Positions 1 through 64,000 of a DNA stretch of 64,000 nt are shown here, one piece after another. The notes beneath the pieces are model-generated. The model searched no databases, was not told the DNA's origin, and saw only the letters and a list, made by a program, of their open reading frames with translations. The position numbers were made by a program, and so were the translations under genes. Positions within the stretch are counted from its first letter, which is position 1. Each line of letters begins with the position of its first letter. Source of the DNA: Pseudanabaena sp. FACHB-2040 (GTDB taxonomy: Bacteria; Cyanobacteriota; Cyanobacteriia; Phormidesmidales; Phormidesmidaceae); NCBI RefSeq assembly GCF_014696715.1, contig NZ_JACJQO010000008.1, positions 1 through 64,000 on the forward strand, in the 5' to 3' direction.

Positions 1-174
1 ATGACCCTGGAGCGGTTCCATGAGCAGCCTGAAATCACCGACAGCTACCGGGAAAACTTTGCAGCAATAGAAGAGATCGCCGCTATTCCCATTACCCGAG
101 GCGGGGCCGAGACGGAAGTCTTTCATGTGTACCGGGCGACACAGTTTCTCCAGCCCTATCAATATCCCTATTAA
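1..174 (+). CDS. C-terminal end of an unidentified protein (cut by window start)
   Basis: The first frame is open from base 1 and ends at a TAA at 172-174, giving 57 residues that finish in YQYPY. The ATG at base 1 may be internal, because the window begins there. The segment is acidic and aromatic, with no motif I can name, and I do not recognise the family. A decayed macro-domain gene follows about 40 bases downstream on the same strand, so this may be the last intact part of an older transcript. Confidence 0.4.
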   Translation: MTLERFHEQPEITDSYRENFAAIEEIAAIPITRGGAETEVFHVYRATQFLQPYQYPY

Positions 175-214
175 TTTGATACTTTCGCTTTGCCAGCAAT
201 CTTGCGGATCTGAG

Positions 215-730
<516 letters not shown>

Positions 731-944
731 CTGTCCTGGTTCAAGTCAATCTGCGCTTTTCTAGTGGTGTGGCACAAAACTTCCACAGCTCGACGATGCC
801 CTAAACAAGCTGTTGGCCACCGAGCCCGACGAGTAGACGCCCCTGGATTCACTCTCCACCCCTTTTGATCAGCCGCCCCTTCTGAGCCCAGTCCTCAAGG
901 ACTCGAAGCACATCACTGCAGCAAACACTCCAGGTATTAGGAGG

Positions 945-1112
945 GTCAATTTAACTGTTGTGACCCAACAAGAAGGGGCAATCTGCCTTTATCAGTCGTT
1001 CGGCTTCCGTATCTACGGTACTGAACAGGAAACCTTTTCGAAGGATGGACAATTCTACGACGAGCACTTGATGACGTTGGAACTCGAGTCTGGCAACGAT
1101 CAGAACGCCTAA
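945..1112 (+). pseudogene. GNAT N-acetyltransferase, C-terminal remnant
   Basis: The frame ending at the TAA at 1110-1112 encodes about 55 residues matching the end of a GNAT acetyltransferase. LTVVTQQEGAICLYQSFGFR is the usual beta-alpha segment (normally N-x-AA-I-x-LYxSxGF), followed by IYGTE and a MTLEL ending. No start codon or acetyl-CoA-binding loop is found upstream, where stops interrupt all frames. In 731-944 I see only a short open tail of unknown origin. It is a relic, consistent with the damaged genes on both sides. Confidence 0.6.
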
Positions 1113-1259
1113 CAATTCCGCTGCACCAGAACGAAGTCAAAGTATTGGCAAGAGACAGAGAATGTCTGCATCTAGTGAGGGAGCCGTTAGGCTGCTTCAG
1201 GTTACTACTGAGATAGTACTTGGGGACACTACTAGGTGAGGTGTTTGGTCCCTAATTAC

Positions 1260-2165
1260 TCACGTATCGTTAAGATTTGGCTCGTGTTGTGTCGTCTGCT
1301 GTGCCAAGCTGAGAAATGCTCTTATTACCGGTGAGGAATCATGCTGCCGCCAAGTAAGATAAAGTCCGGTTTGGGGTGTCTGCTCTTGTAAGGGTCTGTA
1401 AACGACTCCGCTTCTGTGGAAGTTTTGCAAGGAGGCGGGAACGAAAGCGATGCCCAGTCCTGCTGCAACTAAGCCGATGATAGTTTGCATCTGAACTGCC
1501 TCTTGAGCAACTTTTGGACTAAATCCAGCTTGCTGACAAATGTTAATAATCTGCTCGTAAAAGATGGGTCCCATCTTGGCAGGAAATAGGATGAATAATT
1601 CATCTGCCAGTGCGGAGAGAGATACTTTAGTCTGGGCAGAGAGCAGGTGGGTTGCTGGCAACGCCAATACCAATGATTCTTGCAAAATGCATTTCACACT
1701 CAAACCTGGCTCGATAATGGCAGAACGAACAATGCCAACATCAACCTGTTTGTGGTGCAGGGCTTGAATTTGCTGAGCAGTCGTCAGTTCATGCAATCGC
1801 AGTTCTACAGCAGGAAACTGCTCTCGAAAGACACTTAAAATATTTGGCAGTACGGTATACGTTGCAGAGCCGACAAAGCCGATCGCCAACCGTCCAACCT
1901 CACCTCGCCCTATCTGTTGTGTCACTTCGATTGCCTGATCGAGTTGTGCTAACACCAGGTAGGAGCGCTCCAAAAACACTTTGCCTGCTTCCGTCAGATG
2001 CACTTGCCGCTTCGTTCGTTCAAACAGCTTGACTCCTAGTTCATCTTCCAAACCACGAATCTGCTGACTGAGCGGGGGTTGGGAAATGCGTAACCGCTCT
2101 GCTGCTCGACTAAAGTGTAATTCCTCAGCCACTGCGATGAAGTAGTGCAGGTGCCGTAGTTCCAT
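1260..2165 (-). CDS. LysR-family transcriptional regulator
   Basis: A LysR-type regulator of 301 residues, normal for the family. The start is the ATG at 2165, giving the classic opening MELRHLHYF; a GTG one codon upstream is less likely. Residues 1-60 form the winged helix-turn-helix (FSRAAERLRISQPPLSQQI with the usual LEDELG-KLFER). A linker helix follows, and about 90-295 form the periplasmic-binding-protein-like effector domain of the CatR/CbnR kind. It is divergent from the SDR gene at 2280, the standard layout for a LysR regulator and its target, so it may originally have controlled that gene. The target is now broken, which may leave this an orphan. The effector cannot be read from sequence. 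Confidence 0.9.
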   Translation of the reverse strand: MELRHLHYFIAVAEELHFSRAAERLRISQPPLSQQIRGLEDELGVKLFERTKRQVHLTEAGKVFLERSYLVLAQLDQAIEVTQQIGRGEVGRLAIGFVGSATYTVLPNILSVFREQFPAVELRLHELTTAQQIQALHHKQVDVGIVRSAIIEPGLSVKCILQESLVLALPATHLLSAQTKVSLSALADELFILFPAKMGPIFYEQIINICQQAGFSPKVAQEAVQMQTIIGLVAAGLGIAFVPASLQNFHRSGVVYRPLQEQTPQTGLYLTWRQHDSSPVIRAFLSLAQQTTQHEPNLNDT

Positions 2166-2279
2166 CACATTTATATGTTTAACCTATTAATCCTAGTCAA
2201 ATATATATTGGACAGTCGGATGGCGGCCTCCTATTGTACGAAATAAGGCGTGCCTTATCGTTTTTGTATTGGAGAAAAC

Positions 2280-2784
2280 ATGATCCGACTCGACAATCAA
2301 GTAGCGATTATTACTGGAAGCGGGCGAGGTTTGGGGGCAGCTTATGCCCGTCTGCTGGCGGAAAGAGGAGCGCGTGTCGTTGTGCATGACGCAGGCGTTA
2401 ACAAGGATGGAATCGGATTCGATCCGGACGTGGCAGCTAATGCTGCAAGCAAGATTCGAGAATTTGGTGGGGTTGCGTTCCCAAGAGCATGGAATTCTCG
2501 TTAATACGATTTCGCCAGTAGCCAAAACGCGGATGTGGAATGTCCAAGATGAGCCAGAGGATTTGCAACCCGAGCAAGTAGCCCCCGGAGTGTTATATCT
2601 TGCTTCTTCAGAATGTCGAGAGTCTGGATTTATATTAAGGGCAAGCAATGGTCAATTTACAGCCGCGCGCTGGATCGAGCGAGACAATGTGGATTACCCG
2701 TTAAACCTTGCCGCTGTTGAGGTTTCTACTGCCGAAGATTTGGCTACTCAATGGCAGGAGATTGCTGCGGATGTTGCATTTTAA
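2280..2784 (+). pseudogene. Short-chain dehydrogenase/reductase with internal deletion
   Basis: The first ~65 codons are a clear SDR Rossmann start: IRLDNQVAIITGSGRGLGAA, the TGxxxGxG cofactor motif, then ARVVVHDAG typical of the 3-hydroxyacyl-CoA/17-beta-HSD4-like branch. Near 2480 the frame breaks and the text jumps to the C-terminal third in another frame: EHGILVNTISPVAKTRMW, then a tail ending in ADVAF at 2784. The middle of the fold, with the NNAG strand and the catalytic Ser-Tyr-Lys, is missing; roughly 90-100 codons are lost. The gene therefore cannot make a working enzyme. It is divergent from the LysR gene. Confidence 0.8.
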
Positions 2785-2804
2785 GGTTGTCTCCGGTAGG
2801 CAAG

Positions 2805-3284
2805 ATGCAAATTCAACCATACGACTCAAATCACCTTGATGCTGTTGTTCGTCTTTCGCTTCGGGCATGGGCTCCGGTCTCTGATTCGATTCAGAACGCG
2901 ATGAACGCTGATCTGTATCGGGCATTCTATTCCGATAATTGGCGTGTGAGCCAGCAGAAGGCGGTCGAGGATGTCTGCACTGCGGAAGACACAAACGTAT
3001 GGGTTGCTATCGATGCAGATTCTACTGTGGGCTTTGTAGCCATGAAACTACACTCAGAAGACAGTATGGGTGAAATCCACATGGTTGCTGTCGATCCAGA
3101 CCTTTAGGGTCATGGCATTGGCACTGCTCTCATAGAATTTGCTCTTGATTGGATGAAAGATGCTGGGATGTCTATTGCTATGGTTGAGACCGGCGGCGAT
3201 TCCGGTCATGCCTCAGCACGTAGCACCTATGAAAAGGTCGGCTTTAGGCTGTTTCCCATCGCCAGGTACGTCAAGAAACTCTAG
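2805..3284 (+). pseudogene. GNAT N-acetyltransferase with an in-frame TAG
   Basis: A 159-residue GNAT acetyltransferase frame is continuous except for one TAG at 3105-3107. The stop falls in the acetyl-CoA pyrophosphate loop, where VDPDL-stop-GHGIGTALIEFALDWM would normally read VDP-x-x-QGxGIGxxL; a CAG-to-TAG change explains it. The N-terminal part has the expected WVAIDADSTVGFVAM strand and the C-terminal part has STYEKVGFRLFP. Only about 100 residues are translated up to the stop, lacking the cofactor loop, so the product should be inactive unless the stop is suppressed. It lies 20 bases after the broken SDR gene on the same strand. Confidence 0.75.
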
Positions 3285-3406
3285 GTGCAGATGTTTGCAA
3301 TGAGAAATCCCACCGCTTGAAGAGACAGCAGTGGGATAGAGAGTTGAGAGTCATTAGGTTCGACCCTCTTACAGTACCCAGCAGAGTGAGTACATTCTCG
3401 GTAAGA

Positions 3407-3652
3407 CTAAATCATTTTCATTATCTGCTGCACGATATTGGCGGGGGCTTGAGCGATAAAGGTTTCTACCAGCCTACTGATGAGGGCTGCTTCATCCCCT
3501 TTAGCCCGATCTCGCAGTTCAACCAGCTTCTGAAAGCTAGACAAAGTGTATCCAGCTGTATCTTCAGCTAGGCTCATTGCTTCTTTCAACAGATTCATTT
3601 GAATGGCCTCCAGGCCAGTATTTAAAGAGTGGGCAGAGTTAATATCAAACAA
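3407..3652 (-). CDS. Small hypothetical helical protein
   Basis: An 81-residue frame with no recognised family. The only upstream start is TTG at 3652, preceded on the minus strand by a purine-rich AAGGGGAAC that could serve as a ribosome site; an internal ATG at residue 19 (MNLLKEAMSLAED) is an alternative. The sequence looks all-helical and amphipathic, ending in APANIVQQIMKMI, with no signal peptide or membrane segment. It stands alone between a damaged region and the flavoprotein gene at 3823, with opposite orientation to both. It reads like a genuine conserved small protein rather than a shadow frame, but I cannot give a function. Confidence 0.5.
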   Translation of the reverse strand: MFDINSAHSLNTGLEAIQMNLLKEAMSLAEDTAGYTLSSFQKLVELRDRAKGDEAALISRLVETFIAQAPANIVQQIMKMI

Positions 3653-3822
3653 CCCGTTCCCCTTCAGAAGCTTCTGCCTGCTGGCTAAGGGCGCTCCTTC
3701 TTAGGATGGATTTTGAGAAATTTTTTAAGATGTTTAGCCTTAAGTTTTACAAAGTAAGGCTGAGCACGTCAGCACATTACAATCCTCTGCCATACTAAAG
3801 GGCCTTAGGACGCTGTGCTGCT

Positions 3823-5214
3823 ATGAACCAACTATTTGACGCGCTGATCATTGGTGCCGGGCAGGCAGGGCCATCGCTTGCTGGACGGCTGACAACGGCA
3901 GGGATGAAGGTGGCACTGATCGAGCGACATTTGTTTGGAGGCACTTGTGTTAACACCGGCTGCACGCCGACCAAAACGCTTGTCGCCAGCGCTTATGCTG
4001 CTCATCTGGCTCGTCGCGCCGCTGATTATGGTGTGGTGATCTCCAGTGAGGTTGGTGTCGATATGAAGCGGGTTAAGGCGCGTGCCGACGCAGTTGTGGC
4101 CGCTTCTCGGAACGGCGTTGAGACTTGGCTCCGTGGTATGGATCGTCTGACTGTGGTTCATGGTCAGGCCCGTTTTGAAGGAGCAGACACGCTGCGGGTT
4201 GGCGACGAACTCCTCACGGCCCCACGAATTTTTATCAATGTTGGTGGTCGAGCCCAGGTGCCTGAGATGCCTGGCCTGCAGGAGATCGATTACCTCACTA
4301 ACACCTCTATCCTGGCGCTAGATGTTCTCCCGCGCCATTTGGTGGTGGTGGGAGGCAGCTATATTGGGCTGGAGTTTGCCCAAATTTATCGCCGCTTTGG
4401 TGCGGAGGTAACGGTGGTTGAGAAGGGCCCTCGCCTAGTCGCCCGCGAGGACGAGGACGTTTCTGCCGCGATCCAAGAGATCCTCGAAGCCGAGGGCGTG
4501 CATATTCGCACGAATGCTGAGTGCATTGCTTTCGCATCCCATCCTGAGGGGGCGATCGTCCATGTTGATTGCATCAAGGGCACACCGCAGGTGATCGGCA
4601 GCCATGTCCTGCTGGCGGTTGGACGTCGGCCTAACACCGACGATCTGGGCCTCGATTGCGCTGGCGTTGCAACCGACGCGCGGGGCTATATCAAAGTGGA
4701 TGACCAGCTTCGCACCAACGTACCCGGCATTTGGGCATTGGGCGACTGCAACGGCCGAGGCGCGTTCACTCACACAGCCTATAACGATTTTGAGATCGTC
4801 TCTGCTAACTTGCTCGACAGCGCCGAGCGGCGGGTTTGCGATCGCATCCCCGCCTACGCCCTCTATATCGATCCCCCGCTCGGGCGCGTCGGCATGACTG
4901 AGGCGCAGGCGCGCGCCTCGGGTCGGCCGCTGCTGATGGGGATTAGGCAGATGACGCAGGTAAGTCGCGCCATTGAGAAAGGTGAGACACAAGGCTTTAT
5001 CAAGATCGTGGCCGACGCTGAAACCAAGCGCATTCTCGGTGCTGCAATTCTCGGCCTGAGTGGCGATGAGGTGATCCACGGACTGATCGACATGATGAAT
5101 GCCGACCAGCCCTACACCGCACTGCAATGGGCCGTACCGATCCACCCAACTGTCTCGGAGCTGATCCCGACCGTGTTGGGCCAAATGCAGCCGCTCCCGC
5201 CGCCTGTGAAATAG
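3823..5214 (+). CDS. Pyridine nucleotide-disulfide oxidoreductase (mercuric-reductase-like)
   Basis: A 463-residue class I flavin disulfide reductase. The FAD-binding GAGQAG is at 11-16. The redox-active pair Cys42/Cys47 lies in GGTCVNTGCTPTKT. A second Rossmann motif, VVVGGSYIGLEFAQ, binds NAD(P)H at about 172-190, and GDCNGRGAFTHTAYND closes the FAD site. The C-terminal dimerisation domain keeps the catalytic His441-x4-Glu446 pair (HPTVSELIPT). The THT-containing variant and the missing C-terminal Cys-Cys and N-terminal metal domain argue against true MerA; the substrate is probably a dithiol or quinone. It is a lone gene. Codon use is more GC-rich than that of its neighbours, which hints at transfer. 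Confidence 0.85.
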   Translation: MNQLFDALIIGAGQAGPSLAGRLTTAGMKVALIERHLFGGTCVNTGCTPTKTLVASAYAAHLARRAADYGVVISSEVGVDMKRVKARADAVVAASRNGVETWLRGMDRLTVVHGQARFEGADTLRVGDELLTAPRIFINVGGRAQVPEMPGLQEIDYLTNTSILALDVLPRHLVVVGGSYIGLEFAQIYRRFGAEVTVVEKGPRLVAREDEDVSAAIQEILEAEGVHIRTNAECIAFASHPEGAIVHVDCIKGTPQVIGSHVLLAVGRRPNTDDLGLDCAGVATDARGYIKVDDQLRTNVPGIWALGDCNGRGAFTHTAYNDFEIVSANLLDSAERRVCDRIPAYALYIDPPLGRVGMTEAQARASGRPLLMGIRQMTQVSRAIEKGETQGFIKIVADAETKRILGAAILGLSGDEVIHGLIDMMNADQPYTALQWAVPIHPTVSELIPTVLGQMQPLPPPVK

Positions 5215-5255
5215 GCAGATGAAATAGGTAGATATGCAATGCTATCTAGCCGATC

Positions 5256-6866
5256 TCACGATACCGAGTTCACAATATTCAAAGCAACGGCCTCCGCAAC
5301 CTTAATGCCATCGATGCCTGCCGAAAGGATGCCGCCTGCATAACCAGCCCCTTCCCCAGCAGGATAGAGGCCGTTTGTATTGAGGCTTTGATAATCCTCC
5401 TTGCGCTTAATCCGAATAGGCGACGAGGTGCGCGTTTCCACTCCAGTCAACACGGCATCCGGCATGGCAAACCCGCTGATCTGCTTGTCGAACGCGGGCA
5501 ACGCCTCGCGAATGGCCTCGATCGCATAGTCAGGCAAGCTCGTACTTAAGTCACCCAAATGCACCCCCGGCGCATAGGATGGCTGCACGCTGCCAAAGTC
5601 GTGGGAGGGGCGATCAGCCAGAAAGTCTCCCACCAGCTGCCCCGGTGCGTCGTAGGTGCCACCACCGAGCTCAAAGGCCCGTTCTTCTAAGCGCCGCTGC
5701 AAGGCAATACCGGCCAGAGGATGCCCCGGATAGTCATCGGGGGTAATGCCCACCACAATTGCACTGTTGGCATTGCGCTCATTGCGCGAATACTGGCTCA
5801 TGCCGTTGGTGACGACCCGCCCCGGCTCAGACGCAGCTGCGACCACCAGACCGCCCGGACACATACAAAAGCTATAGACAGAACGACCATTCTGGCAGTG
5901 ATGCACCAGCTTATAGTCGGCAGCGCCCAACAGCTTGTGACCTGCCTGCTCGCCAAACCGACAGCGGTCGATCAGCGTCTGCGGGTGCTCTACCCGAAAG
6001 CCAATGGAAAAGGGCTTGGGTTCGATATAAACGCCGCGATCAAAGAGCATTTGAAACGTATCACGGGCACTATGGCCAACCGCAAGCACCACATGCTGGC
6101 TAGCAATGGTTTCGCCACTGTCCAAAGTGACGCCCTGCACCTGTCCCTGTTCGATATGGATGTCTTTAACGCGACTTTGAAAGCGAATTTCACCGCCGAG
6201 GGCTTCAATTCTGGCGCGCAGACTTTGGACAATGCCGACCAGCTTGAAGGTGCCGATATGCGGTTTGTTGACGTATAAAATCTCTGGCGAAGCCCCAGAA
6301 TTGACGAGCTCGTTCAGTACCTTGCGCCCGTAATGGTTGGAATCTCTTACCTGACTGTAGAGCTTGCCATCTGAAAAGGTGCCCGCACCGCCTTCGCCAA
6401 ACTGCGCGTTAGATTCTGGGTTTAACTCGTCTTTCTTCTTCCAGAAGGCAAAGGTGTCTACGGTGCGATCGCGCACTGCCTTCCCCCGCTCTAATAGCAG
6501 CGGGCGAAACCCCATTTGCGCCAGCAGCAGCCCTGCAAACATCCCACAGGGGCCCGTACCAATAACAATGGGACGATTGACTAGAGAACTGGGAGCTTGT
6601 GCCACCAGACGATAGCTCATGTCTGGCGTTGGCATCACGTGTGGATCCTTTTTCAGGCGCTTCAGCAGCAACTTTTCCTGCGTCGTCTCCACATCGAGAA
6701 TATAAACGAGAGTGATCTCCCCTTTCTTGCGAGCATCATGGCTGCGCTTGAAGACGGTGTAGTTGATTAAAGCCTCTGGCGCAATTTGCAGCTTTTTGAG
6801 GATGGCAGCCTCGATTGCCCCTTCGGGATGGTCAAGCGGCAGCTTGATTTCGGTGAGTCGCAACAT
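5256..6866 (-). CDS. FAD-dependent dehydrogenase (COG2509-like)
   Basis: A 536-residue flavoprotein. Residues 1-85 form a small Lys-rich alpha/beta domain seen at the front of this family. The FAD dinucleotide motif VIGTGPCGMFAG is at 101-112, and the family-specific FGEGGAGTFSDGKLYSQV follows. VVLAVGHSARDTF and the C-terminal GLYPAGEGAGYAGGILSAG complete the FAD fold. Members are widespread in bacteria and plastids but lack an assigned reaction. It is transcribed towards the mercuric-reductase-like gene, with the two stops about 40 bases apart. It is full length with an ATG start, and I see no sign of an operon partner. Confidence 0.85.
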   Translation of the reverse strand: MLRLTEIKLPLDHPEGAIEAAILKKLQIAPEALINYTVFKRSHDARKKGEITLVYILDVETTQEKLLLKRLKKDPHVMPTPDMSYRLVAQAPSSLVNRPIVIGTGPCGMFAGLLLAQMGFRPLLLERGKAVRDRTVDTFAFWKKKDELNPESNAQFGEGGAGTFSDGKLYSQVRDSNHYGRKVLNELVNSGASPEILYVNKPHIGTFKLVGIVQSLRARIEALGGEIRFQSRVKDIHIEQGQVQGVTLDSGETIASQHVVLAVGHSARDTFQMLFDRGVYIEPKPFSIGFRVEHPQTLIDRCRFGEQAGHKLLGAADYKLVHHCQNGRSVYSFCMCPGGLVVAAASEPGRVVTNGMSQYSRNERNANSAIVVGITPDDYPGHPLAGIALQRRLEERAFELGGGTYDAPGQLVGDFLADRPSHDFGSVQPSYAPGVHLGDLSTSLPDYAIEAIREALPAFDKQISGFAMPDAVLTGVETRTSSPIRIKRKEDYQSLNTNGLYPAGEGAGYAGGILSAGIDGIKVAEAVALNIVNSVS

Positions 6867-7134
6867 ACTTGGAAACTAAAAACCTGGAAATAAAAAGTGC
6901 CTGCTGGCAAAAAAGGCCCTCTTTAATTTTGCCTCTTAATTTTTGATTCCGTTACACTAAACGCCGAACTACAGCCACTCTCGCCTGCATTCGCCATCCA
7001 CCCATTCACCCATCTACCCAAGCCTGTAGCTTACCGCTCCGAAAATCACTGTAAGCAGAGAACGAACCCTAACAATCTTTTGCAGAGAGGGTGCCGGAAG
7101 CGCATGATGTCAATCCTCATCCATCCACGCCAAC

Positions 7135-7242
7135 CTAGCCACGCCAATAGACGCGCCAAATGATCCAGCCGGACAACGTTAGGAAGGCTGCGATGAGGAG
7201 CCAATGGTCCCATCTTTGAGGGTCAAAGCTTGAGTCATCCAT
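7135..7242 (-). CDS. 35-residue single-pass membrane protein downstream of tonB
   Basis: An ATG only two bases after the tonB stop opens a 35-codon frame ending in TAG. The product is MDDSSFDPQRWDHW, then a hydrophobic helix of about 18 residues (LLIAAFLTLSGWIIW), then a short basic tail RVYWRG. The spacing implies translational coupling to tonB. The acidic N-terminus, Trp-flanked helix and positive tail predict an N-out/C-in single-span protein. No family is recognised. A role as a small accessory of the TonB-ExbB-ExbD complex is inferred from position only. Confidence 0.6.
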   Translation of the reverse strand: MDDSSFDPQRWDHWLLIAAFLTLSGWIIWRVYWRG

Positions 7243-7244
7243 AG

Positions 7245-8789
7245 TTATAAGTTTTCTTCTGGTGAAGCTGGAGCGGCCGGGGCGACTGGGGGAGCAGCAG
7301 GTTCAGGGGCAGAGGGTGGACTTGAAGCCGGAGGTGGGCTTGGAGGCGGAGGTGAAGCCGGTTGCTCTACGCTAGGCGCAGGCTGTCTAGCAGGCGCTAG
7401 GTCTGGCTCAGGGGCAGGCTCAGGAGTAGGGACAGCGGGTTCAGGCGCAGCAGGCTCTACTGGTTGAGCTGGCCTCTCCTCTACGGGCGCGGTAGGGTCT
7501 GCAGCGGCAGGTGTTTTCGGATCTGGGGCAGCGGTTGGGGTTGGGTCTGGAGTTGTAGCCTCTTCCTCAGAAGTAGGCTGAGGAGGGGTAGGATCAGTCG
7601 TTCCCCTGGGTGCTTGTGTGGTTGGGGTAGTGGGGGCTGACTCTGCTGATTCCGATGATTCCGACGCTGATTCTGAAGCTGACGGAGGTACTTCGATAGA
7701 GAGGCGCTCTTCCTGTTCTTGCGATTCTCGGTTGCGGCGAGAGCCCTCAATTGTTACGTTGTATTCCATCGGAACACTGGCTCCCCCCTCGACAGGCTGG
7801 AACCGAGAACGGCGAGCGGCTGCGATCGCAGCCTGGTCAATCGCCGCATTGCCGCTTGGTCGAGTCAGAGTGACACTGCGCACACTGCCATCGGGGTTGA
7901 TCTCAACCCGTACCTGAGGCTGCCCTTCCACTCCAGCGGCCAAAGCGCTGGCCGGATACTGCGGGCGAACACAGTCTTCGCAAACCACTGTGCGAGAACC
8001 CCGATCCTGGCCGCTGCCGCCCCCACCCGAAGAATCAGCAGGACGATTAGAGCTGCCAGCACCAGGGCCAGCCGCCACCTCACTAGGCTGCGTTGTTGCA
8101 GGGGACTCCTGAGCAGAATCGGGTTCGCTCACCGCTGCCCCAGCTGTATCTGTTTGCTGTGTATCCGTCTGCTGTGCATCTCGCAGCCCCTGCAGGAAGT
8201 TGCGCAGCCGCTCTGCCTGAGAAGCTGCATCTGAAGTTTCTAAGGGGGCGTCTACCGCTGCCACCTCTTCTGGTGGCTCTGCCTCAGCCAGTGCTTCAGG
8301 CTCCTCCAGGTCTGATTCGGCCAGGGTTTCGGTGTCGTCTGCTGGCACTTCATCCGCTGGCACTTCATCCGCTGGCACCTCGTCTGCTGCCTCAACGGGT
8401 TCGGCGGGGGCAGCTTCCTCCGGTTCTGGGAGGTCAGCGGATGGAGGCGGAGCAGCGGGTGCGGGCGAGAAGACTGCTGCCGGAGGCGCTGAACTGACGG
8501 CGGCTGGAGCCGGATTAACCGTTTCAGTACTGAGCTCAGCCGGTTCAATCGGCGTGGGTGGCTCAACCTCGACGGTTTCTTCAGCCAGATCCGCTGGGGG
8601 CGGCTCGGTCACAATCAGCTCAATAGGAGCAATTTCAGCCTCTATCGGGCGCTGCCAAATGTTGAGCTGACTGAGGGCAAGTGCGATCGCATGCACCCCC
8701 AGCGAACCCACGACTCCCCAAAGAAGCACCCGACGCAGGAGCGCCTGCTCCCGATCATGCTGCTGAGCACAAAACTGTGAAAGACTCAT
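7245..8789 (-). CDS. tonB: TonB-family energy transducer with long Pro/Glu-rich C-terminal tail
   Basis: A 514-residue TonB-like protein. A cytoplasmic N-terminus leads into one membrane helix (about 20-41). A Pro/Glu/Ala-rich periplasmic spacer follows, containing a direct triplication of ADEVP. The TonB C-terminal domain (about 260-350) shows CEDCVRPQYPASALAAGVEG, the YP...G-x-EG signature, and NAAIDQAAIAAARRSRFQPV. TonB carries proton-motive energy from ExbB/ExbD to outer-membrane receptors such as the one at 21.8-24.3 kb. Unusually, the fold does not end the protein: about 160 further residues of Ser-, Pro-, Thr- and Glu-rich low complexity follow. It is divergent from exbB-exbD across 300 bases with Fur-like sites. 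Confidence 0.88.
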   Translation of the reverse strand: MSLSQFCAQQHDREQALLRRVLLWGVVGSLGVHAIALALSQLNIWQRPIEAEIAPIELIVTEPPPADLAEETVEVEPPTPIEPAELSTETVNPAPAAVSSAPPAAVFSPAPAAPPPSADLPEPEEAAPAEPVEAADEVPADEVPADEVPADDTETLAESDLEEPEALAEAEPPEEVAAVDAPLETSDAASQAERLRNFLQGLRDAQQTDTQQTDTAGAAVSEPDSAQESPATTQPSEVAAGPGAGSSNRPADSSGGGGSGQDRGSRTVVCEDCVRPQYPASALAAGVEGQPQVRVEINPDGSVRSVTLTRPSGNAAIDQAAIAAARRSRFQPVEGGASVPMEYNVTIEGSRRNRESQEQEERLSIEVPPSASESASESSESAESAPTTPTTQAPRGTTDPTPPQPTSEEEATTPDPTPTAAPDPKTPAAADPTAPVEERPAQPVEPAAPEPAVPTPEPAPEPDLAPARQPAPSVEQPASPPPPSPPPASSPPSAPEPAAPPVAPAAPASPEENL

Positions 8790-8833
8790 GCCGCCCGTCT
8801 GCTAAACAGCAAATTAATTCATCTCACTATAGT

Positions 8834-8850
8834 TGAGAAATCCTGTCATT
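8834..8850 (+). promoter_or_regulatory. Fur-box-like site upstream of tonB
   Basis: TTGAGAAATCCTGTCAT fits the 7-1-7 Fur pattern (TGAGAAT-N-ATTCTCA) well on the left half and partly on the right. It lies 45 bases before the tonB ATG, in the 8790-9089 spacer between tonB and exbB, which otherwise holds no gene. Three similar sites occur in the window, all next to iron-uptake genes. Confidence 0.4.
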
Positions 8851-9062
8851 GAGTCAAGCCTTATTCAGAATAATTTTTACGGGTTGTTCAAGCTTGACTG
8901 GCTAAATCCTCATGGAGCAGCTGCCTAAAATTCCCTAGATGCAAGGAAAAAAGCCGATTTACTTCCTCTTCTTCGCCTGCCGCAAAAAGGTTTTACGACA
9001 AGCTTGTTGGGAATAAATCTTGAATGACTCTTGACAATGAACAAACAATCAGGCTCAATCAG

Positions 9063-9079
9063 TTGAGAGTAATTTTCAA
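9063..9079 (+). promoter_or_regulatory. Fur-box-like site upstream of exbB
   Basis: TTGAGAGTAATTTTCAA is a near-perfect 17-base palindrome (TTGAGA-N5-TTTCAA) and matches the 7-1-7 Fur pattern TGAGAAT-N-ATTCTCA at most positions. It ends 10 bases before the exbB ATG, so a bound repressor would block transcription or initiation. It is the second of the two sites in the tonB/exbB spacer. Confidence 0.5.
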
Positions 9080-9089
9080 TTAGAAGATT

Positions 9090-9740
9090 ATGGGAACAAT
9101 TTTTGCCGCAGGCGGCATTGTCATGTGGCCGCTGTTGGCCTTTTCGATTCTTGCGATCGCACTTATTGTGGAGCGCCTAGTGTTCTGGGTTCGGCTAAAT
9201 CGGCGTCAGCGGCAGGTCATGCGGGAGATCCTGCAGACTTACCGCAGAAGCCCGGTCGATGTGTTTCCGAGGCTTCAGCAAAACGCGAACCTGCCCATTG
9301 CCCGAATTTTTCTAGAGGCGCTGGAGATTGACGGGGCCAGCCCCAAGCAGTTTCACATGGCCTTGTCTAGCGCTATGCAGGCCGAACTGCCGCATCTCCG
9401 CCGCTTTAACACTATCTTTGCCACGATTGTCACCGTCTCGCCATTGTTGGGGTTGCTGGGCACCGTGCTGGGGCTAATTGCCTCTTTTAGCGTGCTGCGA
9501 TTGGGCGATATCGGGGCCAATGCAGCTGCCGTTACTGGCGGCATTAGCGAAGCTCTAGTGTCTACAGCAGCGGGTCTGGTGGTCGCGATCTTTACGCTAC
9601 TGTTTGCCAACCTCTTCAAGGGGCTCTACAAGCGTCAGGTGGCCCTGATTCAGGAATATGGCGGTCAGCTAGAGATCCTCTACGAATCTCACTACGAACG
9701 GCTGAAACAAATCAAGGACGAGGTTTATGTTTCTCCCTGA
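9090..9740 (+). CDS. exbB: ExbB/TolQ/MotA-family proton channel
   Basis: A 216-residue ExbB-type inner-membrane protein with three membrane helices: one near residues 10-30, and a pair near 110-135 and 150-180. The conserved TolQ/ExbB block is present (FATIVTVSPLLGLLGTVLGLI, then GGISEALVSTAAGLVVAIF). It conducts protons with ExbD to energise TonB. The reading frame overlaps exbD by 14 bases, so the two are co-translated. Its divergent partner is tonB. The C-terminal tail ends in a charged helix typical of the family. Confidence 0.93.
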   Translation: MGTIFAAGGIVMWPLLAFSILAIALIVERLVFWVRLNRRQRQVMREILQTYRRSPVDVFPRLQQNANLPIARIFLEALEIDGASPKQFHMALSSAMQAELPHLRRFNTIFATIVTVSPLLGLLGTVLGLIASFSVLRLGDIGANAAAVTGGISEALVSTAAGLVVAIFTLLFANLFKGLYKRQVALIQEYGGQLEILYESHYERLKQIKDEVYVSP

Positions 9741-10131
9741 AGAACCTGAAGAAGAACTTGAACTTAACATCGTGCCGATGATTGACGTCATCTTCGCAAT
9801 TCTGACGTTTTTCATTATCTCTAGCCTGTTTCTCACGCGCTCCGAGTCGCTGCCGGTCAACCTGCCCAAAGCCGCTAGTGCTGAGATGCAAGAACGCACC
9901 CGGATCACGGTCACGGTGGATGAGTCGGGCGACATTTCGCTCAATCAAACTGCTGTTTCCCTCGACACGCTGCAGGCAGACGTCCGCGACCTGATGAGCA
10001 GCACACAAGAATCGGTCATCGTCATCAACGCTGACGAGGCTGTTAGCCACGGGCAGGTAATTGCTGTGATGGATGAACTGCGTGTCATTGAAGGGGCGAC
10101 GTTGGGGATTGCGACGAGGCAGCCGGAGTGA
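9727..10131 (+). CDS. exbD: ExbD/TolR-family biopolymer transport protein
   Basis: A 134-residue ExbD-type protein. A short acidic cytoplasmic N-terminus (EEPEEELELNIVPMIDVIF) leads into one membrane helix at about 15-35 containing the essential proton-carrying Asp20. A periplasmic domain follows, with the usual ITVTVDESGDISLNQ and VINADEAVSHGQVIAVMDEL. It pairs with ExbB, whose 3' end it overlaps. The downstream spacer carries a G-rich short repeat and then the first FecCD permease, so the whole run could be one transcript. Confidence 0.93.
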   Translation: MFLPEEPEEELELNIVPMIDVIFAILTFFIISSLFLTRSESLPVNLPKAASAEMQERTRITVTVDESGDISLNQTAVSLDTLQADVRDLMSSTQESVIVINADEAVSHGQVIAVMDELRVIEGATLGIATRQPE

Positions 10132-10135
10132 GGAG

Positions 10136-10180
10136 TTGGTGGGGTGGATGGGCAGGCGGGTGGATGGGTGGGGGGTGAAT
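10136..10180 (+). repeat. GGGTGGATG-type minisatellite
   Basis: The spacer between exbD and the permease is built from variants of GGGTGGATGGG. The same G-rich motif, or its complement, recurs at about 6987-7020, 19015-19165 and 41280-41312, including inside a coding region. It resembles the short tandemly repeated repetitive sequences known in filamentous cyanobacteria. Confidence 0.5.
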
Positions 10181-10188
10181 AGGTAGAA

Positions 10189-11211
10189 ATGGGACAGGTT
10201 GTTACTCAAGCGCGCTTTAGGTTTACTCGATCGCCGCTGCTGCTGATTGTTGGGTTGGCGTTTTGTGTTGGGGTTCTCTGCGTTTGCTTTATGGCCAGCG
10301 TTCTCTTGGGAGCGGCTGAGATTGACTCCCAAACGGTGTGGCAGGCAATTTTTCAATTCAATGGCTCCACTGAGCACCTGATCATCCGCACGGTGCGAAT
10401 GCCTAGAGCGATTTTGGCGGTGGTTGTGGGGGCGGCTCTGGCGGTTGCCGGAGCGATTACCCAAGGGCTGACCCGCAATGCTCTGGCGGCTCCTGATATT
10501 TTGGGCATTAATGCTGGGGCGGCTCTGGCGATGGTGCTGACGATCTTTCTCAGGGTTAGCGATCGCAATGTTTGGTTTGCCTTTGGTGGGGCTGCGATCG
10601 CAACCCTCACCGTCTACTGGCTAGGCTCAATGGGCCGCACCGGACTTACTCCACTGAAGCTGGTAATTGCCGGGTCTGCCCTGGCCTACCTGCTAAATTC
10701 CCTGATGTATGGCCTTCTCATTCTCAACCAGCGCACCCTAGACGAGATTCGCTTTTGGCTAGCCGGTTCCCTGGCTGGGCAAGACATCGCCGGGATGTTG
10801 CCGATACTGCCTTACATCCTCGCGGGGCTGCTGGGATCACTGGCCTTAAGCCGCCAGTTGACCCTACTCTCCCTCGGTGAAGATGTCGCCCAAGGCCTGG
10901 GGCTACAGACGACTTGGGTAAAAGTAGCCGCCGCCATCGTAGTTGTACTCCTAGCCGGGAGCGCCGTCGCCCTGGCAGGCCCAATCAGCTTTGTCGGCCT
11001 AGTCGTGCCCCATGTGGTGCGCTTTAGCGTGGGTGTAGATTATCGCTGGATATTGCCCTACGCCATGATTACAGGCGGCATTTTGCTCTCGCTCTCCGAC
11101 CTCGCAGCCCGCCTAGTTATTCCTCCCCAAGAGCTGCCGGTAGGCATCATGACCGCCCTAGTCGGAGCACCCTTCTTTATATATCTGGCGCGATCCCGAA
11201 TCAAGCAGTAG
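10189..11211 (+). CDS. FecCD-family iron-siderophore ABC permease
   Basis: A 340-residue BtuC/FecCD permease with about ten hydrophobic segments. The family markers are RTVRMPRAILAVVVGAALAVAG, GAITQGLTRNALAAPDILGIN and, near the end, GPISFVGLVVPHVVR. It forms half of the inner-membrane channel that takes ferric siderophore from the FecB-type lipoprotein (20.6 kb) and works with the ATPase at 12.9 kb. A second permease follows 93 bases later. The ATG is close to a G-rich repeat with no strong ribosome site. The exact siderophore cannot be inferred. Confidence 0.92.
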   Translation: MGQVVTQARFRFTRSPLLLIVGLAFCVGVLCVCFMASVLLGAAEIDSQTVWQAIFQFNGSTEHLIIRTVRMPRAILAVVVGAALAVAGAITQGLTRNALAAPDILGINAGAALAMVLTIFLRVSDRNVWFAFGGAAIATLTVYWLGSMGRTGLTPLKLVIAGSALAYLLNSLMYGLLILNQRTLDEIRFWLAGSLAGQDIAGMLPILPYILAGLLGSLALSRQLTLLSLGEDVAQGLGLQTTWVKVAAAIVVVLLAGSAVALAGPISFVGLVVPHVVRFSVGVDYRWILPYAMITGGILLSLSDLAARLVIPPQELPVGIMTALVGAPFFIYLARSRIKQ

Positions 11212-11304
11212 GAATTTGGCTGACCAGTAAAAGCAGATCCCAGAGGACAGGCAATGCAAAGTGCCCATCCCCCCTAAACCCTAAACCCCCTTTCCCCCTC
11301 CCCC

Positions 11305-12348
11305 ATGCCCCCCTCCAAACCCTGGCTCTCTATCCGCCCACACCATCTCCCCCTTTCCTTCCGAGTAGATCGCCGGGTTCCCGCTGTCCTAACCACTCTG
11401 GGGCTGGTCGCCCTAGCCTCCCTGGTGCTTAACGTCAGCCAGGGGGAGTATCCTGTGCCGCTGCTAGAGGTGGTCAAGACCCTCCTGGGAATACCTGCCA
11501 ACCCAGACTATGCCTTTGTGGTGCAGACGCTACGACTGCCTCGGGCGCTGGTGGCGCTGCTAGTGGGGATGGGGTTGGCCGTGGCGGGGGCCATTCTGCA
11601 AGGGATTACCCGCAATCCCCTAGCGGCCCCGGAAATCATCGGTATTAATTCGGGGGCGAGTCTGGTGGCGGTAGCGATCATTGTGCTACTGCCGGGGGTT
11701 TCGACGGTTTGGCTGCCCATAGCAGCATTTTTGGGTGGGCTGGGGGCTGCGATCGCAATCTACCTCCTGGCCTGGAACCAAGGCAGCTCCCCGGTGCGTC
11801 TGATTCTCATCGGCATCGGCCTGACGGCCATAACCGCCGCGCTCACTAATTTAATGGTCACCTTTGGCGAGATCAACGCAGTCAGTCAGGCGCTGGTGTG
11901 GCTCACCGGCAGCGTCTATGGCCGCAGTTGGGAGCACCTTTGGTCTTTACTGCCCTGGCTAGGCGTCTTTTTGCCCCTCTGCCTGCTGCTGGCGCGCGAC
12001 CTAGACACGCTCAACCTGGGAGATAGCCTGGCCCAAGGCCTGGGCAGTCGAGTAGAGTGGCAGCGCTCCCTGCTCCTGCTTTGCACCGTTGCGCTGGCCG
12101 GAGCCTCGGTCGCCACCGCAGGCACCATCGGCTTTGTCGGCCTCATGGCCCCGCACTTGGCTCGGCAACTCGTTGGCCCTGCCCACGTGGGGCTGATTCC
12201 TACAGCGGCTCTCGTAGGAGCGTGCATTGTGGAGCTGGCAGACCTGGCCGGACGGCTGCTGTTTGCGCCGATTGAGCTGCCTTGCGGCGTAGTTACTGCC
12301 GTGATCGGCGCGCCTTATTTCCTGTGGCTGCTGTATCGCGATAGTTAA
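11305..12348 (+). CDS. FecCD-family iron-siderophore ABC permease (second subunit)
   Basis: A 347-residue FecCD permease, paralogous to the one before it. Shared blocks are QTLRLPRALVALLVGMGLAVAG, GAILQGITRNPLAAPEIIGIN and TIGFVGLMAPHLARQLVG. Two different permeases in tandem are the normal FecC/FecD heterodimer. The N-terminus is Pro-rich and basic (PSKPWLSIRPHHLP) before the first helix at about 30-50, so the true start could be slightly downstream. The 5' spacer is a C-rich tract. Function is with the neighbouring ATPase and the distant FecB protein. Confidence 0.92.
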   Translation: MPPSKPWLSIRPHHLPLSFRVDRRVPAVLTTLGLVALASLVLNVSQGEYPVPLLEVVKTLLGIPANPDYAFVVQTLRLPRALVALLVGMGLAVAGAILQGITRNPLAAPEIIGINSGASLVAVAIIVLLPGVSTVWLPIAAFLGGLGAAIAIYLLAWNQGSSPVRLILIGIGLTAITAALTNLMVTFGEINAVSQALVWLTGSVYGRSWEHLWSLLPWLGVFLPLCLLLARDLDTLNLGDSLAQGLGSRVEWQRSLLLLCTVALAGASVATAGTIGFVGLMAPHLARQLVGPAHVGLIPTAALVGACIVELADLAGRLLFAPIELPCGVVTAVIGAPYFLWLLYRDS

Positions 12349-12455
12349 GGGCTGGCCTTTGAGAAGCTTCGCAATTGATGGGCTGTCGCTTGCTTAAACC
12401 TGCAGAGTCATTGGCCTGCCATCTATGATGAAATCCGTTGATTTTTTACAGCCTA

Positions 12456-12890
12456 ATGAGAGATCTCGATACCCCCAAGACTATCCAATTGCTCAATCAC
12501 ATCATGGAGTTTGAGCTGGCAGGCGTCGTTCGCTATACCCACTACTCCCTCATGGTGACCGGCCCCAACCGAATTCCCATCGTAGGGTTCTTTAAGGCTC
12601 AAGCCAATGAATCTCTCCTCCATGCTCAAGAAGCGGGCGAGATTATCACAGGACTAGAGGGGCATCCTAGCCAGCGCATTGCAGCCATTGAGGAGACAAA
12701 CCGGCACTCGGTGACCGATCTGCTGCAGGAAAGCCTCAACCACGAGCAAAAAGCCCTGCATATGTACAAGCAACTGCTAGATATCGTTCAAGACGCCAGC
12801 ATTTACCTGGAGGAATATACCCGCACCAAGATCGGCCAGGAGGAAATGCACAACCTGGAAATCAAGAAAATGCTGCGGGACTTTAGCTAG
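12456..12890 (+). CDS. Bacterioferritin/Dps-like ferritin
   Basis: A 144-residue four-helix ferritin of Bfr/Dps size. I chose the ATG at 12456 (MRDLDTPKT) over a TTG 18 bases upstream. Likely metal ligands are Glu in MEFELAGVVRY, the E-x2-H pattern in NESLLHAQEAGE, Glu in NHEQKAL and the late EEMHNLE. The Met that binds haem in classical bacterioferritin is not evident. It should store or detoxify iron in the cytoplasm. Its place between the permease and ATPase genes, on the same strand, couples iron import to storage. The ATPase follows about 50 bases downstream. Confidence 0.85.
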   Translation: MRDLDTPKTIQLLNHIMEFELAGVVRYTHYSLMVTGPNRIPIVGFFKAQANESLLHAQEAGEIITGLEGHPSQRIAAIEETNRHSVTDLLQESLNHEQKALHMYKQLLDIVQDASIYLEEYTRTKIGQEEMHNLEIKKMLRDFS

Positions 12891-12938
12891 GAATTTTCCC
12901 TATTCCTTTTTCACCTGCTGTTGCTCATATTGCTCACC

Positions 12939-13745
12939 ATGACGTTTGACTTTGCCAGCCCCATCGCCCTCACTACTCGTAACTTGTCTCTCGCCTACGA
13001 TGGCAACACCATCATCCAAGGTCTGGATTTGGCTATTCCTAAAAGGCAGGTAACGATGCTGGTAGGGCCGAATGGGTGCGGTAAGTCTACGCTGCTGCGG
13101 GGCTTGGCCCGACTGCTTAAGCCCAAAGGCGGCACGGTGTATCTAGATGGAGATGCGATCGCCCACCTCCCTACCAAGGAACTGGCCAAGCGCTTGGGAA
13201 TCTTGCCCCAAAGCCCTGCCGCCCCAGAGGGGCTAACGGTGCGTGAACTGGTAGCTCAGGGACGCTACCCCCATCAAAACTGGCTGCAGCAGTGGTCTAG
13301 GGAGGATGAGTTGACGGTGGAGGCTGCGATCGCAACCACCCACCTAGAAGACTTTGCCAACCGCCCGCTCGATACCCTCTCTGGCGGGCAGCGGCAGCGG
13401 GCCTGGATTGCGATGGCCCTAGCGCAAGATACTCAAACCCTGCTGCTAGATGAACCTACGACCTACCTAGATCTGGCCCACCAAATTGAAGTGCTAGATT
13501 TGCTGGCCGACCTTAACCGTAAGCAGGGCAAGACCATCATCATAGTGCTGCACGATTTGAATCTGGCCTGCCGCTATGCGGATCACCTGATTGCGCTCAA
13601 AGTAGGCCAGGTCTATGCCCAGGGTGCGCCCGCTGCGATCATGACTGAAGCTCTAGTGCGGCAAGTCTTTGGCCTAGAGAGCAAGATCTTGCCAGACCCC
13701 GTAGCGGGCACGCCACTGTGCATTCCGATTAGCCGCAGTCGGTAG
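12939..13745 (+). CDS. FecE-type iron-siderophore ABC ATPase
   Basis: A 268-residue ATP-binding subunit. The start at ATG 12939 ([11 protein letters not shown]) is preferred to an upstream TTG. Walker [10 protein letters not shown] is at 43-51, the signature LSGGQRQR at 147-154, Walker [13 protein letters not shown] at 168-179, and the switch HD in [14 protein letters not shown]. The FecE/FhuC-type features RYPHQ and AGAP...[12 protein letters not shown] are present. It energises the two FecCD permeases upstream. It is the last gene of the exbB-to-fecE run, followed by the repeat nest. Confidence 0.92.
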
Positions 13746-13857
13746 CCGTTTGCAGCCCTTTTTAATAGCGCGTTTAGCCCAAACTGTTGAGTCATCTTGA
13801 GGTGCTAGAGGCGTTATTCAGCAAAGGTTACACTTCGCTAACCCAGCCTACAAAATC

Positions 13858-13992
13858 TGGATTATCCCAGTGCCTACAGGCCGCAGCGACGAGTGCATCA
13901 GCGTTATTGAATGGAAAGCTCACCGCCCAGATCCCCGGCTTTTTCTGAGGAGAGGCTAAGGTCTACGGCTACACACCAAAAGCCGGGGATCT
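13858..13992 (+). repeat. Gene-3'-end relic plus palindromic repeat, copy 1
   Basis: The first part translates as IPVPTGRSDECISV and is homologous at DNA level to the end of the small gene at 15188 (shared core around GAGTxCATCAGCGT). It runs into a hairpin whose 15-base arms AGATCCCCGGCTTTT and its exact complement flank 34 bases (13929-13992). Three more complete hairpins occur at 15601-15664, 15677-15740 and 16454-16517, with half copies near 15832 and 16411. From 13993 to 14260 there is only a 68-codon frame (14018-14224) that continues the repeat's reading frame; I do not accept it as a gene. Confidence 0.65.
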
Positions 13993-14260
13993 AGCCATCA
14001 AAGCGAGGCTGGAAGATTTGGTCGTGGCAGAGGCGGGCACTGCTGCCTATGGAGAGGATTCAAAGACGCTACGCAGTGTCTATGCGATCGCAGCCTCGGT
14101 CGAATTTCGCGAGCCCCCTTTACCGATATTGGCACCAGCTAGAATAATCAAACTCCCAACTTCGATCCAGCCTTTTTGGGCACAGCCTGGGTTTGCGCTG
14201 GCAGCCCACCCCTCTAAAGTCTAAGATCGACGCAGACCCCTAAGCTCCTTCAATTTAATA

Positions 14261-14758
14261 ATGGCTAGCGAAAATAACCCCTCAAATCAAAAAAGCCAGG
14301 CTCTAGATAGAGCAGAGACACAGCTTAAACAGGAAATTGATAAAAGACACGACTTAGAGCGTCAGGTGAAGGAACTGCTTGACGCTAAAAAAGAGAATTT
14401 AAACGTTATCGAAGGACTCAAAAATCAGCTAACTGTCCAGAAATCAAAAGTATCTAGTTTAGAGAAGGAAAATAAAGTTTTACGTAAAACGCTTCAAAAA
14501 GCCCAGGAAGGCCTGCCCGAAAAAACAGAGCCCGCTGGCAAGAAAACCCCCGGAGACAATAAATTCGCAACTCGGCTGAAGTCTTTGAAGTCAGTTCTCC
14601 CGGAGGAAACGCCAGAGCGTAACCAGAGTAAATCTGACAAAAATGCAGGAGGTCAACCGTCTGCTCCGCAGTCACCGCCGGATCGCAGTAGCGAGATAGA
14701 CCTAGAGAGAATCATGACGGCTCGTTTTGGTCCCCGAAAATCAGGAAAAAGAAAATAG
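14261..14758 (+). CDS. Hypothetical coiled-coil protein
   Basis: A 165-residue soluble protein with no recognised family. Residues 10-85 are a strongly charged heptad-rich coiled coil (AETQLKQEIDKRHDLERQV, then VSSLEKENKVLRKTLQKAQ). From about 88 it is Pro/Ser/Lys-rich and disordered, and it ends in a basic FGPRKSGKRK tail that might bind nucleic acid or an acidic surface. Base composition is more AT-rich than that of the flanking repeats. No operon partner is seen, since repeats lie on both sides. It is a plausible structural or scaffold protein, but no function can be assigned. Confidence 0.7.
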   Translation: MASENNPSNQKSQALDRAETQLKQEIDKRHDLERQVKELLDAKKENLNVIEGLKNQLTVQKSKVSSLEKENKVLRKTLQKAQEGLPEKTEPAGKKTPGDNKFATRLKSLKSVLPEETPERNQSKSDKNAGGQPSAPQSPPDRSSEIDLERIMTARFGPRKSGKRK

Positions 14759-15187
14759 ACGGCAGTCCTTCTTGAGTTTTGAGACAGATTCCCAAAACCG
14801 CGTTGTTACAAGGCTTTGACAACCGAGCACTTTTACTCACTGCAAAGGTGGGATGCACCCAAGGGACATCCATCTCAATCGACCCTTTTCGTAATTTCAT
14901 GCTCTCGTGCCAGTCCCGTAGTCGGATTGAGCTTTGGCGAAAACCCAATGCCCCCTCTACTGTTGTGATTCTCGATCGGTTCTGATAATTTGAGAGGTGC
15001 AAGGCGATTTAGGCCTAGCGGGAGGAAAGAGGTCTGACACACCCCAATCCCCCCTCACGTCCAACCTATATACGGTAGGCTGAAACGCTGGATCAATCAT
15101 AAGATCTCGGCGAACTCTTTAACCTACTTTGAGGCGTAGCTAGTGCTTCGCCTTGCTTTCCTTTACCTAGAAAAGTAGGGCAAAACA
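14759..15187. other. Non-coding spacer
   Basis: No supported gene. A 68-codon forward frame (14779-14985) and a reverse frame over it have no family features. The tail reading STVVILDRF followed by TGA looks like the end of a lost coding sequence, but cannot be identified. Confidence 0.4.
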
Positions 15188-15424
15188 ATGACAACATCGT
15201 TAAACCTGGACATTCTCCGGGCAATTCCGGCTGGCAATCAGGAGCAGCTAAAAGTCGTCTTGATGGGCGAACTCGATGCGGTGCTCAGAACGCAAGACTT
15301 TTTAGCCGTCGTTAAGTTCGCAGACAAAAAGTTTTGGAGCAACCCACAACCCATCGGCACCAGCAGCGAGTACATCAGCGTCCTCATCCGCAAGAGCGCG
15401 TCTAAAGCCGTTGCCGCAATTTAA
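15188..15424 (+). CDS. Small hypothetical protein, apparent parent of the local repeats
   Basis: A 78-residue soluble protein, unrecognised: an amphipathic N-terminal half (LDILRAIPAGNQEQLKVVLM) and a C-terminal strand segment, FWSNPQPIGTSSEYISVLIR. The C-terminal 20 codons are homologous to relics at 13.86, 15.5 and 16.3 kb, each reading a W-I-x-P-V-P-x-G-R-S-x-E-Y-I-S-V variant. This is the only copy with an intact frame and start. A purine-rich AAAAGTAGGG lies about 10 bases before the ATG. Its stop is 22 bases upstream of the first MITE-like element. Function unknown. Confidence 0.6.
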   Translation: MTTSLNLDILRAIPAGNQEQLKVVLMGELDAVLRTQDFLAVVKFADKKFWSNPQPIGTSSEYISVLIRKSASKAVAAI

Positions 15425-15446
15425 CAACTAGAGTTAAACCTAGATC

Positions 15447-15812
15447 GTAGGATGGGCAAAGGGCAACAGCCCATGCCCATCTTCTAAAGGGCCATGTTGC
15501 CCTGCCAAAGGATCACCTGGATCACCCCAGTCCCCACAGGCCGCAGCGGCGAGTACATCAGCGTCATGAGCCACCGGCTCGTAAAAAACGAGTAAGCACC
15601 AGATCCCCGGCTTTTCCTTTAACGAGGCCAAGGCTGATGGCTACACATAAAAAGCCGGGGATCTAGCCACCGCCCCAGATCCCCGGCTTTTTCTGAGGAG
15701 AGGCCAAGGTCTACGGCTACGTACCAAAAGCCGGGGATCTAGCCACCAAAGCGAGGCCCCATCTTTAAAAGGCCCATGCTGTGATGGGCACGCTTTGCTT
15801 TGCCCATCCTAC
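15447..15812 (+). repeat. MITE/REPIN-like element A
   Basis: A 366-base unit bounded by perfect 15-base inverted ends, GTAGGATGGGCAAAG and its complement. Each end folds into its own small hairpin (GATGGGCA/TGCCCATC), as in paired REP elements. Inside are a decayed gene 3' end (WITPVPTGRSGEYISV), then two long palindromes with 15-base arms (15601-15664 and 15677-15740). A diverged second unit lies at 16257-16589. The GTAGGATGGGCAAAGC end is, from general knowledge, a common dispersed motif in bacterial genomes. No transposase is present, so any movement would need one supplied in trans. Confidence 0.7.
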
Positions 15813-15914
15813 AAAACTACGGCTACGTACCAAAAGCCGGGGATCTAGCCGCCGAAGCGAGGCCCATTGCAACGCACCGCCTTTCGCAGAAAACGCCTTT
15901 CATAAAGAACAAAC

Positions 15915-16200
15915 AGCCAAATTCAAGGAATGGGCTGACCAATTCGAGGAAGAGGAAGACTCATTCAGCGAACAGGACGACCCATTCGACAAACGAGGCG
16001 AGCTATTCAATGAAGAAGGGGGGCAATTCAACGAACGGGACGATCAATTCAACAAATGGCAGCCCATTCATAATAAATGCTTTCATTTTTGTTGAATTGG
16101 CTTAAGCGTTTGTTATGAATGGGACGATCAATTCAACAAATGGCGCGATCAATTCAACAAATGGGACGGTTAATTCAATGAACGGCGCGATCAACTTAAG
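15915..16200 (+). repeat. 21-bp tandem repeats encoding heptapeptides
   Basis: DNA repeats of about 21 bases, typified by GACGATCAATTCAACAAATG, run from about 15915 to 16060 and again from 16113 to 16200. Between them sits an insert bounded by the 11-base inverted repeat CCCATTCATAA/TTATGAATGGG. In the forward frame opened inside element A (ATG 15781, stop 16095) they encode heptads such as QFEEEED, SFSEQDD, LFNEEGG and QFNERDD. After the insert the heptads resume (WDDQFNKWRDQFNKW) but meet a stop. Whether any product is made is unclear, because the start lies in a mobile repeat. Confidence 0.55.
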
Positions 16201-16256
16201 AAACGAGACGTTATTTACAAAAAACGCCTTTACGATTGTCGATTGGGCCAAAGATC

Positions 16257-16589
16257 GTGGGATGGGCAAAGGGCGATAGCCCGTGCCCATCTTTCGAAGG
16301 GCCATGCTGCCCTGCTAAAAGGTTACCTGGATCACTCTAGTCCCTGCAGGCCGCAGTGGCCAATACATCAGCGTCATGAGCCGCCGACTCACAAAAGCCG
16401 AGTAGGCACCAGATCCCCGGCTTTTTCTTTAACGGGGATCTGGCTACCGCTCCAGATCCCCGGCTTTTTCTGAGGAGAGGCTAAGATCTACGGCTACGTA
16501 CCAAAAGCCGGGGATCTAGCCACCGAAGCGAGGCCCCATCTTTCAAAGGCCCACGCTGTAATGGGCACGCTTTGCTTTGCCCATCCTAC
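16257..16589 (+). repeat. MITE/REPIN-like element B
   Basis: A 333-base diverged duplicate of element A in the same orientation. The left end is GTGGGATGGGCAAAG and the right end is CTTTGCCCATCCTAC, the perfect complement of element A's left end. It repeats the same order: end hairpin, gene relic (WITLVPAGRSGQYISV), a collapsed palindrome at 16411, a full palindrome with 15-base arms at 16454-16517, and the right-end hairpin. Relative to A it lacks about 30 bases of the first palindrome. It ends 17 bases before the methyltransferase stop codon. Confidence 0.7.
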
Positions 16590-16605
16590 AAAACGACGAT
16601 ACTGA

Positions 16606-17583
16606 CTAACGTTCCTTCTGGATAACAAAGGTATTTGATCGGTGGCCGTATGTTAAACCCGCTTTGTTATCTTCGAGAACTTCAAGCGGGTAGCAGTTTT
16701 CATGCCTAGCTATTTCGAAGATCTCTTTTTGAGGTAAGACATGCATCTCTATTTCCTTCTTGGTGGTTGAGGCACTCAAGTATTCCTGTAAAGAGAACTG
16801 ATATCCGAGCCGGTAGGTAGGAACCTGTAAGACCGCTACTCCGCCAGGATTTAAGCACTTGAGTATCTCTCGAATAACCAGGTGAATCATCGGTGGAGGA
16901 TTGTGCTGCAGAACAATTAACGAGTAGGCCAGATCAACAGATGGCAAGTCCTTGAGCTTTTGAGGCTGGTCAAGATGGCGTAATGAAACGTTCTCAAGAT
17001 TCGATTCTTTCAGATAATTCTCAGCCAGCTGCAAATGAGATTTTGAGATGTCGTAGGCAATGACTTCAGAAAAGTTTCTGGCTAGCCAGCAGGTCAAGCG
17101 ACCTACTCCACAGCCGTATTCTAAGCAAGTTTTGAGCTGACCTGGATCAACGCCATTACGCTCCAAGGTTCTCAGTAGGAGAGCTACATCGTGAAATCCA
17201 GATTTATAGAACTCGTCCTCAGTCTCTTGAATTTGAGAAGATTTGAACTTTTCAGCACTTATAACAGACCAGTGAGGTTCAGAAGCGCCAAGCTGGTTCC
17301 ATACACCTTGAATATGAGAAAAAAGGGCCTGCAAATCAGTAGCCTGCTCGATTGGCAGAGGAGGTTCATGACCCAATAGCGAGACTGTATAAAAGGCTTG
17401 AGGGTTATTCTGTTTAAACTCCTCAGAGGTTAGAAACATTTCCCTGAGCGCTTGAATATTGTTTGCGCTTTTTATCTTTTCCTCTAGGGCGTAAAGGCTT
17501 TCTGGCTCTCTATCCAAAAAGAGTCGGTAAGCCCAAACAACCATTTCTTGTGTGATTTGATACGGTTTATTTGCCGTTTCCAT
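16606..17583 (-). CDS. DUF4214-SAM methyltransferase fusion
   Basis: A 325-residue protein from ATG 17583; a TTG 30 bases upstream is the only earlier start. Residues 12-60 (WAYRLFLDREPES...REMFLTSEEFK) match DUF4214, a module often seen in cyanobacterial glycan-related proteins. Residues 135-250 are a class I methyltransferase: motif I EYGCGVGR at 155-162, the acidic strand AYDIS at 177-181, and DLAYSLIVLQH as motif IV. It should transfer a methyl group from SAM, perhaps in polysaccharide or glycosyl chemistry, but the acceptor is unknown. It lies alone, followed by repeats and preceded by the EamA gene on the same strand. Confidence 0.82.
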   Translation of the reverse strand: METANKPYQITQEMVVWAYRLFLDREPESLYALEEKIKSANNIQALREMFLTSEEFKQNNPQAFYTVSLLGHEPPLPIEQATDLQALFSHIQGVWNQLGASEPHWSVISAEKFKSSQIQETEDEFYKSGFHDVALLLRTLERNGVDPGQLKTCLEYGCGVGRLTCWLARNFSEVIAYDISKSHLQLAENYLKESNLENVSLRHLDQPQKLKDLPSVDLAYSLIVLQHNPPPMIHLVIREILKCLNPGGVAVLQVPTYRLGYQFSLQEYLSASTTKKEIEMHVLPQKEIFEIARHENCYPLEVLEDNKAGLTYGHRSNTFVIQKER

Positions 17584-17693
17584 GCTTCTGATATCCAGCA
17601 ACTTAATAAGCAACGCATAAGGTCTAGCAGTGGGGCAAGCAGTTTATTGTTGCAGGAACTCCTTAAGTTCAGTCAAACATACCCACAGCTTCC

Positions 17694-18122
17694 TTAGCGG
17701 ATCAGCACCAGTGTAGCGGCTAACATCAGACCCACTCCAAGAACTGTCTTGAGCGTCAACGGCTCGCCCAAAAACAGCACAGAGAACACCAGCACCAGCA
17801 CCAGCCCTAACCTGTCTAGCGGAGCCACTAGGGCAGCTGGCCCCAGCTGCAGCGCCTTGAAATAGCAAAGCCACGACAACCCCGTTGCTAGGCCCGACAT
17901 GATTAAAAACAAAAGGGTCTTGCGCGATATCTCAAACAGTCCCGGCAGCTGCCCCTGAGCCAGAACAATGCCCCAGGCAACTAGCAAAATCACAACTGTG
18001 CGAATCGCTGTAGCCAAATTAGAATTGATCGCCTCAACCCCAATCTTGGCAAAAATCGTCGTTAAAGCAGCAAAAACTGCAGACAGCAGCGCAAAAACCC
18101 ACCAAGATTCACCTTCAACCAT
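17694..18122 (-). CDS. EamA-type transporter, single-domain (EmrE-size)
   Basis: A 142-residue membrane protein with five hydrophobic segments, the size of one EamA domain rather than the usual ten-helix pair. The C-terminal GLSWLCYFKALQLGPAALVAPLD and FLGEPLTLKTVLGVGLMLAATLVLI are typical drug/metabolite-transporter sequences. Such half-size proteins work as dimers. The substrate is unknown. It starts 15 bases downstream of the ABC exporter stop on the same strand, so it is probably the promoter-distal gene of that operon and may take part in export of a metallophore or drug. Confidence 0.85.
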   Translation of the reverse strand: MVEGESWWVFALLSAVFAALTTIFAKIGVEAINSNLATAIRTVVILLVAWGIVLAQGQLPGLFEISRKTLLFLIMSGLATGLSWLCYFKALQLGPAALVAPLDRLGLVLVLVFSVLFLGEPLTLKTVLGVGLMLAATLVLIR

Positions 18123-18136
18123 GACTCACCCGCTGT

Positions 18137-20143
18137 TTAGCTACCACCTTCGAACGATGGGGCAGCCAGCTCAGGATAATGACTTAACACCTCACTCGGT
18201 GGGCCTTCACACTGCACCCTTCCCTGGTCTAGAACGAGCACCCAATCGGCTTTTTGTAGAACTGCCGGACGGTGGGAGACGACTAAGCAGGTGGGGGTGG
18301 AGGGGTGGGAGGGTAGAGGGGCGGAGTCCGTTCTGGCTCCTTGGCTCCCCTGCCTCCCTGCTCTCCCTTCAAACAGTTTTGCCCATAGCTGCTGCTCGGT
18401 TTCTACGTCTAGGGCACTGGAGAGATCATCGAATACCAACAGTTCGGACTGGCGCAGCAGCATACGGGCGGCGGCAGCGCGCTGTTTTTGGCCGCCGGAG
18501 AGTCTGAGTCCACGGGTGCCGATGAGGGTATTGAGGCCTTCTGGCATAGTGGCTAGGTCGCGGTCAAAAATGGCGGTTGCGATCGCACCCTCCACCCGCT
18601 CCGAACTCACCTCCAGTCCCAGCAGCAGATTTTCCCTCAAAGTAGCGCTAAACAGCTCTGGAATTTGCGGTGTGTACGCACTGCGCGGCGGCACAAAAAA
18701 GCACTCTGGCTGCTCTACCTGCTGCTGGTTCCAGTAGACAGTTCCCGCCTGGGCAGACAGCAGCCCCAGCAGCACCCGCAGCAGCGTCGTTTTCCCGGCT
18801 CCCACTGGCCCTGTAATTACTGTCAGGCTGCCCCGCTTCAGCGTCAGATTAATGTCTGAAATGCCTCCCCCGGTATCTGGATACCGATAGGTCAAGCCAA
18901 CCGCCCGCAGAGTCTGTAGCGTTTCTATTTGCATCAAAGGCCGCTGTTGCAGAGGCAGCCGGTTAGGCATACGGCCTAATAGATCTTGCAGGTAGAGCGG
19001 GTTAGGGGCGACAAGGGCGAGGGAGGGGTGAGGGGTAGATGGGTAGGGGATGGAGGGGTAGGGGGTGGATGAGGAAACAGCGGAGTCTTCTCCTGGTTCC
19101 CCCCGCTCACCTGCTCCACTTCCCTGCTCCCTCTCATCCACTCTCCCACCCCTCCACCCTCCTACTAACTCTCCCATGCGCTCAAACGACACTTCACTTT
19201 GCTTAGATACAGCCAAAAAGCCGCCCAAAAAGCTCATAAAGTAGGTGACGAAAGAAAGGTTATAAATAAAAAGGGCCAGATCGCCAACACTGAGGGGATC
19301 CTGACCGCTCTGCATGAACTGGGCTGCCAAGAGCAGCACTAGGCCAGTCCCCAAGCTGATGATATTTTCAAAGCCAGAGTCTAAAACGGCTGAGAAGACG
19401 CGATCGCGCACCATTAACCGCTGGCGAATGTGGCAGCGACGTTCTAGTTCGCTCAGGACGGGGGCTTCGGCTCCGGCGACTTTGATGGCCTGAACGGCGC
19501 TCAAGAGTTCTCCAATGAGTCCGGTGACTTGCTGAGTTGCTTGGCGGCTGGCGCGACGGTAGCGCTTGAGGCGATGTTCGGCTTGGTGGGCCAGAGCTGC
19601 GATCGCACACAGGGGCAAAAAGACCAGCAGGGTAATTGCCCAGTTAACGCTAAGCAAAATTCCCAACGACACCAGAGCAAACACCCCCGCCCCAAAAACC
19701 TCGTTAGTGCCGACTACCGTATCTTCGATCTGGCTAACGTCATCTCGAAAATAGCTGAGCACTTCTCCCGGTGCTACGGTGGGGCCGGTGGGGCCTAATC
19801 TCAGCGGTTCTGCCCCTGGGCGTTTCAGCAGCTCTCCCAGCAGGTTATGCCGCACCAAAGCGCTCATCATAAAACGGTGCTGGGTTTTGGTTATCCGTCC
19901 GGCAAAGATCGCCACAATTCGGGCTGCGCCGGTGGCTAGCAGCAGCGCAATCCAGCCCCAGGGCGACAAGGCCAGCGCAGAGTCTCCGGTCAGCGTATTG
20001 AAATACTCACGGAGAATCAGTCCCGGCACCGCTGGCAGACCCAGAATGAACAGCCACAGAAAGGTGTCGCTCCAGTAAAGCCGTTGGGCATAGCGGATCA
20101 GCTGCCAGAGCAGCTGCCAGATGGAGGGATGAGCAGGGCGCAT
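18137..20143 (-). CDS. ABC exporter (fused permease-ATPase) with two low-complexity inserts
   Basis: A 668-residue type IV ABC exporter half-transporter. A six-helix membrane domain at about 20-320 is followed by an ATPase with Walker A GPVGAGKTTLL, signature LSGGQKQR, Walker B LLVFDDLSSALD and switch VVSHR. Two in-frame Gly/Pro/Ser-rich inserts interrupt it: about 55 residues between the two domains and about 25 between the D-loop helix and the H-loop strand. It lies in the iron cluster, with EamA, DUF1636 and fecB around it, and resembles the paired PchH/PchI-like transporters beside siderophore genes. Its likely partner is the second exporter at 25.5 kb. Confidence 0.85.
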   Translation of the reverse strand: MRPAHPSIWQLLWQLIRYAQRLYWSDTFLWLFILGLPAVPGLILREYFNTLTGDSALALSPWGWIALLLATGAARIVAIFAGRITKTQHRFMMSALVRHNLLGELLKRPGAEPLRLGPTGPTVAPGEVLSYFRDDVSQIEDTVVGTNEVFGAGVFALVSLGILLSVNWAITLLVFLPLCAIAALAHQAEHRLKRYRRASRQATQQVTGLIGELLSAVQAIKVAGAEAPVLSELERRCHIRQRLMVRDRVFSAVLDSGFENIISLGTGLVLLLAAQFMQSGQDPLSVGDLALFIYNLSFVTYFMSFLGGFLAVSKQSEVSFERMGELVGGWRGGRVDEREQGSGAGERGEPGEDSAVSSSTPYPSIPYPSTPHPSLALVAPNPLYLQDLLGRMPNRLPLQQRPLMQIETLQTLRAVGLTYRYPDTGGGISDINLTLKRGSLTVITGPVGAGKTTLLRVLLGLLSAQAGTVYWNQQQVEQPECFFVPPRSAYTPQIPELFSATLRENLLLGLEVSSERVEGAIATAIFDRDLATMPEGLNTLIGTRGLRLSGGQKQRAAAARMLLRQSELLVFDDLSSALDVETEQQLWAKLFEGRAGRQGSQGARTDSAPLPSHPSTPTCLVVSHRPAVLQKADWVLVLDQGRVQCEGPPSEVLSHYPELAAPSFEGGS
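18287..18380 (+). repeat. G-rich repeat inserted in the ABC exporter gene (ATPase part)
   Basis: A GGTGGGGGTGGAGGGGTGGG tract followed by TGGCTCCCCTGCCTCCCTGC interrupts the coding strand just before the H-loop histidine. It keeps the frame and adds about 25 residues (GRAGRQGSQGARTDSAPLPS). The same repeat type also interrupts this gene about 640 bases away and occurs in spacers elsewhere. Confidence 0.55.
19013..19165 (+). repeat. G-rich/C-rich repeat inserted in the ABC exporter gene (linker)
   Basis: Short GATGGGTAGGGG and GGATGGAGGGGTAGG units followed by a C-rich tract lie between the permease and ATPase domains. On the coding strand they add a frame-preserving insert with PYPSIPYPSTPHPS repeats. 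Composition matches the minisatellites at about 10136 and 41280, so this appears to be a repeat that entered or expanded in a tolerant linker. Confidence 0.55.
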
Positions 20144-20227
20144 GGAGCAGGCCGTGATTGAAAGGATTTTGGCTGTAGCTTAGCTGAACTCTGCAAAGAA
20201 TCCACTAAGCCAGATTTTAGGTTCTGC

Positions 20228-20602
20228 TTAGGGAGCGGGAGGAATACGAGCAATTCGGCAGGATCTGAGGGGTGAAGGCAGCTGAAAGGCCGGTACGAAG
20301 CCGTCTTCGCTATCCAGGTACAGCTCACTAGCGATCAGTAAATCAGCAGCACTGCTCAAGGGTGACAAGTCACCAAACAGGTAGCTTGGCTTGTGGGTTC
20401 CTACCAAGGCTACTGCACAAGGATGATCGCAAATGCAGAGGCAACTCGTGGTCTCAAGGGCAAGTTCATTCCGGCGAGGCCAGGTTTGATGAAGTTGCTT
20501 AAGCTGTTCTAGCAGGTGAGTGCCGCTAGTCTGCCCCTCAGATTTCTCAAGATTGGCTGACATCCCACAGGCTTCACAGACAATCAGAAGATGCTTACTC
20601 AT
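20228..20602 (-). CDS. DUF1636 predicted metal-binding protein
   Basis: A 124-residue soluble protein matching DUF1636 in size and cysteine pattern: Cys9-x2-Cys12 near the start (VCEACG) and the cluster Cys54-x-Cys56-x-Cys58-x3-Cys62 (SCLCICDHPC). This looks like a thioredoxin-like 2Fe-2S or other metal site. The usual C-terminal P-x-RC-x-K is replaced by SPLRSCRIARIPP. It starts 7 bases after the fecB stop, so it is co-transcribed and probably coupled. In an iron-uptake operon, a role in handling or reducing iron is reasonable but unproven. Confidence 0.75.
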   Translation of the reverse strand: MSKHLLIVCEACGMSANLEKSEGQTSGTHLLEQLKQLHQTWPRRNELALETTSCLCICDHPCAVALVGTHKPSYLFGDLSPLSSAADLLIASELYLDSEDGFVPAFQLPSPLRSCRIARIPPAP

Positions 20603-20609
20603 GTTTATT

Positions 20610-21599
20610 TCAGGAATGAGTGACCAAATACGTAAATAGGTCGTCGATCACACGGTTAGCGGCAACCGCGCCGCTGCCAATCCAATAGCTCGGCACGACA
20701 TACACCCGACCCTGCTGAACGGCTTTAAGCTGCTGCCAAAGCGGGTCTTGCTGTAGCGTCTGCAGCTTCTCCTGGGCCGTTTCGGCAGCTTCAGCAGTGT
20801 TTTCACCCGTCCAGAGGAAGATCACGTCGCCATCAGCCTGGTCTAGCAGCTCTTGGCTAATGCTGGTTTGAATCGGGTTGTCAAAGCGGGCAATGGCTTC
20901 TTCAGCACCAATATCCTGAGCCGCAGGGCGCGACAACCCAGCATCTTGCAAAACAGTGCCGCAAAAAGAATCCCGCAGATAAAGATTGATAGTGTCGGGA
21001 TAGATCCGCACCACAGAAACCTTTAGCCCCTGCAAGTGTCCCATCTGGGCCTTGAAATCAGCCAACCGCGCATAATAGGCGTCCATCGTCTGTTCGACCG
21101 CCTCAGCTTGCCCCAGCGCCTCGCCCACTCGCTTAAAGCGCTCCTTCCACTGGCCGCTGTGTTCAGACGCAAACAGCACCGTTGGCGCAATCTGAGCCGC
21201 CTGCCCATAGATGCCCTGATGGTGGTCAAGCCCCAAAATTAAATCTGGCTTGAGCGCCAGCACACTCTCCAAGTTAGGCTCCCCCGCCTGACCCACATTT
21301 TCGACCCCCACTAGGTGCTCTTCCAAATGGCCTACCAAGCCAGAGAAAGAAGTGGCAACGGGGGCAAGGCCAGATGCGATCGCATCCTCAAACGACATCC
21401 CATCCAGCGTCACCAACCGCTCAAACGCCTTCGGCACACAGCTCGACCCTGCCGCGTGTTCGATGGGGGTGCAGTTTTCAACCGTTCCTGCCAGATCTGT
21501 GCGCCCTTGGCAGCCCACTACTAGGCCCAACGCTAGGAGAAAAAGTGCTAACAGACAACTTCGGCGTCGCAAAGATCGAAGGGTATTAGTTATTTTCAA
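20610..21599 (-). CDS. FecB-type iron-siderophore substrate-binding lipoprotein
   Basis: A 329-residue periplasmic binding protein with a lipoprotein signal peptide: basic start, hydrophobic LLALFLLALG, lipobox LVVGC with Cys at about 29. The fold matches the FecB/BtuF group: RLVTLDGMSFEDAIASGLAP, then VGQAGEPNLESVLALKPDLIL and GDVIFLWTGEN. The start is a TTG, supported by AAAGGAG 7 bases upstream; no ATG fits. It captures ferric siderophore delivered by the receptor and passes it to the FecCD permeases at 10-12 kb. DUF1636 follows directly, and the receptor gene lies upstream on the same strand. Confidence 0.92.
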   Translation of the reverse strand: MKITNTLRSLRRRSCLLALFLLALGLVVGCQGRTDLAGTVENCTPIEHAAGSSCVPKAFERLVTLDGMSFEDAIASGLAPVATSFSGLVGHLEEHLVGVENVGQAGEPNLESVLALKPDLILGLDHHQGIYGQAAQIAPTVLFASEHSGQWKERFKRVGEALGQAEAVEQTMDAYYARLADFKAQMGHLQGLKVSVVRIYPDTINLYLRDSFCGTVLQDAGLSRPAAQDIGAEEAIARFDNPIQTSISQELLDQADGDVIFLWTGENTAEAAETAQEKLQTLQQDPLWQQLKAVQQGRVYVVPSYWIGSGAVAANRVIDDLFTYLVTHS

Positions 21600-21706
21600 T
21601 GGGTGCTCCTTTAGTGGGTTTAGGGTGCAGGGTCTAGGGGGTAGGAGGAAGAGGGAAATAAGGAGAAAAAGGGAACGTTGAGGGTTGGTGAATTGTAAGT
21701 ATTGGG

Positions 21707-21840
21707 GTGGGAAACTATCGGGATTTGAAAGTTTGGTGTAGGGGAAAGGATTTAGCGGTTTGGGTATACCAGGTAACTGACCTCGAAATTGGTTACATTG
21801 ATCGCCCTCAATATCAACACATTGAGCAAGAATGCATCAC
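21707..21840 (+). pseudogene. Four-helix-bundle (S23/rRNA-IVS type) protein, internally deleted
   Basis: The frame starts MGNYRDLKVWCRGKDLAVWV, the standard beginning of the 23S rRNA intervening-sequence-type four-helix proteins. After YQVT it jumps to LEIGYIDRPQYQHIEQEC, which resembles the last helix (normally GYI-x-x-x-x-Y). About 60-70 residues of the middle are lost. It sits on the opposite strand between fecB and the TonB receptor, and its 3' end abuts the receptor stop codon. Confidence 0.55.
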
Positions 21841-21845
21841 CATCC

Positions 21846-24329
21846 CTAAAACTCCACCACCACCCTCGCCGACAGCCCAAACGGTGCCCCCGGCCTGACA
21901 AACTGAAACTCATCCGACGACGTGAAATAGGCAGTGTTGAACAGGTTTTCGATATTGAGCTGCGCCCGCCAGTTGTCGCGCCGATAAAACAGCGCCGCAT
22001 CAGTACGGAAATAGCTAGGCAGGGTAAACGTATTGTCTAGATCCCCCGCCCGGTCGCTCAGGTAAAACAGCCCTAGGCCAAAGCCCAGCCCTTGCAGGTT
22101 GCCCTCTTGAATTTCATAGGTGCTCCACAGGCTGAATTGGTTGTCCGGTACATTGGCGAGGCGATTGCCCACAATGTCGCGATTGTCCTGACTGACAAAG
22201 GCATCTAGCAGCGTGTAACTGGTGGTCATATTCCACCCCGGCAAGATTTCGCCCCCCAGGCTAAGCTCTATGCCGCGGCTAGCAACTTCCCCGGTTTGCA
22301 CCGAAAATTGGCGGTTGTTTGGGTCTGGAGTACTGACATTTTGGCGACGGATATCAAACAGGGCCAGATTCAGGCTGAGACGATCGGTGAGGTCGGCTTT
22401 GGCTCCCACTTCAAACTGCCGCCCAATTTCAGGCTCAAAGGTTGATCCGTTGGCATTGCGGCTTGCCCCAAAGGAGGGGCTAAAGGAGCGGGTGTACGAA
22501 GCGTATAAGGAGATCGGCTCAATGGGCTGGTAGACTACCCCAAAGCGTGGCGAAAAGGCGCTATCTGACTGGCTAAATTCGCTCCGGGGGTCGCCTAGAT
22601 CTTGAGTGGTGCGGAACTGATCGGCAACGTCGTAGCGGATGCCTGCCAACACCTTCAGATTTGGCAGAATTTCAATTTGGTCCTGCAGGTAAACGCCCCA
22701 GGTACTGATCGTATCGTCCCGGAAAAACTCGGGTTCAATGGCGTAGGGAATGCCGGTATAAACCGGGTTAAAGACATTGATCGGGGTATAGAAATTGCTG
22801 AACTGAAACTCTGGCTGCTCCAGCACGTTGCGATATTCTGCCCCAATTAGCACCTGATGGTTGATTGAGCCTGTACTGAAGCGACCAACTGCTTCGGCAT
22901 TGGTGAATAGGCGGCGGTAGGTGCCCCCGCCAAAGTACTCTGTCCGTTCGATGTCGCCGGTCGCTTCATCAAAAAAGTCGTAGAGGGGGGCATAGCGTCT
23001 AGGGCTGTACTGCAGATACTGGGTAGCTTGGCGCAGTGACCAGTTCTCATTCAGGTCATGGTTGAGTCGGTAGCCCAGGGTGAACTGGTCTTGGGAAAAT
23101 TCACCAAAATCTTCCCCAACAAAGCGGCTGCGAGGCACATTCACCGGGCCAGCGGCGGTAAAAGGAATGCCCTGGTCAATGGTTTCGCGATCGCGCGCAT
23201 ACTGACCAAAGAAATTGATTGAGGTGTTGGGGCCGATATCCCAAGTGAGAGTCGGCGATATCAGGAGGCGTTCGCCATCAACCAAGTCGCGGAAGCTGCC
23301 AAAGTTTTCGTAGGACAGGTTCAGGCGATATCGCACTGAGCGATCTTCGGTCAGCGGCCCAGTGACATCGACATCCCCTCGGTACGTGTTGAAGCTGCCG
23401 ATTGTAGCGCCTACCGAGTAAAACGGTTCGCTCAGGGGCTGCTTAGATACTAAGTTGATGATGCCGCCCGGTTCTCCCTGGCCGAATAGCACCGAGGCTG
23501 GCCCCCGAAGAATCTCGACTTGCTCCACATCGTTAGTGCTGAGTGGGGCGAGTGAAAAGGTACTGATGCCATCGCGAAAGATCCCACCGCGAATCGGGAA
23601 ACCACGAATCAAAAAACCTGGGCCAAATACGCTCGTCCCTCGCCCTCCTGAGGAGACGACGCTACCAGCCGTTTCTAGGGCACGATCCAGTTCGGTAACG
23701 CCCCGGTCTTCAATTACCGCTTGGGGAATCACCTGAATCGACTGGGGAATATCGCGAAGAGGCGTATCTGTGCGAGTAGCCGTACTGGCACTAGAGGGGT
23801 TGTAGCCCTCTTCGACCACTCCTGTAACCTCAATCAGCAGCGCGTCGTCAGCAGCCGTCTCTAGAGCTTGACCCGGCAAGATGCCCAGCACCAGACCATT
23901 GCTGCCAGTGACAATGTCAGCGGTGGGCGGCCCATCGTTACCCGTGATAGCAATTTGCACCCGGTTGCCCTCTAGGGTCGTGAGCGCCACCAGCGCAATC
24001 CCTTCTGCAGGGGCAAATTGCTCAAAAATATCGCCATCCGCTAGAGCCAGCACCGCATTGGGAATTTCGGCAATCAGTGCATTGCCCACCACTTCGGTTG
24101 GGGGGACTTCTAACGGGGCGGCAGCCTCCAAAATCAGCCGTAGCCCAAGTTCGTCGGTTTCTAGCCGAACGGCTGTAATCTGCGCGGGGGCTTGGGTTAG
24201 GTACTGATCTAGAGATTGGCTGCGGTGTTCTAATCGCCCCGGCACAGCTAGCCCAGGGGGGGCTGCTAAGGCCATTGGCAGGAAAAGCAGACCCGCTAGC
24301 CACATCAGTCGTTGTAATTTGTAAATCAT
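21846..24329 (-). CDS. TonB-dependent siderophore receptor with N-terminal AMIN-like domain
   Basis: An 827-residue outer-membrane receptor from ATG 24329. The signal peptide (MIYKLQRLMWLAGLLFLPMALA) is followed by an AMIN-like domain at about 48-150 (ITAVRLETDELGLRLILEA), the arrangement typical of cyanobacterial siderophore receptors. The plug domain at about 190-300 reads RDIPQSIQVIPQAVIEDRG and VEILRGPASVLFGQGEPGG. A 22-strand barrel follows, ending in the outer-membrane terminal Phe (RVVVEF). It imports ferric siderophore using TonB/ExbBD energy. A Fur-like site lies about 55 bases upstream. The AraC gene precedes it and fecB follows, all on the same strand. Confidence 0.93.
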   Translation of the reverse strand: MIYKLQRLMWLAGLLFLPMALAAPPGLAVPGRLEHRSQSLDQYLTQAPAQITAVRLETDELGLRLILEAAAPLEVPPTEVVGNALIAEIPNAVLALADGDIFEQFAPAEGIALVALTTLEGNRVQIAITGNDGPPTADIVTGSNGLVLGILPGQALETAADDALLIEVTGVVEEGYNPSSASTATRTDTPLRDIPQSIQVIPQAVIEDRGVTELDRALETAGSVVSSGGRGTSVFGPGFLIRGFPIRGGIFRDGISTFSLAPLSTNDVEQVEILRGPASVLFGQGEPGGIINLVSKQPLSEPFYSVGATIGSFNTYRGDVDVTGPLTEDRSVRYRLNLSYENFGSFRDLVDGERLLISPTLTWDIGPNTSINFFGQYARDRETIDQGIPFTAAGPVNVPRSRFVGEDFGEFSQDQFTLGYRLNHDLNENWSLRQATQYLQYSPRRYAPLYDFFDEATGDIERTEYFGGGTYRRLFTNAEAVGRFSTGSINHQVLIGAEYRNVLEQPEFQFSNFYTPINVFNPVYTGIPYAIEPEFFRDDTISTWGVYLQDQIEILPNLKVLAGIRYDVADQFRTTQDLGDPRSEFSQSDSAFSPRFGVVYQPIEPISLYASYTRSFSPSFGASRNANGSTFEPEIGRQFEVGAKADLTDRLSLNLALFDIRRQNVSTPDPNNRQFSVQTGEVASRGIELSLGGEILPGWNMTTSYTLLDAFVSQDNRDIVGNRLANVPDNQFSLWSTYEIQEGNLQGLGFGLGLFYLSDRAGDLDNTFTLPSYFRTDAALFYRRDNWRAQLNIENLFNTAYFTSSDEFQFVRPGAPFGLSARVVVEF

Positions 24330-24383
24330 CACACCACGGCCTCACGAAACGAGTGCCCCTTACACTAGGAGCAGTTGAATTAA

Positions 24384-24400
24384 TCAGGAATCTTTCTCAA
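24384..24400 (-). promoter_or_regulatory. Fur-box-like site upstream of the TonB receptor
   Basis: On the minus strand, TTGAGAAAGATTCCTGA keeps the left half of the Fur 7-1-7 pattern and the central ATTC, but the right half is weaker. It lies 55 bases before the receptor ATG. The left half, TTGAGAAA, is shared with the araC and tonB sites. Confidence 0.4.
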
Positions 24401-24491
24401 CAAAATACCGAATGAGGGGGACAGGGTTGTAGAGGATGCGATCGCATCGCGGAGTTTTTGTGATCCCTAGCGGGAGTTTTTGGGGGGTAGC

Positions 24492-25466
24492 TTAGCCCTG
24501 CTGTCGTATATAGACGCTGGGGTTGACGCCAAACTTGCGCCGAAAGGCCGCCGCAAAATGCCCTCGACTAGCGAACCCGACGACTTGAGCCGCTTCTGTT
24601 ACAGAGATTTCTCCAGCGGCTAAGAGCTGTTGCGATCGCTCCAGCCGTCGCTCGTGCAGATAGCCAAACGCTGTCGTTCCAAATACTTGCCGGAAGCCCA
24701 CCTTGAGCTTGTGATCATTGATGCCCACAGCCCGAGCCAACTCCATTAGAGAGGGCGGATCGTCCAGCCGCCGCACCAAAATTTTTCCGGCGCAGTGGAT
24801 GCGCTCTACGTCTTCTGCATGCAGACGATGCGTTTTGCGGCGAGGGGCTGCTTCTGTCTGCATGTCTTCTAGCAGCAGAGCCATTAACTCCCAAACCTTG
24901 CTCTCCAAATACAGCCGCCGCGTCAAGCCCTGGTAGGGACAAGCCATGAGCTGCTGCAGCACCCCCTGCATTGAAGCTGTGGGCTGGCCCCATCGTTCGT
25001 AGTACTGCCGATCGGGGGCTCGCAGCAGGGGCTGCAGCGTCGTTGGCACGTCTCCCGCAGCCCCTCCAACCCAAGCCTGAAACAGCTCTGGCTCAATGTG
25101 GACATTCACTGCAGTTAAAGAACTCCCGGCCCGACACAGCCAATCTTCCTGGGGGGCCAAACCAGCGCCCCATAGCCCATAACGTTGATTTGCACACCGC
25201 CCTGAACCAGCTACAGCTTCAAATGTGTATTCCAAAGGGTGGGGACGCTCCGGCAAACGCACCCGCACATCCTCCAGCAGCTCGTATTCAGAAATCATCA
25301 GCTCTAGACCGGCCCGCAGCGAAATCGAGCGCTGCAGGCCCTGCCCTAGAGAACTGGGATAGGGCACGACAAACTCCTCAAAATTCTCAGTCTGAACGGC
25401 TGCCTGGATCGGCTCGACGCACTCAAAAAGGTCCCAGTAATCCGTCTGGGAAAGCGTGATGGTCAT
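24492..25466 (-). CDS. AraC-family (PchR-like) transcriptional regulator
   Basis: A 324-residue regulator from ATG 25466 (MTITLSQTDYWDLFE); a TTG just upstream is unlikely. The C-terminal 100 residues contain the two AraC helix-turn-helices: PPSLMELARAVGINDHKLK and, in the second, ISVTEAAQVVGFASRGHFA followed by FRRKFGVNPS. The N-terminal 200 residues are a PchR-type effector domain. Such regulators sense the siderophore complex and activate receptor and transporter genes. It lies upstream of the receptor on the same strand and carries a strong Fur-like palindrome at its own promoter. Confidence 0.9.
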   Translation of the reverse strand: MTITLSQTDYWDLFECVEPIQAAVQTENFEEFVVPYPSSLGQGLQRSISLRAGLELMISEYELLEDVRVRLPERPHPLEYTFEAVAGSGRCANQRYGLWGAGLAPQEDWLCRAGSSLTAVNVHIEPELFQAWVGGAAGDVPTTLQPLLRAPDRQYYERWGQPTASMQGVLQQLMACPYQGLTRRLYLESKVWELMALLLEDMQTEAAPRRKTHRLHAEDVERIHCAGKILVRRLDDPPSLMELARAVGINDHKLKVGFRQVFGTTAFGYLHERRLERSQQLLAAGEISVTEAAQVVGFASRGHFAAAFRRKFGVNPSVYIRQQG

Positions 25467-25477
25467 AGACAATCTTG

Positions 25478-25494
25478 TTGAGATTGTTTCTCAA
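25478..25494 (-). promoter_or_regulatory. Fur-box-like palindrome upstream of araC
   Basis: TTGAGATTGTTTCTCAA is a 17-base palindrome with perfect arms TTGAGA/TCTCAA around 5 bases and fits the 7-1-7 Fur pattern closely. It lies 11 bases before the araC ATG and 12 bases after the stop of the upstream ABC gene, implying that araC has its own iron-controlled promoter. It is the best of the four sites. Confidence 0.55.
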
Positions 25495-25506
25495 GATATC
25501 ATCTCT

Positions 25507-27258
25507 TTACCCCAACAATGCCCCTGCCCCCAGCCGCAACAGCTGTGCGAACCGTGAATTTGGCTGATTCTCCAGCTGATCCCGCCTACCGGCTTCTAAA
25601 ATCTGGCCCTGATCCAAAATCAAAATTTGATCGGCCCTTTGAATCGTTTTCAGCCGATGGGCAATGATGATACCGGTGCGCCCTGCCAGTAGGCGATCAA
25701 CGGCTCGTTCAATCAGGAGTTCGGTCTGCGGATCGAGGCGAGACGAGGCCTCATCGAGAATCACTAGGCCCGGGTTTTTGAGAAAAACGCGGGCAAAGGC
25801 CAGCAGTTGGGCTTGGCCTGCAGAGAGACCGCCGCCGTCGGGCCCTAGCTCGGTGTCGAGTCCTTGGGGTAGGGACTGCAGCCAGGGCCTCAGCCCCAGA
25901 TCGTCTAAAACTGTGAGCAGAGCTGCGTCATCAACGTGGGGGCTGAAGAAAGTTAGGTTGTGGCGCACAGTGGTTTGAAAGAGCTGCACGTCTTGGGTGA
26001 CTAGGCCCACCTGCTGAGGCAGGGCTGCCAGAGGAATCTGATTCAGCTCAAGGGGGCCAAGGCGAATGCTGCCCTGCTGTGGTTCGTACAGCCGCAGCAG
26101 CAGCCGGGCTAGGGTGCTCTTGCCGCTGCCAGTGCGGCCCAAAAGGCCCAAGACTTGTCCGGCAGGCAGATCAAAGGTCAGATCTTGCAAGGTCCAGCCG
26201 CTAGATTCATCGGGATAGCGGAACCAGACTCGATCAAAGGTCACAGACAGGGCACTGGTGGGTAAAACGGCCTGCCCTTCGGAGCGCTGCTGGGGCTGTT
26301 GCGCCAGTAAGTCACGAACACGCTGGAGGCTGGCCTCGGCCTGCTGCAGTTGCTCTAGTTCCTCCCGAATGCGCTCGATGGGCTCTTGCAGGAGGTTGGT
26401 GTAGTCAAACAGCAGGTAGACGGTGCCAACAGTAATGGCGTTTTGCTGCCACAGGTACGCGCCTAGGGCCAGTGCGATCGCATTGCCCACCGTGAACAGA
26501 CCCACACTGCTGCCCCACAGCAGGGTGCTGCTAAAGCGAGCCTGCTGAAAGACGGGCAGCCAGCTCTGCAGCAGGCCGTAAAACCGCGCCATAACGTAGT
26601 CAACTGCCCCATTGGCGCGAATATCTTCGCGCCCGCTTAGGTGCTCAACCACAAAGCCGTAAAACTCAGCCGTCACCTGGCGGTAGGTGCGCCAGGGGCG
26701 AACGGCGACAGCCCGCAACCCGCTGAGCACCCCCAAAGCGGCCAGAGCAAAGAGGCCCAGCGCCAACCCCGCTCGCCAATCTTCTAAAAACAGCACCCCC
26801 ACCACACCCAGCAGCAGCAGGACATTGCCAACTACCTGAATTACAAACTGGGAGAAAAACCGGGATAGAGCGTCAACATCGCCATCGACGCGCTCTACCA
26901 GTTCGCCGGAGGTATGCGCCTTATGAAACGCCAGATCTAGTTTAAGGCAATGATTTGCCAGATCCAGCCGCAGTTGATTGGTCACGCTCCAAGACACGGT
27001 TTCGCTAAAGTAGGTGGCTGCGATCGCAAGCCCTTGCCTGACCGCAGCCACCGCGATAAACAACAGGGCTGCTCCCACCAGCGCCCCTTGAGCCTGACCC
27101 GCTACCGCCGTATCAATAAAGTAGCGAACGATCTGCGGATTGAGAATTTGTAGCCCTATACCGCCCAGCAGCGTCACAGCCAGCCCTACCATCTGTAGCC
27201 GTTGGGGTCTCAGGTATTGAGTCAGCAGCTGAGCAGAATGATCTGATGCACTCACCAT
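25507..27258 (-). CDS. ABC exporter (fused permease-ATPase), siderophore-cluster type
   Basis: A 583-residue ABC half-exporter. Six membrane helices fill about residues 20-300, and the ATPase has Walker A LLGRTGSGKSTLARLL, a Q-loop (LVTQDVQLF), signature LSAGQAQLLAFAR and Walker B LVILDEASSRLD with switch IIAHR. The signature is LSAGQ rather than LSGGQ and is preceded by GPDGGG, which suggests an asymmetric site in a heterodimer with the exporter at 18.1 kb. It is upstream of araC on the same strand. From its location it probably moves a siderophore or processed ferric complex; the direction of transport cannot be told from sequence. Confidence 0.88.
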   Translation of the reverse strand: MVSASDHSAQLLTQYLRPQRLQMVGLAVTLLGGIGLQILNPQIVRYFIDTAVAGQAQGALVGAALLFIAVAAVRQGLAIAATYFSETVSWSVTNQLRLDLANHCLKLDLAFHKAHTSGELVERVDGDVDALSRFFSQFVIQVVGNVLLLLGVVGVLFLEDWRAGLALGLFALAALGVLSGLRAVAVRPWRTYRQVTAEFYGFVVEHLSGREDIRANGAVDYVMARFYGLLQSWLPVFQQARFSSTLLWGSSVGLFTVGNAIALALGAYLWQQNAITVGTVYLLFDYTNLLQEPIERIREELEQLQQAEASLQRVRDLLAQQPQQRSEGQAVLPTSALSVTFDRVWFRYPDESSGWTLQDLTFDLPAGQVLGLLGRTGSGKSTLARLLLRLYEPQQGSIRLGPLELNQIPLAALPQQVGLVTQDVQLFQTTVRHNLTFFSPHVDDAALLTVLDDLGLRPWLQSLPQGLDTELGPDGGGLSAGQAQLLAFARVFLKNPGLVILDEASSRLDPQTELLIERAVDRLLAGRTGIIIAHRLKTIQRADQILILDQGQILEAGRRDQLENQPNSRFAQLLRLGAGALLG

Positions 27259-27612
27259 AAGTCCTCACCCCTACTACCAAAGCCCCTTGCTTGAGAGCCG
27301 TAGGGAACTGTCTTGAAGGTTACTTGATGGGTGTCAGAATTGTATACGGAGCTTGCTAGACCAGGGCACCCCAACACCGCCAACTCCTACCCCTAGGTGG
27401 CCCCTGTAAAGCCATGCGGTAACCATAATGTTTAGAGGCTAGAACGAAACGCTAGCTCTCGCAGGTTGAGTTGAGGCTCAGCGAAACCTGGCAGTTCCAG
27501 GGGTTTGTTGAGTCTAGCAAGCTCGACACCAACCGACAAAAGGGCTGGGCGCACCCACAACGACCTATCGTTAGGGGTTGAATGCTCTGCTTGCACCGAG
27601 GGAGATAAGCAG
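27259..27612. other. Non-coding spacer
   Basis: A 354-base divergent promoter region between the ABC exporter and the barstar-like gene. I see no gene, tRNA or clear terminator. A weak GAATTGTATACGGAG segment near 27336 may be part of a promoter, but this is unsupported. Confidence 0.3.
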
Positions 27613-28002
27613 ATGCTGGAATATACGCTCGATGGTCGCCAGATTGCTACGCTTGAGGGGTTTTATGCCGAAATCGGTCGCGCTTTGCTGGGCGGGCAGC
27701 CCTGGGGAGAAAACCTAGATGCGCTCAACGAAGTGCTGCGAGGCGACTACGGGCAACTTCCAGAGGTATTTCGGCTTGTTTGGCACCATGCTGACTGCTC
27801 TCAGGTGGCGCTGGGCTATCCAGAGACCGTGCGCCAGCTCACTCGGCAGCTGCGAGACTGCCCGCCTACGGTGTTGATCAAGACAGCTTGGGCGCTGCGA
27901 GCGGCGCTGCGAGACCAGGGGCCAACGGTGTATGACTGGCTGGTGACGCTGATTCAAAAACACCCGCACATTGAGCTAGTTTTGGCGGCAAACGAAGACT
28001 AG
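27613..28002 (+). CDS. Barstar-family protein
   Basis: A 129-residue soluble protein with the barstar fold pattern: LDGRQIATLEGFYAEIGRAL, WGENLDALNEVLRGDYG, and the strand FRLVWHHADCS followed by LGY-ETVRQLTRQL. It ends in PHIELVLAAN, as many barstar-like proteins do. The ATG at 27613 follows GGGAGATAAG, a good ribosome site; the longer upstream frame is not needed. Barstar inhibits the extracellular RNase barnase. Here no barnase gene is seen nearby, so it may be an orphan immunity or antitoxin protein. Its stop overlaps the stop of the broken kinase on the other strand. Confidence 0.8.
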   Translation: MLEYTLDGRQIATLEGFYAEIGRALLGGQPWGENLDALNEVLRGDYGQLPEVFRLVWHHADCSQVALGYPETVRQLTRQLRDCPPTVLIKTAWALRAALRDQGPTVYDWLVTLIQKHPHIELVLAANED

Positions 28003-28435
28003 AACACAATGCGGGAAATGTCGAGCAAGTCTTCAATGAGCTGCGACTGCAGTTTAGTGTTGCGTTCAATAGTTGCTAGGGCTTCGCGTTGACGGGTTGG
28101 GTTTAGCTTGCCGCTTTGCAGCAGGCGGGTCCAGCCCAAAATAGGGTTGAGTGGCGCTCGCAACTCGTGCGACAGTACGGCTAAGAATTCGTCTTTTACC
28201 TGGTTCGCACGGCGCAACTGCTCGGCCTGTTGCTGAATCGAACTCACTAAGTTCGTTCGCTCAAGGGCAATCGCTATTTGATCACAGGTCGATTGCAGCA
28301 GGGCCGCTTCTTCTGGGGTAAAGTGGCTGCGGGTGCGGCTGGCAAACGATAGCGCTCCCAGCAGCCGTCCCTGGACGATTAAGGGCTGACCAGCATAAGC
28401 CGTGATGCCAGCCGAGCAAACAAGCTTTACAGTAG
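27999..28435 (-). pseudogene. GAF-histidine kinase fragment, truncated at both ends
   Basis: The open frame has the end of a GAF domain (GQPLIVQGRLLGALSFASRT, then FTPEEAALLQSTCDQIAIAL), a coiled linker, and a HisKA box, KDEFLAVLSHELRAPLNPIL, with the phospho-acceptor His. It stops at DLLDISRIVF, so the whole ATPase domain is missing, and the 5' end fades at about 28435 with no start codon. The HisKA part is paralogous to that of the hybrid kinase at 30.3 kb. It cannot autophosphorylate. The truncation point coincides with the barstar stop, suggesting a recombination junction. Confidence 0.75.
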
Positions 28436-28444
28436 GGTAAAATT

Positions 28445-28509
28445 GTAGAGACTATTTATGGCATTCGTTATGCGAATCATCCATGAATAAGCATAAATGC
28501 AGACTCTAC
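28445..28509. repeat. Imperfect inverted repeat
   Basis: GTAGAGACTATTTATG is mirrored by CATAAATGCAGACTCTAC, giving a stem of about 16 bases with two small irregularities around a 31-base loop. It sits exactly upstream of the broken kinase fragment, so it may be a mobile repeat or deletion scar. The next 270 bases hold no clear gene. Confidence 0.4.
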
Positions 28510-28784
28510 CTTTAGAAATGATTTGGACAAACTCCGGCACAGCTTCTCGCCAAAGCGAATACAGTGACACCCTGTTTAACTTAGGCTACTCACTTACAAG
28601 CGGAGAGCTTGCTCAGTAATTTGCCATGAGACCCTCTAAAGAAAGAACCTGAGGTCTTCCTACGGGCTTCGAAAACAGCAGATTGAAACGTTCCTCAATG
28701 CCTCCCTTGAGGGTTGGGGGAATCAGTGAGAGACAACACAATAGATGTAAGGTTGTGCTTTGTAGTAGAGAGTCCACTCAACTT

Positions 28785-28991
28785 ATGCGCGTTGGCAACT
28801 CCTACGTTTATCGCCCTAATGAAATTGTTCCTGTCAGTGGTGAGTACGAGATCCTGACCCAGACCGGTCAGAAGACAGGGCAAGCAATGTTTTGTCCCAA
28901 AAATCGTCGATTTCCCAGTGTTAGTCACTCTAACTATGGCTTCTTGTTGTCACAGCGGCTTAAAAGTAAGCAAGCAAAGTTCAGCAGTTAG
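28785..28991 (+). CDS. Small hypothetical protein (Gly-Gln-Tyr strand type)
   Basis: A 68-residue frame from ATG 28785. NSYVYRPNEIVPVSGEYEIL, then GQKTGQAMFCPKNRRFP, resembles small bacterial beta-rich proteins with a P-G-E-x-VP-x-SG-x-Y motif and a GxxTG turn, sometimes annotated YjzC-like. I cannot confirm the family. There is no strong ribosome site, and an in-frame start 34 codons upstream (28683) is possible. It lies between the kinase fragment and the WGR/integrase pair. Confidence 0.45.
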   Translation: MRVGNSYVYRPNEIVPVSGEYEILTQTGQKTGQAMFCPKNRRFPSVSHSNYGFLLSQRLKSKQAKFSS

Positions 28992-29113
28992 GCAAATGCG
29001 GTTCTGAGGCCAGGGAGAGTGCAAGAAAATTTTGCTCTACGTCCGAAGTTGTTAGGTTGAGATGAGCCTGACAAAACTCAAAAATCCTCTCCGGCTCTAT
29101 CTGATTGGAACTT

Positions 29114-29359
29114 CTACCAGAGCGCCCGCTCATACTTCCTCCTTATTCGCTTGCGGTTCACCTGCTCTAGGCGGGCGAGTGCTAGGTCATAGGTGTCGTA
29201 CAGTTCTTCCCGCAACCGTCGCCGCCCTACCCGTAGCCCGCCCCACTCAGAGCTGATCAGCCACTGACCAAACAAGTCTTGCTCCAAACGGCAGATGTAG
29301 TAGCGCGTTTCCTTCTGCCATCGGTGCGTCTGCCACAGCTCCATCTCGTATGTCGGCAT
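29114..29359 (-). CDS. WGR-domain protein
   Basis: An 81-residue protein made almost wholly of a WGR domain: ETRYYICRLEQDLFGQWLIS, then EWGGLRVGRRRLREELYDTYDLALARLEQVNRKRIRRKY. The W-G-x-x-x-G-R hallmark is visible. WGR domains bind nucleic acid ends and occur in PARPs and small bacterial proteins. It begins 21 bases after the integrase stop on the same strand, so the two are probably one transcript. A link to DNA recombination or to a mobile unit is inferred from this pairing. Confidence 0.8.
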   Translation of the reverse strand: MPTYEMELWQTHRWQKETRYYICRLEQDLFGQWLISSEWGGLRVGRRRLREELYDTYDLALARLEQVNRKRIRRKYERALW

Positions 29360-29380
29360 CACTCCCCCTGTAGATACGGC

Positions 29381-29980
29381 CTAAAGCTCTAGATCGTAGA
29401 TCTGAGCAATTTCTTCTGACTGAATGCCCAAATACGCTAGCGTCTGCTGCTGCGTAGTATGCCCAAAGGCTTCCATTAGCAGCGGTACTGCCGTTCCTCG
29501 CTCCATCCGCTGCCAGTAGCCCCAGGTCTTGCGTAGGGTATGGCTGCCGTAGTTGCCCTTGAGGCCCACATGACGGCACCAGGTCTTGACCAGTGTGCTC
29601 ACAGTTGGCACTGTCAACACCCCCCGCTGACTTCGAAACAAAAACTGCGCCTCATCAGGATTGCTCACTGCTAGCCATCCCTGAATGCTCTCGACCACTG
29701 GCCGATTGGCGGTTACCTGCCGGTATTTGTCTGTCTTTGACTGCTTTATCTCGAGCACATCCCCCACCTTAAGCGATCGCACCTGACCTACCCGAAGCGA
29801 GAGCATCTCATTAGCTCGAAACGCCGTATTAATGCCCAGCGTAAATAGGCACAAGTCCCGTGGCTGGTCTCGCAGCAGCTTCTTAATGCGCTTAATTGCC
29901 GCCAGATCGCGAATCGGCTCTACTCGAATGGTGGTGCCTGGGAGCGGGCGGTTTGGATTTTCGCCCCTTTTGAAGGCCAT
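29381..29980 (-). CDS. Minimal tyrosine recombinase/integrase
   Basis: A 199-residue tyrosine recombinase that consists of little more than the catalytic domain. Active-site residues can be seen: Arg55 (TAFRANE), Lys82 (SKTDKYR), His147-x2-Arg150 (SHTLRKT), His174 (FGHTT) and the nucleophile Tyr183 (LAYLGI). The N-terminal SAM-like core-binding domain of ordinary XerC/phage integrases is absent. It should cleave and rejoin DNA, perhaps with reduced specificity or a partner. It is transcribed before the WGR gene. I found no clear attachment-site duplication in the window. Confidence 0.88.
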   Translation of the reverse strand: MAFKRGENPNRPLPGTTIRVEPIRDLAAIKRIKKLLRDQPRDLCLFTLGINTAFRANEMLSLRVGQVRSLKVGDVLEIKQSKTDKYRQVTANRPVVESIQGWLAVSNPDEAQFLFRSQRGVLTVPTVSTLVKTWCRHVGLKGNYGSHTLRKTWGYWQRMERGTAVPLLMEAFGHTTQQQTLAYLGIQSEEIAQIYDLEL

Positions 29981-30280
29981 AAAGTGATGCCTGAAAACTC
30001 GTTAGATTGCCCCAGTATAAGCTCAATAACTTAGTGAGACAAAACTTCTGCTGCGTAAGCCTGATCAGAGGGAATTTGGTCATATCTGGGGAGGACTTAC
30101 CCAATCTAGTGCGATCGCAGGTTCTGCTCTCTTCGTCAGTTAACTATTTCCTAAGTGTTTCTAGAGGTTGTTTAAATTAAGGTTTAGAAAACGTTGATTT
30201 TAGCTAGGGTTTACCTAGTAAGGTTCGATTTCCCAACATCGTCTGCCGGTCATTCTGCTTCCTCTCACCCCCGTCGAGTT

Positions 30281-33130
30281 ATGCCTTCTGAAGAAACTGC
30301 TCGCTCGCAAGGTCATCCTGAAATTGCTTCTTTAGCTGTTGTGCAGGTGCAGGATCGCTCTGAGGCAATATCCGAGGAAGCCTTTTTCTTTGCGCGATCG
30401 CTCGATTTGCTGTCAGTCATCGGTCTAGATGGCTACTTCAAGCGGATCAACCCTATGTTTACCCAGACTCTGGGCTATTGCGAAGCAGAATTTCTAGCCA
30501 GTCCTTTTCTGGACTTTGTGCACCTAGACGATCACCCCGCCACCTTGGCAGAAATGGAGAAGCTGAACAGGGGAGCTCCCACGCTCGCTTTCGAGAATCG
30601 CTACAGAACAAAAGATGGCTGCTACCGATGGCTGGCCTGGACTGCATCCCCCCAGGTTGACCAGGGGATGATATACTGCGTCGCCCGCGACATAACCCAG
30701 CAAAAACAGACTGAAGCAGCCCTGAGAGAAAGCGAGGAACGCTGGCAGCTAGCCCTTCGGGGCAGTAACGACGGGATTTGGGATTGGAACGTGCAGACGG
30801 ACGAAGTGTTTTTCTCAACCCGTTGGAAGACGATGTTGGGCTATAAGGCCCACGAAATTGACAATCATTTTGATGAATGGAAAAAGCGGGTACATCCTGA
30901 TGATTTGATATCGGTAACGCAGTCAATTCAAAACCACTTTGCTCAAAAAACGCCGTTTTATATCAACGAGCATCGGGTGTTGTGCAAAGACGGTACCTAT
31001 AAGTGGATTCTTGATCGCGGTCAGGCAATTTGGGATGAGGCTGGCAAGGTGCTGCGGATAGTCGGCTCCCATACCGATGTCACGGAACGGCGGGAACTAG
31101 AGGCGGCTCTACAGCGTGTTAACCAAGACCTAGAACAGCGCGTTGCCGAGCGAACTGCCCAGTTAGAACAGGCAAATGCGGCGCTGCAAGAGAGCCGGGA
31201 AATATTGCAACGGCAGCTGGCTGAAATTGAAACCCTCTACCAGTCTGCCCCAATCGGGCTGAATGTTCTCGATACCGATTTGCGCTTTGTCCGAATCAAT
31301 CAGCGATTGGCAGAGATGAATGGAATTTCTGCCGAAACGCACATTGGACGCACTGTGCGAGAGTTGCTGCCAGAAATGGCTGACGCTGCTGAACACATCC
31401 TGCGACCCATTCTAGAAACCGGCGAGCCCCGGTTAAATGTTGAAATCGTTGGGGAAACGCCTGCTCACCCAGGCGTACAGCGAGTTTGGCTAGAGAGCTT
31501 TTTGCCCTTAAAAGATGGCGAGCGTGTCATTGGCATTAGCACCGTTTGTGAAGAGATTACTGAGCGCAAACGGGTAGAGGCTGCTCTGCGCCAATCGGAG
31601 GAACGCTATCGTACGCTGTTTGAGACGATGGAAGATGGCTTTTGCGTCATTGAAGTATTGTTTGATGAAAACACGACGCCAATTGACTATCGCTTCTTAG
31701 AAAGTAACCCTGCTTTTGAACGGCAAAGTGGGCTTTATCAAGCAGTGGGTAAAACGGCCCGTCAACTCGTGCCCACACTAGAAGAATTTTGGTTTGAAAC
31801 GTATGGCAAAGTAGCTCTCACGGGTGAACCTGTTCGTTTTGAAAACGGCTCTGATGTCATGAATCGCTGGTTTGAGGTGTATGCATTTCCCATCGAGCAG
31901 CTAGAGAACCACAAAGTTGCTGTTCTGTTTAAAGATATTAGCGATCGCAAAGCAATTGAAACCCAGCGAGAAAAGTTGCTCCAACAAGAGCAGGCAGCGC
32001 GGGAAGCCGCAGAACGCGCCAACCGCATGAAAGACGAATTTTTGGCCGTTCTCTCCCACGAACTGCGAACGCCGCTCAACCCAATTTTGGGCTGGGCAAA
32101 GCTACTGCAATCCCCGCAGGTCAGCTCCATTAGGCTGCAGCAGGGGTTAACCACGATTGAGAGCAATGCCAAACAGCAGGTACAGCTGATCGACGATCTC
32201 TTAGATATCTCTCGCATTATTCGTGGCAAAATTACTTTAAACTTTGCTTCTGTTGCCTTATCAAGGCCAATCACAGAGGCTCTAGAAACCGTGCGGTTGG
32301 CAGCAGAAGCCAAAGCCATTGAGCTTGAAGTATTTCTAGAGCCATCGGTAGGCCAAGTCAGGGGAGATGCCAGCAGACTACAGCAGGTGATCTGGAATCT
32401 ATTGTCGAATGCGATTAAATTTACGCCTGCAGGGGGTCGGGTAAGACTGCAGCTCACCCAGTGCGATCGCAACGTTCAAATTCAGGTGAGCGACACTGGC
32501 AAGGGCATTCAGCCCACATTTTTGCCCCACGTGTTTGAGTTGTTTCAGCAACAAGACAGTTCTACAACGCGTTCTTTTGGCGGATTAGGATTGGGACTAG
32601 CGATCGCTCGGCAAGTGGTTGAAGCGCACGGCGGCACCATTACCGCCGCGAGTGCCGGGGAAGGGCAGGGAGCAATCTTTACAGTGCAACTGCCGTCGAT
32701 GCCTACCTTGAATGTCTACAAACCTGATTTCTTTAACCACCAGCCTCTGAATTTAGAGAATCTGCGAGTCATGGTAGTGGATGATGAAAGCGATTCTCTA
32801 GAGTTGCTCAAGGTGCTTTTGGAGCAGGAAGGCGCAGCTGTTACTGCGGTCTCTTCTGCGGCTAGAGCACTCCACACGTTGACTCAGGATCAATTTGACC
32901 TGCTAATCAGCGATATTGGGATGACAGAGATGGATGGTTATGCCTTGATTCGTCAGGTTCGCACTTTACCGGCTCAACACAATCGAAGCATTCCAGCGGT
33001 GGCTCTAACTGCCTACGCGGGTGAGACCAATCAGCAGCGCGCGCTTGAGGCCGGATTTCAGGTTCATTTAGCAAAGCCAGTCGAGCCCCAGCAGCTGATG
33101 GCTAGGATCGCAGCGTTGGTCAAGCCGTAA
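30281..33130 (+). CDS. Multi-PAS hybrid sensor histidine kinase
   Basis: A 949-residue soluble sensor from ATG 30281 (MPSEETARS); a TTG 29 codons upstream is possible. Four PAS domains with PAC ends occupy about 40-150, 155-270, 310-430 and 440-560. The HisKA box SHELRTPLNP puts the phospho-acceptor at His593. An ATPase domain follows, with N (NLLSNAIKF), G1 (DTGKGI) and G2 (GLGLGLAI) boxes. A C-terminal receiver carries Asp878 (LISDIGM). No membrane segment is seen, so signals are cytoplasmic, such as redox, light or small molecules. It converges with the response regulator at 33.2 kb. Confidence 0.92.
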   Translation: MPSEETARSQGHPEIASLAVVQVQDRSEAISEEAFFFARSLDLLSVIGLDGYFKRINPMFTQTLGYCEAEFLASPFLDFVHLDDHPATLAEMEKLNRGAPTLAFENRYRTKDGCYRWLAWTASPQVDQGMIYCVARDITQQKQTEAALRESEERWQLALRGSNDGIWDWNVQTDEVFFSTRWKTMLGYKAHEIDNHFDEWKKRVHPDDLISVTQSIQNHFAQKTPFYINEHRVLCKDGTYKWILDRGQAIWDEAGKVLRIVGSHTDVTERRELEAALQRVNQDLEQRVAERTAQLEQANAALQESREILQRQLAEIETLYQSAPIGLNVLDTDLRFVRINQRLAEMNGISAETHIGRTVRELLPEMADAAEHILRPILETGEPRLNVEIVGETPAHPGVQRVWLESFLPLKDGERVIGISTVCEEITERKRVEAALRQSEERYRTLFETMEDGFCVIEVLFDENTTPIDYRFLESNPAFERQSGLYQAVGKTARQLVPTLEEFWFETYGKVALTGEPVRFENGSDVMNRWFEVYAFPIEQLENHKVAVLFKDISDRKAIETQREKLLQQEQAAREAAERANRMKDEFLAVLSHELRTPLNPILGWAKLLQSPQVSSIRLQQGLTTIESNAKQQVQLIDDLLDISRIIRGKITLNFASVALSRPITEALETVRLAAEAKAIELEVFLEPSVGQVRGDASRLQQVIWNLLSNAIKFTPAGGRVRLQLTQCDRNVQIQVSDTGKGIQPTFLPHVFELFQQQDSSTTRSFGGLGLGLAIARQVVEAHGGTITAASAGEGQGAIFTVQLPSMPTLNVYKPDFFNHQPLNLENLRVMVVDDESDSLELLKVLLEQEGAAVTAVSSAARALHTLTQDQFDLLISDIGMTEMDGYALIRQVRTLPAQHNRSIPAVALTAYAGETNQQRALEAGFQVHLAKPVEPQQLMARIAALVKP

Positions 33131-33204
33131 ACTTTTGGCCTGACTCTCTAAGCACTAGGGCAAAAGCGATCGCAACATCGTTTCAATCCCTATTAAACGC
33201 CCCT

Positions 33205-33639
33205 TTATACGGCTAATTCTTCTGTTTTGACGGGTTCATCAGACTCTTCCATTGGGATTCGGCTGGAGATGATCTGATTGATTTCCAAAAGAATAAAATT
33301 TAGGCCAGAGCCCTTACTTATAAAAGCATCGGCTGATGGACAGATAGACTTTGCTGACTCCAGAATATCAGGTGTCAGGAAAGCAGACATCAGCACTAGC
33401 AGCGGGGGGACTTCAAGATTTTCCTTGATCTCGCAGATTAGTCCGGCCCCGTCTAAGTCTCTTCGATACCGCTTGGGAGGGATGCAAAAGTCAACCAGAG
33501 CTAGGTCAAACTGATGGGCAACCGGGATAAATTGAAAAGGATCCTGAAAGGTAGCTACTTCGAACCCTTGCTGCTCTAGACAGCAAGCAAGCGCAAAGCA
33601 CCATGCCTCATTATCATCAACAATAGCGACCCGCCTCAT
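33205..33639 (-). CDS. Single-domain response regulator
   Basis: A 144-residue CheY-like receiver with no output domain. The acidic pair Asp8/Asp9 (VDDNEA), phosphorylation site Asp50 (ALVDFCIP) and conserved Lys109 (FISKGSG) are present. A loop after Asp50 is longer than usual (PPKRYRRDLDGAGL). It is convergent with the hybrid kinase, whose stop lies 75 bases away, and could be its partner or act on the neighbouring systems; neither is proven. The C-terminal tail is acidic and probably flexible. Confidence 0.88.
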   Translation of the reverse strand: MRRVAIVDDNEAWCFALACCLEQQGFEVATFQDPFQFIPVAHQFDLALVDFCIPPKRYRRDLDGAGLICEIKENLEVPPLLVLMSAFLTPDILESAKSICPSADAFISKGSGLNFILLEINQIISSRIPMEESDEPVKTEELAV

Positions 33640-34180
33640 CAGTCCAATGTCCTATCAACGCACAGAGCAAAGAAGTAAGAGCTGTACCCTGCTCTGTTAT
33701 ATTTTGTTGTGCAGCTGTAGAGGCCCCTCCTACGAAGGATATTTGAGAGGACTCTGCCTCCCTCTCAAAATCAAACTCAATTTAGGCTACTTCCTTTTCA
33801 GTCAGAGGCTGTGGTAGTCTGCTGAGTTAGCAAGTTCAGGCATCCCTACAGTAACGACGGAAAGCCTGAGTTTCATGATTTTCTAAAGCTTCCTGCTGCT
33901 GCTTAGTGAGGGAGATGGCTCCGTTTCCAGCCAATCAAATGGATTTCTGCTACTTCAAGGAAATCTCAACTCTTTTCTCATACTAAAGGTTGATGCCTAC
34001 TAGCTGACTTTTCCACAACAGAAACGTTTGATTTAATTGTGCCTGCAGGGTAGTTAAATAGCTGCTCTGAATCCTGTATGATTTCACTGGCGCTAAAAGC
34101 ACATACTATAAAGAAGCCTGCAAAATTCCTGTTTTTATAAAAGTTTGAATTCCCGGTCTTAATTATGAGTTATTTACTTC
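33640..34180. other. Non-coding spacer
   Basis: A 541-base divergent region between the response regulator and the NACHT gene. I see no convincing gene; a 33-codon minus-strand frame ending near 33840 (LTKQQQEALENHETQ) has no ATG. The last 60 bases before the NACHT ATG are AT-rich, as expected for a promoter. Confidence 0.35.
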
Positions 34181-36499
34181 ATGGTCAAGCGGTCACTCCA
34201 GGCATCTCCTACTGGAATTCAGCGGGCTAAACGAGCGTTTGCGCTGAAGGGGTGGACGCAGGAAAATTTAGCAAGCGAGGTGAATCTAAAGACCCGCCAG
34301 CCGATCTGGAGGTTTTTCACAGGGCAACCTGTAGACCGGCAGATTTTTTTAGCCCTTTGTTTGATCCTCGATTTAGAGTGGCGAGACATTTCGGAAAATC
34401 CGCCTGAAGACTTTCCGCAGCTCGGAGAGACGGCTAAGGCTGTTACTCAGGATCTCGATGAGCTGGTGCAGCAGGTGCGATCGCAATATTGCGACACCAT
34501 TCAAAATCAGTGTGGAATCCTGCAGCTATTAGACATTAACCGCCCGGTTAACATTGATGATATTTATGTCGATGTCAATATCTTGGAGGAAATTGCTAGC
34601 CAGCAATGGTTTGAGATAGATGCCCTGCAAAGCTTAGAGCCTGTCGAGTTCGATCGTGTTGGTTTAGGGACGATCGAGCAGAAGCAAATACCGGGAATAC
34701 AGGCAGTCGAAACCTACTCAAAACTCAGAGTTCTGGGCAAACCCGGTGTAGGAAAAACAACCTTCTTGCAGCATCTAGCAATCCAGTGCAACCGAGGCGA
34801 ATTTGCCGCTCACCAAGTCCCCATCTTCATCACCCTCAGAGATTTTGCTGAAGAGTCTAGGGACAACGGCAAATTCAGCCTCTTGAGCTACATTCGCCAG
34901 ACCTTCCTCACTGCCGGCATTTCCAACTCGTCTGCGCCTGAGACTTTACTCAAAACGGGCCGAGTCTTGCTGTTGTTAGACGGCATGGATGAACTGCTGA
35001 ATCAGGACGTTACAGCCGTTCTGAGAGAAATTCGCAAGTTTTCAGAAAAGTATCACAAAAATCGGTTTGTAGCATCTTGTCGTACTGCTGCCCAAAAGCT
35101 GCAGCTTCGGGGCTTTACCGATGTCGAAATCGCCCCCTTTACCCAGGCTCAAATCACAACCTTCGCGCAAAAGTGGTTTGTGGCACTCACCAAAACAACA
35201 GATCAACTGGGACAAAATCAATCTACTCAGTTTATGCAAAAGTTGGACTTGCCAGAAAACTGGCAGTTTCGACAATTGGTGGTGACCCCTTTATTTCTGC
35301 ACCTTGCTTGTTGGGTATTTTACGGGCGAGGAAAGTTGCCAGCCAAGCGCAGCGAATTTTATAAGCAAGGGCTAGATCTGCTTCTAGGCCAGTGGGACGA
35401 GGCGAAAGGAGTAGAACGCGATGACGTCTATCGAGGCTTCTTATTACCTCAGAAGTTGAGGCTGCTGAGCCAGCTAGCCGCCGTCACCTTCGAACAAGGG
35501 CAGTACTTTTTTGAGCAACGCACGATTGAGCAGTACATCGGGGACTATTTGCGGAATTTACCAGGCGTGTCCCTGGAACCTGAAGAATTGCAGCTCGAAA
35601 GCGAGGCCATGCTGAATGCCATTGAGGCTCAACACGGCTTGCTTACCGAACGGGCACGGGGCATATTTTCTTTTTCTTATTTGGCTTTTCAAGAATATTT
35701 CACGGCTCGAGAAATCGTTGCCAGCCACAATCTGCGAGCTTTAGAACAGGCTTTAGAAGGATTGGTTAGCCACATAACAGATCAGCACTGGCGCGAAGTC
35801 TTTCTATTAACAGCTGCAATGTTACGAAGCGCTGATTCACTGGTGCAGCTAATGAAGCAGCAAATTGATGCCCTAGTCGCTCAAGATCCCTATCTACAGG
35901 AATTCTTGATATGGGCAAGCCAAAAATCGCAAGCTGTTGTCTCCCCGCCTAAAATAGCCGCCTCGCGAGCGTTTTATCTTGCCCTTGCCCAGACTCCTCA
36001 CACAATGGCCCACTTCGCCTTAGCTAGCACCCTCGATCAGGGGATGTTTTTAGATGCAGCCTTAGATAGCTTGCTGCTAGAGTGCGCCGCAAATCACAGC
36101 CAAGATTTTGCCCACGCGAATGCGTGTAGTGAGGCACTTAAAAATATTATGGTCATGGTCCTAGATGCTGGGTTCTACAAATCTCTGCAGCAGTTAAGGG
36201 AGCAGTTGCCATCGCCCGATCAAAACCAAGAACGGTTTCAGATTTGGTGGCAGACGCACTATTCTGCCTGGGTAGAACAACTGAAGAGCATAACCGCTAA
36301 TTACCGAAATATTCATCATTCTTGGCAGTTTACTCCTGAGCAGCAGCAAGTGCTAAAGAACTATTACGACGCCAATCAACTTCTGATTGATTGCTTGAAC
36401 AGCGATTGCGAAATTACAGCAGCAATTCGGCAAGAAATTGAGGCTACCTTGTTATTACCCCAAAAGGAACTCGAAGATCGGGAGTGGCAGGGAAATTGA
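34181..36499 (+). CDS. NACHT-domain STAND NTPase
   Basis: A 772-residue protein. Residues 1-90 look like a DNA-binding-like helical module common in cyanobacterial NACHT proteins (IQRAKRAFALKGWTQENLAS, then RQPIWRFFTGQPVDRQIF). The NACHT NTPase spans about 175-480, with Walker A GKPGVGKTTF at 186-195, Walker B LLLLDGMDEL at about 263-272, the sensor RFVASCRT, and the winged-helix region around LTERARGIFSFSYLAFQEYF. The C-terminal 250 residues are alpha-helical without clear repeats. Bacterial NACHT proteins include antiphage sensors, so an immune role is plausible. No effector such as a nuclease or protease is fused or adjacent. Confidence 0.88.
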   Translation: MVKRSLQASPTGIQRAKRAFALKGWTQENLASEVNLKTRQPIWRFFTGQPVDRQIFLALCLILDLEWRDISENPPEDFPQLGETAKAVTQDLDELVQQVRSQYCDTIQNQCGILQLLDINRPVNIDDIYVDVNILEEIASQQWFEIDALQSLEPVEFDRVGLGTIEQKQIPGIQAVETYSKLRVLGKPGVGKTTFLQHLAIQCNRGEFAAHQVPIFITLRDFAEESRDNGKFSLLSYIRQTFLTAGISNSSAPETLLKTGRVLLLLDGMDELLNQDVTAVLREIRKFSEKYHKNRFVASCRTAAQKLQLRGFTDVEIAPFTQAQITTFAQKWFVALTKTTDQLGQNQSTQFMQKLDLPENWQFRQLVVTPLFLHLACWVFYGRGKLPAKRSEFYKQGLDLLLGQWDEAKGVERDDVYRGFLLPQKLRLLSQLAAVTFEQGQYFFEQRTIEQYIGDYLRNLPGVSLEPEELQLESEAMLNAIEAQHGLLTERARGIFSFSYLAFQEYFTAREIVASHNLRALEQALEGLVSHITDQHWREVFLLTAAMLRSADSLVQLMKQQIDALVAQDPYLQEFLIWASQKSQAVVSPPKIAASRAFYLALAQTPHTMAHFALASTLDQGMFLDAALDSLLLECAANHSQDFAHANACSEALKNIMVMVLDAGFYKSLQQLREQLPSPDQNQERFQIWWQTHYSAWVEQLKSITANYRNIHHSWQFTPEQQQVLKNYYDANQLLIDCLNSDCEITAAIRQEIEATLLLPQKELEDREWQGN

Positions 36500-36961
36500 G
36501 TAGATGTAGCCGTTGCTGTCGCTTCTCATAAGTATATAGAGATCAGCGACTGCTAGACCAGTGACCTATGCATAAATCTAAAGATAGGAGAAAAACTATT
36601 CTGCTTATTAAGCTGAAGTCAACCAAATTAATCATCATATCAAACAGTTGTTCGCCATTGTGTCAGTTAAAGCAAGTAGTTATAAACTAGAATAGAAACA
36701 GCGACAATGTCACATATTGCGAGGCAACCAATATGGATGTCGATGAGTTTCAATCAATAGGCAGATAGAAAAAAAGATTTTAGGCCGCATCTAGTTAGTG
36801 TAGAAATAACGAACGGCAGTGCGCATGATGACCGTTTGAAATCTGCTACCTATTCGACCCATAATAGGCAGTCTGCCCTGATTAATAGCAGCAAAATCAG
36901 GGGCACTGCTAGTTACCGCTCAATAGTTTCTAAAAATTTTGATTAAGGAAGAGGAAGTATT
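36500..36961. other. Non-coding spacer
   Basis: A 462-base AT-rich region after the NACHT gene. I see no gene, and the only ATG frames are a dozen codons or shorter. It ends with GAGGAAG, the ribosome site of the next small gene. Confidence 0.35.
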
Positions 36962-37093
36962 ATGGCAAAGCAGCAAAAAGGCAACAGAGAGTCTAAAAAA
37001 ACAAAAGCAGAATCTGACGGAAGCAAAAAGCAAAAGAAAGATCCTAAAAGATATGATGGGCCGCCAGCAGGGCCGTCTAGTGGTTCTAAATAG
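36962..37093 (+). CDS. Lys-rich 43-residue protein
   Basis: A short gene with a strong ribosome site (GAGGAAG 6 bases before ATG). The product begins MAKQQKGNRESKKTKAE, is over one quarter lysine, and ends in DGPPAGPSSGSK. It is likely disordered and basic, and may bind nucleic acid or an acidic partner. I do not recognise a family. A terminator-like hairpin follows about 65 bases downstream, so it appears to be a single-gene transcript. The good start and clean stop make it more convincing than its size suggests. Confidence 0.6.
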   Translation: MAKQQKGNRESKKTKAESDGSKKQKKDPKRYDGPPAGPSSGSK

Positions 37094-37156
37094 ATTTTTC
37101 TGATGCGATTTAACTCTGTTTTTTCCTTGTAAGGGAATCTTACACTGTTGTTTTTA

Positions 37157-37190
37157 ATCCCACCGCTTGTGCAATATGAGCAGGTGGGAT
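37157..37190 (+). terminator. Rho-independent-type hairpin after the Lys-rich gene
   Basis: ATCCCACC pairs with GGTGGGAT, extended by an inner GCT/AGC, around a 10-base loop. The run of T after it is short (GTTTCT), so strength is uncertain. It separates the small gene from the nblA promoter. The rest of 37094-37440 holds the nblA promoter and no gene. Confidence 0.5.
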
Positions 37191-37332
37191 GTTTCTACCA
37201 CCTAGGCAGCAACTCCAGAAATAGAAAACCGCTGCTCACGCACTAAGCAGTAGTTCGTCAAATAAAGCTTTTATGGTTGAAGAAGTAAAATAGCTCATCC
37301 TTTTCGAAAATTCACACAATGTAAATAGTTGT

Positions 37333-37338
37333 TATACT
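37333..37338 (+). promoter_or_regulatory. Candidate -10 element for nblA
   Basis: TATACT lies in GTTGTTATACTAATATAC, about 100 bases before the nblA ATG, giving a leader of about 95 bases. It sits between the inverted 8-mers AAATTCAC and GTGAATTT, which could be an operator. I could not find a clean NtcA site (GTA-N8-TAC) here. Confidence 0.35.
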
Positions 37339-37440
37339 AATATACATGGTGAATTTACACAACGAAACACATAAGTCCTGGCTCTGTTCTCGGCCAATGT
37401 CAGTTCTACTTCTACCTTCATTGGGCTATGGGAGACAGCT

Positions 37441-37614
37441 ATGGATCAGCTAATCGAACTAACTATAAATCAGAAGTTTAATCTGAGGGTCTTTAAAGAC
37501 CAAGTGCAGGGTATGTCTCGCGAACAAGCGCAAGAGTTTTTAATTGAGCAGTACAAGCTCATGATGATTCAGAACACAATGTATCAAGAGCTCCTAAAGC
37601 ACGAATGGAACTGA
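37441..37614 (+). CDS. nblA: NblA phycobilisome degradation protein
   Basis: A 57-residue protein with the NblA pattern: MDQLIELTINQKFNLRVFKD, then VQGMSREQAQEFLIEQYKLMM and a final helix QELLKHEW. The QxFxLRxF start, MSREQAQ-x-FL core and LKHEW end are the family hallmarks. NblA dimers bind phycobiliproteins and recruit a Clp chaperone so that antenna complexes are dismantled during nutrient or light stress. The gene shows that the organism has phycobilisomes. It stands alone upstream of ftsH, with about 465 bases between. Leader and candidate promoter are described separately. Confidence 0.9.
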   Translation: MDQLIELTINQKFNLRVFKDQVQGMSREQAQEFLIEQYKLMMIQNTMYQELLKHEWN

Positions 37615-38080
37615 ATCTTGCTTCTCTCTAATTTAGAAAGCAGTTCTAGTGCCACAGGCTTAAATTAGTTCTACGGTGAGACAAAGAGGCAACCTTAGTT
37701 GGCTGCTCCTGAGCTGTAGCAAGCAGGGCAATAGGCACTGTCAAAAGGACGGGTGATTTAGCAGCTTGACACCTAAGTAGGCAGACTAAATCAAACGTTG
37801 CTGTTATTGCGTTCACTTCAATGACTTCAGCGAGTAAGGCGCAACAGTCCTTGTGTAGTAGCTGCTTTACAGAAGGTGTTATAGCTCTTGAGGCATGGCT
37901 TCACTGCGCTTGAATGTTCCGGCTACACGCTTTTCTCACAATGACTGCTTTGAGCCATCTACTCAGCTAAAGGTTCAATCGATCAAGAATCCAGCCATCA
38001 GCATTTAGTTTTACAGTGATCATCGATTTCTGTAACTTCAGGCGAATCGAAAACACACCCTATTATTCGTAGTTAACCTC
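37615..38080. other. Non-coding spacer
   Basis: A 466-base region between nblA and ftsH with no supported gene. It presumably contains the nblA terminator and the ftsH promoter, but I could not place either with confidence. Confidence 0.35.
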
Positions 38081-39952
38081 ATGCCAATTAAAGATAAACC
38101 AACTCCCTCACGCTTTCGGTTCCTCAATAACATTCTTCTAATAGGCGGGGTGTTATTGCTGATTGCCAGCTTTATTCTGCCTCTCGTATTAGGCCCTCAA
38201 ATCCCTGGAGTGCCCTACAGCCTGTTTATTCACCAGGTACAAGAAGGGGATGTTGCCCGGGCGCAGATCAGTCAAAATCAGATTCAATTTCAGCTAAAGG
38301 CGGGCGATGAGGAAACTGGATCCGTATTCTCAACAACGCCTATCTTTGATTTGAACTTGCCCAGTTTACTCGAAGAGAAAGGCGTTGAATTTGCTGCCGC
38401 TCCTCCTCCTAAGAACGGCTGGGTGACCAGTCTATTGGGCTGGGTGATTCCTCCGCTGATCTTTGTGGGTATCTGGCAGTTCTTTATCCGTCGTGGCGCT
38501 GGCGGTGCTGGTCAGGGGATGCTCTCGATTGGTAAAAGCAAAGCCAAAGTATACGTCGAGGGCGAAACAGCCAAAACAACCTTTACTGATGTGGCAGGGG
38601 TTGAAGAAGCCAAAGCCGAGCTAGTTGAGATTGTGGACTTCCTCAAAACGCCAGGGCGCTATACCCAGATTGGGGCGCGAATTCCTAAGGGTGTGCTGCT
38701 GGTTGGCCCGCCGGGAACAGGTAAAACACTGCTGGCAAAAGCCGTCGCTGGAGAAGCTGGCGTACCTTTTTTCAGTATTTCGGGTTCTGAGTTTGTAGAA
38801 ATGTTTGTCGGTGTGGGTTCTTCGCGGGTGCGGGATTTGTTTGAGCAAGCGAAGAAGCAAGCTCCCTGCATTGTATTTATCGATGAGTTAGATGCTATCG
38901 GCAAGTCGCGAAGCAGCAACGGCTTCTATGGCGGCAATGATGAGCGGGAACAAACGCTAAATCAGCTGTTGGCTGAGATGGATGGATTTTCGGTGGAAGC
39001 TGAAGCTGCGCCGGTGATTGTGCTAGCAGCCACCAACCGGCCTGAAGTCCTTGATCCTGCCCTGTTGCGTCCCGGTCGGTTTGACCGTCAGGTGCTAGTC
39101 GATCGTCCAGCATTATCAGGCCGAGAAGCCATTCTCCGCATCCACTCCCAGAAAGTGAAGCTGGGTGACGATGTGGATCTAAGAGCGATCGCAACTCGCA
39201 CTCCCGGCTTTGCCGGAGCTGACCTAGCCAACTTGGTGAATGAAGCAGCCTTGCTAGCCGCCCGAAATCAGCGTCAAGCGGTGGCACAGACCGACTTTGC
39301 CGAGGCGATTGAACGGGTTGTGGCTGGACTCGAGAAGAAAAGCCGCGTCCTCAACGAGAAGGAAAAGAAAATCGTTGCCTATCACGAAGTCGGCCATGCA
39401 CTGGTTGGCTCGCTGATGCCGGGGAGCGGTCGCGTTGAGAAAATCTCGATTGTTTCTCGTGGTATGGCAGCCCTAGGGTACACACTTCAACTGCCTACAG
39501 AAGATCGCTTCTTGATGGATGAAGCAGAATTGCGGGGACAAATCGCAACCCTGCTGGGCGGACGATCGGCAGAAGAGATTGTGTTTAACAGCATCACGAC
39601 TGGCGCATCCAACGATTTGCAGCGGGCCACCGACCTGGCAGAGCAAATGGTGACGACCTTCGGCATGAGCAAAATTCTAGGGCCACTGGCATATCAGCAG
39701 GGCAACCGAGCTGCGTTTTTAGAAGATGGAAGGCCCAATCCTCGCCGCACAATGAGTGAAAAAACCTCAGAAGCGATCGATCGCGAGGTTAAAGACATTA
39801 TTGAGACAGCTCATCAGCAGGCGTTAGATACTATCATGCGCAACCGTGATTTGTTAGAAACTATCACCCTGCAGCTTTTGGAAACCGAAGCGATCGAAGG
39901 TGAAAAGCTGCACCATTTGTTAAGCCAAGTCCAAGCGGTATCAGTCAGCTAA
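38081..39952 (+). CDS. ftsH: ATP-dependent zinc metalloprotease FtsH
   Basis: A 623-residue FtsH. Two N-terminal membrane helices (about 15-40 and 110-130) enclose a small lumenal domain. The AAA domain has Walker A GPPGTGKT at 209-216, the pore motif FVEMFVGVG, Walker [12 protein letters not shown] and the second region of homology RPGRFDRQV. The protease has the zinc motif HEVGH at 435-439 with a distal Asp in [14 protein letters not shown]. Cyanobacterial FtsH hexamers degrade damaged photosystem II proteins in the thylakoid. It is full length. The PII-like gene follows 104 bases downstream. Confidence 0.95.
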
Positions 39953-40056
39953 GATAGTGCTCAAGGCATCATGGGCTAGTATTGGTTACTAGCCCAAGTT
40001 AGGGAATCAAACCTAGTACATTAAGTCTTTTCAATACAACCATTTTTGGAGTTTTT

Positions 40057-40356
40057 ATGTCTTCTTCTTTAGCAAAAGGTGTTCTCGTCACGATTATTGG
40101 AGAAGCTGTCTTACAGGATCGGTTAATACACCTTCTTACAAAGCTTGACGTGTCTGGCTACACGATTATTCCGGCGCAGGGCGCAGGAAGTCATGGCAGA
40201 CGGATGGGTGATATGGCAGGGTACAACACCAATATTGAAATCAAGACTGTTGTCACGTCGGAAATATCTAGCCAGTTACTAGAAGAGTTGAAACCCCTTC
40301 AATCAACCTATGCTCTGATCGCCTTCCGCCAAACTGTAGACGGATTGTTTGATTAG
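40057..40356 (+). CDS. PII-like signalling protein
   Basis: A 99-residue protein with the ferredoxin-like PII fold: strand GVLVTIIGEAVLQDRLIHLL, strand GYTIIPAQGAGSHGRRMGD, which corresponds to the nucleotide-binding T-loop base, and strand IEIKTVVTSEISSQLLEEL. Unlike GlnB it lacks the long T-loop with the uridylylated Tyr, and unlike SbtB it has no C-terminal Cys loop. Such proteins form trimers that bind nucleotides and regulate membrane partners. The ribosome site GGAG lies 6 bases before ATG. It is downstream of ftsH on the same strand and ends at a strong terminator. Confidence 0.7.
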   Translation: MSSSLAKGVLVTIIGEAVLQDRLIHLLTKLDVSGYTIIPAQGAGSHGRRMGDMAGYNTNIEIKTVVTSEISSQLLEELKPLQSTYALIAFRQTVDGLFD

Positions 40357-40400
40357 GTTAGATATTGCGTTAATCTCAAAATTTTAATAAAGTCCAATAA

Positions 40401-40445
40401 AGAAGGTACAGGGTTGAGCTAGCTCAAAACTTGCACCTTCTTTTT
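40401..40445 (+). terminator. Rho-independent terminator after the PII-like gene
   Basis: AGAAGGTACA pairs with TTGCACCTTCT, with an inner palindrome TTGAGCTAGCTCAA, followed directly by TTTTT. It is the clearest terminator in the window and ends the ftsH/PII-like unit. The 207 bases before the fasciclin gene carry nothing else that I can identify. Confidence 0.8.
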
Positions 40446-40652
40446 AATTTATTGAGCGGTAGATTTTTGGTTTTGGTTAAATAGGAAGTGTATAACCTTT
40501 TTATCTGAACAAATTTGATTTTTATGTGTAAATCTCATCGCTCAAGCAACGAATCAAACCCGTTCTCAAACATCAGGCTGTCATACTAATTACTGTTGGT
40601 CAAGCATCGTTAAGATGACAACATCAACAACAACGCACACTAGGTAATACCC

Positions 40653-41054
40653 ATGGCTGATATCGTTGATACTGCTGTTAATGCCGGTTCTTTTAGCACT
40701 TTGGTCGCCGCTGTAAAAGCCGCTGGCTTGGTTGATACTCTAAAAGGCGAAGGCCCATTTACAGTTTTTGCGCCTACTGATGAGGCATTTGCTAAGCTGC
40801 CTGCTGGCACGGTGGATGGACTCCTTAAGGACATTCCCATGCTCAAGAAAATCCTGACCTACCATGTCGTTTCTGGCAAGGTAATGGCGGCAGATGTCAC
40901 AAAGCTGAAATCAGCTAAAACTGTCGAAGGTTCAGATGTAAGCATTGATGCGTCCGCAGGCGTTAAGGTGAACGATTCAACCGTTACCACCCCTGATGTA
41001 GCAGCTGACAATGGCGTTATCCATATCATTGATACTGTGTTAATGCCTGCATAA
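40653..41054 (+). CDS. Fasciclin (FAS1) domain protein
   Basis: A 133-residue protein that is a single FAS1 domain. The H1 box [20 protein letters not shown] and the H2 region [11 protein letters not shown] are clear, and the C-terminus has [14 protein letters not shown]. There is no signal peptide, which fits the short cyanobacterial group of FAS1 proteins of unclear location. FAS1 domains mediate adhesion or protein contact. It has its own promoter region and a terminator hairpin about 95 bases downstream. Confidence 0.93.
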
Positions 41055-41149
41055 CCTCCTCTTCCAAGAGTAGCCACTGCTATTCTTAGAACACTACTCC
41101 TCTGGAAACCAGTAACGGGCACGGCCCCGATGGTTTCAAGGAATTTAGT

Positions 41150-41187
41150 TAGTCCATCTCCTGTTTAGGGGGTGGACTATTCTTATT
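41150..41187 (+). terminator. Terminator hairpin after the fasciclin gene
   Basis: TAGTCCA pairs with TGGACTA around a 16-base loop that itself can pair CTCC with GGGG, followed by the T-rich TTCTTATTC. It fits a rho-independent terminator. Beyond it, a GGGTGGGAGAGTGGATGGG minisatellite (about 41280-41312) is the only feature before the AEC gene. Confidence 0.6.
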
Positions 41188-41415
41188 CAAGCTCGATGTG
41201 TGCCAAGACGGCTCCCTACAACTCTGAGGCGAGCTTCGTGGGTCAGGGTAATACTAATTCCAGAAAAAGTGCTGCAGATAGGGGGGTGGGAGAGTGGATG
41301 GGTGGATGAACAGCAGCTATTTGAAGAATTGGTGTAACCAGTGAAGATGTGTCTTATATGACTTCCTCAGGTTGGCCAGGACTGTATAGATGCAATTAAA
41401 GTTATTTAAAGGGCA

Positions 41416-42309
41416 CTATTGACTGATGCTAATAATTAGCGGTAAAACGACTAGAGAGAGGGGAATAGCGACCGAAATTAAGCTGATAGCAAAGCCTGTA
41501 TCTAGATGATTTTCTTGGGCAAATAGCAGAGTTAGCAGGCTAGGGGGCAATGCTGAACCTACCAGTACTGCTGCCCGCTCAACTCCATCAAGACCAAAGA
41601 CCCCAGCCACTAGCCAACCCAATCCTAATCCACAGCCCATTTTGATTACTGCTAAGAGCAGGCAGAGGCCAAGAGCGGAAATATTGATTTGAAACTCTAG
41701 GCCTAGGAGGAGCAGCACCAGGAGCAAAAAACTGCCGCCTACGATGTCGAGCAGGTTCAGCAACATACCGCCGTTAAGCCCCAGAACGTTGAGACCTAGG
41801 CCCAAAATAATTGCCCAGAAGAAGGGAGTTTTGACCAGTTTAGAGACGAGCATCTGAGCTGTTATGTCAGCTTTACCGGACCAGGCCGACAGGCAATATA
41901 CAACGGTTAGCAGGTAGATGGCGTGGGCTAAGTCGAACAGCACAATGCGGCTTAGGCCAACGTCGCCAAAGGCGATCAGCATCAAGGGATAGCCCAGAGC
42001 GCCTGCCTCAAGCGTTGGGAATGCGGTTACCAAAACCCCTGCAGTCGCTCTGCCTAACTTTAGCCCCCGCAGGCAGAGGGCTCCGATCAGGGTAAGGCCC
42101 AGCACGACGACTAGAGCTGAAAGGGGTAAATAGATTAGGTCAGGCGTGATTGAGGTAGTTGCTAAGGCCTTCAGAATGAGGGCAGGAAGTGCGAGATTGG
42201 TTAGCAGTTTCCCAATGGTCTTAGTATCCTCTGGTCGTAATACTCCGGCCCGCTTTAACCCATACCCGATGAGGCACACCAGGATCATGGGCAGTATTTG
42301 ATGGAGCAT
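41416..42309 (-). CDS. AEC-family (auxin efflux carrier-like) permease
   Basis: A 297-residue membrane protein with about ten helices, typical of the AEC family. It opens MLHQILPMILVCLIGYGLKR, and the GKLLTNLALPALILKAL helix with its conserved Asn and Pro follows. The later half has GSALPPSLLTLLFAQENHLD, the second family signature with PP and Glu, and FAISLISVAIPLSLVVLPLI. Members export organic anions or amino-acid-like compounds; the substrate is unknown. It lies between the fasciclin gene and the coiled-coil pair, on the opposite strand to both. Confidence 0.9.
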   Translation of the reverse strand: MLHQILPMILVCLIGYGLKRAGVLRPEDTKTIGKLLTNLALPALILKALATTSITPDLIYLPLSALVVVLGLTLIGALCLRGLKLGRATAGVLVTAFPTLEAGALGYPLMLIAFGDVGLSRIVLFDLAHAIYLLTVVYCLSAWSGKADITAQMLVSKLVKTPFFWAIILGLGLNVLGLNGGMLLNLLDIVGGSFLLLVLLLLGLEFQINISALGLCLLLAVIKMGCGLGLGWLVAGVFGLDGVERAAVLVGSALPPSLLTLLFAQENHLDTGFAISLISVAIPLSLVVLPLIISISQ

Positions 42310-42684
42310 CGTGTTTGGCAGGCTAGAGGGACACTCAACATCATGAACCCAAGGATCTGCTTTACCAGAACAAACTTGCGATCGCAGCTGTTTTTCTGCC
42401 GTCGCTGTTTTTAGTACCCTTAGCTAGGGGTTTCCTTGCTGCCGTTATGCGTTGCAACGCCAGGTTTTGACTCTGTGGTTCTGCTTCAGTTTGTTGGCTT
42501 GAGGCGCTTCACTCTCTGGCCTTTAATCCCTTTTAGCAATCGATCCCGGCGCGCCCATCAGCATCACCTTAATTTCAATAGTCTTGTGGATTGTGTAAAG
42601 TCGTTGGCAGTGGCAGCCTAGCCTACTTACCTGTTGGGTATCCTAAACAGTATGTAAAATCGCCACTTTCTGCAGCAGTTGACG
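42310..42684. other. Non-coding spacer
   Basis: A 375-base divergent region between the AEC permease and the coiled-coil gene. A 61-codon forward frame (42436-42621) has no family features. I see one HIP1 site and no clear promoter. Confidence 0.35.
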
Positions 42685-43389
42685 ATGGACGACAACAAAG
42701 CGCTTTTTGACTATTGGCATGAGCGAGTCCGGCTTAAAAACCTGGATTTGATTTCATCCGCCGGGCACATCCAGACTCAAAACTTGCGCCACAATTGCAC
42801 TAACTACGACGATCTCCGTAGCAGTCGAGAAGTTCAGTGGTTGGAAGAACCCGAACGCAGTCGGATAATCGCCATCATTAAGTACGAATGCACTGCCCAG
42901 GTTCTCCAGCGCCGATCGGGCATTCTTAAAGACCGGGTCATTGAGCTGCAGGCAGCCACAGATGACGTCGAAAAGCAAAAATCCAGGCTTCTTGGCCTAA
43001 TTCGCGCCCTACAGGAAAAGCTTTTTGGCAAAGACCGCGATATTGAACGGCTCCAGGCTCGAATTTCCATTCTAGAAGCCGAAAATGAAGCCCTACGAGC
43101 TGAGTCTGAAAACGACAAAGCCTATGCCGAATTGCTCCAAGCCTTTGAGCAGCTTAAGCAACAGTACGCAGTCATTGAAAAGCGTAAAAAAGAGCTCGCC
43201 AAAAATAACCAGAGCTTGGGCGGTCGTGTTGCCCACACCAATCGCTACAGGCGAGAGCGTGATGAAGCTAGAGTCGCTATCCAGGACTTGCGCCAGCAGC
43301 TTGCGATCGCAGTTCAACAAAACCAGCAACTCCAGCAAGAAAACGAAACGCTACGCTTAGACCTGGAGCAGCTACGTCAAAAAAACTAG
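42685..43389 (+). CDS. Coiled-coil protein of unknown function
   Basis: A 234-residue soluble protein from ATG 42685 (MDDNKALFDYWHERVRLKNL); a TTG two codons before is also in frame. Residues 1-70 form a globular start. From about 75 to 230 it is one long coiled coil rich in Glu, Gln, Lys and Leu (IEKRKKELAKNNQSL, LRLDLEQLRQK). A break with NQSLGGRVAHTNRYRRERDE may be a flexible hinge. No family is recognised. The next gene starts about 25 bases later on the same strand and also has a coiled-coil tail, so the two proteins may interact. Confidence 0.75.
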   Translation: MDDNKALFDYWHERVRLKNLDLISSAGHIQTQNLRHNCTNYDDLRSSREVQWLEEPERSRIIAIIKYECTAQVLQRRSGILKDRVIELQAATDDVEKQKSRLLGLIRALQEKLFGKDRDIERLQARISILEAENEALRAESENDKAYAELLQAFEQLKQQYAVIEKRKKELAKNNQSLGGRVAHTNRYRRERDEARVAIQDLRQQLAIAVQQNQQLQQENETLRLDLEQLRQKN

Positions 43390-43414
43390 CTCGGCACTGT
43401 TGAGATTAGCCGTC

Positions 43415-43984
43415 ATGGAACTTCCTGCGCTAAAAACCGAGGTCTATCAGCTAGCCGGGGTCAGCAATACTCGGCAGCTAAAAGCGCGTTACCAACCTCT
43501 AGCCGCCCTCAACCTACGGCTCAAATCTTCTTGGGCAGAGGCGCTAGAGTTTCTCCGAGCTAACCCAGAGATTAAATCAGCTCGGCCCAAAACCCTCTCC
43601 GAGCTAAAGGCGGAGGTGTATGCCTTAGCCCAGGTCACCACTCCCCTGCAACTCAAAGCCAAAGTTGCAGCGACTAAAACGCTCAACTTCAGCCAAAAAG
43701 CCTCGTGGGAAAAGGCGCTGGCCCTCCTCCAACCCTCCCCGATTACCTTTCAAGACTGGCTCAATCAGCCCTCTGAGGAATACAAAGACCTCTTTGCAGA
43801 AATAGACTCTGCCACCACAGACCTGAGCAAAGCCATCGATAAAGCCCAGCGGCTCGGCCAGGAGGCTCAGGAAATGGCCGTTGAGCTTGAAAAACAGACG
43901 GTTGAAGCCAAAGAAGAGGCCGCCCTGCTCAGACAAGAAATTGAAGCGGCCCGAAGAATAGCCCAACAGGCCGAATTGAATTGA
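43415..43984 (+). CDS. Two-repeat protein with a coiled-coil tail
   Basis: A 189-residue protein from ATG 43415. Residues 6-47 and 64-105 are tandem repeats of about 42 residues: ALKTEVYQLAGVSNTRQLKA and ELKAEVYALAQVTTPLQLKA share L-K-x-E-V-Y-x-L-A-x-V, and both end with S-W-x-x-AL-x-x-L. Each repeat looks helical, perhaps SAP-like. Residues 130-189 form a Glu-rich coiled coil. I do not recognise the family. It follows the coiled-coil gene closely and is probably co-transcribed with it. Confidence 0.75.
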   Translation: MELPALKTEVYQLAGVSNTRQLKARYQPLAALNLRLKSSWAEALEFLRANPEIKSARPKTLSELKAEVYALAQVTTPLQLKAKVAATKTLNFSQKASWEKALALLQPSPITFQDWLNQPSEEYKDLFAEIDSATTDLSKAIDKAQRLGQEAQEMAVELEKQTVEAKEEAALLRQEIEAARRIAQQAELN

Positions 43985-44054
43985 GGCGGAGATAGCTTTT
44001 TACCCTTCATGACCTTAATTTGTACTGTGATAAAGAAAAAGTCACCGTACAGCT

Positions 44055-45245
44055 GTGAATCTTTTGGCCCGTTCTCCAAATCGCCTACTGTTTATCAGCG
44101 AACGCTTTCCGTCCGATGTGGGAGGCGTTTCCCGCAGCGCTGACCGTCTGACCCAGAGCCTAGTCCAGTTAGGTCTGAGCCTGGAGGTACTGACCTGGAG
44201 CCGCTACCTGCAGCCGGGGGAGGTGATGCGTCAAGCGGTCGATACGCCGTCTGGCAGCCTGAGTGTGCATCGAGTCGGTCTGTACCGCCAGTGGGATATG
44301 ACCCTGCCCCATACCCTCAACGTGTTGGACTGGCTCCACGATGAGCAGCCCTTCCACGCGGTCTGGGGGCACTACCTGTTTCCAGCTGCCTTTGTGGCCG
44401 TCTGGTTTGCCCAGCTCAAAGGATTGCCCAGCCTGGTTAGCGCTCGGGGTAATGACGTTGATCGGGCCATGTTTCCCCCCGGTGACTTTGCCCGCCTGCA
44501 GTGGACCTTAGCCCAAGCGACCCAGATTGCTGCCGTCAGCCAGAACATGGCCCATAAAGTGCAGTGCCTAAGCCAGCGTCAGGACGTGCAGGTGCTGCAC
44601 AACGTGGTGAATACGGACGAGTTTCACGCGAACTGGCCGACGGATGACTTGGCCCAGCTGCGGCAGTCCCTAGGGATTGCCCCGCAAGAGACGGTACTGG
44701 GCTTTTCTGGTGAGCTGCGGGAGAAAAAGGGGCAGCGGTTTTTGCTGCAGGCCCTGGCCCAGGTTCAGCAGGTGCGGCCTGCCTGTTTGCTGGTCATTGG
44801 CGAGGTGCGCCCCTCAGCCCAAACCTTAATCGAGAGCTTTGCTAACGACCACCCCCAAGCAGCGGATCGAATTGTGATTACGGGCCATCTGCCTGACCCT
44901 AAGGCCGTTGCTCGCCACCTGAGCCTATGTGACGTGTATCTACAGCCCTCACTCTGGGAAGGACTGCCCAATGCCCTGCTAGAGGCTATGGCCTGTGAGC
45001 GCTGCTGCATCGCCAGTGATGCTGGCGGCATCCCGGAGGTGATGGAATCTAGCAAGACCGGCTTTCTGCTGCCGCGATCGCAACTTCACCACCTAGGCGA
45101 CGCCGTTCTAGAGTGCTTATCCCTGCCCCTCAGCGAACGGCAGGAGATCGGAAAGAGAGCTGGCAACCTCATCCGCATCCGCTTTTCTTTAATGCAGGAA
45201 CAGACACAGCTCAAAGCACTGTTACAAGGGTTGTATAGGCAATGA
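44055..45245 (+). CDS. GT4-family glycosyltransferase
   Basis: A 396-residue GT-B enzyme from a GTG start. The N-terminal acceptor domain starts RLLFISERFPSDVGGVSRSA, with the usual GG loop. The C-terminal donor domain contains VLGFSGELREKKGQRFLLQA, the GHLPDP motif and the E-x7-E nucleotide-sugar signature EGLPNALLEAMACERCCIAS. It transfers a sugar from a nucleotide donor to a polysaccharide or lipid. It lies next to a second GT4 gene on the other strand and a MurG-like enzyme at 49 kb. Together they indicate a cell-surface glycan locus, but no export or polymerase gene is present. Confidence 0.92.
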   Translation: MNLLARSPNRLLFISERFPSDVGGVSRSADRLTQSLVQLGLSLEVLTWSRYLQPGEVMRQAVDTPSGSLSVHRVGLYRQWDMTLPHTLNVLDWLHDEQPFHAVWGHYLFPAAFVAVWFAQLKGLPSLVSARGNDVDRAMFPPGDFARLQWTLAQATQIAAVSQNMAHKVQCLSQRQDVQVLHNVVNTDEFHANWPTDDLAQLRQSLGIAPQETVLGFSGELREKKGQRFLLQALAQVQQVRPACLLVIGEVRPSAQTLIESFANDHPQAADRIVITGHLPDPKAVARHLSLCDVYLQPSLWEGLPNALLEAMACERCCIASDAGGIPEVMESSKTGFLLPRSQLHHLGDAVLECLSLPLSERQEIGKRAGNLIRIRFSLMQEQTQLKALLQGLYRQ

Positions 45246-45288
45246 GGAATGGTGAATGGGACGAGAACAGACAATAAGCATAAGTCTC

Positions 45289-46464
45289 TCATCCTCTCAT
45301 CCCCTTATACACCGCTACTAGCTGAGCCCCTGCCTGCTCCCAAGTGTAGTGCTGCTCAACCCGCCGGCGCGCTTGGCTAGAAAGTCGCTGCCGCAGATCC
45401 CCGTCTTGCCGCAACCGCACCATTGCTTCTTTAATGCCTTTAGCTGAGCCAGGAGGAGTGGTCAAAAAATGGATCTCGGGTTGACCCAAGGCTGTCACCA
45501 CCGGCAGGTCGCTGGTAATCACTGGGGTGCCCGAGGCCATACCCTCTAATACTTTCAGGGGACAGCAGCCCTGGACCATGTTGCGATCATTGGCGGTGAG
45601 GGGAGCTGCGATCGCATCTGCCTTGTGTAAATAGCGCACCAACTCGGTCTGGGGCAGGGGCGGCAATATGTGCAGTCGGTCGGCCACCTGCCAGCGGTCG
45701 GCCAGCTTTTCTAGAGCTGTGATCTGATCGGGGCGGGCCGGACCAATGACCGTTAGCTCCGCCTCAAAGTCGCGGCAGTACAGGGCCAAGGCATCCAAGG
45801 CCAGGGAGACGCCCTGCCAGGCCGACAGAGTGCCAAAGTAAAGCAGCTGTAGCGGCTCCAGTGGGTTGCCCAGGGCAGGCGGCTGGTAGGGAATCAGGCC
45901 CAAATCGACGCCGTTAGGAATGACAGTGAGTTTTTCGGCAGGCACTCCGTAGGCTTGGATCAGGTAGTCACGGGTGATGGGGCTGGGGGTGACGATGTGG
46001 GTGGCAGCGTGGAGGCAGAGGTGTTCTTGCGATCGCAGCTTGTGCATCAGCTCCCGGTCATCGGCCACCTGAGGATAGCGGTACTTCAGCTCGATCGAGG
46101 GTAGCCCGTTGACCTCAAAAATTAGGTGGCGGCAAAACTGCTCCCGATTCAGCGCAATTGGCAGCCCCTCAAAGATGGAGCGCACCTGGATTACCTCAAA
46201 ATGCCGCCCCTGCAGCCAGTGCCACAGCCGCTGGCGAAAGTCGATCACTCGGTCAATCAGAGTTTTGCCGAGGGCAGGTAGGGCGGTGTGATAGACACCA
46301 GACCAACGGGCCGTCTCTTCTGCGCTAGGAGTGGCGGCAACAGTGACTAGCTGCACCGGCCCCACAGCGGCACCTAGGGTTTTGACAAAGGCTTCGATGT
46401 GGGTGGCAGCTCCTTTGGGCGCGGGTACTGTGTCAAAGGAGAGGTAAGCAATCGGTTGAGTCAT
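45289..46464 (-). CDS. GT4-family glycosyltransferase
   Basis: A 391-residue GT-B glycosyltransferase, converging with the GT4 gene at 44 kb. The start MTQPIAYLSFDTVPAPKGAA has the GA-x-x-H loop, the donor side reads LLYFGTLSAWQGVSLALDAL, and PLKVLEGMASGTPVITSDLP is the E-x7 signature. An N-terminal acceptor motif, EVNGLPSIELKYRY, is typical of trehalose-synthase-like or exopolysaccharide enzymes. The sugar donor is unknown. It is divergent from the four-gene operon beginning at 46.6 kb, with about 120 bases between. Confidence 0.9.
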   Translation of the reverse strand: MTQPIAYLSFDTVPAPKGAATHIEAFVKTLGAAVGPVQLVTVAATPSAEETARWSGVYHTALPALGKTLIDRVIDFRQRLWHWLQGRHFEVIQVRSIFEGLPIALNREQFCRHLIFEVNGLPSIELKYRYPQVADDRELMHKLRSQEHLCLHAATHIVTPSPITRDYLIQAYGVPAEKLTVIPNGVDLGLIPYQPPALGNPLEPLQLLYFGTLSAWQGVSLALDALALYCRDFEAELTVIGPARPDQITALEKLADRWQVADRLHILPPLPQTELVRYLHKADAIAAPLTANDRNMVQGCCPLKVLEGMASGTPVITSDLPVVTALGQPEIHFLTTPPGSAKGIKEAMVRLRQDGDLRQRLSSQARRRVEQHYTWEQAGAQLVAVYKGMRG

Positions 46465-46587
46465 GGATGCTACAGAAGAAGGCAGGCTCAGCCATTACGC
46501 AGGCAGCAGCTATAACGTTTTGTGACAACCCCCCATAGGGTAGAGCTGGGCTTGATAGACAGGAGATGTCCTGTAGCCAGTGATACC

Positions 46588-47445
46588 ATGGCTGTCGATA
46601 TCAAGACTCTGCGCCAGCAGCCGACTTACCAAGCTAGCACCCCAGTTGAGTCGCTGCTAGGTGATCTGAGTTTCCTGACCCAGCTAGATGTCCAAATCGA
46701 GCAAAAGCTCAAAAGGGCCAACATACTGCTGGGTGTGGGAATTGCTGTGGTTTTTATTTCGTTCTTTTTGCTTGCCATAGGCATTGGCATTGTCACCCTG
46801 GCTGTGGGGCTGGGGCTAGCGATTTGGGGCGGAGTCAGCCGTCAGCGGCTAGTCAAAATCAACATTCCCAACTACCGCTATGAGCTGCTGATCCGGGTCT
46901 TGCAAATGCTGCTGCGGGACATGGCTCCCGATCAGCCAGTTGACTTAAAGCTGGGGCTGACTTCGGTTGAGCGGCCGGAGAAGAAGATCGACACCATTCC
47001 CCACCCGTCTCGATCTAAATGGAACATTGACCGCTACGCCGACCCTTGGCTGGAGCTGTCGAGCCAGTTTCTCGATGGTACGCGCTTTACCCTCAGCGCT
47101 ACAGAGCTGTTTCAGAGTCACCACGGCTGGAAGCGAGGCCGCAGCGGCAAAAGCAAATACAAGCGCAAGCCCAAGCCTAAGGGTCAGCTGCTGAGCCTAA
47201 ACTTGACCTTTTCCCGACGTAAGTATGGCGCAGTAGACCAGATGAGCAGTGATTTGCAGGGCGCGATTCAACTACCGCCTACGGTTCGCCTGAAAGCTAT
47301 CGAAAATCGGGACAACCACCTGCTGCTCCAGGTCAAGTCCTCGCCGCCCCCCGGTGTTGATGATCTGTACCAAACCATCAGCCTCATGTTCCTCAGCATC
47401 TACCAAATTTTGAACCTATCACGCGAACTTTCTAAGCAGCCATGA
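46588..47445 (+). CDS. Hypothetical membrane protein (operon gene 1)
   Basis: A 285-residue protein from ATG 46588; an earlier GTG at 46522 is less likely. Residues 25-80 contain a pair of hydrophobic helices (NILLGVGIAVVFISFFLLAI, then VTLAVGLGLAIWGGV). The rest is a soluble, basic cytoplasmic domain with a Lys-rich loop (GKSKYKRKPKPKG) and strands LSLNLTFSRRKYGAVDQM. I do not recognise the family. Its stop overlaps the next ATG by four bases (ATGA), so the two are coupled. It is the first gene of a four-gene unit. Confidence 0.8.
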   Translation: MAVDIKTLRQQPTYQASTPVESLLGDLSFLTQLDVQIEQKLKRANILLGVGIAVVFISFFLLAIGIGIVTLAVGLGLAIWGGVSRQRLVKINIPNYRYELLIRVLQMLLRDMAPDQPVDLKLGLTSVERPEKKIDTIPHPSRSKWNIDRYADPWLELSSQFLDGTRFTLSATELFQSHHGWKRGRSGKSKYKRKPKPKGQLLSLNLTFSRRKYGAVDQMSSDLQGAIQLPPTVRLKAIENRDNHLLLQVKSSPPPGVDDLYQTISLMFLSIYQILNLSRELSKQP

Positions 47446-48230
47446 TGCCGATTTCTTCCTTTGCCTCAACTCATCTCTGTTGGCCTCAAAGGCTAGAGCC
47501 AACCCCCCGTCCTCAACGGCTAACGCCATCCCGTCAATCTCAGTGGCTTTCTCTGGGGCTGCTTCTGGCAATCATGCTGAGCTTTTCCATGACGGGCTGT
47601 ACTGCTTCGACGACTCTAACGGCAGATCCCCCACCCGCAGCGGTGGAGCCTGCTACACCATCCTCACCTGACGCTAACCCGGCAGCCGACGCCACAACCA
47701 CCCTCGAAACTCTCAAGTTTAAACAGGGCAGCGGAGCCGAAGCCTTTTCCCTCAAGCTCAAGCCTGATGGGGCCAAGCTGGTAAATCCTGGAGAGGCAGA
47801 GCTGGCCCGACTGACAGTAGATGATGCGCAGAAGGTCAAAATTAAGAACGCTCAGGACAAGCCCCTAGGCTACGTAGTGAAGAACGGGGATCACTGGAAG
47901 GTGGAGAATGCCGAGCAGAGCAAAACGCTCTACGTGCTGCGGCGACAGACTGACGGCGATTACAAGCTAGAAGATGGTCAAGACCAGCCGATCTACCGTA
48001 TTAAGGTGCGGGACTATGGCTATGAGATTGAAACGCCGGATAAACAGTCGCTCTACAAGATCAAGGTAAAGGAAGGCAAAATCTCTCTACGCAACGCAGC
48101 AGAAGAAACTGTGCTGTCTACCAAGGATGCGATCGCACCCATTGCCTTTGCCGCCTTTGGCTTTGAGGTGCTAACGCCGGAACAGCAGGCCGCCCTTGCC
48201 TACTCGGTCAACCTGACAGGGGGCCAGTAA
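47442..48230 (+). CDS. Putative lipoprotein (operon gene 2)
   Basis: A 262-residue protein with an unusually long basic N-region (about 34 residues) before the hydrophobic core LLLAIMLSFSM and the lipobox SMTGC, so Cys53 would be lipidated. A Pro/Ala-rich linker follows. The mature part has repeated short strands: QDKPLGYVVKNGDHWKVENA, then DGQDQPIYRIKVRDYGYEIE and KQSLYKIKVKEGKISL, about 25-residue units suggesting a beta-rich repeat. No family is recognised. It overlaps gene 1 by 4 bases and gene 3 starts 2 bases after its stop. Confidence 0.75.
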   Translation: MMPISSFASTHLCWPQRLEPTPRPQRLTPSRQSQWLSLGLLLAIMLSFSMTGCTASTTLTADPPPAAVEPATPSSPDANPAADATTTLETLKFKQGSGAEAFSLKLKPDGAKLVNPGEAELARLTVDDAQKVKIKNAQDKPLGYVVKNGDHWKVENAEQSKTLYVLRRQTDGDYKLEDGQDQPIYRIKVRDYGYEIETPDKQSLYKIKVKEGKISLRNAAEETVLSTKDAIAPIAFAAFGFEVLTPEQQAALAYSVNLTGGQ

Positions 48231-48232
48231 TC

Positions 48233-48964
48233 TTGCGTATTCAACTCACCTGGACCGACCCGAGCGGCCAGCAGCGTCAGCCGATTCTAGAAACCCCCAT
48301 CGCCTTGGGCAGCGACTTTGACGCTATGCCCACTAACTACGAGGGGCAGCAGGTCAGCCGTCTGGTCTTACCCGATGAGACAGTGACCGCTTACCACGCT
48401 CTGATCGAGGTTCGCAACGACACACCCCTGATCACCACGCCTTCTGGTCAAAACGTGCAGATCAACCGCCTGACCCTGCCCATGTCTACCTTGTTTGAGG
48501 GTGATGTGCTGCAGATTGGCCCCTTCTCTCTATTGCTCAGCTTCCCTTCTGCAGAGACCTCAATCAGTCCAGCAACAAGTCCAGCGGCACCAGCGGTCGG
48601 GGGTGTAGCTCCAATCGCTGCACCCCCAACCGCTACACCTCAAACTGAGGAAGATCTGGGGCCAGAGGGGTGCGATCGCAAAGTCGGCTTTTTGTTTAAG
48701 CGGCGCTGTGGCCGCACTAGCCGCGTTGACTGCCCCTACTGCAATGACGGCCAGTCTTCAGGTGACCCCTATTTTTACGAAGAATACAGCGCTTACCCTA
48801 ACTACGGCATCTATAACCGGGGCTACTGGGGCCACGACTATTACGCTTACCGCTACAGCTCCGGCTCCTACAATCGAGGGCAGGCCGACTTCACTGAGGC
48901 CGATGCCGCTGCCTTTGAGTCAGAGGCGGACCGTGACTATGAGAGGGATATGGGAGCCAGCTAA
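48233..48964 (+). CDS. FHA-like protein with Cys motif and Tyr-rich tail (operon gene 3)
   Basis: A 243-residue protein with a TTG start 2 bases after gene 2. Residues 1-105 resemble an FHA phosphothreonine-binding fold: IALGSDFDAMP, the VTAYHALIEV strand replacing S-x-x-H, and LFEGDVLQIGPFSLLL. A Pro/Ala linker is followed by a Cys motif (GCDRK, RRCGR, VDCPYC) that may bind zinc, then a Tyr/Gly/Asp-rich low-complexity tail (YGIYNRGYWGHDYYAYRY). The usual Gly-Arg of FHA is missing, so ligand binding is uncertain. The stop is followed immediately by the ATG of gene 4. Confidence 0.7.
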   Translation: MRIQLTWTDPSGQQRQPILETPIALGSDFDAMPTNYEGQQVSRLVLPDETVTAYHALIEVRNDTPLITTPSGQNVQINRLTLPMSTLFEGDVLQIGPFSLLLSFPSAETSISPATSPAAPAVGGVAPIAAPPTATPQTEEDLGPEGCDRKVGFLFKRRCGRTSRVDCPYCNDGQSSGDPYFYEEYSAYPNYGIYNRGYWGHDYYAYRYSSGSYNRGQADFTEADAAAFESEADRDYERDMGAS

Positions 48965-50050
48965 ATGGGTCAGTCCGTCCCCTGCCCCTGGCTGATTTAT
49001 GCCTTGGGCGGCGGCTGGGGCCATCTCAACCGAACCGTGGCTCTGGGCCGTCTTGCTGCCGCCCAAAGCCCGGTTCACATTCTCACCAACAGCCCCTATG
49101 CTGCCCTAGTGAACGAGGAACTAGAGCGCTGGCAGCAGCAGGGCCAGAGCGTTCCTCACCTGATAGCCTTTTCAGCCACTCTGGAAAAAGCGGCCCTCTG
49201 CCGCCAAGTCCAGGCGCAGGTGATCAGCCGCTCCTACCGCTGCCTAATTGCCGATACCTTTCCCCGTGGGCTGGGCGGCGAATTGGCCGATCTGCTGCCA
49301 GGGCTGAACTGTCCTAAGGTGCTCATTCATCGGGATTTGAACCCGGACTATGTGCGATCGCACCAGCTGTCAGAATTTGTCGCTCGCTATTACGACCTGG
49401 TAATTGTTCCTGGGGAGGGCGCTGTGCCCCTAGCCTCGCTGCCCCAAGTTCGCCACACCCCGCCCTGGCTAATATACGACGCGGCAGAACTAGCAAAACG
49501 GTTGGCGCATCCCACCTTCACTAAAGGTGCAGGCCCCTGCGCTCCGACCCCTGCCCCTAACGGAGGGCACCCCCTCATCCTGGTCTGTGCAGCAGGCAAC
49601 ACCGCTGAACAAGAATTCTTTGGCACCCTCACCGATCAGCTGCAGCAGGCATTTCCCAAAGCCCGCGTGCGGTGTCTGGCCGCTAACTGTCCCCCCGGCT
49701 GTCCCCCCGCTCTATGGCTACAAACCTGGCCGGGGTTGCCCTGGATTGCCCAGGCTGCGGTCGTAGTAGGCGGCGGTGGCTACAACACAGTTTATGAATG
49801 TGCTGCCCTCAAGAAGCCGCTAGTGGCCTTTGCTTTGCCCCGCCTATACGACCGTCAGTCGCGTCGGCTGGGCCGCTATGGGGTGCAGGTGAGCACAATG
49901 GCAGCGGCGATAGAGCAAGTAAAGATCGTCCTGCAACGGCCACAGAGAGATGTTCAAATGCCCTGCCTCAGCCTCAGCAATGCCATTGCACTCTACTCCA
50001 ATGGTGCGACCAACGCACTTCGGCAGATACAGCAGGTGCTTGGGGGCTGA
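48965..50050 (+). CDS. MurG/GT28-like glycosyltransferase (operon gene 4)
   Basis: A 361-residue GT-B protein of the MurG-like type. It opens with WLIYALGGGWGHLNRTVALG, the GGxGH motif of UDP-sugar binding family 28. The C-terminal half has AAVVVGGGGYNTVYECAALK, the donor-side GG-x-x-x-x-x-E signature, and PLVAFALPRLYDRQSRR. It has no membrane helix and probably transfers a hexose or HexNAc to a lipid carrier or glycan at the inner membrane. The start codon abuts the FHA-like stop, so it is the last gene of the operon. Its exact product is unknown. Confidence 0.85.
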   Translation: MGQSVPCPWLIYALGGGWGHLNRTVALGRLAAAQSPVHILTNSPYAALVNEELERWQQQGQSVPHLIAFSATLEKAALCRQVQAQVISRSYRCLIADTFPRGLGGELADLLPGLNCPKVLIHRDLNPDYVRSHQLSEFVARYYDLVIVPGEGAVPLASLPQVRHTPPWLIYDAAELAKRLAHPTFTKGAGPCAPTPAPNGGHPLILVCAAGNTAEQEFFGTLTDQLQQAFPKARVRCLAANCPPGCPPALWLQTWPGLPWIAQAAVVVGGGGYNTVYECAALKKPLVAFALPRLYDRQSRRLGRYGVQVSTMAAAIEQVKIVLQRPQRDVQMPCLSLSNAIALYSNGATNALRQIQQVLGG

Positions 50051-50076
50051 GCTCAGCAGGCGCGTGACACAGCCCC

Positions 50077-50775
50077 CTAACCCACGGCTGAAGCTGCCGA
50101 GTTACGCTTTAACACGCCATCTTCCATGTGGATGAGGCGATCTGCGACGTCTAAAATTCGGTTGTCGTGGGTTACTAGCAAAATTGTGCAGCCTTGCTCT
50201 TTTGCCAGAGACTGCATTAGGTTAACCACATCTCGCCCTGATTTGCTGTCTAGCGCGGCAGTAGGTTCGTCAGCAAGGACCAGTTTGGGATGGCTAACTA
50301 GTGCTCGTGCGATCGCAACCCTCTGTTTTTGTCCGCCCGATAGCTCATCTGGATAATAGTCGATGCGCTCTCCCAAGCCGACCTGGTTTAGCATCGCAAC
50401 CGACCGCGCTTTCATATCTGCGGAAGTTAGCTCTCGATGCAGTTCTAGACCCATCTTGACGTTCTGTAGGGCCGTCAAACTGCTGTGCAGGTTGTGTGCC
50501 TGAAAAATGTATCCGTGGTGCTTGCGGGCTTGCGTCAGCTGTCGAGAAGTTGCCCCGCACAATTCTTGCCCCAGGACTTGTAAGCGGCCAGATTGAGCAG
50601 ACCGTAGCCCACCGATCAACGTCAGCAGCGTTGTTTTTCCAGAGCCTGAAGGCCCAGTCATGATCACAATCTCGCCTGCATTGATTTCGAGATTGATATC
50701 AAATAAAACCTGCTTACGCAGCTGACCTTGGCCAAAGGTGTGGTCGAGATTTTGAACCGAAATAGCGATAGCCAT
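50077..50775 (-). CDS. devA: DevA-type ABC ATPase
   Basis: A 232-residue MacB/DevA-family ATPase from ATG 50775 (MAIAISVQNLDHTFGQGQLR). Walker A GPSGSGKT is at 41-48, the signature LSGGQKQR and Walker B LVLADEPTAALDS follow, and the switch is LLVTHD. DevA powers the DevBC export machine. Its start lies 8 bases after the devC stop. In filamentous cyanobacteria devBCA exports heterocyst glycolipids, but paralogues in non-heterocystous strains export other compounds. Here the operon context suggests detoxification or export of a monooxygenase product. Confidence 0.92.
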   Translation of the reverse strand: MAIAISVQNLDHTFGQGQLRKQVLFDINLEINAGEIVIMTGPSGSGKTTLLTLIGGLRSAQSGRLQVLGQELCGATSRQLTQARKHHGYIFQAHNLHSSLTALQNVKMGLELHRELTSADMKARSVAMLNQVGLGERIDYYPDELSGGQKQRVAIARALVSHPKLVLADEPTAALDSKSGRDVVNLMQSLAKEQGCTILLVTHDNRILDVADRLIHMEDGVLKRNSAASAVG

Positions 50776-50783
50776 TATTCGCT

Positions 50784-51959
50784 TTAAAACATATCTGCTG
50801 GATCTGCGGACTGAAGCTTGCGGGTTGCGATCGCACCTGAAAGCGCACACATCACAACCGTCAGCACAAGGACAAAGGCTGCTCTTGAAGCCGTCATGTA
50901 AATCGGTAAAGCCGTTGCTCGAGCTGCCAGGGTATACAGCCCCAGGGGCAAAACGGCACCGGGGATAAATCCGAGAAAGGCCAGGATAATTGCCTCTTCA
51001 AACACGATGCCCAGTAAATAGGAATTGCCGTAACCCATTGCTTTGAAAGTCGCATACTCCTTCAAGTGAGCATTGACATCGGTGGATAGAACCTGATAAA
51101 CAATCACAACGCCCACCACAAATGCCATGACAGTTCCTAGCCCAAAGACAAATCCAATTGGGCTGGCAGTTCTCCAATAGGTTTCCTCAAACTGCACATA
51201 CTCTTGAACCGTCAGCACGCGCACATCTTCGGGCAAATAGGAGGCTAGAGCAGCGGCCACCTGCTGAGGATCGGAGTCTGATTGCACCTGAATCAGCCCC
51301 AGGCTAATGCTGGCAGCCTCTCGGCGCGGAAAAAGCTGGAGAAAGGTCTGATCGCTGACCATCAGGTTAGCATCTGCGCCAAAAGATGCCCCCAGGCTAA
51401 ACAGTCCGGCAATCGTCAATGTGCGACGATCAACTTCAGTGGTGATGGGGTTGCCCTGGTCTACCTGTGCGATCGCATCGGCATACTTGCCTCTCGCACC
51501 CCGATCAAAGAGAACTGTGTCTGGCAACTTCAGCTTGTCGAGCTGCTGATTGACTTCTGGTAGCTCAAAGGCTGGCTCATCTGGCCTAAATCCCAACACC
51601 TGCACCGTAGCGTTCAGACGGGTTTGGGGATTTCTCCAGGTGATGCTGCTGATATACAGCGCAGTTGCCGACTCGACACCTGGAACATCCCTTGCCTGCA
51701 GCAGTCGCCGCCGCGAAAAGGTTGATAGATTTTGCAGATTAAGGGCTTTGGGACTGAGCAAAACGATATCGGCTGACATGGCGTGACTAACGCGGGTATT
51801 GCTGTCGTACAGCGCATTTTGAAAGCCGAGCTGCATAAACATCAGCACATCTGCAAACGCAATACCGGCTAGGGCAACCAGCAAGCGACTTTTTTCATGG
51901 CTCAGCTGTAGCCATCCCAGGGGCGTGCGGCGCTGCAGCTGTTGAATAAATCCAATCAT
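50784..51959 (-). CDS. devC: DevC-type ABC permease
   Basis: A 391-residue MacB-like permease of the DevC type. The N-terminal LGWLQLSHEKSRLLVALAGIAFADVLMFMQLGFQNAL is typical, with one membrane helix. A large periplasmic domain at about 50-265 follows, then three helices including VFGLGTVMAFVVGVVIVYQVLSTDV and FLGFIPGAVLPLGLYTLAA. It overlaps devB by 4 bases. It forms the inner-membrane part of an exporter that works with DevB and an outer-membrane TolC-like channel that is not in this window. Confidence 0.92.
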   Translation of the reverse strand: MIGFIQQLQRRTPLGWLQLSHEKSRLLVALAGIAFADVLMFMQLGFQNALYDSNTRVSHAMSADIVLLSPKALNLQNLSTFSRRRLLQARDVPGVESATALYISSITWRNPQTRLNATVQVLGFRPDEPAFELPEVNQQLDKLKLPDTVLFDRGARGKYADAIAQVDQGNPITTEVDRRTLTIAGLFSLGASFGADANLMVSDQTFLQLFPRREAASISLGLIQVQSDSDPQQVAAALASYLPEDVRVLTVQEYVQFEETYWRTASPIGFVFGLGTVMAFVVGVVIVYQVLSTDVNAHLKEYATFKAMGYGNSYLLGIVFEEAIILAFLGFIPGAVLPLGLYTLAARATALPIYMTASRAAFVLVLTVVMCALSGAIATRKLQSADPADMF

Positions 51960-53146
51960 TGTTCAATCACCGCCTCAACCTGCAAATTTGTAAACTTAGC
52001 GGCTTTTTGGCTAGAGACCTCGTCCAAGCTGATATAAACCTCAACCACCCTGTCATCGATATTGGCGCTAGGGTCAGTGTTGACAACCGCCTGTCGGCGC
52101 ACCTGAGAACCCACGCGCTCAACCCTTCCTATCAGTTCGCCCGTAATGGAATCACTGGTGATTCGAACTCGTTGTCCAGCTTGAACTTTGCCGACATCGC
52201 TTTGATAGACTTCTGCAACTACCTGCATCTGCTGCGTTTGCCCAATCTCGGCAATGCCATCTGACGAGACAACTTCCCCCGCTCGGGTGTGAATATCGAG
52301 CACTTCCCCCGCCACAGGAGAACGCACGATGGACTGATCAAAACTTGCCAGCGCTTGGTTGCGAGCTGCGATCGCACGCTCTACTTCTGCCTGCGCCGAA
52401 CGCACATCAACAGGGCGCACCTCAGCAATTTGCTCCAGCGTTGCCCTGGCCCGATTCAGTTCTGGCGGAGCAACCGAACGGAGCCGATTGAGGTTAACCT
52501 GCGCTTCTTGGGCAGAGGCTTGAGCCGTTTCGAGGGCTAGGCGTCTGTTGTCACGCTCAGAGGCCGAAATCGCTCCCCTTTCGTATAGAGACTGGTAGCG
52601 ATCAAACTCGACCTGAACATTTCTCAGCTCTGACTGCAGCCGATCTACGGTGGCTGCTTGCGCGTCAATGCTGCCCTGACGTTCTGCAGTCAACCGTTCA
52701 ATTTCTGCCTGCTGGGCATTGATTTCACCCTGTTTTGCCCCCGCTTGAATCACGTCTAGTTGAGCCCGCGCTACATTCACCTGCTCCTCTGCCTCTGCAA
52801 GGGCGGCTTGGCGCTGATCGTGCGAGTCTAAAATAGCAATGACTTGGCCGGCTTGAATGCGATCGCCCTCCTGCACCAGCAGCTGTTCAACCCGGTTGCC
52901 CTGGCTGGCTGTGGGAGCCGACAGCGCAATCACTGTGCCCCGTGGCTCTAATCGCCCCAAAGCAGTGACTGTCTGAATCACAGGGGCCGCTATAGGGGCA
53001 GCCTCTTCTTGCTCAACCGAGGCTGTGAGCACCCATCGCAACGCCGCCGTGCCAACGACAGCTAACAGTACTACGCCTGCGATCGCAATGACTCTTTGAG
53101 AGATGGCCTTAGTAGATTGTTTCCTATCTTGAGCTGTGCCCTGCAT
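51956..53146 (-). CDS. devB: DevB-type membrane-fusion protein
   Basis: A 396-residue periplasmic adaptor. One N-terminal helix (VIAIAGVVLLAVVGTAAL) is followed by the lipoyl-like half LGRLEPRGTVIALSAPTASQ. A coiled coil at about 110-250 is rich in Ala/Glu/Gln (EEQVNVARAQLDVIQAG, ETAQASAQEAQVNLNRL). The second lipoyl half IVRSPVAGEVLDIHTRAGE and a beta-barrel domain complete it. It starts 95 bases after the monooxygenase stop and is the first dev gene. Regulation is probably through the TetR operators at 54.86-54.91 kb. Confidence 0.92.
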   Translation of the reverse strand: MQGTAQDRKQSTKAISQRVIAIAGVVLLAVVGTAALRWVLTASVEQEEAAPIAAPVIQTVTALGRLEPRGTVIALSAPTASQGNRVEQLLVQEGDRIQAGQVIAILDSHDQRQAALAEAEEQVNVARAQLDVIQAGAKQGEINAQQAEIERLTAERQGSIDAQAATVDRLQSELRNVQVEFDRYQSLYERGAISASERDNRRLALETAQASAQEAQVNLNRLRSVAPPELNRARATLEQIAEVRPVDVRSAQAEVERAIAARNQALASFDQSIVRSPVAGEVLDIHTRAGEVVSSDGIAEIGQTQQMQVVAEVYQSDVGKVQAGQRVRITSDSITGELIGRVERVGSQVRRQAVVNTDPSANIDDRVVEVYISLDEVSSQKAAKFTNLQVEAVIEQ

Positions 53147-53241
53147 AAGTAATGAACTCCTAAAATGCAGAAAGTTAGGAAGCTATAGGGACCTTGAATG
53201 GTCCTTGCTGCTTTTCTTTTCAGTTCAATTAGATTTTCAGT

Positions 53242-54834
53242 TCAACTGGATAAAGCTGAGCTAAGAGTACGCCCAACGACCTTATTGAAATAGCCTTTGA
53301 GATCGTCTAAAGCGCCATCGGCGGAGATCAGCGCAATGTAGTTATCGGGTCGCAGCAGCACCTTAAACGGTTCACGACTGCCAAAGATCTCAACCACTTT
53401 CGGATAGAGCGGAATGATGTGAAAATCTACGCAGCCGCCGTATTCAGCTTCAAGGTTGGGCTTCAAATGCGCATAGTCCTGTTGCCCATCTGAAAACATA
53501 ATTAGGTGAAACTTAGGACTGCGAAGCTGGTCGTAAACGTTTTTGCCATTAACTGAAAAATATGGCATTCGATCTCCAGCTTTGACTTCAAACTTGTGGT
53601 CATGCTGATGTTGACTTAAGGAACTATCACGGTGGTCCAGCCCAATTTGAGAGATCATTGGAAATAAAAGTTTCTTTGCTGCGTCAAACTGAGACACCAG
53701 CCCGACCAGGCTTGGCAAAATGTTTTCGCGAAAGAAGCGGAAATGCCAGCGATCGCTGGCTGCCACATCAAAAAACTGATCAGTGGTTTGCAGCAGCCGT
53801 TTGGCATTGGCTACCCGTTCCTCGTCGTAAGTTTCTAGCAGCGAGTCCTGAGCTTTGTCTTGCAAAACAAAGGCAAGCTTCCAGGCAAGGTTATAGGCAT
53901 CTTGAATGCCTGTGTTCATGCCCTGCCCTCCTGCAGGCGTGTGGACATGAGCTGCATCACCAGCCAAAAAACATCTGCCAACCGAGAAGGTTTCTGCCTG
54001 CCGAGTATGCACTTTGTAGCTCGAAAACCAGAGTACGGTCTTGATGTCTAAAGGCTGTTGTACCAACTCTTTGATTTTGGGCTCAACTGCTTCGAAGGAG
54101 ACTTCCTGATCAACCCGATCTTCGTATTCAGGTAGGTTACCAATCAGCCGCCAACGGTTTTCACCCTGCATTGGTGCCATCAGCACAAAAGAGTCTTCGC
54201 CTAAGACAGGATACGCCGTGTTCTCTTCCCTTGGAAATTCCATTTGCACATCAGCGACATAAAATAAGCGCGGATGCGTTGACCCTTCAAAGGGCAAATC
54301 AAGCAGCTTGCGAGTAGGACTACCAGCTCCATCACACCCCACGAGATAACGTGCTTCGAGCGTTTGCGTTTCGCCGCTGGAAGTTCTAACAACTGCCCTC
54401 ACTTTGTCTGTATCTTGGGTCAAAGTCTCCAGTTCGGTCTGCCAATGCACTGCTTTACCGTTGCGCTGCAGATGCTCATACAGCAGACGCTCGTTTTTGC
54501 TCTGTTCATACACGAGCATGAAGGGAAAGGGGCTAAGACCTGCGCCAAAGTTTGAAAAGTCGAGACGGGCACGGACCTTGCCGTCGTGCATGACGGCCAC
54601 AGTTCGCACCTGTTCACCCCCGGCAACAGCCTTTTCTGCCAGTCCCACTTGGTCGTAAATTTCCAGCGTGCGGGCGTGGACTACCAGCGCCTTAGACAGT
54701 TCTGTAACCCCTTTTTTCTGGTCGAAGATTACAAAATCAATGTTGTAGTGCATTAGCTGCACAGCCAGCGAGAGCCCTGTCGGGCCGGCTCCAACGATAA
54801 TCACATCCGTTTGAACCGTGGCATCTGACATCAT
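53242..54834 (-). CDS. FAD-dependent aromatic monooxygenase (PheA/TfdB family)
   Basis: A 530-residue flavoprotein hydroxylase. The FAD motif GAGPTG is at 15-20, the DG motif is in RYLVGCDGAGSPTRK, and the GD motif is CFLAGDAAHVHTPAGGQGMN. A C-terminal thioredoxin-like domain (about 430-525) ends the protein, as in phenol and polyketide hydroxylases. It adds oxygen to a phenolic or quinonoid substrate using NAD(P)H. The start has AGGAGG 4 bases before the first ATG (54834) and 7 before the second (54831). It is the first gene of the monooxygenase-devBCA operon and divergent from tetR. Confidence 0.88.
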   Translation of the reverse strand: MMSDATVQTDVIIVGAGPTGLSLAVQLMHYNIDFVIFDQKKGVTELSKALVVHARTLEIYDQVGLAEKAVAGGEQVRTVAVMHDGKVRARLDFSNFGAGLSPFPFMLVYEQSKNERLLYEHLQRNGKAVHWQTELETLTQDTDKVRAVVRTSSGETQTLEARYLVGCDGAGSPTRKLLDLPFEGSTHPRLFYVADVQMEFPREENTAYPVLGEDSFVLMAPMQGENRWRLIGNLPEYEDRVDQEVSFEAVEPKIKELVQQPLDIKTVLWFSSYKVHTRQAETFSVGRCFLAGDAAHVHTPAGGQGMNTGIQDAYNLAWKLAFVLQDKAQDSLLETYDEERVANAKRLLQTTDQFFDVAASDRWHFRFFRENILPSLVGLVSQFDAAKKLLFPMISQIGLDHRDSSLSQHQHDHKFEVKAGDRMPYFSVNGKNVYDQLRSPKFHLIMFSDGQQDYAHLKPNLEAEYGGCVDFHIIPLYPKVVEIFGSREPFKVLLRPDNYIALISADGALDDLKGYFNKVVGRTLSSALSS

Positions 54835-54857
54835 GGTTCCTCCTGGTGTAAAAGCGG

Positions 54858-54878
54858 TAAACTAAACCGGCTAGTTTA
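54858..54878. promoter_or_regulatory. TetR operator, site 1
   Basis: A perfect palindrome TAAACTA-N7-TAGTTTA (centre AACCGGC) in the promoter between the monooxygenase and tetR. The twin site lies 31 bases away, which equals three helical turns and puts both on the same face of the DNA. Confidence 0.8.
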
Positions 54879-54888
54879 GCTATGCGTT

Positions 54889-54909
54889 TAAACTAAACCG
54901 ACTAGTTTA
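54889..54909. promoter_or_regulatory. TetR operator, site 2
   Basis: The second copy, TAAACTA-N7-TAGTTTA (centre AACCGAC), differs from site 1 by one base in the centre. It overlaps the first bases of the predicted tetR -10 box, so bound repressor would shut off tetR and, with site 1, the monooxygenase operon. Confidence 0.8.
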
Positions 54910-54913
54910 TAAT
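54908..54913 (+). promoter_or_regulatory. -10 box of tetR
   Basis: A perfect TATAAT overlaps the first ATG of the tetR frame at 54912. Transcription from it would start near 54920, which makes that ATG unusable and favours the ATG at 54954. The -35 region (about GCGTTTA near 54884) is weak. Confidence 0.5.
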
Positions 54914-55571
54914 GTCAAGGGAAAACAGCCGTTTAGCGTCAAAAACAACCCGGATGAGACAGGCAAAATCTGGACGCCCGGAGAGACAGCTCTCTCCAGA
55001 AAAAACCGAAGCCATTTTAGAAGGGGGAATGCAGGAGTTTTTGACCCACGGCTATGCGGCAACCACGATGGACCGAGTTGCGATCGCAGCAAAAGTCTCA
55101 AAGGCCACGGTATATAGCCACTTTCAGGACAAAGAAGGCTTGTTTATTGTCCTCATACAGCGTCTGGTTGAGCAAAAGTTCCAGTCTATCTTTGGTGCAG
55201 AGGATGACCGGATTTTGCAGATGCCACCCCAAGACGTTCTGAAAAGTTTTGCCAACCGAGCTCTCGATATTGGGGCTACAGAGCCGCAGTTTCTCAACTT
55301 TATGCGGCTAATTTTGGGGGAGTCAGGGCGGTTTCCGCAGCTCGCTCGCGCTTTTGTTCACAACATTGAACAGACCGCCTTTAGTAGGCTCTGTCACTAC
55401 CTCACGAACTGTCCCCAACTCAAGCTAGCTGACCCTGAAGCGACAGCCCGAATTTTTGTGGGTGCAATTGTGCATTTCATGATCGTGCAGGAAATGCTGC
55501 ATGGGAAAGATATTTTGCCGATGGAACGCGATCGCCTTGTCAATAGCTTGGTTGGCTTGATTGTAGGGTGA
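54912..55571 (+). CDS. TetR-family repressor
   Basis: A TetR regulator of up to 219 residues. The open frame begins at ATG 54912, but a TATAAT box overlaps that codon, so the real start is probably ATG 54954 (MRQAKSGRPERQLS), giving 205 residues. The DNA-binding helix-turn-helix is AILEGGMQEFLTHGYAATTM, followed by VAIAAKVSKATVYSHFQDKE, the family's most conserved segment. The C-terminal ligand domain has no assigned inducer. It is divergent from the monooxygenase-devBCA operon and separated from it by two identical palindromes. Confidence 0.92.
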   Translation: MSRENSRLASKTTRMRQAKSGRPERQLSPEKTEAILEGGMQEFLTHGYAATTMDRVAIAAKVSKATVYSHFQDKEGLFIVLIQRLVEQKFQSIFGAEDDRILQMPPQDVLKSFANRALDIGATEPQFLNFMRLILGESGRFPQLARAFVHNIEQTAFSRLCHYLTNCPQLKLADPEATARIFVGAIVHFMIVQEMLHGKDILPMERDRLVNSLVGLIVG

Positions 55572-55723
55572 AAGACGCCGTAACAGGCAATGTGCAGAAA
55601 TGAAGTAGATGCCAAAGCCGCCAGCAGAGACTCTTTATTGACATCAGCATCCATCAAAACTGGGGGAATAACCTTTTGCTGGGTGAGCCAGTTGTAGGAC
55701 AGCCGTATAAGACAACAGGACAC
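55572..55723 (-). pseudogene. CHAT-domain protein relic
   Basis: A minus-strand frame reads PPVLMDADVNKESLLAALAS, then FLHIACYGVFHP, which resembles the CHAT protease core (A-x-K-x-x-LxxL, then HxACHG-x-F) with the usual CHG changed to CYG. The catalytic Cys is not within this fragment. The remainder upstream and downstream is missing, and the frame then runs into antisense sequence of tetR. It is probably a remnant, with moderate confidence. Confidence 0.4.
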
Positions 55724-55764
55724 CCTCTAAGCCAAACTGTAGAGAGTCTGTAGAAGGAACCAGT

Positions 55765-57561
55765 ATGGTCAGGCGAATTATCTTAGGGGTGCTAGGAGGC
55801 TGTCTCTGTTTTTTCCTCTTGTCGAACCGGATACTCCTGTCCCAGACCCCTTCTGTTGTGGCTCAGGGACGAGGCGGCGCAGTAGCAACAGTAGACGCAC
55901 GCGCCACCCAGATTGGTATTGATGTCTTGAAGCGGGGAGGAAATGCCATTGATGCAGCTGTGGCTACTGCCGCTGCTCTGGGAGTTTCAGACCCTTTTTC
56001 TGCCGGCATTGGCGGAGGTGGTTTCATGGTGATCTATCTCAAGGATAGCGATCGCGTGATCACCATCGACGGACGCGAGCAGGCACCTGCTGCTGCCGAT
56101 GTGAACCTGTTCAAAGACCCAGATAGCCCTACAGGGCAAGTATTGCCCTTTTCCCCCAACCGAATTTCCTCTGGCCTTGCGGTGGGTGTACCGGGAACGC
56201 CCCTAGAGTGGGCAGAAGCGCTAAATCGCTATGGCACATTGTCGTTAGCAGAGGCCCTACAACCTGCGATCGCACTGGCAGAAAACGGCTTTGTGGTAGA
56301 TGAAACTTTTGCCCAACAAATTGAAGAAAACCAGGCTCGCTTTGCGGCCTTTACCTCGACTGGAGCCCTCTACCTGCCCGGCGGCAAACTGCCTGCTGTG
56401 GGTTCGCGCTTTAAAAGTCCTGACCTAGCCAAAACCTATCGCCTGCTGGCTGAGCAGGGTGTGAATGCCTTTTATCGGGGTGATATTGCAGCGGCGATCG
56501 TTCAAACGGTACAACGCCCGCCAGCGGTGGCCAACCCTCCTTTTCCCATCATTCCCGGCGGCATGACGCTGACGGATCTCGATCACTACGCTGTGCGGGT
56601 TCGTCCGCCCACGGTCACTAGCTATCGGGGCTACACCCTTTACAGCATGGGCTTACCCAGCAGTGGCGGCATCACTACCGGGGAAATTTTGAGCATTCTA
56701 GAGGGGTTTGACCTGGGTCAGGCTGATCGCGCCAAAGCCTGGCACACCGTTATTGAAGCAGAGCGCCTAGCCTTTGCCGACCGCAACGCCTACCTAGGCG
56801 ATCCAGAATATGTGGATGTGCCCCTCCCCGGATTGCGAAGTGCTGACTTTATCGAAACCCGACGGGCCTTGATTAGCGATCGCGTTCCCGATGCCGCTCA
56901 GGACTTTCGTGCCGCCCCCGGCAATCCTCTCCCCTATCAGGTTGATCCTAGCCCCAGTATGACCGGCCTCCCACCCGTGGCCCTTTTAGATGAACACTCT
57001 GGCACCTCAACGACCCATTTAGTGACTAACGATCGCATGGGCAATGTGGTGTCCTATACCCTTACCCTCGAATCGATTGGCGGTTCTGGCATGGTTGTCC
57101 CAGGCTACGGTTTTATCCTCAACAACGAAATGACTGATTTTGATCCCGTCAGCCCTCATCCCAATGCTCCTGAACCGGGTAAACGGCCCCGCAGCAGCAT
57201 GTCCCCCACGATTGCCCGTAGCCCTAAGGGTGACATGTTGGCCTTTGGCTCCCCTGGCGGCTCCACCATCATCACAACCGTTGCGGGTATTGCTGTAAAC
57301 CTGATCGACTTCGGGCTGTCTTTACCAGATGCGATCGCAGCCCCTCGCATTTCTCAACGCAACACTGGCACCACTCAAGTAGATAGCAACTTTGAGCAGA
57401 CGGCGATCGGTCAGGCGTTGACTGCAATGGGACATGGTTTAGCGCCTGTGCCCGAAATGGGTGCAGCCGTAGGTCTAATTACCAGCCCAGAGGGCTCCAT
57501 CATTGCAGCGGCAGAACCGACACGGCGCGGCGGTGGAACGGCTATGGTTGTTGGCAGGTGA
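55765..57561 (+). CDS. ggt: Gamma-glutamyltransferase
   Basis: A 598-residue GGT. The signal peptide (RRIILGVLGGCLCFFLLS) is followed by AVATVDARATQIGIDVLKRGGNAIDAAVA, the family start, and SAGIGGGGFMVIYL. The autocatalytic Thr is at about 416 in GTSTTHLV, so the precursor cleaves into large and small subunits. The small subunit has GSGMVVPGYGFILNNEMTDF and GSPGGSTIITTV. It cleaves glutathione or gamma-glutamyl peptides in the periplasm. The ribosome site AAGGA is 7 bases before ATG. It follows the CHAT relic and ends before the convergent ferritin-like genes. Confidence 0.95.
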   Translation: MVRRIILGVLGGCLCFFLLSNRILLSQTPSVVAQGRGGAVATVDARATQIGIDVLKRGGNAIDAAVATAAALGVSDPFSAGIGGGGFMVIYLKDSDRVITIDGREQAPAAADVNLFKDPDSPTGQVLPFSPNRISSGLAVGVPGTPLEWAEALNRYGTLSLAEALQPAIALAENGFVVDETFAQQIEENQARFAAFTSTGALYLPGGKLPAVGSRFKSPDLAKTYRLLAEQGVNAFYRGDIAAAIVQTVQRPPAVANPPFPIIPGGMTLTDLDHYAVRVRPPTVTSYRGYTLYSMGLPSSGGITTGEILSILEGFDLGQADRAKAWHTVIEAERLAFADRNAYLGDPEYVDVPLPGLRSADFIETRRALISDRVPDAAQDFRAAPGNPLPYQVDPSPSMTGLPPVALLDEHSGTSTTHLVTNDRMGNVVSYTLTLESIGGSGMVVPGYGFILNNEMTDFDPVSPHPNAPEPGKRPRSSMSPTIARSPKGDMLAFGSPGGSTIITTVAGIAVNLIDFGLSLPDAIAAPRISQRNTGTTQVDSNFEQTAIGQALTAMGHGLAPVPEMGAAVGLITSPEGSIIAAAEPTRRGGGTAMVVGR

Positions 57562-57668
57562 GGCACGATTATCCTTGCTCCAGAGTGACAAAAGAGGAGT
57601 AAAGAAGAAGCGGAAAGCAACTGCTCTCCGCTCTCCTCACACCCTAAAAGAGATGATAGATGCCTGGC

Positions 57669-58577
57669 TTAGGGATTACAGATGTAGCCTCCTGAGAGGA
57701 ATACAAGGTTAGTTTGAGCCGGGCAATCGGACTGAGTGATGCTGCCTTCTAAAACAGCTGGAGAAGGCCGTTCACGGCTGACCTGCTGAGCAGCGGCTGG
57801 CATCAAAACTGGACCCACCAAGGCCAAAACCTCATCACTGGTGGCAAACCCATCAAAGGCTTCATCTTCAAAAGGAATCACAAAATCTGCTCGGACTTCG
57901 GGATAGATCACCTCACCTGCATCCCGAATCCAAGGACGAATATTCGCATTCTGCAGAACCTGTCTCAGATAGCGAATACCGGCCGCATGGCGAGCTTCTA
58001 CCGTATGAATTTCAAGGGCTCCAGCCAGAATTACAGTACTTCCGGCCGCCTGTAGGTTGGGAACTTGCCCCTTGTAGGCAGCTACTCCCAAGTCTTCAAC
58101 CCGCTGCAGGGCCAGAAGCAGATCGGCCAAATTAGCAAACGGGTCACGCCCTAAAATGGCGTTGTAGTTAGGACTATCTGGAATGGTAATGGCGTCTGGA
58201 TCGCCCCCTAAGCTGGTCAACACTGTGGATAAATCCATGACGTGTTGGGCTTCGTCTTCGCCATAGGAAGCAAAGACGCTTCTGACTAGCCTAGGTGTGT
58301 TTGTCAAGGAACCGCTCTGGGTGGCCTGCAGGCTGCGGCGGTAGAGGTCAGCCTCCAGCTTTTCTAAGGTCAGCGCAAATTCAACTACCTGTTGGGGCGA
58401 TAGAACGGGGCCTAGATTTTGAGCCGAGGCAGCTGGAGCCATCGTGAGAGATGACAGCAAAAAGAGCACCAGGAAGAGCATCAGAAATGCAGCCCCTGCA
58501 AGTAGAGAAAGCGCTCGGGTGCTGATGTGCCTCAGACCTCTGGCTGCAGTTTCAAAAGGGTATAAACGAGATTGCAT
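57669..58577 (-). CDS. Exported ferritin-like domain protein
   Basis: A 302-residue protein. The N-terminus (about 25-50) is a long hydrophobic signal or anchor (LLAGAAFLMLFLVLFLLSSL) ending AASAQ, an apparent cleavage site. The ferritin-like domain (about 60-235) shows VEFALTLEKLEADLYRRSLQ, GEDEAQHVMDLSTVL, then VEDLGVAAYKGQVP and EIHTVEARHAAGIRYLRQVL; these E-x-x-H patterns bind a di-metal centre. The tail has two Cys (DCPAQ, YICNP). It is the last of three minus-strand genes; the next paralogue is 72 bases upstream. Confidence 0.85.
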   Translation of the reverse strand: MQSRLYPFETAARGLRHISTRALSLLAGAAFLMLFLVLFLLSSLTMAPAASAQNLGPVLSPQQVVEFALTLEKLEADLYRRSLQATQSGSLTNTPRLVRSVFASYGEDEAQHVMDLSTVLTSLGGDPDAITIPDSPNYNAILGRDPFANLADLLLALQRVEDLGVAAYKGQVPNLQAAGSTVILAGALEIHTVEARHAAGIRYLRQVLQNANIRPWIRDAGEVIYPEVRADFVIPFEDEAFDGFATSDEVLALVGPVLMPAAAQQVSRERPSPAVLEGSITQSDCPAQTNLVFLSGGYICNP

Positions 58578-58649
58578 AGTGGTTCGCTGCCTGCGTTACT
58601 ACAAGTTTTGTCGGGAAGTTTTGTCAGGACTGTCAGGGTGAATTGTTCC

Positions 58650-59390
58650 TTAGGCAACCAGCGTCCCGTTGATTGGGTTGTTGATAATGTTGAGGGAACT
58701 GACAATGCCCACAATTTGCTTTGGTGTGTAGAGTTCGTCGTAAGCACGCCCTTTAAAGGGATTGAGGCTATCGACCAAGCTGGCGTCACTGATTGCCCGA
58801 TCCTCATCTGGTTCGGTCACAGGCCGTCCTAACAAAGCTCGAACTCCGGCAGCATGGCGGCCTTCGACCGAGACAATGGAACCAGCCGCCAAAATGTAGG
58901 TCGGATTGGTCAGACTGGGTCCTGCCCCGTTGTAGGCATGCACTCCGGTATCTTCTAGGGCGACCGCAGTATTTAAAATGGTGTCGCGGTTGGTCAGCAG
59001 CGCCGCTAGTCCAGTTGAGTTAAAGCTTACGTCTCTAGTTTGAAAGAGGGCGTTTTCAGCCAGCACATCTCGCAAAAATGTCACGTGGGTTGCTTCATGG
59101 ACGCCTAATACCCTGACGTACTCAAGTTCGCGGGGGTTGGTAATTTTGCCAGAGCGAACAACCGCAGCGTAAAATGCTGCCTCTAGCTCCTCCAGCAGCA
59201 GCGCAAAGTTGAGGATGCCAATATCATCAGCGTTGAACGTCAGAGTTTTTACGCTCCGACCCATTTGCGCCATCACGGTCTTGGGTACGGTAGTTAAGGC
59301 GGCTGCACCCAAACCACAAAGGCCCCATTTCAACAGCTTGCGGCGAGAAGCAAAAGCTGTTTGACCGATTCGCTTACTTTGCAAGGTCAT
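58650..59390 (-). CDS. Tat-exported ferritin-like domain protein
   Basis: A 246-residue paralogue of the neighbouring ferritin-like protein. A twin-arginine signal, SRRKLLKWGLCGLGAAAL, lies at 15-32 and ends MAQ. The ferritin domain has LNFALLLEELEAAFYAAVVR, then EATHVTFLRDVL, EDTGVHAYNGAGP and EGRHAAGVRALL. Tat export suggests the di-metal site is loaded before translocation. It lies 72 bases upstream of the second ferritin-like gene and about 170 bases after the PEP-CTERM gene. Function is unknown; a periplasmic oxidative-stress or metal-binding role is an inference. Confidence 0.88.
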   Translation of the reverse strand: MTLQSKRIGQTAFASRRKLLKWGLCGLGAAALTTVPKTVMAQMGRSVKTLTFNADDIGILNFALLLEELEAAFYAAVVRSGKITNPRELEYVRVLGVHEATHVTFLRDVLAENALFQTRDVSFNSTGLAALLTNRDTILNTAVALEDTGVHAYNGAGPSLTNPTYILAAGSIVSVEGRHAAGVRALLGRPVTEPDEDRAISDASLVDSLNPFKGRAYDELYTPKQIVGIVSSLNIINNPINGTLVA

Positions 59391-59516
59391 GACTTATTCC
59401 TAATGAAGGTATCAAATACTTTGGAAGGTGTGAGCAGCCAAGCCAAAACCAGCCCCTGCCTGAGAGGGTCTTGCAAGATAGGCACTCAGTTGTTGGCCTG
59501 CTGCGCCGCTGGATCT

Positions 59517-59540
59517 GCCGAAGTGCGATCGCACTTCGGC
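59517..59540. repeat. 24-base perfect palindrome with a HIP1 core
   Basis: GCCGAAGT, then GCGATCGC, then ACTTCGGC form a perfect 24-base palindrome in the spacer between the PEP-CTERM gene and the first ferritin-like gene. No T-run follows on either strand, so it is not an ordinary terminator. It could act as an attenuator or RNA-processing site. Confidence 0.6.
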
Positions 59541-59559
59541 CACTCTGTAAAAGTGGGTA

Positions 59560-60300
59560 CTAGCTGAGGTCAGCTTGCTCCTGTCGCTTTTTCAGATGTA
59601 GAGCCGCTCCTGCAGCACCTAGGGCAAGCAAAGCCAGCGTTGATGCTGGTTCGGGAACGGATTCAGCTGCTTCACCTGCCTGCACTCCGGTTAAAGCAAT
59701 GGTGTAGCTGCCGCCGCTGCTTAAAATTGCGCCGTCAAATCCGCTGAGGGGGGCATCGTCCCCAGGCCCCGTCGGTCCAGATACGCTCGTAAAGATGGTT
59801 TCTAGAGGAGTATCTATTGGAAAATCAGAAAAGCTGGGAAAAATTCTGTTTCCCTCTGCGTTAACTGGGCTGTAGTCAAAAGAAGCAATCCCTAAGTAGT
59901 AAATTCCAGAATTGGTAGGGGTAAAAGCATTACTTGCTGGCAGCGCAGACTGCAAAGTTTCGCTAGAAGCATCCTCATTGAAGTAGATCCCAAACCCCTG
60001 TTCACCAAAGAGAAACAGCCGGGTGTCAAAGTCAGCGCTATCAACTGTAGTTGCAGAGAAAGTTTGACCTCCCGCAAGAAAAATTTGAAACAGATCAGCG
60101 GGGTCATCAAATCCAGACAGTGTGCCAGAAATTGTCTCCAGCATCATAGGTCCTGAGGGGATGATCTGGGCACTGCCTAAGGCCTCGCCAGCATCCTCAT
60201 TTTCCTCAAACGCTACAGCCGATGCTGGAGCTGAATGCAGTACTGCAACTAACCCTGACAGTGCCACAACCGCAGTTATGTAGTTCAAAGAATATCTCAT
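59560..60300 (-). CDS. PEP-CTERM sorting-domain protein
   Basis: A 246-residue exported protein from ATG 60300. A signal peptide at about 1-27 ends ASAVA. A beta-sandwich follows: ETISGTLSGFDDPADLFQIF, then DFDTRLFLFGEQGFGIYFNE and GIYYLGIASFDYSP, as in DVUA0089/PPC-like domains. The C-terminus has SVPEPASTLALLALGAAGAAL, the PEP motif plus helix, and a basic end (HLKKRQEQ). PEP-CTERM proteins are anchored and processed by exosortase, usually with an exopolysaccharide. It is the first of the three-gene run ending with the ferritin-like pair. Confidence 0.88.
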   Translation of the reverse strand: MRYSLNYITAVVALSGLVAVLHSAPASAVAFEENEDAGEALGSAQIIPSGPMMLETISGTLSGFDDPADLFQIFLAGGQTFSATTVDSADFDTRLFLFGEQGFGIYFNEDASSETLQSALPASNAFTPTNSGIYYLGIASFDYSPVNAEGNRIFPSFSDFPIDTPLETIFTSVSGPTGPGDDAPLSGFDGAILSSGGSYTIALTGVQAGEAAESVPEPASTLALLALGAAGAALHLKKRQEQADLS

Positions 60301-60843
60301 TAGCAAGTTCTTTGTTGATTAAGAAGGTATAGCCGAGCGAAGCTAGCTATACCACTATAATGAGCTGGCATTGCTAGCTGAAAAGACGCAGCCTTCGAAA
60401 AAGATCGGGTTTACAAGCTGTCTATTTCTAATACGACGTGGGCTACCGATCGGATTTCTATAAAAGCAGGTTCTTTAAATCAGACGCGACTATAAATTGA
60501 CCCATTAAATAACTTTTCCGAAACTCGATTACCCTTATTCAAATTGTTTAACTATCAATAGAAATGCAATTCTCCAATATCTCTGTACCGTTAGGAAGAT
60601 ATTTCATTTGAAATGTGATTGACAATACGAGGCAAAGCTAAATTCTTGCTGGCTGTACAGTGCACTTTTATTTGAGTTCCTCCCAACTTTTGATGCAGTA
60701 GCGAAATATTGCTTAACAAACATTCGCGTTTTAGGAATTTAGAGTCAGCTCAATCAGAAGAAAGCGATTCCAAATCAATTGTGCTCGTAGTTTAGTAAGA
60801 TTAGACTTTTAAGTTCGAGGGTAGTCTAATATCTAATCCACCT
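60301..60843. other. AT-rich divergent spacer with hairpin
   Basis: A 543-base divergent region between the PEP-CTERM gene and the PhnD-like gene. It holds one hairpin at 60326-60353 (GGTATAGC/GCTATACC around 12 bases). I see no gene. Confidence 0.4.
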
Positions 60844-61656
60844 ATGCGGATAGTTTCTTACCTCGCACCTAACCTGTTCTGGCTCTATGAGGCGGTGGGA
60901 GATTACCTGGGGCGCGTCCTGGAGAAGGAGGTGCAAACCTTTGCAGCAGAGGCTGATCCCTTAACCGATTCGCAGTTGGCTGAGGAGGGTTGGGAGGGGT
61001 GTTTTATCTGTGGGCTGCCACTGATGCGGCTGGATCAGGCTTTTCCTGGGCAACTCAGGCCGCTAGTGGCTCCTGTTATGCAGGCCGATCGCTATGGCGA
61101 TCGGCCGATCTATTTTTCAGATGTGATTGTGCGGGCCGACAGTTCGCTGCGAGCCTGGGAGGACTTATCTCAAACTGTTTTTTGCTACAACGATACGGGC
61201 TCTCACAGCGGTTATAACCTGATGCGGTACCACTTGTTGCAGCGGGGGCAGGTGCAGGGATTTTTTCGGCAGGTGGTGCAGTCGGAGGCTCACTTGCGAT
61301 CGCTCCAGTGGATTCTCGCAGGCAAAGCGGACTGTACCGCCATAGACAGCACCGTGTTTGAGCGGGCGCTAACAGACAAGCCCGAGTTAAGGGATCAGCT
61401 GCGGGTGATCACCTCTTTGGGGCCTTCTCCCATGCCGCCGTTTGCGGTGTCGCAGCGGCTAGAGCCATCATTACAGGAAACGATTCGACAGGCTTTGTGT
61501 CGGCCTGACGCCTGTTTGCAGCGGAGCCTGGCTCGGGCTGGTGTGCGCCGGTTTGCCCCAGTGGAGTTAGCTGACTACCAGCCTGTGCTTGAGCTGCACA
61601 GGGCAGCGCTGGCGGCAAATCGGGAGTTCATTTGCGACTTTAAAACTGCCTGCTGA
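60844..61656 (+). CDS. PhnD-like substrate-binding-fold protein, no signal peptide
   Basis: A 270-residue protein with the PhnD/SsuA/transferrin-like fold: RIVSYLAPNLFWLYEAVGDYL, then GWEGCFICGLPLMRL and QTVFCYNDTGSHSGYNLMRY, with the S-x-SG-x-x ligand loop, and WILAGKADCTAIDSTVFE. Classical PhnD binds phosphonate or phosphite in the periplasm, but here no signal peptide or lipobox precedes the fold, and no PhnC/PhnE gene is nearby. It may be a cytoplasmic binding protein or part of another system. Its last 82 bases overlap the end of the convergent TPR gene. Confidence 0.8.
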   Translation: MRIVSYLAPNLFWLYEAVGDYLGRVLEKEVQTFAAEADPLTDSQLAEEGWEGCFICGLPLMRLDQAFPGQLRPLVAPVMQADRYGDRPIYFSDVIVRADSSLRAWEDLSQTVFCYNDTGSHSGYNLMRYHLLQRGQVQGFFRQVVQSEAHLRSLQWILAGKADCTAIDSTVFERALTDKPELRDQLRVITSLGPSPMPPFAVSQRLEPSLQETIRQALCRPDACLQRSLARAGVRRFAPVELADYQPVLELHRAALAANREFICDFKTAC

Positions 61657-62888
61657 TAGATCTGTTGAAATAGCCTGCGCTGGGTGTGGCTGCCGCCAAG
61701 CTGATCTAGGTGGGGCAGAACCGGCTTTAAGTAAGTTGCGGCGCTGCTCCAGCAGCCTCTCGCATAAGCGACCAGCCCTTCGGCAGCCGGGATAGCCAGG
61801 TTGCACCAGCGCTGGCACTGTATGGAATCTAGGGTTTGAGCATAGTGATCCATGTCTTCGATCATGGCTTCGGCCAGGGACTGCTGCCCTGCGCGCGCCA
61901 GGGCATAGACAAAATGCAGATCTTGAAAGGGCAGGGCATGTTCTTGGGTGCGGGCCTTGAGATAGCGAACCATCGAATGCCAGCGACGGCCTACGCTAAC
62001 GCCTTTTAGCTCCAGCCGCAGCAGTAGGGCAATGGCTCCCACCTGATCTTTAGGTGACTCCCGGCGGGCTTTGCCCCAGATGTGCTGGTCATAGAGCCTG
62101 AGCGCCGCCGCCGCATTGCCTTGGGCCAGGTAAAACAGAGCGATATGCCACCAGTTGTGAGTGTAGAGCATGGAATTGCAATACTCCCAGGTATCGGCCA
62201 GCCCTTCCATCCAGGCAATGCCCTCATTGCAGCGGCCTTGGGTATCGAGAACGTGAGCGACGGCATGGTGCGCCCAGGGGTTGTGGCGGTAGTTCTTGGT
62301 CGCAAGCCTGCCCAACCGCTCTGCTTCATCCAGCTGATAGCACTGCTCTAAGCCAAAGGCCACCATACCTTGAAGTAGGGGCAGTCGAGGGCTTTCCCGA
62401 TGGGCAAGAACCACGCTCTGGGCCAGCTCTAGAAGCCGAGCACTCTCGCCTCGGTAGAAAAAGTGGTACTGCCCCTGCTGCACCGAGAGCAAATCTTGAG
62501 GAAATGCTAGGGCCAAGGCTTCGTGATCGGCAATGGCCTGATCAAAGTTGCCGCTGGCCCAGGCTGCGATCGCACGAATGTACAGCTGCTCCCGCCGAGA
62601 AACCCGATCCAGCCCCGACTGCATCTGCGCTAGGTGCTGCTCTGCCCGAGCCCGGTCTACCTCATTCTCCTGGCTCAGGTAGTAGGCAGCCGCATAGGCT
62701 CTCAGCAGGGCGCAATTTGGATCAGCCGTAATGCCTTTGAGCACCAGCGTCTCTGTATGACGACCATAGCGCAGGGACTGCTCCACAAAGCCATTGATCG
62801 CAGCGATCGCCTGGGGCGAGTTCGTCGTGACAGGCAAACCTTGAGCATCCTTCAACATCTGTTTCTTCCGGTAATCGACTAAGTTCAT
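61575..62888 (-). CDS. TPR-repeat protein
   Basis: A 437-residue soluble protein from ATG 62888 (MNLVDYRKKQMLKDAQGLPV); a GTG three codons upstream is possible. It is built of helix pairs of TPR type: ALLRAYAAAYYLSQENEVDR, then LYIRAIAAWASGNFDQAIAD and HAVAHVLDTQGRCNEGIAWM. The family resembles COG-type tetratricopeptide proteins of unknown function. The C-terminal 27 residues are encoded antisense to the end of the PhnD-like gene; SAALCSSSTGW may be a recent extension. It is followed upstream by a small membrane protein gene on the same strand. Confidence 0.82.
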   Translation of the reverse strand: MNLVDYRKKQMLKDAQGLPVTTNSPQAIAAINGFVEQSLRYGRHTETLVLKGITADPNCALLRAYAAAYYLSQENEVDRARAEQHLAQMQSGLDRVSRREQLYIRAIAAWASGNFDQAIADHEALALAFPQDLLSVQQGQYHFFYRGESARLLELAQSVVLAHRESPRLPLLQGMVAFGLEQCYQLDEAERLGRLATKNYRHNPWAHHAVAHVLDTQGRCNEGIAWMEGLADTWEYCNSMLYTHNWWHIALFYLAQGNAAAALRLYDQHIWGKARRESPKDQVGAIALLLRLELKGVSVGRRWHSMVRYLKARTQEHALPFQDLHFVYALARAGQQSLAEAMIEDMDHYAQTLDSIQCQRWCNLAIPAAEGLVAYARGCWSSAATYLKPVLPHLDQLGGSHTQRRLFQQIYQQAVLKSQMNSRFAASAALCSSSTGW

Positions 62889-62910
62889 CAGGTTCACGTC
62901 AAGCTTGAAG

Positions 62911-63135
62911 TCAACGGGGTCTAGCCATTTGCCACAGCCAACTACCCCACTGCTGACTCAGAGTATTCAGGTGTACCAGCAGCAGTCCCAGCAGCACGAG
63001 TGGGGCAATCATTGCCACCACAACATAAGCCCGCCCGTAACCCCAGGAATTCCTGAGCGGTTGCTGGTGAAAAGTTGGTCGAAGCGTCGAGCGGTCAACC
63101 GGTTCACCCGAAGCGACCCATTGAAGAGTTGTCAT
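62911..63135 (-). CDS. Small single-pass membrane protein
   Basis: A 74-residue protein with one hydrophobic helix at about 38-57 (AYVVVAMIAPLVLLGLLLVH), a soluble N-terminus and a short Trp-containing tail (QQWGSWLWQMARPR). I do not recognise the family. It lies 22 bases upstream of the TPR ATG on the same strand, so it is probably co-transcribed and could anchor the TPR protein to a membrane. The start has a weak AGG ribosome site. Confidence 0.55.
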   Translation of the reverse strand: MTTLQWVASGEPVDRSTLRPTFHQQPLRNSWGYGRAYVVVAMIAPLVLLGLLLVHLNTLSQQWGSWLWQMARPR

Positions 63136-63272
63136 AGCTAACCTTGAATAAAAAGGAGAATCACCGGTAGATCTATCGACTTATCGGTGATCGAATCCTT
63201 ACACCTTGCCACACTCCTTCTAGATTTCAAGTAATCTGAAGAACATTCGGAAAACATTTTTGTTTGGAGCAA

Positions 63273-63589
63273 ACGCCCATTGTCTTGCTCACGGGGCTGC
63301 TTCTGGCAGCATATGTGGGGGCCGAAGCGTTTATTGGCAACTGGGCCTACCCTGTATAGTTCATCGCCGCTCAACACCGGAGCTGATTGCCGGATACAGC
63401 ATGAGCGCCTACTGGTTGGGGCTCACCGTGGGGCGGTTTATGCTGAGGTGTTTTTTGCGATCGCTTGGGTCAGTACGCACCATCAGCCTGTCACTGGTGT
63501 TGACGCTGCTATTGGCAGTCTTGATGGCGGGTTTGCATTACTGGTTGGTGCAGCAGACCAGCCTACCCTCGGCAGGTTCAGCAGGATAG
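63273..63589 (+). pseudogene. MFS transporter, C-terminal fragment with stop and frameshift
   Basis: The end of a major-facilitator protein in two frames. First, TPIVLLTGLLLAAYVGAEAF, then GNWAYPV, a TAG (63357-63359), and FIAAQH. A shift near 63375 leads to TPELIAGYSMSAYWLGLTVG, RFMLRCFLRSLGSVRTISLS and a last helix VLTLLLAVLMAGLHYWL, ending at 63589. The intact form would read NWAYPVQFIA-x-QHTPELIAGYS. The 5' two thirds are absent. Both a nonsense change and a frameshift point to decay. Confidence 0.7.
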
Positions 63590-63598
63590 CCTTTCCAG

Positions 63599-64000
63599 CT
63601 AGTAAGTAGCCTGCTTGGGGTAAAACTCAAATACAACTTCAGGGTAGTTAGGGGATGCGTTTTCTAACAACCTCTCATCTTGATGCTTAAGGTACTGATT
63701 GAAAAACGCTAGGCCATAAGCATTGATAATTTCTGTTGCCCGCTCAGGCTCAATCGAACCCAGCCAATTTTGGACAGGCAGCGTCGGCTGACCAGAATGG
63801 GCCAGGAAAAGAGGCGGTAATAAAGCCATATCTGAAAAGGAGTTGTGCATACTTCCCTGAATGGTGAGGCGATAGGTATCTCCCAGAAACGAGGGATAAA
63901 TTGATTGCAGCGCAAACGAATCTCCTTCACCAAACATGACCATAAAGGGGCGCTCTAGCCTTTCGGTAGTTTCACCACTAAACATAGGGCCATAGTCGCC
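63599..64000 (-). CDS. PAF-acetylhydrolase-like alpha/beta hydrolase, C-terminal part (cut by window end)
   Basis: About 133 residues run off the right end of the window. The segment RPFMVMFGEGDS is the strand before the catalytic Asp, and GSMHNSFSDMALLPP carries the catalytic His in the H-x-x-F-[ST]-D setting typical of platelet-activating-factor acetylhydrolase-like enzymes. The tail, INAYGLAFFNQYLKHQDERLL, is the usual terminal helix. It would hydrolyse an acyl or acetyl ester. Its nucleophile Ser lies outside the window. The first codon in view is internal. Confidence 0.7.
   Translation of the reverse strand, partial: GDYGPMFSGETTERLERPFMVMFGEGDSFALQSIYPSFLGDTYRLTIQGSMHNSFSDMALLPPLFLAHSGQPTLPVQNWLGSIEPERATEIINAYGLAFFNQYLKHQDERLLENASPNYPEVVFEFYPKQATY

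Follow-up and report, generated by a model that had tools for sequence, protein, structure and literature searches.

A TetR gene, paired candidate operators and a monooxygenase-devBCA gene group suggest an inducible chemical-defence operon in a cyanobacterium

The 64-kb stretch of DNA analysed here (the window) carries on its minus strand a gene for a group A FAD-dependent monooxygenase (MO) followed by devB, devC and devA, with a TetR gene divergent from them. We consider it probable that MO-devBCA is an inducible, locally regulated operon for chemical defence (detoxification/efflux), repressed by TetR and induced by a ligand, in which oxidation by MO is combined with export by DevBCA. The reading is built on the genes and their order, on the operators and their conservation, and on the repeated pairing of MO genes with this switch. 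From these we infer a promoter and the following course of events. TetR would bind two operators, which overlie the MO-devBCA promoter and are located directly upstream of the TetR gene, and when bound would repress the operon and probably itself. Repression would lift once TetR is bound by a small molecule, for which aromatic or quinone-like compounds and antibiotics are the likeliest candidates. MO, presumably co-transcribed with the dev genes, would then oxidise the inducing compound or a relative of it, and DevBCA, together with a TolC-type channel encoded elsewhere, would pump the compound or its product out, the two activities working in series or in parallel. The locus is a genuine and conserved regulatory unit, ordinary as an efflux operon but informative as a variant.

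MO (53242..54834, minus strand) encodes 530 aa and was assigned by its FAD_binding_3 domain (E 3e-86), motifs, structure model and fold matches. The three genes that follow, all on the minus strand, are adjacent, and each scores above the curated cut-off of its DevBCA family model: devB (51956..53146), a membrane fusion (adaptor) protein, with 335.6 bits on TIGR02971 (cut-off 129); devC (50784..51959), a MacB-type permease, with 491.9 bits on TIGR01185 (cut-off 290.35); and devA (50077..50775), the ATPase, with 374.4 bits on TIGR02982 (cut-off 295.8). The TetR/AcrR-family repressor gene (54954..55571, plus strand) encodes 205 aa from its probable start and has TetR_N and TetR_C_7 domains. All five genes, and the two palindromes described below, lie where a previous sequence-only reading had put them, and the domains were confirmed by Pfam and NCBIfam. 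The same gene order is found in G091, a genome of a different family, with identities of 81% for MO, 87% for TetR and 91% for DevC. A longer devA ORF opens with GTG at 50850; the start is probably the ATG ending at 50775, because the G091 homologue starts likewise. The TetR ORF opens at 54912, and its start is probably the ATG at 54954, because the G091 ORF begins at the matching MRQAKPGR, which is common to L035 and L041, and because the ATG at 54912 falls inside the presumed -35 box.

devB and devC overlap by 4 nt, devC and devA are 8 nt apart, and MO and devB are separated by 95 nt. On the operon strand of the 95-nt gap a consensus scan gave no terminator-like or promoter-like site, and the gap folded no better than shuffled sequences. 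Gene order, short gaps and the same grouping in nine other genomes (G091, G050, G444, G440, G441, G439, G561, G557 and G555) support the earlier proposal that MO and dev would share a transcript. Nearby lie a 361-aa gene without a Pfam match and a gamma-glutamyltranspeptidase gene; beyond them are ORFs judged ferritin-like by eye.

The gap between MO and the TetR gene holds two 21-bp sites, operator 1 (TAAACTAAACCGACTAGTTTA, 54889..54909) and operator 2 (TAAACTAAACCGGCTAGTTTA, 54858..54878), 31 bp apart from start to start. Both match TAAACTA-N7-TAGTTTA with no mismatch. They had been described as two identical palindromes; this is right for the arms and wrong for the whole sites, since the spacers (AACCGGC and AACCGAC) are one base apart. 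Sequence reading places a presumed -35 box (TTGACA, 54913..54918, minus strand) 17 nt from a presumed -10 element (TAGTTT, 54890..54895, minus strand), and TTGACA is also enriched near the operators of relatives (see below). The two elements frame operator 1, which overlaps the spacer between them and the -10 element. Operator 2 lies further downstream, between the promoter and the MO start and ahead of AGGAGG (54839..54844, minus strand), the probable MO ribosome-binding site. The presumed MO-dev promoter was absent from the consensus-scan listing. A TetR_N domain, a divergent gene and a palindromic candidate operator on the presumed promoter are together what is expected of a TetR/AcrR repressor.

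Perfect matches to TAAACTA-N7-TAGTTTA occur twice in the 64-kb window, both in the MO-TetR gap only. With up to three mismatches the window has four matches versus 1.16 expected, a count reached in 2 of 100 shuffles. A tighter form, TAAACTANNCNGTTTAGTTTA, with up to three mismatches, occurs in the 6.28-Mb genome only at these two places, and its reversed-pattern control gave 3 and 2 chance matches. As the own-genome count at this threshold is not above the control, what counts is that the sites are free of mismatches, come as a pair and fall in the MO-TetR gap. A regulon search with the tight pattern in six genomes (up to three mismatches) exceeded the control only through low-mismatch sites beside TetR genes. 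A looser pattern was useless for this purpose, true matches being fewer than reversed-pattern matches in 11 of 11 genomes. TetR probably acts at this locus alone.

A TetR profile built from eight loci was searched in 388 genomes of the class, 210 of which gave a match at E≤1e-25. We compared 87 TetR loci, namely the 80 best-ranked further loci together with the window, G091, G050, Calothrix, two Rhizonema and Chamaesiphon, and sorted the neighbours on the divergent side by BLAST to the window's proteins. devB or devC without MO was found in 67 loci, MO with dev in four and MO only in six; one locus had another ABC exporter and nine were other. The gene order noted in the window holds, but the broader survey gives another picture, with dev and no MO in most of the 87 loci. 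Set against this commonest layout, the window's operon is a TetR-devBCA unit with MO placed between promoter and devB.

An operator consensus, TAAACTAAACNGTTTAGTTTA, was drawn up by eye from some of the 87 loci. With a threshold of at least 15 of 20 positions, a candidate operator was found in 78 of the 87, versus 0.4 expected from base shuffles. It is present in 63 of the 67 loci with dev and no MO, in 4/4 with MO and dev, in 5/6 with MO only, in the single ABC locus (1/1) and in 5/9 of the others; at least two copies, 22-34 bp apart, occur in 60 of the 87. An exact TTGACA stands no more than 9 nt upstream of the operator in 43 of the 78 loci versus 88 of 4350 random positions, the loci with two sites having had two chances. 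The operator tracks this subfamily of TetR proteins and overlaps the presumed promoter, which supports the idea that TetR would exert its control at these palindromes.

A second, related TetR gene of the own genome (42%; L272, G000:C5) faces a dev cluster with two tandem devC genes, where the operator was not found. A plasmid search with TetR gave two records, one adjoining HlyD-ABC genes and without an operator at 14/20 or above, the other adjoining a family-28 glycosyltransferase gene and reaching 14/20; neither was counted. Related TetR genes in L127, L258 (Nostoc sp. C052 plasmid pC052_B) and L273 face an HlyD-ABC type exporter, not devBCA. The gene of a probable membrane protein of 169-177 aa separates devB from devC in L121 and L124 (no Pfam match for the L121 copy, which was scanned) and lies directly opposite TetR in L122, where no dev was seen.

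MO has FAD_binding_3 with the GxGxxG, DG and GD motifs of group A flavoprotein monooxygenases, and residues G15, G17, G20, D168, G169, G292 and D293 are invariant in alignments. Its scores on the NCBIfam models shown all stay under the curated cut-offs. The family label "PheA/TfdB-type" of the sequence-only reading could not be kept: the phenol 2-monooxygenase model NF006144 gave 184.6 bits against a cut-off of 560. Rifampin monooxygenase was rejected likewise, with 225.1 bits on the rif_monoox equivalog NF033145 against a cut-off of 800. The nearest solved sequences in a profile search were rifampin monooxygenases (best 5kow), then polyketide hydroxylases; phenol hydroxylases stood mid-list, and the PieE chain, labelled 2,4-dichlorophenol 6-monooxygenase, came last of 39. 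A structure model (pLDDT 85) gave OxyS, MtmOIV, PieE and PgaE near the top in Foldseek, with Rox and others too, and p-nitrophenol and p-hydroxybenzoate hydroxylases first in VIA-align; fold comparison also ranks phenol-type hydroxylases high. By sequence MO is nearer to Rox/PgaE-type hydroxylases than to PheA/TfdB. The model fits many group A structures about equally, and the fold therefore names no substrate. Aromatic hydroxylation is plausible, and partner genes for a glutathione transferase (GST) and a glutathionyl-hydroquinone reductase point toward it too. Searching plasmids with MO yielded 28 records, none of which reached 60% identity.

These partner genes come from relatives. In G195 a gene 147 bp after MO matches GST 6gzf (E 3e-110), YqjG 3r3e (4e-101) and glutathionyl-hydroquinone reductase 4uss (2e-93), and in G172 a GST gene lies 98 bp after devA. 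Hydroquinone reductase, GST, TolC, DUF1400 and glutaredoxin are fitting company for detoxification, a theme of the sequence-only reading that the comparison upheld. A TolC-type channel is tied to devBCA-MO units in L342 and L349, and a DUF1400 hydrolase in L340, L342 and L349; L340 also has a glutaredoxin-containing 540-aa protein. DUF1400 stands behind devBCA too in L113, L133, L145 and L149 (the last two by BLAST only) and in the own-genome locus L279.

In the class sample, 33 of the 388 genomes carry MO matches at E≤1e-70, 37 in all. Their contexts cover 33 of the 37 matches (G173, G388, G331 and G324 were left out), and six of these belong to units with this TetR (G000, G091, G292, G050, G195 and G201). 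A family sample, drawn from the family to which G307 belongs (217 genomes), had 47 MO matches; context was read in short loci for 30 of these, and in longer stretches for the remaining 17 as well as, again, for 11 of the 30. Here the TetR gene is divergent from devBCA-MO in G444, G440, G441 and G439, from devBCA-MO-MO in G561 and from devBCA-MO-DUF1400-glutaredoxin protein in G557. G555 has, in this order, a TetR of this type, a second TetR gene, a 166-aa gene, an operator, devBCA, TolC, MO and DUF1400. The TetR gene faces MO with no dev in view in G549, G550, G551 and G563. Under this switch MO can precede devB, stand between devC and devA, follow devA, or have no dev with it. In L198, L199, L203 and L155 the contig stops at or near MO, and in G551 shortly after it; partner genes there could be out of view. 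In G463 (L331, 6084-9371) all that is left of dev between the intact operators and a full-length MO is the 3' part of devB and the 5' part of devC, and a dev-less unit can thus arise by deletion; L331 is an apparent intermediate of dev loss. In G195, which has the TetR-MO arrangement, a second TetR-dev unit has only one weak operator-like site, which makes shared control there doubtful.

The MO gene might be an unrelated insertion between switch and devBCA that merely shares the promoter. We regard this as very unlikely, even with dev but no MO as the commonest layout (67/87) and with MO relatives as patchy as 33 of 388 genomes. Close MOs are found under other TetR genes too: the 17 closest of the family sample (E≤2e-281) include eight with this TetR and nine behind other, co-directional upstream TetR genes, and the short loci of these nine showed no dev and no operator of this type. 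MO likewise follows co-directional upstream TetR genes in L031, L033 and L034. Chance has more difficulty with the MO lineages that stand repeatedly under this switch. As rough indications only (the binomial assumes 2 units of 6 genes per 5000 and independent matches, and the profiles were partly built from loci already known as adjacent), 2 of 33 MO matches lie in such units in the class sample minus the four adjacent profile loci (binomial P 0.003), and 6 of 33 (3 genera) in the family sample minus both genera with profile loci, which counted one per genus makes 3 (binomial P 7e-5). In the 87-row TetR tree the four rows with MO and dev take 4 changes, equal to the shuffled mean, which makes them scattered but not by themselves separate gains. 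In the second MO tree (56 rows, leaving out 17 distant or duplicate sequences; the first leaves out L071, which gave no MO frame), the ten rows with TetR and dev need 6 changes and the seven with TetR only need 6, the window and G091 being sisters counted once; each of these changes could be a gain or a loss, and the tree program gave a warning that long branches meet. Several distant lineages of FAD monooxygenases share this switch and seem to have come under it on several independent occasions, a pattern that points to a role in chemical defence.

Rox and TetX inactivate antibiotics, and MO may do the same while DevBCA independently exports the parent drug, with no two-step path. This is a variant of the detoxification/efflux operon proposed above, differing only in the order of steps, and we give it a substantial chance, somewhat short of even. 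The best solved sequence match of MO is a rifampin monooxygenase (5kow), although MO reaches just 225 of 800 bits on the corresponding model, far under the cut-off, and its fold names no substrate. The same switch drives dev alone in most loci and MO without dev in some, and action in parallel is therefore just as probable as the two successive steps, hydroxylation of an aromatic compound and then its export, that the sequence-only reading proposed; most TetR-dev units lack MO and several TetR-MO units have no dev in view, and neither partner therefore needs the other. An alternative that we think unlikely is biosynthesis and export, in which MO tailors an endogenous metabolite, DevBCA exports it and TetR senses the product. 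Polyketide tailoring enzymes are close fold neighbours of MO, and the accessible portions of PMC4236562 and PMC8401325 place DevB/DevC genes in the hapalindole and tolyporphin clusters. However, the near neighbours of the window's operon include no biosynthetic cluster, and the TetR unit of relatives mostly has dev without MO.

Returning to the TetR-controlled defence operon, we tentatively suggest a wider reading. TetR gene, double operator and divergent promoter could form a cyanobacteria-wide "socket" for chemical defence, with devBCA as the standard load and with oxidising, conjugating/reducing and export genes plugged in and out repeatedly; such a system would be modular, oxidising, conjugating and exporting compounds of a quinone-like or aromatic kind. 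Its loads may include FAD monooxygenases; GST, glutathionyl-hydroquinone reductase and the glutaredoxin protein; and DevBCA, TolC and HlyD-ABC2. The conserved repressor/operator pair offers a direct handle on the inducers of a large pump family: inducing compounds for such pumps could be found with a single operator-reporter construct and a single TetR protein, and the repeated pairing with MO narrows the chemistry to search.

The own genome encodes six DevC-type permeases, and its OEP/TolC-type matches, some of them partial, all lie outside the MO-dev operon. We found no DevBCA-monooxygenase operon and no such operator in the open-access literature, where subscription papers are mostly outside coverage. 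DevBCA pumps are best known for heterocyst glycolipid export, and a 2019 study by Shvarev is said to be the primary work on DevBCA-like drug exporters. The idea that the window shows a new use for a Dev exporter has been overtaken, as the DevBCA-like pumps Alr4280/1/2 and Alr3647/8/9 of Anabaena sp. PCC 7120 are described as drug exporters, with a part in drug resistance, in the available text of PMC8277102. They share with the window's genes the DevB/DevC/DevA families of a MacB-type tripartite pump, a likeness at family level, but that text describes no monooxygenase or TetR control for them. The same source gives HgdD at least seven DevBCA paralogues as partners. The DevBCA-HgdD heterocyst glycolipid exporter also has the same pump protein families, as far as the text of PMC8277102 goes; it serves developmental glycolipid export, whereas the window's dev genes follow MO behind a presumed TetR-type promoter. 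A heterocyst glycolipid role for the latter is disfavoured by the TetR context only. Rifampin monooxygenase Rox and the PgaE/OxyS/MtmOIV-type hydroxylases have the FAD_binding_3 fold and are among the best profile and fold matches of MO, but at about 25-29% identity (Foldseek rows). AefR/AcrR-type repressors resemble the window TetR in its TetR_C_7 (AefR-like) domain, with AefR 3cdl and NalC 8ke8 among its six PDB matches, whereas the window TetR belongs to a subfamily with a candidate operator of its own.
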